From Chloroflexota bacterium (GTDB lineage Bacteria > Chloroflexota > UBA6077 > JAJPHF01): a stretch of 32,255 nucleotides of DNA. The position numbers were made by a program, and so were the translations under genes. Under the pieces are notes generated by a model, which saw only the letters and a program-made list of their open reading frames with translations, was not told the origin of the DNA and did not search any database. Positions 1 to 32,255 of the stretch are shown piece after piece (positions within the stretch are counted from its first letter, which is position 1; each line of letters begins with the position of its first letter). Location: NCBI GenBank assembly GCA_019686175.1, contig JADGHJ010000013.1:1-32255 (forward strand), given 5' to 3'.

Positions 1-260
1 CCACCCTGGAAGGCGCCGAACAGCGTCCAGCCGCGTTGGGCCAACTGTTGGTCGGCCGGCGATTGCGGCGGCCGACCAAGGCCGACGCACATCGGGCTGG
101 TGGTCGTCGCGGGAGGCGCCGTCGGCAGCGCCATGCCGGGCGTGTTCCAGTTAGTGAGCTGACCTTCAAGCCACCCGCCGCTCTGTGCGCCACTCACCCC
201 TGGGCGGGCGATGACGACCGCGCCGGCTAGCGCCAGGGCCACAGCTGCGCGCTGCCACAT
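1..260 (-). CDS. Secreted protein of unknown function, N-terminal part (cut by window edge)
   Basis: Open frame of 86 codons running off the left edge, starting with ATG at 260. An AGAGGAG ribosome binding site lies 8 bases upstream. The first 25 or so residues form a Sec signal peptide: MWQR, an Ala/Val/Leu core, then a likely cleavage after SGAQ. The visible mature part has the segments WLEGQLTNWN, a Pro/Thr-rich stretch, one Cys (PMCVGLGRP) and GWTLFGAFQ. I do not recognise the family with certainty. It looks like a small exported or wall-associated protein, and GW-LFG patterns occur in LppP/LprE-like lipoproteins, although no lipobox is present here. It lies 40 bases after the E2 gene on the same strand, so it may be the last gene of that operon or may only follow it. 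Confidence 0.65.
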   Translation of the reverse strand, partial: MWQRAAVALALAGAVVIARPGVSGAQSGGWLEGQLTNWNTPGMALPTAPPATTTSPMCVGLGRPPQSPADQQLAQRGWTLFGAFQG

Positions 261-300
261 GCTCGGACTCCTCTCGCGTGATGCTGGTCTCGAGATGGCG

Positions 301-1725
301 TTAGATGCCCAGCAGTGCGTACGGTCGCTCGAGCAGTTCCGCCAGGCGCCGCAGGAAGGCTGCCGCCGGGGCGCCGTCCACCACGCGATGGTCGAAGCTC
401 AGCGAGAGCGTACACAGGGTGCGGATCGCCAGCTGGCCGTCGACCACCGCCGGCCGGTCCGCGATGCGGCCCACTCCCAGGATAGCGGTCTCGGGCGGGT
501 TGATGATCGGCGTGAACCCATCGATACGGTAAGCGCCGAGGTTCGTGATGGTGAACGTGCCGCCGTGCATCTCGTCGGGCAGGAGCCGACCCGCCCGCGC
601 CTTCTCGACCAGCGCCAGCAGGTCGGCTGTGAGGGCGCGTAGCGAGCGGCTGTCGGCATCGCGCAGTACGGGCACCACCAGGCCCTCCGGGTCGAGCGCC
701 ACCGCCACCCCGACATGAATGCCCGCCGGCTGGCGCAGCCCCGCGCCCTCCACCCACTGGGCCAACAGCCGTGGGTGCTCGGCCAGCGCGAGGCCCGCCG
801 CCTTGGCCAGCAGGGCGTCCCACGGCAACCGCGCCACGCCCAGCCGCGCGAACTCGGGCGCTAGCTGCTGGCGGAACCGCGCCGCTTCGGTGAAGTCGGC
901 CTCCAGGTGGAGTGTGACGCGCGCCACGCTGCGGGCGGAGGCCGCCATACGCTCGGCCGTGAGGCGCCGCAGGCGCGACAGCGGCGCCACTGGCGGCTCG
1001 CTCGGTGTGACGGCCGCGGGCGTGGGGACCGGTGGGGGCGCGGCAACCGCGGCGCGCTGCTCGATCACCTGGCGCACGTCGTCCTGCGTGATCCGCCCGC
1101 CCGGGCCGCTGCCCGTCACGGTGCTAAGGTCGAGCCCGTGCTCCTCGGCGAGTTTGCGGGCCAGCGGCGTGGCCAGCACCCGCTCGGCGGGCATGGCGGT
1201 CGCTGCGGCCGCCAGCACGTCCGCCTCCACCACGCGTCCGCGCGGCCCGCTGCCCCGCAGCCGGGTAGCGTCGAGGCCCAGCTCGCGGGCACGGCGCCGG
1301 GCGCGCGGCGAGACGAACACGCGGCCGCCGGCCCCCTCATCGCTGGCGGGAGCGGGTCTGGAGGTGGGGGGACTGGTCGGTACCCTGGCCGGGGAGCTTG
1401 CCGCCGGGGCGGCCGTCACGACGGTGGGCGCGGCGGCGGGCTGCGCTGCCGGCGGCGCGCCCACAGGCGGCCCCGTTTCGGGCTCGTCCGGCGCCGCGAT
1501 CTCGGCGATGACGGTCTTCACGGGTACAGTCTGCCCCGGCGGGACAACGATGCGGCGCAGCACGCCGCTGGCCGGGGCGGGCACCTCGACGGTTGCCTTA
1601 TCGGTCTCCACCAGCAGCAGCGGCTCGTCCTTCTCGACCGGCTCGCCCTCCCGCTTGAGCCACTGGGCGATGGTGCCCTCCTCCATCGTAAGGCCGAGCA
1701 CGGGCATGGTGACGGGCGTCGCCAC
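301..1725 (-). CDS. Dihydrolipoamide acyltransferase, E2 of a 2-oxoacid/acetoin dehydrogenase complex
   Basis: 474 aa. E2 carries the acyl group from E1 on a lipoyl arm and transfers it to CoA. Domains seen: an N-terminal lipoyl domain (about 2-78) with the lipoylated lysine in ETDKA (K43), a Pro/Ala-rich linker (80-130), two peripheral-subunit-binding domains in tandem (about 137-173 and 184-221, each with the G-S-G-P-x-G-R core), a second flexible linker, and a catalytic domain (about 245-474) with the active-site motif DHRVVDG (H446, D450). The start is GTG; SD AAGGAG sits 7 bases upstream, inside the end of the E1beta gene, and only one base separates the E1beta stop from this GTG. The complex could act on pyruvate, acetoin or a branched 2-oxoacid, which E2 alone cannot decide. 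No E3 gene is present nearby, so E3 would have to be shared from elsewhere. Confidence 0.95.
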   Translation of the reverse strand: MATPVTMPVLGLTMEEGTIAQWLKREGEPVEKDEPLLLVETDKATVEVPAPASGVLRRIVVPPGQTVPVKTVIAEIAAPDEPETGPPVGAPPAAQPAAAPTVVTAAPAASSPARVPTSPPTSRPAPASDEGAGGRVFVSPRARRRARELGLDATRLRGSGPRGRVVEADVLAAAATAMPAERVLATPLARKLAEEHGLDLSTVTGSGPGGRITQDDVRQVIEQRAAVAAPPPVPTPAAVTPSEPPVAPLSRLRRLTAERMAASARSVARVTLHLEADFTEAARFRQQLAPEFARLGVARLPWDALLAKAAGLALAEHPRLLAQWVEGAGLRQPAGIHVGVAVALDPEGLVVPVLRDADSRSLRALTADLLALVEKARAGRLLPDEMHGGTFTITNLGAYRIDGFTPIINPPETAILGVGRIADRPAVVDGQLAIRTLCTLSLSFDHRVVDGAPAAAFLRRLAELLERPYALLGI

Positions 1726-1726
1726 G

Positions 1727-2767
<1,041 letters not shown>

Positions 2768-2822
2768 CCTCCGCGCTCCTCTCCCGTCCCCGTCAGCTGC
2801 ACCCCCAGATGGGCAACCGGGG

Positions 2823-3818
2823 CTAGGCATAGATATCGGTCATGAGCTGGTCGACGCTCGGCTCCGGGCTGCTCTTGGCGAACGCTACGGCGTCCTCCAC
2901 CGCCGCCTGCACCTCGCGGTCGAGTGCCGCCGCCGCCTCATCGGTGAGCACCCCCCGCTCGCCGAGCGCCCGCTTCATCCGCTCGATGGGGTCGTGGCGG
3001 CGCCACTCCTCGACCTCGGCCCGCTGCCGGTAGTTCAGCGGGTCGCCAGCGTGGTGCCCGTGGTAGCGATAGGTGTCGCACACCAGGTAGGCTGGCCCGT
3101 CGCCCCGCCGCGCCCGGGTCACAAGCGCGCTCGCCGCATCATAGACGGCGAAGAAGTCCATCCCGTCCACCGTGACCCCGGGGATGCCGTAGGCGCGCGC
3201 GCGGCCGGCCGGGTCCCCACCCGCCACGCTCCAGTCGGCGCGGGCGGACATGGCGTACTGGTTGTTCTCGCAAACGTACACCACCGGCAGCTTCCAGATC
3301 GCCGCCAGGTTGCTGACCTCGTGCAGGATGCCCTGGTTGAGCGCCCCGTCGCCGAAGAAGCAGATCGCCACCTGTCCCGAGCCGCGCAGCTTGGCGGTGA
3401 GCGCCGCACCCGTGGCGAGGCCCATGCCCCCGCCGACGATGCCATTGGCCCCGAGCATGCCACGTTCCATATCGGCGATATGCATGCTCCCGCCCTTGCC
3501 GCCGCAGTAGCCCGTCGCGCGGCCCAGCAGCTCGGCCATCATGCGACGCATGTCGCCGCCCTTGGCGATGGTGTGCCCGTGGCCGCGGTGCGTGCTGCTC
3601 ACGTAGTCGTGGGGCTCCAGCGCGCTGATCACCCCGACTGCCACGGCCTCCATGCCGATATAGGGGTGTGTGGTGCCTCGCATCTCGCCCGCGCGGTACA
3701 GCTCCAGCGCGCGCTCGTCGAAGCGGCGAATGGCGAGCATCAGGCGGTATGCCTCGCGCAGCCGCTCGGGAGTGAGCTGGGCGGCCGGCGAGGGCTGCGA
3801 GTCGGTGGCGAGGCTCAT
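2823..3818 (-). CDS. 2-oxoacid/acetoin dehydrogenase E1 component, alpha subunit
   Basis: 331 aa from ATG 3818; AGAGGAG lies 9 bases upstream. The ATG overlaps the stop of the preceding dehydrogenase as ATGA, which suggests translational coupling. Thiamine-diphosphate motif: GDG (156-158), then NN (185-186), spaced as in the family. Other family blocks are [33 protein letters not shown] and the loop [11 protein letters not shown]. The [17 protein letters not shown] region resembles AcoA (acetoin dehydrogenase) and related PDH E1alpha proteins more than branched-chain E1alpha, but I cannot assign the substrate from sequence alone. The neighbours are two zinc polyol/butanediol-type dehydrogenases, which makes an acetoin-like or other alpha-hydroxyketone substrate reasonable. 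That is an inference. Confidence 0.95.
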
Positions 3819-4954
3819 CGGCCGGTCTCCTCTCCGCTCCGCGCACTCGCCGCGACCGGCGGCTCCGCCGGCGCGCCGTGCGGGTGCAGCATCACGCGGA
3901 TGGCGCCGTCGCGACGCTCCACGAACGTGGCCCACGCCTCGGCGAACGCCCCCAGCGGGAAATGATGCGTGATCAGTGGCCGCACGTCCACACTGCGCCG
4001 CGCGAGCAGCTGGAGCCCGCGGCCGGAGATGCCGCGCGGGTTGGCCAGCGAGCCGCAGAGGTCCAGGTGGCCGCGCACGATGACGCTCAGATCGACCCCG
4101 CTCAGTTCGCGCCCCGGGCCGGTAGCACCGGCCAGCACCACCCGCCCGCCGCGCCGCGCTAGCAGGATCGCCTGCCGCGCCGCGTCCGACGTGCCCGCGA
4201 ACTCCACCACCACGTCAGCCCCGCGCCCGCCGAGCGCCGCGCGGACGCGCTCGAGCGCCGCCTCGCCGCGCGCGGCGATCACGGCGTCGGCCCCGAGGTA
4301 GTCGAGGCGCGCTAGCCGTTCGGGGCGCGTGCCCAGCAGGACCACCGGTGCCGCGCCCAGCGCCCGCGCCACCTGGACCGCCAGCGCGCCGAACGCGCCC
4401 GGCCCGATCACCACCACGCTCTCGCCGGCCTGCACGCGCCCACGCTCCAGCGCGTACAGCGCGATACCGATGTTGTCGGTGAAGGCGCCCTCGTCCCAGG
4501 AGAGCGTCGGGGGCAGGCGGTGCAGTGCCTGCACCGGCACGGCCACGTACTCGGCCAGCCCGCCCGGCACAGTGAAGCCGATGTGGGCGTGGCCTTTCTC
4601 GGGCCGACCGTAGTTCTCGCACAGCTGGTACAGCCCCTCGCGGCAGCGCGCGCAGCGCCCGCAACCGACGTGGACCTCTACACCGACCCGGTCGCCAACG
4701 GCCACCTCGTCCACCCCCGGTCCGAGCGCGACGACCTCGCCGGCGAACTCGTGGCCCGGAATGTGGGGGAAGCGCGTGCCGGGGAACTGCCCCGCGACGA
4801 TCTTCTGGTCGGTGGCGCAGATGGTGGTGCTCATCACGCGGAGGAGTGCCTGACCGGGGCCAGGGCGCGGCACGGGCACGTCGTCGCGCACGGCGAAGCA
4901 GTCGGGGGCCGTCACCACGACGGCCCGCATGGTGGTCGGTAGGCTCACGCTCAT
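3815..4954 (-). CDS. Zinc-dependent medium-chain alcohol/polyol dehydrogenase (first of an adjacent pair)
   Basis: 379 aa, ATG 4954 with an AGGGGAGCGAGGA purine tract upstream. An MDR dehydrogenase that oxidises a secondary alcohol or polyol with NAD(P). Catalytic zinc ligands are visible: C46 (TTICATDQK) and H68-E69 (PGHEFAGE). The structural zinc loop has four cysteines, C98, C101, C104 and C112 (CGRCARCREG). The Rossmann glycines are in VIGPGAFGA (about 182-190). The closest subfamilies by pattern are threonine, L-iditol and (R,R)-butanediol dehydrogenases. Its last codons overlap the E1alpha start (ATGA). The C-terminus beyond about 365 is a Gly/Ala/Glu-rich extension with no obvious role. 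Probably the oxidation step before the E1-E2 complex (inference). Confidence 0.9.
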   Translation of the reverse strand: MSVSLPTTMRAVVVTAPDCFAVRDDVPVPRPGPGQALLRVMSTTICATDQKIVAGQFPGTRFPHIPGHEFAGEVVALGPGVDEVAVGDRVGVEVHVGCGRCARCREGLYQLCENYGRPEKGHAHIGFTVPGGLAEYVAVPVQALHRLPPTLSWDEGAFTDNIGIALYALERGRVQAGESVVVIGPGAFGALAVQVARALGAAPVVLLGTRPERLARLDYLGADAVIAARGEAALERVRAALGGRGADVVVEFAGTSDAARQAILLARRGGRVVLAGATGPGRELSGVDLSVIVRGHLDLCGSLANPRGISGRGLQLLARRSVDVRPLITHHFPLGAFAEAWATFVERRDGAIRVMLHPHGAPAEPPVAASARSGEETGR

Positions 4955-4987
4955 GGTCCTCGCTCCCCTGGCGGCTGCATCGTCACG

Positions 4988-6088
4988 CTATCCGTTGGGG
5001 CGGATGAGCACCTTGAGCGCACCGTCGATGCGCTTGGCGAACGTCTCCAGCGCGCGGCCGTACTCCTCGATGGGGAAGATGTGCGTCACCAGCTCCTTCA
5101 CCCGCACGCGGCCGCTGGTGATCAAGGGCAGCACCTCCTCCATGGCGTTAGGGTTGGCGCGCACACCGAACAGGTCGATTTCCTCCAGCACGATCTTCTG
5201 CATCGGGAGCGGCACCGGCTCGGCCGGGATGCCGGTGAAGGAGGCGCGCCCCCCCTTACGGAGTACGTTGATGGCCTGGAGCACCGAGTCGCGCGTGCCG
5301 GCGGTATCGATGGCGACGTGGGCGCCCTTGCCGTCGGTGCGCGCCTTGACCGCTTCCACCGGGTCGCCGTCGCGGTAATCGACCGTCTCGAAGCCCATAG
5401 CCGCGGCCTTCTTGAGCCGCTCGCCGGAGCCGGTCATGATCACGCGCCCGGCGCCTAGCGCGTAGGCGCAGTCGGCCGTGAGAAAGCCCATCGGCCCCGA
5501 GCCGACCACCACCGCCACATCGCCCGGCACGATGCGCGCCCGCTTCACGGAGTGCAGCGCGATGCTAGCGGTGTCCACCATCGCGCCGAGCGAGAGGTCC
5601 AGCTCGGGCGGCATCTTGAACACCGACTTGATGGAGTGGACGACATACTGGGCGTCGGCGCCCTGGCTGTAGTGGCCGTACTGGTGGTGGAGGGGCTCCT
5701 GGCCGTATAGCTCGCAGAGGTTGTAGCGGCCGGTCATGCAGTTGCGACAGAAGCCGCAGCCGGCGTGCGACGTGCCCGCCACGCGGTCGCCTACCCGCCA
5801 GCCCAGCGCCTCGGCGCCCGGCCCGACCTTGACCACGACTCCTGCCCACTCGTGGCCCGGGATGAACGGATAGCGCTTCGGCCAGCGCCCCGGAAACATA
5901 CCCTCGTAGATATGCAGGTCGGTGCCACAGATCGCCACCGAGTCGACCTTGCAGAGCACCTCCATCGGCCCCGGCTCAGGGACCGGCACCTCGCGGATCT
6001 CGTGGTGGTGCGGGCCGGTGAGCACCACCGCCTTCATGGTGGCGGGCAACAGCTCGGCGGTGGGCGGGGCCGCGGTCGGGGCGGTCAT
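4988..6088 (-). CDS. Zinc-dependent medium-chain alcohol/threonine-type dehydrogenase (second of an adjacent pair)
   Basis: 366 aa, ATG 6088 with GAGGAGGAGAG just upstream. Zinc MDR enzyme: catalytic ligands C54 (VAICGTDLH) and H79-E80 (PGHEWAG); structural zinc cysteines C111, C114, C117 and C125 (CGFCRNCMTG). The nucleotide-binding loop is VVGSGPMGF (about 194-202), and TGSGERLKKAAAMG follows the second Rossmann strand. It is distinct from its neighbour at 3815-4954 (different loops HHQYGHYSQGADAQY and VDTASIALH), so this is not a recent tandem duplication. Likely acts on a related substrate or on the next carbinol in the same pathway. It sits 42 bases after the cyclase gene and 33 bases before the other dehydrogenase. 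Confidence 0.9.
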   Translation of the reverse strand: MTAPTAAPPTAELLPATMKAVVLTGPHHHEIREVPVPEPGPMEVLCKVDSVAICGTDLHIYEGMFPGRWPKRYPFIPGHEWAGVVVKVGPGAEALGWRVGDRVAGTSHAGCGFCRNCMTGRYNLCELYGQEPLHHQYGHYSQGADAQYVVHSIKSVFKMPPELDLSLGAMVDTASIALHSVKRARIVPGDVAVVVGSGPMGFLTADCAYALGAGRVIMTGSGERLKKAAAMGFETVDYRDGDPVEAVKARTDGKGAHVAIDTAGTRDSVLQAINVLRKGGRASFTGIPAEPVPLPMQKIVLEEIDLFGVRANPNAMEEVLPLITSGRVRVKELVTHIFPIEEYGRALETFAKRIDGALKVLIRPNG

Positions 6089-6130
6089 GGCTCTCTCCTC
6101 CTCTGCAAACGTGCTCGTGGCGGACGGCGG

Positions 6131-6895
6131 TCAGTCATCGAGGAAGGCGACGACACGGCAGATGCAGCCTTCGCCGCCGATCCAGCGCCACGGGAACGCG
6201 CCCATGGTGACTCGACGGCCGGCTACCTGGCTGATCTCGCCGCCCAGGTTTTCCAGCATCGACACATCGCTGCGCGCCGTCTTGTAGTGGATGTACTCGA
6301 AGTTCTTCTCGGGCAGCGTCTCCTCAATCGGCTTGCCCGTCATCTCCTCATACTCTTTGACGAGGTCCGGCCGCATCCAGCGGACGCGCGTGTACAGCGA
6401 GTGGTCGATCGATGCCAGGTCGGCGCCGATCCACTTGATGCGTTTCTCGATCAGGTAGTCGATCACTTCGGGCTGCGGGCCGGGATGGCGGTCGAAGTAC
6501 ATCACGTCATCGCGGGTTTCCTTGGTCCAGTTGTAGCGCTCCCACCCGGTGTACAGGACGACGATATCGCCCTCCCGGATCTCTTCTCCCGGCGGCAGGT
6601 GCTTCAGGATGTCGTCGAGCGAATAGTAGGCCCAGGGCCTGGTGATCGGCCGGAGGTCGATCACCAGGCCGGTGCCGAACAACTCGTTGATGTCGATCTG
6701 CCCGAGGTGCCGGCCTGTCTCGCAGTAGTGCGCGGGCGCGTCGATGTGCGTGCCCGTGTGCATGTTGGTCTTGACTAGCATGGTGCTCTTGCGGTCGCGA
6801 TGGTGCGTGGTGATATCCGTGACCTCGATGGACTGGAACTGGGGCCAGGTCGGCATGCGGTCGCCCCAGGGCTGGGTGAGATCGACCAGTCGCAT
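6131..6895 (-). CDS. Cyclase-family metal-dependent hydrolase (kynurenine formamidase / isatin hydrolase-like)
   Basis: 254 aa, ATG 6895 preceded by GAGGGGG. The diagnostic metal motif HxGTHxDxPxH is complete (H46, H50, D52, H56; HTGTHIDAPAH). The later block IGADLASIDHS is also typical of this fold. Family members hydrolyse formylkynurenine, isatin and other cyclic amides or lactones, or act on polyketide-like substrates, using Mn or Zn. No signal peptide, so it is cytoplasmic. It lies directly behind the ABC permease gene and in front of two dehydrogenases, so hydrolysis or ring-opening of the imported compound is a reasonable role. The true substrate cannot be read from sequence. Confidence 0.88.
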   Translation of the reverse strand: MRLVDLTQPWGDRMPTWPQFQSIEVTDITTHHRDRKSTMLVKTNMHTGTHIDAPAHYCETGRHLGQIDINELFGTGLVIDLRPITRPWAYYSLDDILKHLPPGEEIREGDIVVLYTGWERYNWTKETRDDVMYFDRHPGPQPEVIDYLIEKRIKWIGADLASIDHSLYTRVRWMRPDLVKEYEEMTGKPIEETLPEKNFEYIHYKTARSDVSMLENLGGEISQVAGRRVTMGAFPWRWIGGEGCICRVVAFLDD

Positions 6896-6911
6896 CCTCG
6901 TTCCCCCTCGC

Positions 6912-6930
6912 GCGGCGCCGGGCGCGCCGC
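6912..6930 (-). other. Intercistronic hairpin between permease and cyclase genes
   Basis: Perfect 7-bp inverted repeat, GCGGCGC / GCGCCGC, with a 5-base loop, in the 48-base gap between the permease stop and the cyclase start. No T-run follows in the direction of transcription, so it is not a classic terminator. It may protect the upstream mRNA end or mark an RNA processing point that separates transporter from enzyme expression. It could also be chance in GC-rich DNA. Confidence 0.35.
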
Positions 6931-6943
6931 CAACTCCTGCGTC

Positions 6944-7816
6944 CTACTTCTCTTCCGTCTGGCGCGACCAGGGCGCGATCCGCGCCTCGATGGCGCGTGT
7001 GACCGTGGTCAGTACGATACCCAACACCATGACCACCACGATTGGCACCAGCAGGTGGTCGGGCTGGAAGGCGTTGCTGTAGCGCACGATCAAGTAGCCG
7101 ATGCCGGTGATGGAGGTGAAGAACTCGGCGACCACCATCCCCACCAGCGCGCGGCCCACCGCGATGCGCACGCCTGCAGCGATGTACGGCAGCGCGGAGG
7201 GCAGGATCACGTCGCTCCACAACTGTCGCTCGCTGGAGCGGAACGAGCGCGCGACCTCCAGCAGACGGGCATCGACGTGGCGCACGCCCTGCTCGGTGTT
7301 CACGATGATCGCGAACACCGAGGCGATGATCACCACGATCACCTTGGCCGTGATGTCGAAGCCGAAGATCAACGTGATCAGCGGCACCAGCGCCACGTTC
7401 GGCGTCGAGTTGAAGGCATCGATGTACCAGTCGAGTGCGTAATACACCGCGGGCGACCGGGCCATGGCGAACCCCAGCGGGATGCCGATCACTAGCGCGA
7501 TCGCGAAGCCGATCGTCAGCACGACGAGGCTGCCCTGCAAGTACTGCCACAGCTCGCCGCTACGGATCATCTCGGCCGCCGCCTGCACCACGGCGGACGG
7601 CGGCGCGAACAGCGCCTTGTTGACCTGCCGGCCGAAGATCTCCCACACCACGAGCAGCGCGAGCAACGATCCGCCGCGGACCGTCCACTCGAACAGCTTC
7701 TCGCGACGCCGGCGGGCGGCGGCGACCGCGCGCTCCCGCTGGAGTAGCGCGACCCGCGCGGTCTGTACGTCGGTGACGCTCGGTGAGAGCGTCTCTGGGC
7801 TGGTTGCTTGTGCCAC
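6944..7816 (-). CDS. ABC transporter permease, SsuC/TauC/NitT type
   Basis: 290 aa from GTG 7816. The frame is open far upstream, but that part is a shadow of the ATPase gene; the GTG lies 5 bases after the ATPase stop, with GAGGTAAGGA upstream. After a charged N-terminal segment (LLQRERAVAAARRRREK) come about six membrane spans, starting with SLLALLVVWEIFG. The cytoplasmic EAA-like loop is seen at LLEVARSFRSSERQLWSDVILPSALPYIAAG, where the ATPase docks. The C-terminal pattern (GMVVAEFFTSITGIGYLI) is typical of permeases for sulfonates, nitrate, pyrimidines and aromatic acids. It forms the membrane channel with the ATPase and binding protein of the same operon. Confidence 0.9.
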   Translation of the reverse strand: MAQATSPETLSPSVTDVQTARVALLQRERAVAAARRRREKLFEWTVRGGSLLALLVVWEIFGRQVNKALFAPPSAVVQAAAEMIRSGELWQYLQGSLVVLTIGFAIALVIGIPLGFAMARSPAVYYALDWYIDAFNSTPNVALVPLITLIFGFDITAKVIVVIIASVFAIIVNTEQGVRHVDARLLEVARSFRSSERQLWSDVILPSALPYIAAGVRIAVGRALVGMVVAEFFTSITGIGYLIVRYSNAFQPDHLLVPIVVVMVLGIVLTTVTRAIEARIAPWSRQTEEK

Positions 7817-7821
7817 GGTCC

Positions 7822-8646
7822 TTACCTCACAGCAGCGGCTGCCTCGGGCCGCAGCTGCTGCCAGATGTACGCATGGAGCTGCGCGAATCGCTCGGCCTGG
7901 CGGCAGGCCTCGATCTGGCGCGGCCGCGGCAGGCCGACGTCGATGATCTCGCGGATGCGGCCCGGGCGCGCCGTCATCACCGCGATGCGGTCGCCCAGCA
8001 GGATCGCCTCGTCGATAGCGTGGGTGATGAACACCATCGTCTTCCGATGCTGCTCCAGGATGCGCAGTAGCTCCTCCTGCAGCAGCTCGCGCGTCTGCGC
8101 ATCCAGCGCGCCGAACGGCTCGTCCATCAGCAGCACCGCCGGTTCGACGGCCAGCGCCCGGGCCAGCCCCACGCGCTGCTGCATGCCGCCGGACAACTGA
8201 TACGGGTACATGCGCTCGAAACCCGTCAGCCCGACCAGGTCGAGGTAGGGGCGCACGCGCGCCTCCCACTCGCTCCGCGGCACGCCTCGCAGCTTCAGCC
8301 CGTAGGTGACGTTCTCCCACACCGTCTTCCAGGGAAACAACCCGAAGTGCTGGAACACCACGACGACCTGGGGGCTGGGCTGGGTGACCGGCTGCTCATC
8401 CAGCAGGACGCGGCCGACCGTCGGCTGGATCAAGCCGGCAAGGCAGCGCAACAGGGTGGTCTTGCCGCAGCCGGACGGGCCCACGATGCACAGCGACTCG
8501 TTCTCCCCAATGGTCAGGTCCAGGTTCTCGAAGGCGATCACCGCCCCGTCCCCAAAGGTGCGCGTCGCTTGCTCGATGCGCATCTTGGGACGCGCGTTGG
8601 TGCCCGGCGACCCCGGCGCAGCCGCCCTCTGCGTCTCGGTGGTCAC
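7822..8646 (-). CDS. ABC transporter ATP-binding protein, SsuB/TauB/NitT type
   Basis: 274 aa from GTG 8646, with AAAGGAG 6 bases upstream. A start 12 codons earlier is possible but lacks an SD. All ATPase motifs are intact: Walker A GPSGCGKTT, Q-loop in VVFQHFGLFPW, signature LSGGMQQR, Walker B LLMDEPFGALD, switch histidine in FITHAIDEA. The combination of HFGLFPW and DEPFGALDAQTR is typical of the nitrate/sulfonate/taurine/bicarbonate ATPase group. Likely a homodimer that powers the permease encoded immediately downstream. It starts 66 bases after the binding-protein gene. Confidence 0.93.
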   Translation of the reverse strand: MTTETQRAAAPGSPGTNARPKMRIEQATRTFGDGAVIAFENLDLTIGENESLCIVGPSGCGKTTLLRCLAGLIQPTVGRVLLDEQPVTQPSPQVVVVFQHFGLFPWKTVWENVTYGLKLRGVPRSEWEARVRPYLDLVGLTGFERMYPYQLSGGMQQRVGLARALAVEPAVLLMDEPFGALDAQTRELLQEELLRILEQHRKTMVFITHAIDEAILLGDRIAVMTARPGRIREIIDVGLPRPRQIEACRQAERFAQLHAYIWQQLRPEAAAAVR

Positions 8647-8712
8647 GCCCGTCTCCTTTCCGCACGATTTCGGTGTGTGCACGTCTCTCGGCGTGGTCGC
8701 CGCACGCCGGTC

Positions 8713-9894
8713 CTAGTACCAGCGCGGATCTCCCGTCCAGGGGCCGCCGTTGCGCCGCACGGCCTCGTCGACCAGCGAGCGCTCCACGATCTGGTCGTAG
8801 GTCGGCTTGTTCTCCGGTCGCACGATGCCGACCTCGACCTCTTTCTCGACGGTGTACTCGATCATGTGCCGCGGCATCCCATCGTTGACGTTCCACACGC
8901 CGCCCCGGACCAGGTCCTCATAGGCGCGGTCCACTTCCTCCGGCTTGCGACGCGTCTCCTCTACGGCGATGGGCTTGACCGCCTGCGGATCGAGATACAT
9001 CGTGCGTTGTGCCTTGATCACGGCGGTCAGGAAGCGGGTGAGCGCCTCGCGCTTGTCCCGAATGACCGACTCGTTGCTCACGAACGCCGAGTACCACCAG
9101 TCGGGCACGACCTCCCACATCTGCGCCAGGTTGACCAGATCGGGCTTCTGCGCGATGGCGGCGTAGTACTGGTCGATGTGAAGCACCGTCGCGTCGACCT
9201 GCCCGTTAATGAGGGCCGGCACGCGGTTGGCCGTGGCGATACTCACGTACTGCACGTCACGCTCGGTGAGGCCGGCGCTCTGGAGCAGCAGGCGCGCCAT
9301 CACCTCGTTGAAGCCGCCGACCTCTTGGATCCCGATCTTGCGCCCCTTGAGGTCCGCCGGCGTACGGATGTCCGGCGCGGTCGTGATCACCACGCTCAGC
9401 TTCGGCGCGTAGGTGCCGATCGCCTTCACGGGCGCTCCGGCCTGGATGGCCGCGAACAGCGGGTCCGAGCTGGTGCCGACCACGTCGAGCCCGCCGCTGA
9501 TGCCGCCGCGGAGCGCGCCGACGCCCCCCTCGAAACTCTTGAACTCCACCTCCAGGCCCATCTCCTCGAAGAAGCCGAGGCGGTTCGCCACATACGCCGG
9601 CAGGTGGACCATGCTCGGCGGCGTGACCGGGTTGCCGTACACCAGCTTGAGCCTCTCATTGGGGGGCGCCGCCGGTCGTGTGGCTACCGGGCTGGCCTGA
9701 CTGGCCGGCGCGCTGGCCTGTACGGCCGCGGTCGGCGGGCCAGCGGGACTCGCCTGCTGGGGCGCGGTCGTGGCCCGCGCCGGTGCCGCACCACCAGACG
9801 GCTGGCTCGCTGGCGCGCAGGCGGCGACGAGCAGCACCGTGAGCACCAGCAATCCGAACGCGCGAGTGAAGTGAGCGTGTCTAGCTCGAGGCAT
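8713..9894 (-). CDS. ABC transporter substrate-binding lipoprotein, NMT1/SsuA family
   Basis: 393 aa from ATG 9894, with AAGGAG 7 bases upstream. A lipoprotein signal peptide ends in the lipobox LVAAC (lipidated C26), followed by an 80-residue Ala/Pro/Ser/Thr-rich linker that would hold the domain away from the membrane. The mature domain (from about NERLKLVYGNP) shows NMT1/THI5-like features: LPAYVANRLGFFEEMGLEVE, ADLKGRKIGIQEVGG, and the hinge region DATVLHIDQYY. Proteins of this family bind sulfonates, nitrate, pyrimidines, thiamine precursors or aromatic acids, so the ligand remains open. It is the first structural gene of the transport operon, 122 bases behind the LacI-type regulator gene. 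Confidence 0.9.
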   Translation of the reverse strand: MPRARHAHFTRAFGLLVLTVLLVAACAPASQPSGGAAPARATTAPQQASPAGPPTAAVQASAPASQASPVATRPAAPPNERLKLVYGNPVTPPSMVHLPAYVANRLGFFEEMGLEVEFKSFEGGVGALRGGISGGLDVVGTSSDPLFAAIQAGAPVKAIGTYAPKLSVVITTAPDIRTPADLKGRKIGIQEVGGFNEVMARLLLQSAGLTERDVQYVSIATANRVPALINGQVDATVLHIDQYYAAIAQKPDLVNLAQMWEVVPDWWYSAFVSNESVIRDKREALTRFLTAVIKAQRTMYLDPQAVKPIAVEETRRKPEEVDRAYEDLVRGGVWNVNDGMPRHMIEYTVEKEVEVGIVRPENKPTYDQIVERSLVDEAVRRNGGPWTGDPRWY

Positions 9895-9937
9895 CGTGGA
9901 CTCCTTATACGCCGTTGTACACGGCCCGCACTGCGTG

Positions 9938-9951
9938 CTACCCAGGGGTAG
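9938..9951. promoter_or_regulatory. 14-bp perfect palindrome upstream of the importer operon
   Basis: CTACCC-AG-GGGTAG, a perfect 6-bp inverted repeat with a 2-base centre, 43 bases before the binding-protein start codon in the lacI-importer gap. A second short repeat (GCAC-TGC-GTGC) lies directly beside it at 9928-9938. The motif differs from the LacI-type operators at 11063-11090. It could be a site for another regulator, or a small hairpin in the mRNA. I see no convincing -35/-10 pair in the 122-base gap. Confidence 0.35.
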
Positions 9952-10016
9952 ACGCCACACCGCTCCGCTCGGCTAACTCCTCCGCACCACTCGGCTCGCC
10001 GCACCTCCTCCGCCGG

Positions 10017-11051
10017 TCAAGTCCCCTGTGACGCCGGGGGCCCGGTGCTCTCGCGTACGACCAGCTCGACCGGCAGCACCACTTGGCTGGCCCCGTCGCC
10101 ATGCCCCCGGTCGGGCTCCAGCATCCGGATTAACAGCTCGCTCGCGCGCTGCCCCATCTCGGCTAGCGGCACGCGCACGGTGGTGAGCGTGGGCGCCAGC
10201 CGCGCGGCGAGGGGGATGTCGTTGTAGCCCACCACCGATAGCTCCTCAGGCAAGCGGAGCCCGGCCGCCCGGGCCACGGCCATCGCGCCCACGGCCACCA
10301 GGTCGTTGGCGGCGAACACCGCGGTCGGCCGCTCGGCCGGGGGCAGCGCCAGGAGGGCAGCCATCCCGCGCTCGCCGGCCTCCTCAGTCAGTCCCCCCGG
10401 CACCACCAGCGACTCCGCGAGTGGTACGCCCAGCTCGTCGAGCCGCGCCCGAAAGGCCGCCAGGCGGGTCGCCGTGCTGCTGGCGTCGCGCGGCCCCGCG
10501 ATGTGGGCGATGCGGCGGTGGCCCAGCGCCACCAGGTGCTCGGCGACCAGTCGCCCCCCGGCCGCGTCGTCGGACACCACGCACGGCTCGGCTTCCCCAT
10601 CGCCGCGGCGATTGACCAGCACATAGGGCAAACCGAGCGTTGGGAGGAGAGCCAGGGTCGGATCGCCACGGCGCGCGGTGGCTACCAGCAGCCCGTCGAC
10701 ATGCCCCTCGCCGAGGACGCGCAGATGCTGCACGAAGTGCCGCGAATCGTCGTCCGTGTTGCAGAGGATCACGCTGTAGCCCGCGACACCCGTGGCCCGC
10801 TCGACCGCGCGCAGCAAGATGGCGAAGAATGGGTTGCTGATGTCGGGAACCAGCACGCCGAGCAAGTGCGTGCGCTGAGTCTTCAGCGAGCGTGCGAGGC
10901 GATTCGGTCGATAGCCCGTCTGCCTCGCCAGCGCGAGGATGCGGGCCCGGGTGGCCGGCGATAGGCGGGCGTCCGGATCGCCGTTGAGGACGCGGGACAC
11001 GGTCGAGGGATGCACGCCGACTTGCCGGGCCAGGTCACGAAGCCGCACCAT
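10017..11051 (-). CDS. LacI-family transcriptional regulator
   Basis: 344 aa from ATG 11051. An in-frame TTG at 11093 is ruled out because it lies inside the -10 box of the promoter. Domains: an N-terminal helix-turn-helix (about 3-22, LRDLARQVGVHPSTVSRVLN), a hinge helix (YRPNRLARSL, about 47-56) that reads the centre of the operator, and a periplasmic-binding-protein-like effector domain (from HLLGVLVPDISNPFF). The effector domain has the usual blocks LPYVLVNRR, GHRRIAHIAGP and FAANDLVAVGAM, and TTVRVPLAEMG near the C-terminus. Such proteins repress or activate sugar and other catabolic genes and release DNA on binding a small ligand. It is followed by the importer operon on the same strand and has two LacI-type operators in its own promoter, so it probably controls itself and the cluster. 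Confidence 0.93.
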   Translation of the reverse strand: MVRLRDLARQVGVHPSTVSRVLNGDPDARLSPATRARILALARQTGYRPNRLARSLKTQRTHLLGVLVPDISNPFFAILLRAVERATGVAGYSVILCNTDDDSRHFVQHLRVLGEGHVDGLLVATARRGDPTLALLPTLGLPYVLVNRRGDGEAEPCVVSDDAAGGRLVAEHLVALGHRRIAHIAGPRDASSTATRLAAFRARLDELGVPLAESLVVPGGLTEEAGERGMAALLALPPAERPTAVFAANDLVAVGAMAVARAAGLRLPEELSVVGYNDIPLAARLAPTLTTVRVPLAEMGQRASELLIRMLEPDRGHGDGASQVVLPVELVVRESTGPPASQGT

Positions 11052-11062
11052 GTCGTCCCCGC

Positions 11063-11091
11063 GCGCAAACGTTTTCCGCAATCGTTTGCGC
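11063..11091. promoter_or_regulatory. Tandem LacI-type operators in the lacI-family promoter
   Basis: Two CG-centred palindromes. Operator A, GCGCAAACGTTTTC (11063-11076), contains the perfect core AAACGTTT. Operator B, CGCAATCGTTTGCG (11077-11090), is a 14-mer with one mismatched pair. Their centres are 13 bp apart. The outer arms GCGCAAACG (11063-11071) and CGTTTGCGC (11083-11091) are also a perfect 9-bp inverted repeat. The core matches the well-known LacI/GalR-family pattern of A/T-flanked central CG with G/C outer bases. The sites cover the expected transcription start, so binding should block transcription. Confidence 0.75.
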
Positions 11092-11092
11092 A

Positions 11093-11121
11093 ATGGTAGC
11101 GGCCGCGCCGACTCTTGTCAA
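11093..11121 (-). promoter_or_regulatory. Sigma70-type promoter of the lacI-family gene
   Basis: On the minus strand: a perfect -35 box TTGACA (11121-11116), a 17-bp spacer, and a -10 box TACCAT (11098-11093, 4 of 6 matches). The start is expected near 11086, inside operator B. A leader of about 35 bases follows to ATG 11051. Confidence 0.75.
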
Positions 11122-11656
11122 GGAGGCTACCTGGTGCGGCTCGATAGGCCAGCCGCTCCTAAAATGACGCTGCTCTGGTCGCAGATCTCGTGCCCGCGCC
11201 ACCGGCGCGGCTGGCAGGACAGCGGGCGCTGTACGGCGTGCTCTGCCGCAGGCCCCGGTGGCCGGTGCCTGGCCAGCGTTGCGCGTAAAGGGAATGGACT
11301 CAGCCGCGCCGGACCTGCGCGCGAAGGCCCGCTGGCGATGAGCTGTTTGGCCGGCTGGCCGGGGGGGCGCCCGGTGCGGCAGCGGGCACCGCGGGTTCTC
11401 TATGCTAGTGGGACTAGAGGAGACCGCCGACCTCTCGCGCAACCTGGGGTTAGTGGCAGCGAGAACCGGCGGTACTGCTAGCGCGGCTGGAAATCCTGGC
11501 GGCGTGCCTGGTAGGGAGCCGGCCGCATGCAAGAATTACGTAAGAATCCGGACCCACCCTGGCGGCCGGCCTCGCGAACGCGCGGAAACAGGCAGCAAGC
11601 GGAGAAGCCACCGGTAGCAGCCTGTGCGGTGGTAGCGGCTGCCGGGAGCGGACTGG

Positions 11657-11665
11657 TGGTATAGT
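11657..11665 (+). promoter_or_regulatory. Candidate extended -10 promoter element facing the orphan terminator
   Basis: TGGTATAGT: the TGn extension plus TATAGT (5 of 6 matches to TATAAT). No good -35 box is seen 16-18 bases upstream. Transcription would start near 11672 and run into the hairpin at 11713-11747, giving an RNA of about 85 bases. No plus-strand gene lies downstream before dnaN. Confidence 0.4.
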
Positions 11666-11671
11666 GTCTAC

Positions 11672-11757
11672 ACCTAGTCCGCGTGCAGGCGGTCTGGGTC
11701 CCCCTCCCAGTTGGGGGCAGGGTGAGACGGCACCTCGCCCTGTCCCCTCACTTTTTC
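11672..11757 (+). ncRNA. Candidate small non-coding RNA (promoter-like element to terminator)
   Basis: Predicted only from its borders: an extended -10 at 11657-11665 and a terminator-like hairpin ending in TTTTT at 11756. Inside, CTGGG (11694-11698) can pair with CCCAG (11706-11710). CCCCC (11700-11704) can also pair with GGGGG (11713-11717), which would compete with the lower part of the terminator stem, as in an attenuator. No family recognised. It could also be just the end of a longer plus-strand transcript. Confidence 0.3.
11713..11756 (+). terminator. Strong rho-independent terminator-like hairpin, plus strand, with no annotated gene before it
   Basis: The 5' arm 11713-11726 (GGGGGCAGGGTGAG) pairs over 14 positions with 11734-11747 (CTCGCCCTGTCCCC), with two G-U wobbles and a 7-base loop. 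TCAC and then TTTTT (11752-11756) follow. The T-run is on the plus strand side only, so the orientation is plus. All protein genes within 5 kb on either side are on the minus strand. Confidence 0.6.
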
Positions 11758-11871
11758 GGTCCTGACACTCTCCATCTAGCTAAACGAAAAGTGGGCCCAA
11801 GTGTTACACCCCGGCCCGGATTTCCCGGACAGGCCCGTTCGAGGCAGCCGCGCGCCTGGGGTCGGCCCGCC

Positions 11872-12141
11872 TCACGAGCGCTCCGAGCGCAGCATGAACA
11901 CGATGGTGTTGCCGCGCCGCTGAATGTCCAGCTCCTTCCCTTCGGCGCGAGCTGCCGCCCGCAGGCGCGCGCGCACGGTGACGGGGCGCTCCCCCTCGGC
12001 CAGCACGAGGCGGCCGGCCGTCGCCTCATCGAGCTGGCGGATATAACGGATGTACTCGCTATATTCCGGCTGTGCCAGCCGCCGCGGTGCGGTGACCAAT
12101 CGCATCGCTTCCTCGCGGGAGATGCGCTGAAAGGTGGCCAT
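11872..12141 (-). CDS. Small hypothetical protein (89 aa)
   Basis: ATG 12141 with GGAGG just upstream. The frame is open further upstream but overlaps the hydrolase gene there and has no protein-like character. The 89 residues are soluble, charged and well ordered: MATFQRISREEAMRLVTAPR, then an aromatic segment QPEYSEYIRYIRQLD, a GRLVLAEGERPVTVRARL segment, a basic helix RAAARAEGKELD, and a final beta-like QRRGNTIVFML. The balanced composition and clear SD argue for a real gene. The pattern of a helix, then GE-x-R-x-V-x-x-RL, then GK-L-I-R suggests a small nucleic-acid-binding or regulatory protein, but I recognise no family and do not assign a function. It lies 86 bases behind the hydrolase gene with its own candidate -10 box. 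Confidence 0.7.
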   Translation of the reverse strand: MATFQRISREEAMRLVTAPRRLAQPEYSEYIRYIRQLDEATAGRLVLAEGERPVTVRARLRAAARAEGKELDIQRRGNTIVFMLRSERS

Positions 12142-12177
12142 GCCCCCTCCGTGGTGGTCTGCGGGAGTGCTGCTTCG

Positions 12178-12183
12178 ATTGTA
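12178..12183 (-). promoter_or_regulatory. Candidate -10 box of the small hypothetical gene
   Basis: TACAAT on the minus strand (5 of 6 matches), 37 bases before the ATG at 12141. The start would fall near 12171, giving a leader of about 30 bases. The -35 region at a 17-base spacing (TTCCGT) is poor. Confidence 0.4.
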
Positions 12184-12227
12184 GAGTGCGCGGCACGCGC
12201 ACGGAAGAAACCCCGCCCCTGCAGCGG

Positions 12228-13103
12228 CTATAGTGGTTCCCCCCGCAGGAAGCGGCTCACGATCCGGTTGTACTCTTCGGCCACTTCGTACTGGGGCCAG
12301 TGCGCGCAGTCGGTGAGTAGATGGAACTGGCCGTTGGGCAAGAGCGCAGCCGCTGCCTGGGCCTCTTCCCACGTGGTGCCGGGGTTATCGGTCGTCCACA
12401 ACACGAGCGTGGGATGCGGCACGCGGCGCAGGAGCGCAGGGGTGATCACCTGCGGGTTCTCCTCGGCTCCGCTGCCGAGCGCCGCCCCGGCGAGGATGCG
12501 TGGCATGACGCGGCGGGTGTCCGGCTGCTCGTAGATGCGCAAGCGCGTGGCCACCAGCTCGTCGGTGATCAGCGTCTTGTCCTTGACCAGCCATTCCAGC
12601 CGGGCCCGCACCGTCGCCACGCTGGGCTGCTCGATCGCCGCCCGCGTCAAGCGCGCCATCTCGGCGCGCTGCGGCGGCACGACCTGCTGAGCGGCGGTCA
12701 GCTTCAGCCCCGCCGCCGTGTTCAGCACCAGGCGCTCGACGCGCTCGGGATGCTCCAGGGCCAGCCAGAGAGCGACCCAGCCGCCCAGCGACTCGCCATT
12801 GATGTGGGCGCGCGCGGCCCCGATGGCGTCGAGCAGCGCGACCAGGTGCGCGGCGTAGTCGCGCGGCGTGTAGTCGATGAGCGGCTTGTCCGTGAAGCCG
12901 TGCCCGATCAGGTCCACGGCGTACACGTGGAAGTGCGCGCCCAGGGGTACCACGTTGCGGATGAAGCTCTCGGCGTGGCCGCCGGTGCCGTGTAGCAGCA
13001 GCAACGGCGGGCCACTACCGGCCTCGAGGACGCGGGTGCGGATGCCCCTCGCGTTGTAGTAGCGCACCTCGCCGCCGAGCATCTCTAGCCAAAACGTGCT
13101 CAC
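12228..13103 (-). CDS. Alpha/beta hydrolase, meta-cleavage-product-hydrolase-like
   Basis: 291 aa from GTG 13103, which has GGGGACGGAG upstream. An in-frame GTG at 13136 lacks an SD, so I chose the shorter form. Features: oxyanion-hole motif HGTGG (38-42), nucleophile S105 in the elbow GESLGG, catalytic histidine H268 in DCAHWPQYE, and a candidate acid in LVLWTTDNPG. The HGTGGHAESF start and the histidine followed by W-P are typical of C-C hydrolases such as MhpC/BphD that split aromatic ring-cleavage products, but esterases share the fold. No signal peptide. It lies 70 bases downstream of pncB on the same strand; the link to NAD salvage is probably positional only. Confidence 0.85.
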   Translation of the reverse strand: MSTFWLEMLGGEVRYYNARGIRTRVLEAGSGPPLLLLHGTGGHAESFIRNVVPLGAHFHVYAVDLIGHGFTDKPLIDYTPRDYAAHLVALLDAIGAARAHINGESLGGWVALWLALEHPERVERLVLNTAAGLKLTAAQQVVPPQRAEMARLTRAAIEQPSVATVRARLEWLVKDKTLITDELVATRLRIYEQPDTRRVMPRILAGAALGSGAEENPQVITPALLRRVPHPTLVLWTTDNPGTTWEEAQAAAALLPNGQFHLLTDCAHWPQYEVAEEYNRIVSRFLRGEPL

Positions 13104-13173
13104 GCTCCGTCCCCACTTGGGTCGCACGGAGGCCACGAAGCGGCGTGGCCCGGTGCAGGATGTCGTGTCGCGG

Positions 13174-14691
13174 CTAGCCCGTGGCCTCCTCGGCCGGGCG
13201 GTCGGGCCGCGCCGCCCGGCGCAGCGGATGCGGGACGATCTCGCCGCCCGCCCGCTGCATCGCCTGACGGCGCAGCTCCTGGAGGCGCTCCGAGAACCGC
13301 ACGGGATAGGGAGGCGCGCCGTTCAGCGCCTTGTAGCGCTCGGGCAAGGCCTGGAGTTGCTCGCGGGCGTGCTCCCAGACCTCGCTGATCGGCGGGAGGC
13401 TGCCCGGCGCGATGCGGCCGTCGATCACCACGGGGCGCAGCAGGCGCTCCGCCTCGGCGGGAGGGGGTTCATCGGCCAGGCAGACGATGTCCTCGACGAA
13501 CGGGCCGCGCCGGTACACCTCCTTGCGGCCGGGCCAGGTCGTCTTGGGGCCCGCCACTTTGACGGGGTAGGCGTAGCTGCCGTCGGGCCGGCGATAGGCG
13601 ACCTCCTTGTACACCCCGCCTAGGGCGCCGCCCTCCACGCCTTGCTCGACGCCGCCCGCGCCTACCGCTAGCGCCGTGCCCACGCCGAATGCGTCGAACG
13701 GCGCCCCCTCGGCCAGCAGGTCGGCGATCTTCCACTCGTCGAGGTCCCCGCTGCCGAGGATCTTCACATCGTGCAGGCCCTCCTCATCCAGCACCTGGCG
13801 CACGTACTTCGCGTCGCCCACCAGGTCGCCCGAGTCGAGCCGCACCGCCGCCAGCCGGTGGCCCAGCCGGTCACGCACGCGCTTGGCCACTCGACAGGCG
13901 ATGTGGATCGCCCGGCGGGGATCGTAGGTGTCCAGCAGCAGCGTGTAGCGGTTGAAGGTCTCGGCGACCGCCTCGAACGCCTCCTCCTCGCTGGGGAACA
14001 GCTGCACCAGCGCGTGCGGGATCGAGCCGGTGGCCGGCAGCCGGAAGCGGAACGCTGCGGCCAGGAACGAGGTGGAGGTGCAACCCGCGATGTAACTGGC
14101 GCGGGCGACGGTGAACGGCTCCTGCGCGCGCCGCGCTCCGAATTCCGCCACGCGCCGCCCCTGCGCGGCGTAGACGACCCGTGCGGCCTTGGTGGCGATC
14201 AGCGTCGACAGGTTGATCGCGTGCAGCAGCCCGGATTCCAGCAGCAGCGCCTCGCAGAACGGCCCAGTGACGCGCAGTAGCGGCTCCTCGGGGAACACTA
14301 CCGTCCCCTCGGCCATCGCCAGCACCTCGCCCGTGAAGCGCAGCCGGCGCAGGTAGGCCAGGAAGGCACGGTCGTAGTCGCGGATCTGCTGCAGGAATGC
14401 GAGGTCCTCGTCGCTGTAGTGGAACGCCTGGATGAACTCCAGCGCCTGCTCCAGGCCGGCGAACAGCATATAGGCGCTGCCGAACGGCGCGCGCCGCGTG
14501 TATAGGTCGAAGGTGGTCTCCTGGAGCTTGCCCGCCCGCCACGCGACATAGGCCGCGTCTGGGTGGTAGAGGTCGGTCATCAGCCCGGGATGGTAGGCGA
14601 CATAGCTCCGGTTGAGCGCGGTATCGAGCAGCGGGCGATCGAGCGGGCCGCTGCCAACCTCCCCGCCGATGGTCAACGGCTCTTGGCTCAT
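13174..14691 (-). CDS. pncB: Nicotinate phosphoribosyltransferase
   Basis: 505 aa, ATG 14691, overlapping the pncA stop as ATGA. Converts nicotinate plus PRPP to nicotinate mononucleotide (Preiss-Handler NAD salvage). Family blocks: N-terminal DTALNRSYVAYHPGLMTDLYHPDAAYVAW (the DLY tract), FGARRAQ (the conserved F-x-x-RR phosphate-binding region), GCTSTSFLAA, AVRLDSGDLVGDAKYVRQ, SGDLDEWKIADLLAEGAPFDAFGVGT and C-terminal KVAGPKTTWPGRKEVYR. The length fits the long NAPRTase type. It is translated directly after the nicotinamidase gene, so the pair turns nicotinamide into NaMN in two steps. Confidence 0.95.
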   Translation of the reverse strand: MSQEPLTIGGEVGSGPLDRPLLDTALNRSYVAYHPGLMTDLYHPDAAYVAWRAGKLQETTFDLYTRRAPFGSAYMLFAGLEQALEFIQAFHYSDEDLAFLQQIRDYDRAFLAYLRRLRFTGEVLAMAEGTVVFPEEPLLRVTGPFCEALLLESGLLHAINLSTLIATKAARVVYAAQGRRVAEFGARRAQEPFTVARASYIAGCTSTSFLAAAFRFRLPATGSIPHALVQLFPSEEEAFEAVAETFNRYTLLLDTYDPRRAIHIACRVAKRVRDRLGHRLAAVRLDSGDLVGDAKYVRQVLDEEGLHDVKILGSGDLDEWKIADLLAEGAPFDAFGVGTALAVGAGGVEQGVEGGALGGVYKEVAYRRPDGSYAYPVKVAGPKTTWPGRKEVYRRGPFVEDIVCLADEPPPAEAERLLRPVVIDGRIAPGSLPPISEVWEHAREQLQALPERYKALNGAPPYPVRFSERLQELRRQAMQRAGGEIVPHPLRRAARPDRPAEEATG

Positions 14692-15287
14692 CCGCCCACG
14701 CCTACCGCGGGCCGGATCGTCGCCCCGGCCGCCCGCAGCTTCTCCAGGGCTCGCGCGCCGTCGCCGGGCTGCAAGTCGACGGCGCGGACCGCATCCTCCA
14801 GTACCGTGACGCGGAAGCCGTGGGCCAGCGCGTCTAGCGCCGAGGCCTGCACGCAGTAGTCGGTCGCCAGCCCACCGACATACAGGTGCCGGACCCCGCG
14901 CTCCCGGAGCAGCTCGGCCAGCGGGCGGCCCTGCTCATCGCGGGCCTGGAAGGCCGAGTAGGCATCTTCGTCGGGGCCCATGCCCTTGGAGACGATGAGC
15001 GCGCCGGGCGGGAGCCGGAGCGCTTCCGCGAACGCCGCGCCGGGAGTACCCTGCACGCAGTGCGGCGGCCACGGCCCGCCCTGTGGCTGGAAGTGCGTGG
15101 TGACGGCGGGGTGCCAGTCGCGCGACGCAATGACAGGGCGCCCGGCCGCCGCGAACTGCTCTGCCAGCGCGTTGAGCGGCGGGATCACGGCGTGGCCCTC
15201 GGGCACGCCCAGTGCGCCGCCGGGCAAGAAGTCGTTCTGCACATCCACGATCAAGAGCGCGCTATCTGGCTCGGGTGTCCAGCTCAT
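14688..15287 (-). CDS. pncA: Nicotinamidase (isochorismatase-fold cysteine amidohydrolase)
   Basis: 199 aa from ATG 15287, with GGGGAG 8 bases upstream; a TTG two codons earlier is less likely. Deamidates nicotinamide to nicotinate. Catalytic triad D15 (IVDVQNDFLPGG), K101 (IVSKGM) and C145 (LATDYCVQ) is visible, as is the metal site D57 and H59 (SRDWHP) with H76 (PPHCVQGT). These residues and the length are typical of PncA. The stop overlaps the pncB start (ATGA), so the two are translated together. The gene has a candidate extended -10 box at 15359-15367. Confidence 0.95.
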   Translation of the reverse strand: MSWTPEPDSALLIVDVQNDFLPGGALGVPEGHAVIPPLNALAEQFAAAGRPVIASRDWHPAVTTHFQPQGGPWPPHCVQGTPGAAFAEALRLPPGALIVSKGMGPDEDAYSAFQARDEQGRPLAELLRERGVRHLYVGGLATDYCVQASALDALAHGFRVTVLEDAVRAVDLQPGDGARALEKLRAAGATIRPAVGVGG

Positions 15288-15349
15288 CTTCAACTCCCCC
15301 CAAGCCGCACGGCCACGGTAGGTGAGCCTCGCGAGGTCGAGGCTGATCT

Positions 15350-15370
15350 GTCTGCTGGATGATAGCAGAC
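15350..15370 (-). promoter_or_regulatory. Extended -10 of pncA embedded in a 7-bp inverted repeat
   Basis: On the minus strand TGCTATCAT (15367-15359) is an extended -10 (TATCAT, 5 of 6). It lies inside a perfect inverted repeat, GTCTGCT - 7 bases - AGCAGAC (15350-15370), so it may be an operator as well as a promoter. The start would be near 15352, giving a leader of about 65 bases. No clear -35. The hairpin could also serve as a weak terminator for the gene ending at 15402, but no T-run follows. Confidence 0.45.
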
Positions 15371-15401
15371 CGCTCGCCCCCGAGTGTCCGCCTCCCGAGC
15401 G

Positions 15402-16991
15402 CTATTGGCCGAAGCGTGGCACCGGTGGCGCTGGGGTAGGGCCGCTCGGCTGCGGCCCCAAGGTCGGTGGCAGTGGGCCACGCGCCGGTGCGGTGGGCGG
15501 CGGAGCGGACACCGTCGGTACGAGCGCTGGCGCCGCCGTCGGCCGCGCCGGTGCGACCGTGGGCCGCACCGCCGTCGGTGGCGCCGCGGTCGGGCGTGCA
15601 GCCGTGGGCGCCGGGGCGAACGACGAGCTGGGGGCCGTCGGCTGCAACAGCGGCGGCGCCGTGGGCCGCACCGCCGTGATCGCCGGCGAGGGGGGCGGCT
15701 CGGCCAACCGCGGCGCCGTGGGGACTGCGGTCGGCAGCAGTGGCGCGGTAGGGGCCTGGGCCGGTGCTGGCACCATTTGGCGTGGGACCTCGGGTTCGAG
15801 CGTTGGGTAGGCTGGTGGCGCCGTGGGCAGCGCCGCGGTGGCCGCGGGAGTCAGTTGCGCGGGCGGTGGTGACGGGCGCGGCCCCACCGGTGGGGCACCC
15901 AGAGTGGTGCGCCCAGGCGTCGCGTCGGGGCGCGGGGTGTTGAAGTAGTCGTACACCGCCTTGCCCAGCGCCGCCTGCGCTTGCCCCATGGCTGTGGCGT
16001 TGGGGGGGTCGCCGGCCAGCGTGACGACCACAATGGCAGCCGCAGGACTGTACACGATGGCCGCTTGCCCGACGACGCTGTTGTCGTTGGCCGAGCGCTG
16101 AACCACGACGGTACCACGTGGCAGCAGCCCGGGCAATCGGTCGGAGGGGCGAGCCTCCGCGAGGTAGCGCAACAATTCGGCGTTGCTAGCCGGGCTCAGT
16201 CCCTCGCCGCGCGCCAGCCGGTCGAGCAGAAACAGCAGGTCGCGCGGCGAGGTCGTGGCACGGTCGCCATTGACGCGCGACTCGAGCAGCCCCAGGTCGC
16301 TGAACGTGGCGTTGAGGTTGTGGGGGCCGAGGCGCTCGAGCAGGAGCGCGGCCATCGCCGGATCACCGCGGGTGAGCAAGCGATCGACGGCCCACCCGAC
16401 GCTCACGGTGCTGCCTGGCGGCGCCTCAGTCGGCCCCCGCCGGACCACCTCTTCTGTCACCCGCAACGGGTCGCTAAACGCCAACCGGTGGGTATCGCGC
16501 TGGTGGTACGCCTCGTAGGCGATCAGCAGCGATACTAGCGCGCCCGCCGGGAACTCGCGGTCGGCGTTGAACAGCACGCCCTGGCCCGACTCCAGGTTCT
16601 TGATCGCCACGCCGATGGCGGTGCGCTGCCCGCCCAGGTGCTGCTGGGCCAGGGCGGCCAGGCCCGGGTCGGCCACCAGCGGGCGGGCCCCGGCGTCCGG
16701 CACCGCTACCTCGGGGGGCTGCGGCGAAAGCGTGGGCAGCGGCGCGGGCGGCGTAGCTCCGGCCACCACGACCGTAGCGTGCTCCTGGGGGGTGCTCCCC
16801 AGCCCGAACGGATCGAAGCCCAGCGCCGCCTGCGCCACGACGATGACGAGCAGGCTTAGACCGAAGACCAGTAGAATGATCACAGCCGCGGTGCTAGCCG
16901 CGTCGCGGCGGCGCACTTGGCTGCGCCGCATCAGGCCGTTGGAGCGGCCAGGACGCCGGTCCGTGGCCCGCGGGGGTTCCTGAATCTGCAC
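15402..16991 (-). CDS. Membrane-anchored class A beta-lactamase-fold protein with lost active site and Pro/Thr-rich tail
   Basis: 529 aa from GTG 16991 (GGCGGAG upstream). Layout: basic N-terminus, one membrane span (about 35-57), short linker, beta-lactamase/serine-hydrolase fold (about 105-350), and a 170-residue Pro/Ala/Thr-rich tail with repeats such as PTAAPPTAVRPTVAP. The fold is recognisable from TAIGVAIKNLESGQGVLFNA, LLLERLGPHNLNATFSDLGL and TTSPRDLLFLLDRLARG. The catalytic motifs are all changed. The SxxK position reads ALVS (A151, S154), SDN reads GDP (199-201), and KTG reads QRS (298-300). So it is probably not a hydrolase but an exported binding or structural protein. The tail may cross or bind the cell wall. 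It is a single gene in its own transcription unit, divergent from dnaN. Confidence 0.85.
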   Translation of the reverse strand: MQIQEPPRATDRRPGRSNGLMRRSQVRRRDAASTAAVIILLVFGLSLLVIVVAQAALGFDPFGLGSTPQEHATVVVAGATPPAPLPTLSPQPPEVAVPDAGARPLVADPGLAALAQQHLGGQRTAIGVAIKNLESGQGVLFNADREFPAGALVSLLIAYEAYHQRDTHRLAFSDPLRVTEEVVRRGPTEAPPGSTVSVGWAVDRLLTRGDPAMAALLLERLGPHNLNATFSDLGLLESRVNGDRATTSPRDLLFLLDRLARGEGLSPASNAELLRYLAEARPSDRLPGLLPRGTVVVQRSANDNSVVGQAAIVYSPAAAIVVVTLAGDPPNATAMGQAQAALGKAVYDYFNTPRPDATPGRTTLGAPPVGPRPSPPPAQLTPAATAALPTAPPAYPTLEPEVPRQMVPAPAQAPTAPLLPTAVPTAPRLAEPPPSPAITAVRPTAPPLLQPTAPSSSFAPAPTAARPTAAPPTAVRPTVAPARPTAAPALVPTVSAPPPTAPARGPLPPTLGPQPSGPTPAPPVPRFGQ

Positions 16992-17020
16992 ACACGCTCC
17001 GCCTGCCGCCCCCAGGGCGC

Positions 17021-17048
17021 GCGTGCGGCCAACGGATTGGCCGCGCGT
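17021..17048 (-). other. GC-rich leader hairpin of the beta-lactamase-fold gene
   Basis: A 12-bp stem (GCGTGCGGCCAA / TTGGCCGCGCGT, two G-T wobbles) with the tetraloop CGGA, 29 bases upstream of the GTG start at 16991. Its 3' arm overlaps a second perfect palindrome, CGTCCCGGGACG (17046-17057), so two structures compete. With a transcript start near 17096 it would lie in a 105-base 5' leader. No T-run follows. Confidence 0.45.
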
Positions 17049-17102
17049 CCCGGGACGGCGCTGTTTCCGCCACGTGCAGCCCCCGGGGGGCCGCCGCGCG
17101 GC

Positions 17103-17111
17103 ATTCTAGCA
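17103..17111 (-). promoter_or_regulatory. Extended -10 promoter of the beta-lactamase-fold gene
   Basis: TGCTAGAAT on the minus strand: the TGn extension plus TAGAAT (5 of 6 matches). The -35 at 17 bases (TTCCTC) is weak, as usual for extended -10 promoters. The start is expected near 17096. Confidence 0.5.
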
Positions 17112-17388
17112 CACCACTGCTGGCTGAGGAAGTGTGACTAGTTTGTAATGGAGGACCTGTAACGTCTGCGCCGGACGTTGCGCCTCTCTCACGGGTTACC
17201 GGGCTGACCCGTGGCGCTGCCCTCACAACGCTCGGCCAATTTGTTACGGACGCTTTATGACGGCTCGTGCGCCGTGTGAGCCAGGCGTCGGCTACAGTGG
17301 AGCGGAGCGATCGTGTAGGGCCGGCGTGGGAGGCCCACCTCTTGGGGCCGCTATCGTAGGCGCGGTGAGGTGCGGAGGAGCGGAGTCG

Positions 17389-18534
17389 ATGAAGCTGTCC
17401 TGCCTGAAGAGCAACCTGCTGGAAGGGTTGAACATCGTCGGGCGGGTCGTCCCGTCCAAGAGCACGCTGCCGGTGCTGGCCAATGTCCTGCTGGCGACCG
17501 ACCATGGCCGGCTGAAGCTGGCGGCTACCAATCTCGAACTGGCCGTGAGCTGCTGGATCGGGGCGTCGGTGGCCAGCGAGGGCCGGGTGACCCTGCCGGC
17601 GCGCCTGTTGACCGACTTCGTGTCCTCGCTGCCCGACGAGCAGATCGAGATGAGCCTCCAGCCGAAGGGGCTCGCTATGCGGCTGGTGTGCGGGCGCTAC
17701 CAGGCGAACATCAAGGGGATCGACGCCGAGGAGTTCCCGCGCATCCCCGAGGTGGCCGACGCCACGACGTACGCCCTGCCGGCCAGTGTGCTGCGCGAGT
17801 GCATCCAATCGGTGGTGTTCGCCGCCGCGCCCGACGACACGCGCCCGGTCCTGGCCGGGGTGCTATTCACCCTGCGCGACGGGGCGCTCACGCTCGCGGC
17901 GGCCGACGGCTTCCGCCTGGCGGTGCGCAGCGCCGAGCTGAGTAGCATGCCTGATGAGCCGCTGAGCATGATCGTGCCGGCGAAGACGCTGGCCGAACTG
18001 GCGCGGCTGCTCGGCGACGGCGACGAGCAGGTGGAGATCGCCGCCACACCGCAGCGCAACCAGGTGCTGTTCCGGCTAGCGGGCCGCGCGGAGATCGTCT
18101 CGCGGCTCATCGAGGGCCAGTTTCCCGACTACCAGAAGATCATCCCGCGTAGCCATACGACCCGCGCGGTGCTGAACACCGCCGAGCTGCTGCGGGCCAC
18201 CAAGGCCGCCTCGGTGTTCGCCCGCGACAACGCGATGATCGTGCGCCTGGCGATCACGCCGGGGAGCGACGACTCGCTCGGCCGCGTGCAAGTGAGTGCC
18301 ACGGCGGCCGAGGTCGGCGACAACGCCGGCGAGGTCGACGCCAGCGTCGAGGGCAGCGAGATGCAGATCGCTTTCAACGGGCGCTACCTGCGCGATGCGC
18401 TGGAGGCGATCGACGCCGCGCAGGTCGGTCTGGAAATCGTCGGCCCCACCAATCCGGGCGTGCTCAAGCCGATCAGCGAGACCAACGGCTACCTGCACGT
18501 CATCATGCCCATGCAGATCAACCCGGGGCGCTAA
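17389..18534 (+). CDS. dnaN: DNA polymerase III beta subunit (sliding clamp)
   Basis: 381 aa from ATG 17389, with GGAGGAG 10 bases upstream. The frame is open 44 codons further up but with non-protein-like sequence. The ring-shaped dimer holds DNA polymerase on the template. Three repeated clamp domains: MKLSCLKSNLLEGLNIVGRV to about 120, YALPASVLRECIQSVVFAAAPDDTRPVLAGV to about 245, and the last from SHTTRAVLNTAELLRATKAASVFARDN. The C-terminal motif is the usual hydrophobic HVIMPMQI, lacking the MP(V/M)R(L/V) ending, with a short NPGR extension. dnaA, recF and gyrB are not beside it, so this is not the standard origin cluster. Confidence 0.97.
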   Translation: MKLSCLKSNLLEGLNIVGRVVPSKSTLPVLANVLLATDHGRLKLAATNLELAVSCWIGASVASEGRVTLPARLLTDFVSSLPDEQIEMSLQPKGLAMRLVCGRYQANIKGIDAEEFPRIPEVADATTYALPASVLRECIQSVVFAAAPDDTRPVLAGVLFTLRDGALTLAAADGFRLAVRSAELSSMPDEPLSMIVPAKTLAELARLLGDGDEQVEIAATPQRNQVLFRLAGRAEIVSRLIEGQFPDYQKIIPRSHTTRAVLNTAELLRATKAASVFARDNAMIVRLAITPGSDDSLGRVQVSATAAEVGDNAGEVDASVEGSEMQIAFNGRYLRDALEAIDAAQVGLEIVGPTNPGVLKPISETNGYLHVIMPMQINPGR

Positions 18535-18600
18535 GGGCAAGGGACCGCTCGGCTGCCGACCGCCGCCTGAGGCTTCCCGCCCTCGCGGGCTCGCCGTTGA

Positions 18601-18629
18601 TTGCCTGCGGACTGCCGCGGTGCTACAGT
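18601..18629 (+). promoter_or_regulatory. Promoter of the hydrolase / LLM oxidoreductase unit
   Basis: TTGCCT (-35, 4 of 6), a 17-bp spacer, and TACAGT (-10, 4 of 6) with the TGC extension directly before it. The start is expected near 18636, giving a leader of about 57 bases to ATG 18693. It lies in the 158-base gap behind dnaN, which also has a weak hairpin, CCCGC/GCGGG (18576-18589). Confidence 0.55.
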
Positions 18630-18692
18630 GGAGCCGCGCGGGCCGCAACGCTGCGCCGCTGCGGCCATATCACGGCGCGAGGGCGAGGCGCG

Positions 18693-19490
18693 ATGGCCGA
18701 TGCCGCGGGCTATCGGGACGAGATGCTCACGGTGCGGGACGTGCGCGTGCACCTGCTGTCCGGCGGCAGCGGCGAGCCGCTCGTGTATCTCCACGGGGCG
18801 GGGATTGGGAGCGAGTGGCTCCCGTTCCATGAGCGGTTGGCCACACAGTGTCGCCTCCTCGCGCCCGACCTATTGGGCTTCGGCCGCACCGACCGGCCCG
18901 AGTGGCTCGATACGGTTCAAGACATCGCCATCCACCTCCTCGATCTGCTCGATGCCCTGGGCTTGGAGCGCGTGCACGTGGCGGGGCTATCGCTCGGTGG
19001 GTGGGTCGGCGCCGAACTGGCGGTGTGGGCGTCACACCGCCTCAAGAGCCTCACGCTGATCGATCCGGCCGGCCTGTACCTGCCGGGCTGCGAGGTGCCC
19101 GACTTGTTCGTGCTCGATCCGGCGCAGACGCTGCGCCTGCTCGTCCACGATCCCGCCCTGGCCGAGCGCCTGCTGGCGATGCCCGAGACGCCCGAGCGGG
19201 CGGCGCTGCGCCTCAAAGGGCAGATCACTCTGGCGCGCGTGGCCTGGAACCCGTATCTGTACGACCCGAAGCTCAGCCAGCGGCTGCACCGCGTCCGTGC
19301 CCCGACTCAGATCTTATGGGGTGCGGAGGACCGCCTGTTCCCGCTGGCGCTGGCCGACGCCTGGCGCGCCGGCATCGTCGACGCACGCCTCACGGTATTC
19401 CCGGACTGCGGGCACCTGGCGCCTTTGGAGCAGCCCGAGCGGTGCGCCGAGGCCATCAGTCGCTTCGTCCGAGAGTGCGCCGCGCAGTAG
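18693..19490 (+). CDS. Alpha/beta hydrolase
   Basis: 265 aa from ATG 18693 (GAGGGCGAGG upstream). The catalytic parts are all present: oxyanion motif HGAG (34-37), nucleophile S100 in GLSLGG, acid Asp in ILWGAEDRLFP, and H241 in DCGHLAPLEQPER. Cytoplasmic; no signal peptide. Close in style to C-C bond hydrolases and lactonases or esterases of aromatic degradation (the DLLGFGRTDRPE loop is typical). It is 25 bases before the first LLM oxidoreductase, so the two are likely co-transcribed, with the hydrolase acting on the oxygenation product (inference). Confidence 0.88.
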   Translation: MADAAGYRDEMLTVRDVRVHLLSGGSGEPLVYLHGAGIGSEWLPFHERLATQCRLLAPDLLGFGRTDRPEWLDTVQDIAIHLLDLLDALGLERVHVAGLSLGGWVGAELAVWASHRLKSLTLIDPAGLYLPGCEVPDLFVLDPAQTLRLLVHDPALAERLLAMPETPERAALRLKGQITLARVAWNPYLYDPKLSQRLHRVRAPTQILWGAEDRLFPLALADAWRAGIVDARLTVFPDCGHLAPLEQPERCAEAISRFVRECAAQ

Positions 19491-19515
19491 CGGCCGTGCC
19501 GGCCGCGGGAGAGCG

Positions 19516-20688
19516 ATGAGGACCGACTTCTACTTCTTCCACCTGATGCCCTGGCCCCACCTGCCCGCCGACTTCGACACGCGCTACCACAGCGCCTGGG
19601 TCGATTTCCCCAACTCCTACTTCGATCCGGAGCGCGGCCACGGGCTGTACAACGACTACCTCGAGCAGCTCGTGGCGGCGGAGCGGCTCGGCTTCGACGG
19701 CGTGTGCGTCAACGAGCACCACCAGAACGCCTACGGGCTGATGCCCGCGCCCAATATCATCGCCAGCATGCTGGTGGCGCGCACCCGCCGGGTCAAGATC
19801 GCACTGGTCGGCAACGCGCTGCCGCTGCGCGACCATCCCATGCGGGTGGCCGAGGAAGTGGCGATGATGGACGTCATCAGCGGGGGGCGCATCATCAGCG
19901 CCTTCGTCCGCGGGATCGGCGCTGAGTACCACTCGTTCAGCATGAACCCGACCTACTCGCGCGAGCGGTTCCTGGAGGCGCACGATCTGATCATCCGCGC
20001 CTGGACCGAGCCGGGGCCGTTTCGCTTCGAGGGCAAGCACTACCGCCTACGCCACGTGAACCTGTGGCCCCGCCCCCTCCAGCGCCCGCACCCGCCGATC
20101 TGGATCCCCTCCCAGGGCAGCGCCGAGTCGATCGAGTGGGCGGCGCAGATGCGCTACCCCCTGGTGCTGGTCTACTCGGCGCTCCAAACGGTGCGGACGC
20201 GGATGGAGCAATACCGCGCGGCGGCGGAGGCGGCCGGCTACACTCCGGCGCCCAGCCAGTTCGGTTGGATGGCGCCCGTGTACATCGCCGAGACCGAGGC
20301 CGAGGCGCTGGCCAAAGCCGAGCGGCACATCCTCTGGCTGTTCCACCGCGGCCTCAAGATGCCGCAGCACTACTTCTTCCCGCCCGGCTACCTCACCGAA
20401 CGGAGCCAGCTCGCCGTGGGCGGGCGCAAGCACTTCTCGCAGTACAGCTTCCGCGAGTTCCTGGCCGAGGGCTGGGCGATCGTGGGGACGCCCGAGAGCG
20501 TGGCCAACCAGCTCGGCGAGCGGCTGCGCGAGCTGAACTGCGGCTTGTTCCTGGCGCTGCTGCAGATTGGTCCCATGACCCACTGGGAAACGCTGCGCAA
20601 CCTGGAGCTGTTCGGCCGCGAGGTCATCCCGGCCCTCCGCGGCCGTGCCCCCGCACCCGCTCCCACTGGCGGCCCATCCGTGCCTTAG
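19516..20688 (+). CDS. LLM-class flavin-dependent oxidoreductase (luciferase-like), long form
   Basis: 390 aa from ATG 19516, with GGGAGAG upstream. Luciferase-like TIM-barrel monooxygenases use reduced FMN/F420 and O2. Family features: FDGVCVNEHHQNAYGLMPAPN (the EHH motif with the strand after it), RTRRVKIALVGNALPLRDHPMRVAEEVAMMDVISGGR, RFLEAHDLIIRAWTEPGPFRFEG, LWPRPLQRPHPPIWIPSQG. An insertion early in the chain (DTRYHSAWVDFPNSYFDPER, about 21-40) is common in long-chain members acting on aromatic or polycyclic substrates. No flavin reductase gene is close by, so reduced flavin must come from elsewhere. It is separated from the second LLM gene by 157 bases containing another promoter. Confidence 0.9.
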   Translation: MRTDFYFFHLMPWPHLPADFDTRYHSAWVDFPNSYFDPERGHGLYNDYLEQLVAAERLGFDGVCVNEHHQNAYGLMPAPNIIASMLVARTRRVKIALVGNALPLRDHPMRVAEEVAMMDVISGGRIISAFVRGIGAEYHSFSMNPTYSRERFLEAHDLIIRAWTEPGPFRFEGKHYRLRHVNLWPRPLQRPHPPIWIPSQGSAESIEWAAQMRYPLVLVYSALQTVRTRMEQYRAAAEAAGYTPAPSQFGWMAPVYIAETEAEALAKAERHILWLFHRGLKMPQHYFFPPGYLTERSQLAVGGRKHFSQYSFREFLAEGWAIVGTPESVANQLGERLRELNCGLFLALLQIGPMTHWETLRNLELFGREVIPALRGRAPAPAPTGGPSVP

Positions 20689-20755
20689 CCTCGGTGGCCA
20701 GGGCGCGGCGTTCTGCTCTCGCTGCCGTCCCCAGCGCGTCGCGACCGGAGTATCG

Positions 20756-20784
20756 TTGTGCGGCTCCGGACCCGGTGCTATATT
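20756..20784 (+). promoter_or_regulatory. Promoter of the second LLM gene and amidohydrolase-liv operon
   Basis: TTGTGC (-35, 3 of 6), a 17-bp spacer, and TATATT (-10, 5 of 6) preceded by TGC (extended -10). The start is expected near 20791, giving a leader of about 55 bases. The gap 20689-20845 holds no gene. Confidence 0.6.
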
Positions 20785-20845
20785 GGGTCCACTCGCGGCC
20801 CCGCTACGGCTCGCCGCCGGGGTCGCCGCCAGCCTTGGGGGGGCG

Positions 20846-21925
20846 ATGCGCTTCGGGCTGTTCTATCTCCCGACCTACCCGAGCGCCGTCGGGCCAGCGC
20901 CCGCCGGGCTCTTGCGCGAGCTCGTCGAGCAGGCCGTGCTGGCCGAGGAGCTGGGCTTCGCGGGTATCTGGCTGGCCGAGCACCACTTCCACGGGTTCGG
21001 TGGCGTCTTGTCGAGCCCCGCCGCCGTGGGCTGCGCGATTGCGGCGCGCACGCGGCGGCTGCGGATCGGCACGGCCGTGGCGCTGCTGCCGTACCACCAT
21101 CCGCTGCGCGTGGCCGAGGACTATGCGACCCTGGACGTGCTGAGCGACGGGCGGCTCGACTTCGGCGTGGGCACCGGGTTCCTGCGCTGGGAGAACGAGG
21201 TGTGGGATGCCCCGCTGGACACGGCGCGCGCCAAGTTCGCCGAGGCGCTGGCGATCGTCCTGCGCACCTGGACCGAGGAGGAGGTCGCCTACCAGGGGCA
21301 GTTCACGCGCTTCCCGTCGCTCACTGTCCTGCCGCGTCCCATCCAGCGGCCGCACCCGCCGGTGTGGCTGGCCGCGACCACCACGCCCGAGTCGTTCCAG
21401 CTCGCGGGGCGGCGCGGCTACCACCTGATGCTGATCCCCTTCCTGCACGAGGTGGCGGAGCTGCGGGAGAAAGTCGCGCTGTATCGCGAGGCGCTGCGAG
21501 AGGCGGGCCACGATCCGACCACGCGGGAGGTGCTGGGCGCCTACCACGTGTACGTGGGGCCGGACCGGGCGACCAGCCGGGCGGTGGCTGCGGAGGGGCT
21601 CAATCGCTACCGCGCGGCCGCCGGTGAGATCCACGCGCGCACGGCGCACCTGCCGCTGCCCGAGGCGTTCAGCGCACACGCCCGCTCACGCGGAGAGGTG
21701 CGCACGCTGGATATCGATACACTGCTCGCCCAGCGGCGGGTCATCGCTGGCCCGCCGGCCGAGTGCATCGAGGTGCTGGCCAGTCTCCGTGAGGATCTGG
21801 GATTGACCTACTTGGCCGCCAACGTCTGCCTGGGTGGCCTGGAGATGACCGAGGTGCGGCGCGCGATGGAGCGCCTGGCGACCCGGGTGATGCCGGCGTT
21901 CCAGCGCACGGCCCCGGTATCTTGA
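20846..21925 (+). CDS. LLM-class flavin-dependent oxidoreductase (luciferase-like), standard length
   Basis: 359 aa from ATG 20846. The SD is weak (a run of G just upstream). Luciferase-like fold with MRFGLFYLPTYPS at the N-terminus, EELGFAGIWLAEHHFHGFGG, RTRRLRIGTAVALLPYHHPLRVAEDYATLDVLSDGRLDFGVGTGF, and the typical PRPIQRPHPPVWLAATT segment near the middle. Only part of its pattern is shared with the other LLM protein, so they are paralogues that diverged long ago, possibly catalysing successive or alternative oxygenations. It starts the transcription unit that continues through amidohydrolase and livGFHM; the amidohydrolase starts 18 bases downstream. Confidence 0.92.
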   Translation: MRFGLFYLPTYPSAVGPAPAGLLRELVEQAVLAEELGFAGIWLAEHHFHGFGGVLSSPAAVGCAIAARTRRLRIGTAVALLPYHHPLRVAEDYATLDVLSDGRLDFGVGTGFLRWENEVWDAPLDTARAKFAEALAIVLRTWTEEEVAYQGQFTRFPSLTVLPRPIQRPHPPVWLAATTTPESFQLAGRRGYHLMLIPFLHEVAELREKVALYREALREAGHDPTTREVLGAYHVYVGPDRATSRAVAAEGLNRYRAAAGEIHARTAHLPLPEAFSAHARSRGEVRTLDIDTLLAQRRVIAGPPAECIEVLASLREDLGLTYLAANVCLGGLEMTEVRRAMERLATRVMPAFQRTAPVS

Positions 21926-21943
21926 GCGAAGGGAGATGGGGCC

Positions 21944-23056
21944 ATGGTGCGTCCGCTGGTGATCGATGCCGATTCGCACGTCGAGGAGTGCGAGGAGACG
22001 TGGCAGTACCTGGACCCGCCCTATGCCGCGCGCCCGCCACTGGTGGTGGACAAGCGCGGGGCGCCCGGCCTGACGGTGCAGGACGCCTTCTGGTTGATCG
22101 ATGGCCACACCTACCCGCGCCTGCGGGGCCGCGGCACCACCGTGTATGCCACGCCGCCGGTCTCCACGCTGGCCTATGCCAAGCCGTTCAGCATCGCCAG
22201 CCAGACGCTCAGCGATGTCCGGGCGCGCCTCGACGATCTGGACCGCGCCGGCATCGACATCCAGGTCCTGTACCCCACCGTGTTTCTAGAGCGCCTCAGC
22301 AGCGACGACGGATACCTGACAGCGCTGATGCGCAGCTACAACACCTGGTTGGCCCGCCGCTGCGCCGAGGCGTCCGACCGCCTCAAGTGGGCCGCCGTGA
22401 TGCCGCTCCACAGCGTGCCCGACGCTATCGCCGAGCTGCGGCGCACGCGTGAGCTGGGCGCGGTGGCAGCGGTGATGTACGGCACGGTCGGGGAGACGAT
22501 GCTGCACGAGCCACACTTCGACCCGTTCTGGGCGGAGGCCGCGCGGCTGGGCGTTCCCGTGGTCGTGCACACGGGCTGGAGCCACCCGGGCCTGCTTGCC
22601 AGCGGCACGGACGTGTTCGCCGCCCAGCTCGTGGGGTTCACGCTACCGGTGCTGATGGCGGTCTTCAGCTTCCTCGGCGGCGGCATCCTGGCGCGGCACC
22701 CGGAGCTACGCGTGTGCTTCCTGGAGGCGGGCGCGGACTGGCTACCGTACCTGATCCAGCGCATGGACCAGTACTACAGCGTGGACGCGCGGCTGGGCTG
22801 GGCTAACCTCGCCCCGGAGCCGCCCAGCAGCTACTTGCGGCGAGGCAACGTGTTCCTGACCTGCGAGGGAGACGAGCGCCTGCTGCCCACAGTGCTCCAG
22901 TGGCTCGGTGACGACCAGATGATGGCCTCGGCCGACATGCCGCACATGGAGGCACGCGAGAACTCCCTGCAGGACATCGCCGAGCGCGACGACCTGACCG
23001 AGGAGCAGAAGCGCAAGATCTTGGGCGAGAACGCGCGCCGCTTCTACGGCCTGTAG
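21944..23056 (+). CDS. Amidohydrolase-family metal-dependent hydrolase (ACMSD-like)
   Basis: 370 aa, ATG 21944, with GGGAG 9 bases upstream. Amidohydrolase-2 fold seen in 2-amino-3-carboxymuconate-6-semialdehyde decarboxylase and in related decarboxylases and hydrolases. Metal-site motifs: DADSHVEE at the N-terminus (D10, H12), VVVHTGWSHPG, EAGADWLPYLIQRMD and MASADMPHMEARE with the metal aspartate. The C-terminal ending (EEQKRKILGENARRFYG) is very typical. Many such proteins sit beside LLM oxidoreductases in scavenging bacteria. It is directly before livG (13 bases), pointing to one operon with the importer. The substrate cannot be assigned. Confidence 0.92.
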   Translation: MVRPLVIDADSHVEECEETWQYLDPPYAARPPLVVDKRGAPGLTVQDAFWLIDGHTYPRLRGRGTTVYATPPVSTLAYAKPFSIASQTLSDVRARLDDLDRAGIDIQVLYPTVFLERLSSDDGYLTALMRSYNTWLARRCAEASDRLKWAAVMPLHSVPDAIAELRRTRELGAVAAVMYGTVGETMLHEPHFDPFWAEAARLGVPVVVHTGWSHPGLLASGTDVFAAQLVGFTLPVLMAVFSFLGGGILARHPELRVCFLEAGADWLPYLIQRMDQYYSVDARLGWANLAPEPPSSYLRRGNVFLTCEGDERLLPTVLQWLGDDQMMASADMPHMEARENSLQDIAERDDLTEEQKRKILGENARRFYGL

Positions 23057-23069
23057 CTAGGAGCCGGCG

Positions 23070-23864
23070 ATGAGCGCCCTGCGCTTGCTGGAGGTGTCGA
23101 AGCAGTTCGGCGGCGTGGCCGCGCTCTCACGCGTCACCCTGGCGGTGCCGGAAGGGACCATCTACGGGCTGATCGGCCCGAACGGCGCCGGCAAGTCCAC
23201 GCTGTTCAACTTGATCAACGGCATCTACCCGGTGTCCGCGGGGCGCATCTTCGTGGGGGAGCGCGATGTGACGGGCTGGCGCCCTGCGGCTATCGCCCGG
23301 CTCGGTGTGGCGCGCACCTTCCAGAGCATCCATCTGTTCGCGGGGATGACGGTGCTCGACAACGTGCTGATGGGCCAGAGCCGCTTCGCCCACGCCGGCC
23401 TGCTCAGCCTGGTGCCCGTGCTCGCCGACCGCCGCGAGGCCGCGCTGCGACGCGAGGCGCTGCACACGCTGGAATGGCTGGAATTGGCGCCCTACGCGGA
23501 GGCCAACGCCAATGAGCTACCGTACGCCATCCAGCGACGGGTCGAGGTGGCGCGGGCGCTAGCCAGCAGCCCGCGCCTGCTGCTGCTCGATGAGCCCGCG
23601 GCCGGCTGCAACGAGGAGGAGAGCCGTGCGCTGGCCGCCGACATCCGCCGCATCCGCGAGCGCGGTATCACGGTCGTCCTGATCGAGCACGACATGTCGG
23701 TGGTGATGGAGGTGTGCGACCGCATCGCGGTGCTCAACTTCGGAGAGGTCATCGCCGAGGGCACGCCCGAGGAGATCCAGAACGATCCGTTGGTGCTGGA
23801 AGCGTACCTTGGACGCGAAGATGACGTCAGCGCCGCTGCTGCGCATCGAGGGCTTGCAGGTTAA
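23070..23864 (+). CDS. livG: Branched-chain amino acid-type ABC transporter ATPase (LivG)
   Basis: 264 aa, ATG 23070, AGGAG 7 bases upstream. ATP-binding motor of a Liv-type importer. Walker A GPNGAGKST (36-44), Q-loop RTFQSIHLF (Q85), Walker B LLLLDEPAAG (D174, E175), switch histidine in LIEHDMSVVMEVCDR, and the DPLVLEAYLG C-terminus typical of LivG. The signature position is unusual: ELPYAIQRRVEVARAL, where family members commonly have LSYGQQRR, so the second glycine is Ala (A153). The last 44 bases overlap livF. Despite the name, this class often carries aromatic acids, amides or urea as well as branched-chain amino acids. Confidence 0.93.
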   Translation: MSALRLLEVSKQFGGVAALSRVTLAVPEGTIYGLIGPNGAGKSTLFNLINGIYPVSAGRIFVGERDVTGWRPAAIARLGVARTFQSIHLFAGMTVLDNVLMGQSRFAHAGLLSLVPVLADRREAALRREALHTLEWLELAPYAEANANELPYAIQRRVEVARALASSPRLLLLDEPAAGCNEEESRALAADIRRIRERGITVVLIEHDMSVVMEVCDRIAVLNFGEVIAEGTPEEIQNDPLVLEAYLGREDDVSAAAAHRGLAG

Positions 23865-24558
23865 CTACGGGCCGGTCCGCGCCCTGCACGACGTGGCGCT
23901 TGCCGTGCATCCCGGTGAGGTGGTGGCGGTGCTAGGTGCCAATGGCGCGGGGAAGACCACTCTGCTGCGGACGATCTCCGGACTGCTGCGGCCTGTCGCC
24001 GGAGCGATCTGGCTAGCCGGCCGCGACCTCACGCGCTTGCCGCCGCACACCATCGCCGCGGCTGGCCTCGCGCACGTGCCAGAGGGGCGCGGCATCCTGG
24101 GCCGGATGACGGTGCTAGAGAACCTGCGCATGGGCGCCTACACGCGCCGCGACGGCGAGATCGACCGCGACATCGCCGAGCTGTGCGAGCGCTTCCCGAT
24201 CCTACACGAGCGCCGCCACCAGCCAGCGGGGCTGCTGTCGGGCGGCCAGCAGCAGATGCTCGCCATCGCCCGCGCCTGGATGGCCCGACCGCAACTGATC
24301 ATGCTCGACGAGCCGTCGCTCGGGCTGGCGCCGCGGATGGTCGCCGAGGTGTTCCGCATGATCGTGGCGATCCGCGAGCGCGCCGCCGTGCTGCTGGTCG
24401 AGCAGAACACGCGCGCCGCACTCCGCCTGGCCGATCGGGGCTACGTGCTAGAGCTAGGCCGCGTGGTGCTACACGGCCCCGCGCGCGATCTCCTGACCGA
24501 CGAGGGCCTGGTGCGCGCCTACCTCGGGCGCCGTGCTGCGCAGGGAGGGGCGGCATGA
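23821..24558 (+). CDS. livF: Branched-chain amino acid-type ABC transporter ATPase (LivF)
   Basis: 245 aa from ATG 23821, inside the end of livG; a TTG start four codons earlier is possible. Second ATPase of the importer. Walker A GANGAGKTT, VPEGRGIL (typical LivF segment), signature LLSGGQQQM, Walker B LIMLDEPSLGLAP, VLLVEQNTRAAL (switch region with Q in place of H, normal for LivF). Its stop overlaps the livH start as ATGA. Confidence 0.95.
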   Translation: MTSAPLLRIEGLQVNYGPVRALHDVALAVHPGEVVAVLGANGAGKTTLLRTISGLLRPVAGAIWLAGRDLTRLPPHTIAAAGLAHVPEGRGILGRMTVLENLRMGAYTRRDGEIDRDIAELCERFPILHERRHQPAGLLSGGQQQMLAIARAWMARPQLIMLDEPSLGLAPRMVAEVFRMIVAIRERAAVLLVEQNTRAALRLADRGYVLELGRVVLHGPARDLLTDEGLVRAYLGRRAAQGGAA

Positions 24559-25433
24559 TCGGCCAGCAACTCGTCAACGCGCTCATGCTCGGCAGCAACT
24601 ACGCGCTGGTCGCCATCGGCTACACGCTGGTATTCGGCGTGCTGAGCATGCTCAACTTCGCCCATCCGAACGTCTGCGCGCTCGGTGGGTTCCTGCTGTT
24701 CACCGCGGTGGCCATGCTGGCGCTGCCGCTGCCGGTGGCCATCGGCGTGGTGATCGTCGGCGGCGCTGTGTTGGGGCTGGCGACCGAGCGGCTCTGCTTC
24801 CGGCCCGCCGCACACCTCAAGGACGAGCTGGCGCCCGCCATCTCCTCGGTCGCGTTCGCCCTCGTGCTCACCGAGCTGGTCGCCAAGGTCTGGGGTGCCG
24901 AGCCACGACGGCTCCCGCCGCTGGTCACTGGCGCGACCCTCGACCTGGGCATGTTCCAGATCTCTAGCGTCCAGCTCGTCATCCTGGTGTTGTCGTTCGG
25001 GCTGATGCTGGGCGTGGACTACCTGCTCCAGCACACGCGGATGGGCTACGCGCTGCGCGCCGTGGCCGAGCGACGCGACGTGGCGCAGCTGCTGGGCGTG
25101 AACGTGCAGGCCACCGTGGTACTGGCGTTCCTGCTGTCGGGTGTGCTGGCCGCGCTCGCCGGGATGCTGCTGGCGATGCGGCTGGGCTTAGCGGACCCGA
25201 ACGTGGCGCTGTCGTACGGGCTGCGGGCGCTGGCCGTGATGGTGATCGGCGGGCTGGGCAACGTCCGCGGAGCGATGGTCGCTGGGCTGCTGGTCGGACT
25301 GGTGGACGTGATGACGCTTGCGTTCCTCTCGCAGGCGTACTCTAGCGTGGCCGCATGGGTGCTGCTGCTCGTCGTCCTGTTGTTCAAGCCATCGGGGCTC
25401 CTGGGCACCCGGACCCAGCGCGAGTCGATCTAG
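24555..25433 (+). CDS. livH: Branched-chain amino acid-type ABC transporter permease (LivH)
   Basis: 292 aa from ATG 24555, with GGGAGGGG upstream; overlaps the livF stop (ATGA). About eight membrane spans. LivH features: LMLGSNYALVAIGYTLVFGVLSMLNFAHPNV at the N-terminus, the cytoplasmic ATPase-contact loop TRMGYALRAVAERRDVAQLLGVNV, and the GGLGNVRGAMVAGLLVGLVDV segment near the C-terminus, ending in KPSGLLGTR. Forms a heterodimer with LivM. Frame upstream of the ATG is a shadow of livF. Confidence 0.95.
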   Translation: MIGQQLVNALMLGSNYALVAIGYTLVFGVLSMLNFAHPNVCALGGFLLFTAVAMLALPLPVAIGVVIVGGAVLGLATERLCFRPAAHLKDELAPAISSVAFALVLTELVAKVWGAEPRRLPPLVTGATLDLGMFQISSVQLVILVLSFGLMLGVDYLLQHTRMGYALRAVAERRDVAQLLGVNVQATVVLAFLLSGVLAALAGMLLAMRLGLADPNVALSYGLRALAVMVIGGLGNVRGAMVAGLLVGLVDVMTLAFLSQAYSSVAAWVLLLVVLLFKPSGLLGTRTQRESI

Positions 25434-25448
25434 CCGGGGACGAGGGTG

Positions 25449-26372
25449 ATGGTCGATCAGTCGGTGTTCGTGCTGCTGGGCATCAACATCCTGATGGGCT
25501 GGAGCTTCTACGTGATGCTGATGTCCGGCCAGTTCTCGTTCGGCAACGCGGGCTTCATGGCGCTGGGCGCCTACACGGCGGGGATCGCCACCGTGAAGCT
25601 CGGGCTTCCCTACATCGTGGGGCTGCTGCTGGCTGTGATCGTCGGCGCCGTGGTGGGCTGGCTCGTTGGGCTGCCGGCGCTACGCATGCGTGGCGTGTAT
25701 CTGGCGCTGGCCACCATCGCCTTCGCCTTCCTGGTCGAGAACGTCTTCATCAACCTCGAGTACACCGGCGCGCAGACGGGCTTCTACGGCCTCACTGGGA
25801 CCACGCTGCCCGTGGTGTACCTCTGCGTCGCGGCGCTGGGCCTGCTGCTCCTGCGACTGCAGCACTCGCGGCTCGCCAAGTCGCTTCAAGCCGTGCGGGA
25901 GCACGAGGTCGTGGCCAGTACCCTGGGGCTGAACACCACCTACTTGAAGCTGCTGTCGTTCAGCACGGGGGCGGCGTTCGCCGCCCTGGCGGGCGCGCTG
26001 TACGGGCACTACATCTACTTCATCTCTCCGGAGCTATTCGGCTTCTTCCAATCGGTCTGGCCGGCGTTCTACGTGGCCATCGGTGGCGCGGGTACGGTCG
26101 TTGGTCCCGTGCTGGGGGCGGCCATTGTGACGCTGCTGCCCGAGTACTTCCAGCCGCTGAGGGAGTGGCGGCTGCTGGTGTTCGGCCTGACGGTGATGGC
26201 GCTGATCGCGCTGCGCCCGCAAGGGCTATACACCCCGTATCTGCAGCGGCGGCTTGGCACGTTGCTGGCGGCGTGGTGGCCCGGTCGCCGGCGAGCCGCG
26301 AGGCCGTCGCCAGCGGCGGCATGTGGCGACGCGCCGCCGGGCGCTATTGAAGCGAGAGGAGAGAGCCCATGA
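25449..26372 (+). CDS. livM: Branched-chain amino acid-type ABC transporter permease (LivM)
   Basis: 307 aa from ATG 25449; a GTG directly before it is an alternative start. Membrane protein with LivM features: GQFSFGNAGFMALGAYTAGI (spans 1-2), ALRMRGVYLALATIAFAFLVENV, SLQAVREHEVVASTLGLNTTYLKLLSF (ATPase contact), and AIGGAGTVVGPVLGAAIVTLLPEYF. The last 35 residues (RRRAARPSPAAACGDAPPGAIEARGESP) are a low-complexity basic and Pro/Ala-rich tail beyond the normal end. The stop overlaps the start of the binding protein (ATGA). Confidence 0.95.
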   Translation: MVDQSVFVLLGINILMGWSFYVMLMSGQFSFGNAGFMALGAYTAGIATVKLGLPYIVGLLLAVIVGAVVGWLVGLPALRMRGVYLALATIAFAFLVENVFINLEYTGAQTGFYGLTGTTLPVVYLCVAALGLLLLRLQHSRLAKSLQAVREHEVVASTLGLNTTYLKLLSFSTGAAFAALAGALYGHYIYFISPELFGFFQSVWPAFYVAIGGAGTVVGPVLGAAIVTLLPEYFQPLREWRLLVFGLTVMALIALRPQGLYTPYLQRRLGTLLAAWWPGRRRAARPSPAAACGDAPPGAIEARGESP

Positions 26373-27667
26373 GGCCCACGGTGCAGGCGCTGCGCGGATT
26401 GCTCCCCGCCCTGGCGCTGATCTTGAGCGCTTGCGCGTCCGGGGGGGGCGGTGGCACGGCCAGCGGGGCGGCGCCGCTGGCGGCCAAGCCCGCCGAAGCT
26501 CCGGCCGCCAATCCGGCCCCCGCCCAGGGGCAGGCAGCCGGCGGCCTCAGCGGACCGCCGGTGCGGATCGGCTTCATCGCGCCCCTTAGCGGCCCCGTCG
26601 CGCCGTACGGCGCGGCGCTGAAGTACGCCCCCGCCCTGGTAGTGAAGGAGACCAACGCCACGGGCGGGATCAACGGGAGTCCCTTGGAGTTGGTGACCAT
26701 CGACAGCCCCAACAACCCGAACCAGACGGTGACGGGGCTGCGGCGGCTGGCGAACGAGGACCGCGTGGTAGCCCTGCTGGGCCCGTATTACACGGGCGAG
26801 ATGCAGGCCGCGGTACCGATGCTGAAGGAGCTGAAGCTCCCGCTGCTGCCGCTCACCCCCGCAGCGACCCATCCGGGCGTGGTGGAGCTGAACGAGTGGG
26901 CATTCCTGGCGGACAGCTCCGAGGAGCGCACCGTCTCCATCGCGCTCGATGCTTTCCAGAAGGTGTATCCCAACGTGCGCCGCATAGTGGTGGTCGGCGA
27001 CTCTCAGACCGCGGTGACGGCGGTCACCCTGCGCGACGTTTGGCCCAAGGTCTTGCCGGAGCGCGGGTACGAGATCGTGGACACGATCACCTTCCAGTTC
27101 AGCACCAGCGACTTCAGTCCCATCGCCACACGGATCCGGGCCTCGGGCGCCGAAGGCATCGCCCTGAGCGCGCTCTCCCCCGCCGCCCCGAGCCTGCTCC
27201 AGGAGTTGGAGCGCCAGGGGACGCGGCTACCCGTGGTGACCTCGGCGCATCTCCACACGGTGCCGCCGCTGCCCAAGATCCTGGGCAAGACCGCCGATGG
27301 CATGATCCAGACGTTCTTCTACAGTCCGGCGTTGGCCGACCAGCCCCGCGTGCGAGAGTGGCTGACGAAGTACGAGGCGGAGATCCGGGCGGAAAACCCG
27401 AGCGCCGACATCGGCGACATTGGGTTTGCCTGTGAGATCCAGACCTATGACGACGCCTCGATCCTGGTGCAGGCGATGCGCAACGCGGGGATCAACGGCA
27501 GTACTCCGGTCGCGGAGGCCCGGGAGCGGACGCGGCAGGCGCTCATGAACCTCAAGAACTTCCCGGGGGTCCTCCAGCCGAAGGAGATCACGGCGGAGGG
27601 CCGTGTGACCTGGGACTTCTACCCGCTCATCGCCCAGGACGGCGCGTGGCGCCCGATCCCACAGTGA
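26369..27667 (+). CDS. ABC transporter substrate-binding lipoprotein (LivK-like)
   Basis: 432 aa from ATG 26369, GAGAGGAGAG upstream. Lipoprotein signal with lipobox LILSAC (C22), then a Gly/Ala/Pro-rich linker and a type I periplasmic binding domain (Peripla_BP_6) from PVRIGFIAPLSGPVAPYGA. Typical blocks are VALLGPYYTGEMQAAVPMLKE, KLPLLPLTPAATHPG, VVVGDSQTAVTAV, and LRASG-like ATRIRASGAEGIALS. It catches the substrate for LivGFHM. Ligand unknown: the neighbours point to an aromatic or amide compound rather than to leucine. It is the last gene of the operon. Confidence 0.93.
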   Translation: MRPTVQALRGLLPALALILSACASGGGGGTASGAAPLAAKPAEAPAANPAPAQGQAAGGLSGPPVRIGFIAPLSGPVAPYGAALKYAPALVVKETNATGGINGSPLELVTIDSPNNPNQTVTGLRRLANEDRVVALLGPYYTGEMQAAVPMLKELKLPLLPLTPAATHPGVVELNEWAFLADSSEERTVSIALDAFQKVYPNVRRIVVVGDSQTAVTAVTLRDVWPKVLPERGYEIVDTITFQFSTSDFSPIATRIRASGAEGIALSALSPAAPSLLQELERQGTRLPVVTSAHLHTVPPLPKILGKTADGMIQTFFYSPALADQPRVREWLTKYEAEIRAENPSADIGDIGFACEIQTYDDASILVQAMRNAGINGSTPVAEARERTRQALMNLKNFPGVLQPKEITAEGRVTWDFYPLIAQDGAWRPIPQ

Positions 27668-27671
27668 GGGA

Positions 27672-27693
27672 CGGCCATAGCTTCTGGTGGCCG
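27672..27693 (+). terminator. Weak hairpin between convergent operons
   Basis: CGGCCA - 10 bases - TGGCCG, a perfect 6-bp stem directly behind the binding-protein stop, in the 85-base convergent gap (27668-27752). No T-run, so it is only a possible terminator. Confidence 0.3.
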
Positions 27694-27752
27694 GAGACGA
27701 CAGGCCCGTTGACGAGCGCGCCGTGGGGGACTGCGAGGGCGTGATGCGGTGC

Positions 27753-28265
27753 TTAGCTCTGGTGCCTTGCTGAATGGGCTGGCCCGCTCCCGGGCAGCTC
27801 TGCCAGCTCGTAGCCGTACCGCGCCATGGCTTCCCGCAGACGTGGCAGATCGGGGGCAGCGGGCGGTGGGAGGGCCCGCTGGCCCGCCGGCTCGCCGACT
27901 TCGGCCGCGAAGCGCTCGAATTGGGCAGGCGCGGTGATCTGGAGCAGGCGCGCGGGCGCCGCACTGGACACGACGAAGCTGTGGGCGATCCCGCGCGGCA
28001 GCCAGATGAAGGCGCCACGGTCCGCCAGCCAGGTGCGGTCGCCGCACGATACAGTGAGTTGGCCCTCCAGGATGTAGAAGGCTTCGTCCTCCCAGCGATG
28101 GAGGTGGCGGGGCGGCCCAAACCCCGGCGGCGCCAACTGCTCGACCACGGTCAGGGCCCCGCCTGTCTGCGGGCCCCCGGCCTTGATCGTCAAGAGCGTG
28201 CCAAGGAACCAGAGGCCCTCGCCCTCCTCGGCCGACAACACGTACCCGGACGCGTCGCGCTGCAT
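27753..28265 (-). CDS. Cupin-domain protein
   Basis: 170 aa from ATG 28265, with GGAAGGAG 7 bases upstream. Cupin beta-barrel with a complete metal motif 1 (G48, H54, H56, E61, G68; HLHRWEDEAFYILEG) and motif 2 (G-x5-P-x-G-x2-H; GAFIWLPRGIAH). Single-domain cupins of this kind include small dioxygenases, isomerases and binding proteins, and the quercetinase-like arrangement is a common match; I do not assign a reaction. The C-terminal 50 residues (Pro/Ala-rich, then DLPRLREAMARYGYEL) look like a helix extension. Own promoter with an inverted repeat at 28324-28341. Confidence 0.88.
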   Translation of the reverse strand: MQRDASGYVLSAEEGEGLWFLGTLLTIKAGGPQTGGALTVVEQLAPPGFGPPRHLHRWEDEAFYILEGQLTVSCGDRTWLADRGAFIWLPRGIAHSFVVSSAAPARLLQITAPAQFERFAAEVGEPAGQRALPPPAAPDLPRLREAMARYGYELAELPGSGPAHSARHQS

Positions 28266-28323
28266 GGCGCACTCCTTCCGCTCACCGCACCGTCCCTGAA
28301 TTGGTGGACCCAACCCTCAACGG

Positions 28324-28341
28324 GCGATGCGCTAGCATCGC
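28324..28341. promoter_or_regulatory. Perfect inverted repeat at the cupin promoter
   Basis: GCGATGC - GCTA - GCATCGC, a perfect 7-bp arm repeat with a 4-base centre. A third copy of GCGATGC lies at 28346-28352. It overlaps the candidate -10 and start of the cupin gene, so it is a candidate operator. Confidence 0.45.
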
Positions 28342-28362
28342 ACAGGCGATGCCGCCTGGCAA
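28334..28362 (-). promoter_or_regulatory. Candidate promoter of the cupin gene
   Basis: Minus strand: TTGCCA (-35, 5 of 6; 28362-28357), a 17-bp spacer ending in TGC, and GATGCT (-10, 3 of 6; 28339-28334). The -10 is weak but has the TGn extension. The start is expected near 28327. Confidence 0.4.
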
Positions 28363-28405
28363 GGGGCGCCGCGGGGGAGGCAACGGGAGCGGTGGCCCCG
28401 ATCGC

Positions 28406-29230
28406 TCAGCGCGCGGGCAGACCGAGGAATTCGCGGACCGCGGCGACCAGCGCCGGGGCGTTGTCCTCCTGCACGGCGTGGCCCGCGCGGGGGATCTCGA
28501 CCAGCCGGCCATCGCGCAGCGCGCCTACCATGCGCTCGGCCATCTCACGCGGCAGGATGGGACTCTCGGCGCCGCGCACCACCAGCGTGGGGCACTGGAT
28601 CGCCCGCACCACCTCCCAGTAGTTGCCCTCCGCCGGGCTCGGGCCCCACAGCAGGCCCTCGTGCCACTTCCAGACGTACTTGCCGTCCTCCCGTTGGCGC
28701 ACGGAATGGGCCGCCACCCGCTGCCGGTAGTCCTCGGGCGGATACGGGTCCTGCGCGCGCAGGAAGTCGGCCACCTGCTGCACCGAGTCGAAGACGCCCG
28801 GGTCCTCCGGGGCATCGGGCCGCGGCGGCAGCGGGGGCGGTGCCTCAGGGCCGATGTCCACGATCACCAGCCGCGGGACCATCTCCGGGTGCCGTGCCGC
28901 GTAGAGCATCGCGTTGCGCCCCCCCATGCTCATGCCCACGAGCACGAAGGGCGGCAGCGCCAGCGCCCGGACGAACCCCTCCAGGTCGCGGACGTACAGC
29001 TCGGGGCCGTACTCCGTCGCGGGGTCGCTATCGCCGTGGCCCCGCTGGTCCACCGCGAGCACGCGGTAGTCGCGCGCGAACTCGGGCGCGAACAGGTCCC
29101 AGGTGCGGGCGTGGGCCATGAACCCGTGCAGCAGCACCATCGCCGGCGCCTGCGGGTCGCCCCACTCGACGTAGTGCAAGGTGAGGTCGCCCACGTTCGC
29201 ACGCCCGTCGCGCGGCTCGCTCTGGCTCAT
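28406..29230 (-). CDS. Alpha/beta hydrolase
   Basis: 274 aa from ATG 29230, GAGGGAGAG upstream. Core features: LLHGFMAHARTWD (HG at 35-36), VDQRGHGDSD (D61), nucleophile S101 in GMSMGG, and H251 in IPRAGHAVQEDNA. The strand where the catalytic acid normally sits reads LVVRGAESPILP, with Glu-Ser and then Pro where many relatives have Asp, so the acid may be shifted or be the Glu. Family members are esterases, haloalkane or epoxide hydrolases and C-C hydrolases. It follows the zinc alcohol dehydrogenase gene by 33 bases, so the two act in the same unit. Confidence 0.88.
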   Translation of the reverse strand: MSQSEPRDGRANVGDLTLHYVEWGDPQAPAMVLLHGFMAHARTWDLFAPEFARDYRVLAVDQRGHGDSDPATEYGPELYVRDLEGFVRALALPPFVLVGMSMGGRNAMLYAARHPEMVPRLVIVDIGPEAPPPLPPRPDAPEDPGVFDSVQQVADFLRAQDPYPPEDYRQRVAAHSVRQREDGKYVWKWHEGLLWGPSPAEGNYWEVVRAIQCPTLVVRGAESPILPREMAERMVGALRDGRLVEIPRAGHAVQEDNAPALVAAVREFLGLPAR

Positions 29231-29263
29231 CGCTCGCTCTCCCTCTCGTGTGAGGCTGGTGTG

Positions 29264-30352
29264 TTAGCGGTCGAACACCACCACCGAGCGCAGGGTCTCG
29301 CCGCGCTCCATGGCGTCGAACGCCGCCTGGACATCCCCGAGCCCGATGCGCCGCGTGACCAGCTCGTCCAGCAGTAGCTCGCCCTTGAGGTACCAGTCCA
29401 CGAGCATCGGGAAGTCGCGCGTGGGCAGGCAGTCGCCGTACCAACTCGGCTTGAGCGCGCCGCCGCGCGAGAACAGCCACTGCAGGTCGAGGGGCAGCAC
29501 GCTGCCCGCCGGGGGGACGCCGATGAGCACGGCGACGCCCGCCAGGTCGCGGGCGGCCAGCACCTGTTGCAGCACCTGCGGGTGTCCCACGCACTCGAAG
29601 GCGTAGTTCACCCCGTAGCCGTCGGTGAGCGCGCGGATCTGCTCTACCGGGTCGCCGTCCGTGGCGTTTACCGTATGGGTGGCGCCGAAGCGCTGCGCCC
29701 ACTCCAGCTTGCGCGGCTCGATGTCCACCGCGATGATCTTCGCGGCATGGGCGAGCCGCGCACCCTGGATCACACTGGTGCCCACGGCGCCCGCGCCGAA
29801 CACGGCCACCGTGCTGCCCGGCCGCACCTGCGCCGTGTACAGCACGGCGCCGACGCCCGTCATGACGCCGCAGGCGATCAGACACGCTTGCGCGGGAGGG
29901 ATCTCGCGCGGCACGGGGATCGCCTGCGCCGCATGCACGACGGTGTGCGTGGCGAAGGTGCCGAGGCCCATGATGGGCGGCGGGTAGCGGCCATCAGGGG
30001 TGTGTTGACGGGGCTGGCCGTTGAGGCTAGCGGCGCAGTAGTGCAGCTGGCCGATCCGACAGAAGCGGCAGGCGCCGCACGGCGCGCGCCAGGCCAGTAT
30101 GACATAATCGCCAACGCGGGGCTGCGTGACGCCCGGGCCGACGGCCTCCACGACCCCGGCCCCCTCGTGGCCCAGTAGGAGCGGCAGCTCGCCGATGTAG
30201 CCCTTCTGGATGTGCAAGTCCGTGTGGCACACACCGCTGGCCTCGATACGCACCAGCACCTCGTGGGGGCCGGGCTCGTCGATCTCCAGCAGCTCGGGTG
30301 CTACCGGGACGCTGGCTTGCCAGGCGATGACTCCCTGTCCCTGCACGGCCAT
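29264..30352 (-). CDS. Zinc-dependent alcohol dehydrogenase, class III-like MDR
   Basis: 362 aa from ATG 30352, GAGGAGG 5 bases upstream. Catalytic zinc: C42 (SGVCHTDLH), H62-E63 (LGHEGAG) and C161 (LIACGVMTGVG); structural zinc: C92, C95, C98 and C106 (PCGACRFCRIGQ). Nucleotide loop FGAGAVGTS, with D200 (IIAVD) ending the second strand, which indicates NAD preference. GVMTGVGAVLYTAQVRPGSTV and SWYGDCLPTRDFPMLVDWYLKG are like class III / NDMA-dependent or S-hydroxymethyl-mycothiol-type dehydrogenases of high-GC bacteria. So it may oxidise a primary alcohol or a thiol adduct. First gene of a two-gene unit with the hydrolase. Confidence 0.93.
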   Translation of the reverse strand: MAVQGQGVIAWQASVPVAPELLEIDEPGPHEVLVRIEASGVCHTDLHIQKGYIGELPLLLGHEGAGVVEAVGPGVTQPRVGDYVILAWRAPCGACRFCRIGQLHYCAASLNGQPRQHTPDGRYPPPIMGLGTFATHTVVHAAQAIPVPREIPPAQACLIACGVMTGVGAVLYTAQVRPGSTVAVFGAGAVGTSVIQGARLAHAAKIIAVDIEPRKLEWAQRFGATHTVNATDGDPVEQIRALTDGYGVNYAFECVGHPQVLQQVLAARDLAGVAVLIGVPPAGSVLPLDLQWLFSRGGALKPSWYGDCLPTRDFPMLVDWYLKGELLLDELVTRRIGLGDVQAAFDAMERGETLRSVVVFDR

Positions 30353-30390
30353 ACCCGCCTCCTCCCCGCGCTGAGCCTGCGCTCGCCGCG

Positions 30391-30396
30391 ATTATA
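30391..30396 (-). promoter_or_regulatory. Perfect -10 box of the zinc alcohol dehydrogenase gene
   Basis: TATAAT on the minus strand, 39 bases before ATG 30352, between this gene and the stop of the glycosidase-like gene at 30402. Start expected near 30384. No convincing -35 box upstream (that part is coding). Confidence 0.55.
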
Positions 30397-30401
30397 GCCC
30401 G

Positions 30402-32255
30402 CTACCGGCTGAGGAAGGCGTATTGGCCCTTGTCCAGGCGCACGGTGAGCCGGCCGCCGTCGGCTTGCAATGGGCGCAACGGTACACCCGAGGGGTCGGC
30501 CTGCCACCCCTGGCCGCTGAAGGTGAGCTGGGCTTCGGCTTGTAGCTGGCCAGCGAGGGTATAGAACAGCGCGTCGCTGGCCGTGGCCACGTAGTAGCCT
30601 TGGCGGAGCGGCTGCGCCAGGCCGAGCACGCGCTGCCACAGCGCCACCCGCTCGCTGCTGTCGGGCTCGGCGAACGCCTCCTCTAGCCGGTCGCCATCGA
30701 CGTACTGCGCCTGAGCGCCGAGTACTCCGCTCAGCGCGCGCAGTGCCACCACCGTGCCGCCTTGGGCCAGGTAGGCTTGTAGGGCGGCCAAGTCCGCGTC
30801 GGCGAGGTCCCGGGGTGCCCGGGCCAGCACCAGGATCGCACTGATGCGGCTGAGGTCCTCACCCGCCAGCGAGCCGACGACAGCAGCCGGCACGTTGTTG
30901 CGCGCGAGCGCGATGAGCCGGTGCAGGTCGTAGAAGTGGAAGCGGAACGGATCCACTTGGCGATCGGCGCCGAGCTGCCGCCAGGCGGCACGATCGGGCG
31001 CTAGCACCAGCACGCGGGCCTGCCCGGGCGGGCTGGCCATGATCTGCCGGAGCCGCGGGAACGTCTCGGACACCCGCGCGAACATCACGTCCGGGTCGTA
31101 GCTGGTCTGGTGGGTGTCGTTGTAGAGGCCCTGCCCCACGACGTTGTAGTTCCACACCGCGATGCCCTGCAGCCAGCCGCCCATCTGCCGCGCCAGGAGC
31201 GCTAGATAGTAGGCGTTGGCGACGGCGTCGGCGACATTGGCGGGCTGGGCACTTGCCTGGGCCAACCCCCAGCTATTGCCCGTCGACCACAGCCAGAACG
31301 GCTTCTGATAGCGCGCCGAGTAGTGCGCCGCCGTGCGCACCAGGTGGAACAGGCGCACCAACTCCGCGTCGTCGATCGGCATATCGTACGGGCCGTCGCG
31401 CGGGTACGCATCGAAGGTCGGCACGAAGTTGGCGGGGGTGCGTGAAAACAGCGATTCGAGGTGCGGCAACTGCATGTGGACCCGCAGGGTTGCGCCCTCG
31501 AACGACATCGTCACGGCCAGGTCCGGCGCCAACTCCGCCCACTGCTGGGCGCTCCAGATGGCGTACTCGACGATGTAGCGCGACTGGAACTCGCCCAGAC
31601 GCAGCACCCGCTCGGGGTCCGTGCCCACCTCCGCGAACCCGTAGCCCGTCTCACGGCGGAACGCCTCGTCGGCCCAGGGCGAGAAGTCTCCGCCCGAAGG
31701 CTCGTCGGCCAGGTTCAGCATCACGATCACGTCGCGGAACGGGCGCACGAACCGGGCGTTGACCCATTCGTAGTAGCGGCGGATGTCGCGCCGGTAGTCG
31801 GGCGAGTAGAACGAGGCGTTGGAGACGGCGGTGGTGTAGTTGACCCCGCCCCGGCTCTCCAGGCGGAGCGAGTCAGGATGGGCGGCGTCCCAGAAGCTGC
31901 CCATCTGGCTCTGGTAGCCGATGGGCAAGACGGCCTTCAGGCCCTGTGCGCGTACCGCGCGCAGCATCCGCTCCTGCGCCTGCACGATGGCCAAGGCGTC
32001 CTCGCGCCGTGGATCGGCCTCGTTCTGCAGTGCCTCGAACACCGCATAAGACAGACCCGGCTCGCTGCTCTGGGCATCTACCTCCCCAGGGTTGTTGTGG
32101 CCGATCCAGACCACATTGGCCCCGGCCGCCTTCTGGCGAGCGACAGCCTGCTGCATCGCCTCGGCCGACATCCAGGGGTAGGCGACCGTCGCCCAGCCGG
32201 CGTAGCGTGGCCCGCGCTCATCGCTCTGGGGCCGGTCGGGGGCGGGAGTGGGCCC
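30402..32255 (-). CDS. Large glycosidase-like TIM-barrel protein, C-terminal part (cut by window edge)
   Basis: The frame is open from the right edge (617 residues visible). An internal Met at 32171 is not the start: conserved-looking residues (RYAGWATVAYPW) continue before it and are preceded by a Pro/Ser/Asp-rich linker, as in a secreted protein. The region GANVVWIGHNNPGEV to about residue 450 looks like a TIM-barrel clan A glycosidase, with NLADEPSGG as the likely acid/base site and FWLWSTGNSWGLA near the end of the barrel. A segment from about ARVLVLAPDRAAWRQL to LAQGGTVVALRAL resembles the glutamine-amidotransferase-like trimerisation domain of beta-galactosidase-type enzymes. A beta-rich tail (LTVRLDKGQYAFLS) closes the protein. 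Probably acts outside the cell on a polysaccharide or glycoside. The family assignment is moderate. Confidence 0.7.
   Translation of the reverse strand, partial: GPTPAPDRPQSDERGPRYAGWATVAYPWMSAEAMQQAVARQKAAGANVVWIGHNNPGEVDAQSSEPGLSYAVFEALQNEADPRREDALAIVQAQERMLRAVRAQGLKAVLPIGYQSQMGSFWDAAHPDSLRLESRGGVNYTTAVSNASFYSPDYRRDIRRYYEWVNARFVRPFRDVIVMLNLADEPSGGDFSPWADEAFRRETGYGFAEVGTDPERVLRLGEFQSRYIVEYAIWSAQQWAELAPDLAVTMSFEGATLRVHMQLPHLESLFSRTPANFVPTFDAYPRDGPYDMPIDDAELVRLFHLVRTAAHYSARYQKPFWLWSTGNSWGLAQASAQPANVADAVANAYYLALLARQMGGWLQGIAVWNYNVVGQGLYNDTHQTSYDPDVMFARVSETFPRLRQIMASPPGQARVLVLAPDRAAWRQLGADRQVDPFRFHFYDLHRLIALARNNVPAAVVGSLAGEDLSRISAILVLARAPRDLADADLAALQAYLAQGGTVVALRALSGVLGAQAQYVDGDRLEEAFAEPDSSERVALWQRVLGLAQPLRQGYYVATASDALFYTLAGQLQAEAQLTFSGQGWQADPSGVPLRPLQADGGRLTVRLDKGQYAFLSR

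Follow-up and report, generated by a model that had tools for sequence, protein, structure and literature searches.

A gene in the window, a 32,255-nucleotide stretch of DNA from an uncultured Chloroflexota bacterium (contig JADGHJ010000013.1), probably encodes a membrane-anchored pseudoenzyme that descends from a PBP-A-like DD-peptidase and most likely serves to bind rather than to cut; both the function and the inactivity are what we infer. The protein is homologous to an enzyme family but has lost the catalytic residues. Pseudoenzymes as such are well known; the literature searched contained no described protein of the class A/PBP-A branch with all three catalytic motifs gone.

The gene occupies positions 15402 to 16991 of the minus strand and, as originally predicted, its frame is intact. 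It encodes 529 amino acids from a GTG initiation codon, an in-frame ATG at residue 21 being a possible alternative start. The N-terminus consists of about 30 Arg-rich residues and is the cytoplasmic end in the predicted N-in topology. It is followed by a membrane span at about residues 31-57, or more narrowly about 32-54 (16830 to 16898, minus strand; hydropathy up to 3.18), and by a short Pro-rich linker that joins the span to the globular core. The core, delimited with Pfam, AlphaFold and Foldseek, comprises residues 104-351 (15939 to 16682, minus strand) and would lie outside the membrane. The remainder, residues 352-529 (15405 to 15938, minus strand), is a tail recognized by its composition (57 Pro, 36 Ala and 23 Thr in 178 residues); it is presumably disordered, and GC content is flat over its three codon positions (0.80/0.79/0.79). 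Thus, the single-span tether and the Pro/Ala/Thr tail were both as predicted, except that the tail measures 178 rather than 170 residues. Within the same order, several relatives with intact motifs also have the span and the tail, which are thus no peculiarity of the dead copy. The whole protein contains only two lysines (K131 and K344) and no cysteine.

Residues 127-323 matched the Pfam family PF13354 (Beta-lactamase2) with an E value of 4e-29 and a score of 101.9 bits, against a curated cut-off of 22. The AlphaFold model of the core, obtained from an alignment with 61 relatives, had a mean pLDDT of 96.2 and a pTM of 0.93. Its top Foldseek match was PBP-A of Thermosynechococcus elongatus (2j7v; TM 0.92, E 1e-19), with LRA-5 and the class A beta-lactamases ranking behind; PBP-A was also the best match by sequence (25% identity). 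PBP-A (TLL2115; PDB 2j7v and 2j9o) is an active DD-carboxypeptidase/endopeptidase (PMC11189452). It resembles the window protein in fold and in the absence of a Glu166-type deacylating residue, and differs from it in possessing SxxK, SDN and KTG, all three of which the window protein has lost, and in being without the long Pro/Ala/Thr tail. Class A beta-lactamases (PER, TEM, SHV) share the fold as well, with TM values up to about 0.90; however, everything that defines them (Ser70-Lys73, Ser130-Asn132, Lys234-Thr-Gly and Glu166, the last with its region of the omega loop) is missing from the window copy. Among the intact PF13354 proteins nearest to the window protein, most have a short omega loop without Glu166, and automatic "beta-lactamase" names are therefore probably misleading for them. 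Since the close intact relatives have no Glu166 region, the lineage is expected, from sequence, to be that of PBP-A-like, DD-peptidase-type proteins and not of hydrolysing class A lactamases. The beta-lactamase fold noticed initially is thus confirmed, and its lineage is corrected to a PBP-A-like one.

The register of the catalytic motifs was taken from the alignments to PBP-A and to the 61 relatives, and the readings agreed with the DNA letters. The SxxK site (16530 to 16541, minus strand) reads ALVS, with A151 and S154 at the places of its Ser and Lys; the SDN site (16359 to 16367, minus strand) reads GDP (G209-D210-P211), with the Asp retained as D210; and the KTG site (16089 to 16097, minus strand) reads RSA (R299-S300-A301), a partly conservative replacement of Lys by Arg and Thr by Ser. 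The first two readings coincide with those made initially. The loss of KTG was also correctly noticed, but its replacement had been read as QRS, one residue out of register. In addition, the Asp downstream of KTG, which close relatives keep without exception, has become a Gln in the window copy (D309Q). The structure prediction that had been proposed as a check returned a PBP-A/class A fold in which the three sites occupy the positions where the family motifs belong: the start of helix 47-63 for SxxK, the loop joining helices 95-105 and 108-118 for SDN, and strand 192-199 for KTG (core numbering). The model thus retains the fold of a PBP-A-like DD-peptidase, with ALVS, GDP and RSA in place of the SxxK, SxN and KTG triads.

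An intact SxxK at another position, for example near S154, had been named as a way in which activity might persist. Scanning the entire 529-residue sequence revealed no SxxK anywhere, the only lysines being the two mentioned above. Lacking a nucleophile, the protein is not expected to form an acyl-enzyme and would be catalytically dead, as initially proposed. Motif loss alone is no proof of inactivity, and some pseudoenzymes regain activity with moved residues. The old pocket might accordingly house a new catalytic arrangement, involving for instance S154, S300, D210 and R299: the Asp of SDN is kept, the RSA side chains are similar to those of KTG, and a serine occupies the lysine position of SxxK. 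Yet the protein offers no serine with a lysine three residues on, no cysteine and just two lysines, whereas a Ser-Lys pair is essential to known PBP and beta-lactamase chemistry. An enzyme with shifted chemistry is thus quite improbable.

A relative is encoded in all 16 genomes of the order, in 25 of the 29 genomes of the class and in 106 of 400 genomes drawn from the phylum. The relatives surveyed were mostly picked by similarity to the window protein and not by motif, a further set coming from a motif-biased scan; because the alignment scan favors intact KTG and SDN, the census was based on the unbiased searches of genomes. The three motifs were kept in all of the readable relatives (about 115) as SxxK, S-x-N-type and K-x-G-type sequences, apart from minor variants (TDN, SDT and KTA, for example), and the window copy was the only dead one. 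The search for orthologues with the same lost motifs, suggested at the outset, therefore yielded none among the sampled relatives, nor was a close orthologue of the window protein found in GTDB contigs. The closest sequences, at 33-37% identity, are PF13354 proteins of the same order of Chloroflexota; they share the span-linker-domain layout, several having a Pro/Thr/Ala tail, and differ in that their motifs are all intact and the gene lies beside gpsA. One contig, JAJPGT010000060.1, is titled Proteobacteria bacterium (Centralia_MAG_106) but its genome falls within the window's order and has Chloroflexota relatives, and the title looks wrong. In the tree, the window copy branches beside 30 intact sequences, almost all of them from Chloroflexota, with moderate support (99/72), at the end of a long terminal branch (1.14 vs a median of 0.41).

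Conservation was scored with 25 intact relatives, of which at least 85% share the residue in each of the 40 columns used. The window copy has changes in 17 of these columns, whereas no relative among the 25 exceeds 7. Taken with the intact motifs of all readable relatives, this comparison of sequences indicates that the motif loss is not a chance sampling of the family. As the contig is metagenome-assembled, one might suspect that an intact gene was corrupted by assembly or sequencing errors. However, the replacements are in frame over 250 codons and far from any relative, codon structure is normal, and the same contig bears the genome's only dnaN, so that such an origin is barely credible.

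The changes are concentrated in the motif blocks, where 11 conserved columns were lost and 4 kept, vs 6 lost and 19 kept elsewhere (Fisher p=0.003, a value that serves only as a guide because the blocks were defined with the alignment already in view). Outside the blocks, the six changes are for the most part mild (Val to Ile and Met to Leu are examples), and the structural glycines, prolines and leucines are kept. GC contents at the three codon positions of the core (0.74/0.50/0.88) are like those of neighbouring working genes, intergenic DNA being at about 0.68. The sequence does evolve rapidly: core identity is 35% between the window copy and relatives, vs 49% between two equally distant families, while GpsA identity is 58% between the window genome and the others and 57% between two other families. 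Hence, the window core evolves faster than its relatives but is not free of constraint.

These rates, together with the long branch, the scarcity of stops in GC-rich DNA and the fact that no second dead copy is known, would suit an early-stage pseudogene, a dispensable enzyme adrift with its stop or frameshift still to come. Against this, multi-step codon changes are needed at about nine pocket sites, and codon structure, frame and structural residues are retained. Neutral drift was simulated from the present gene under a simple model of mutation that allowed no indels. When changes reached 0.5 per site, at least 8 of 9 pocket residues were changed in 12% of the runs, none of the 300 runs kept a stop-free frame, and GC3 fell to 0.75. 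Since drift deep enough to alter the pocket would have wrecked the frame, decay is unlikely, which agrees with the original prediction that this is not an ordinary decaying pseudogene. Together, these data, which come from one sequence in one metagenome-assembled genome, point, short of proof, to selection on the fold and to an active site that was released or remodelled. The replacement of the catalytic machine while frame and fold stayed intact suggests that the fold is probably kept for a non-enzymatic job.

The surroundings of the gene point to no particular partner. On one side lies a nicotinamidase-like/NAPRT pair, beginning with an isochorismatase-family, nicotinamidase-like gene (14688 to 15293, minus strand) that is codirectional and starts 108 bp after the pseudoenzyme stop; no sign of a function shared with this gene was found. 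On the other side is the divergent dnaN (17257 to 18534, plus strand), the only beta clamp found in the genome bin, which places the locus on a bacterial chromosome. Neither a partner, a ligand nor an operon logic could be identified here, and a scan for promoters and terminators gave nothing useful. There is no synteny with the loci of the intact relatives. In six of these the intact gene adjoins gpsA, plsY and riboflavin genes, most having cofD on the other side; this block is conserved in two families of Chloroflexota. Its genes are housekeeping and provided no functional link. In the window genome (425 contigs), the usual place beside gpsA is empty of a PBP-A-like gene; an ORF next to gpsA (contig L067, 10315 to 12162) reads, by eye, like a thiamine-diphosphate-dependent enzyme. 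No second PBP-A-like copy was found in this genome. Its only other PF13354 match was considered as an intact copy and rejected, being D-Ala-D-Ala carboxypeptidase-like with SLTK, SGN and KIG motifs. The peptidoglycan set is normal, with 7 transpeptidase and 4 glycosyltransferase domains, and peptidoglycan is thus presumably made.

The binding or sensing of beta-lactams, part of the original prediction, appears unlikely: BlaR1-type sensing requires an acylated serine, which is gone along with the SDN/KTG pocket, and the cytoplasmic end is short (about 30 residues) and carries no recognized domain. The closest precedent for a motif-less beta-lactamase fold in the envelope is, by analogy, MipB (PA1797) of P. 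aeruginosa, a lipoprotein without SXXK and with degenerate motifs 2 and 3, which despite the state of its motifs is the envelope part of a sensor and contributes to the sensing of polymyxin (PMC10936184). Like MipB, the window protein is envelope-anchored, has lost SXXK together with motifs 2 and 3, and carries an extra C-terminal part. It differs in being class A/PBP-A-like where MipB is AmpC-like, and in having a Pro-rich tail in place of folded barrels; furthermore, MipB works with MipA, whereas the neighbour genes examined at the window locus include no MipA-type barrel, regulator or two-component link. A sensor of beta-lactams or other antibiotics, of either the BlaR1 or the MipB kind, is thus very improbable.

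We therefore favor, as a best guess, a non-catalytic binding or scaffold role in the envelope. By analogy with PBP-A, the ancestor would have acted outside the membrane, cutting or trimming the stem peptides of peptidoglycan. In the window lineage, the Ser nucleophile, the Lys base, the Ser and Asn of SDN, the KTG triad and the following Asp would then have been replaced, while the fold, the membrane span and the wall-facing Pro-rich tail were kept. The folded domain, held in the wall zone outside the membrane, may bind another protein or a stem peptide of peptidoglycan. The latter is conceivable because some affinity for carboxylates may persist in R299-S300, the pair remaining where KTG stood; a protein ligand is equally likely. 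More tentatively, one can imagine that in this one Chloroflexota lineage a PBP-A-like DD-peptidase turned into a non-catalytic wall receptor by remodelling its pocket, acting as a reader of stem peptides or a holder of wall enzymes. If true, this would put the class A fold to a new, non-enzymatic use. The pseudoenzyme offers a natural test of the capacities left to the serine beta-lactamase fold once its nucleophile is lost; the test is a fairly clean one because the genome has no detected intact PBP-A-like copy for it to regulate.
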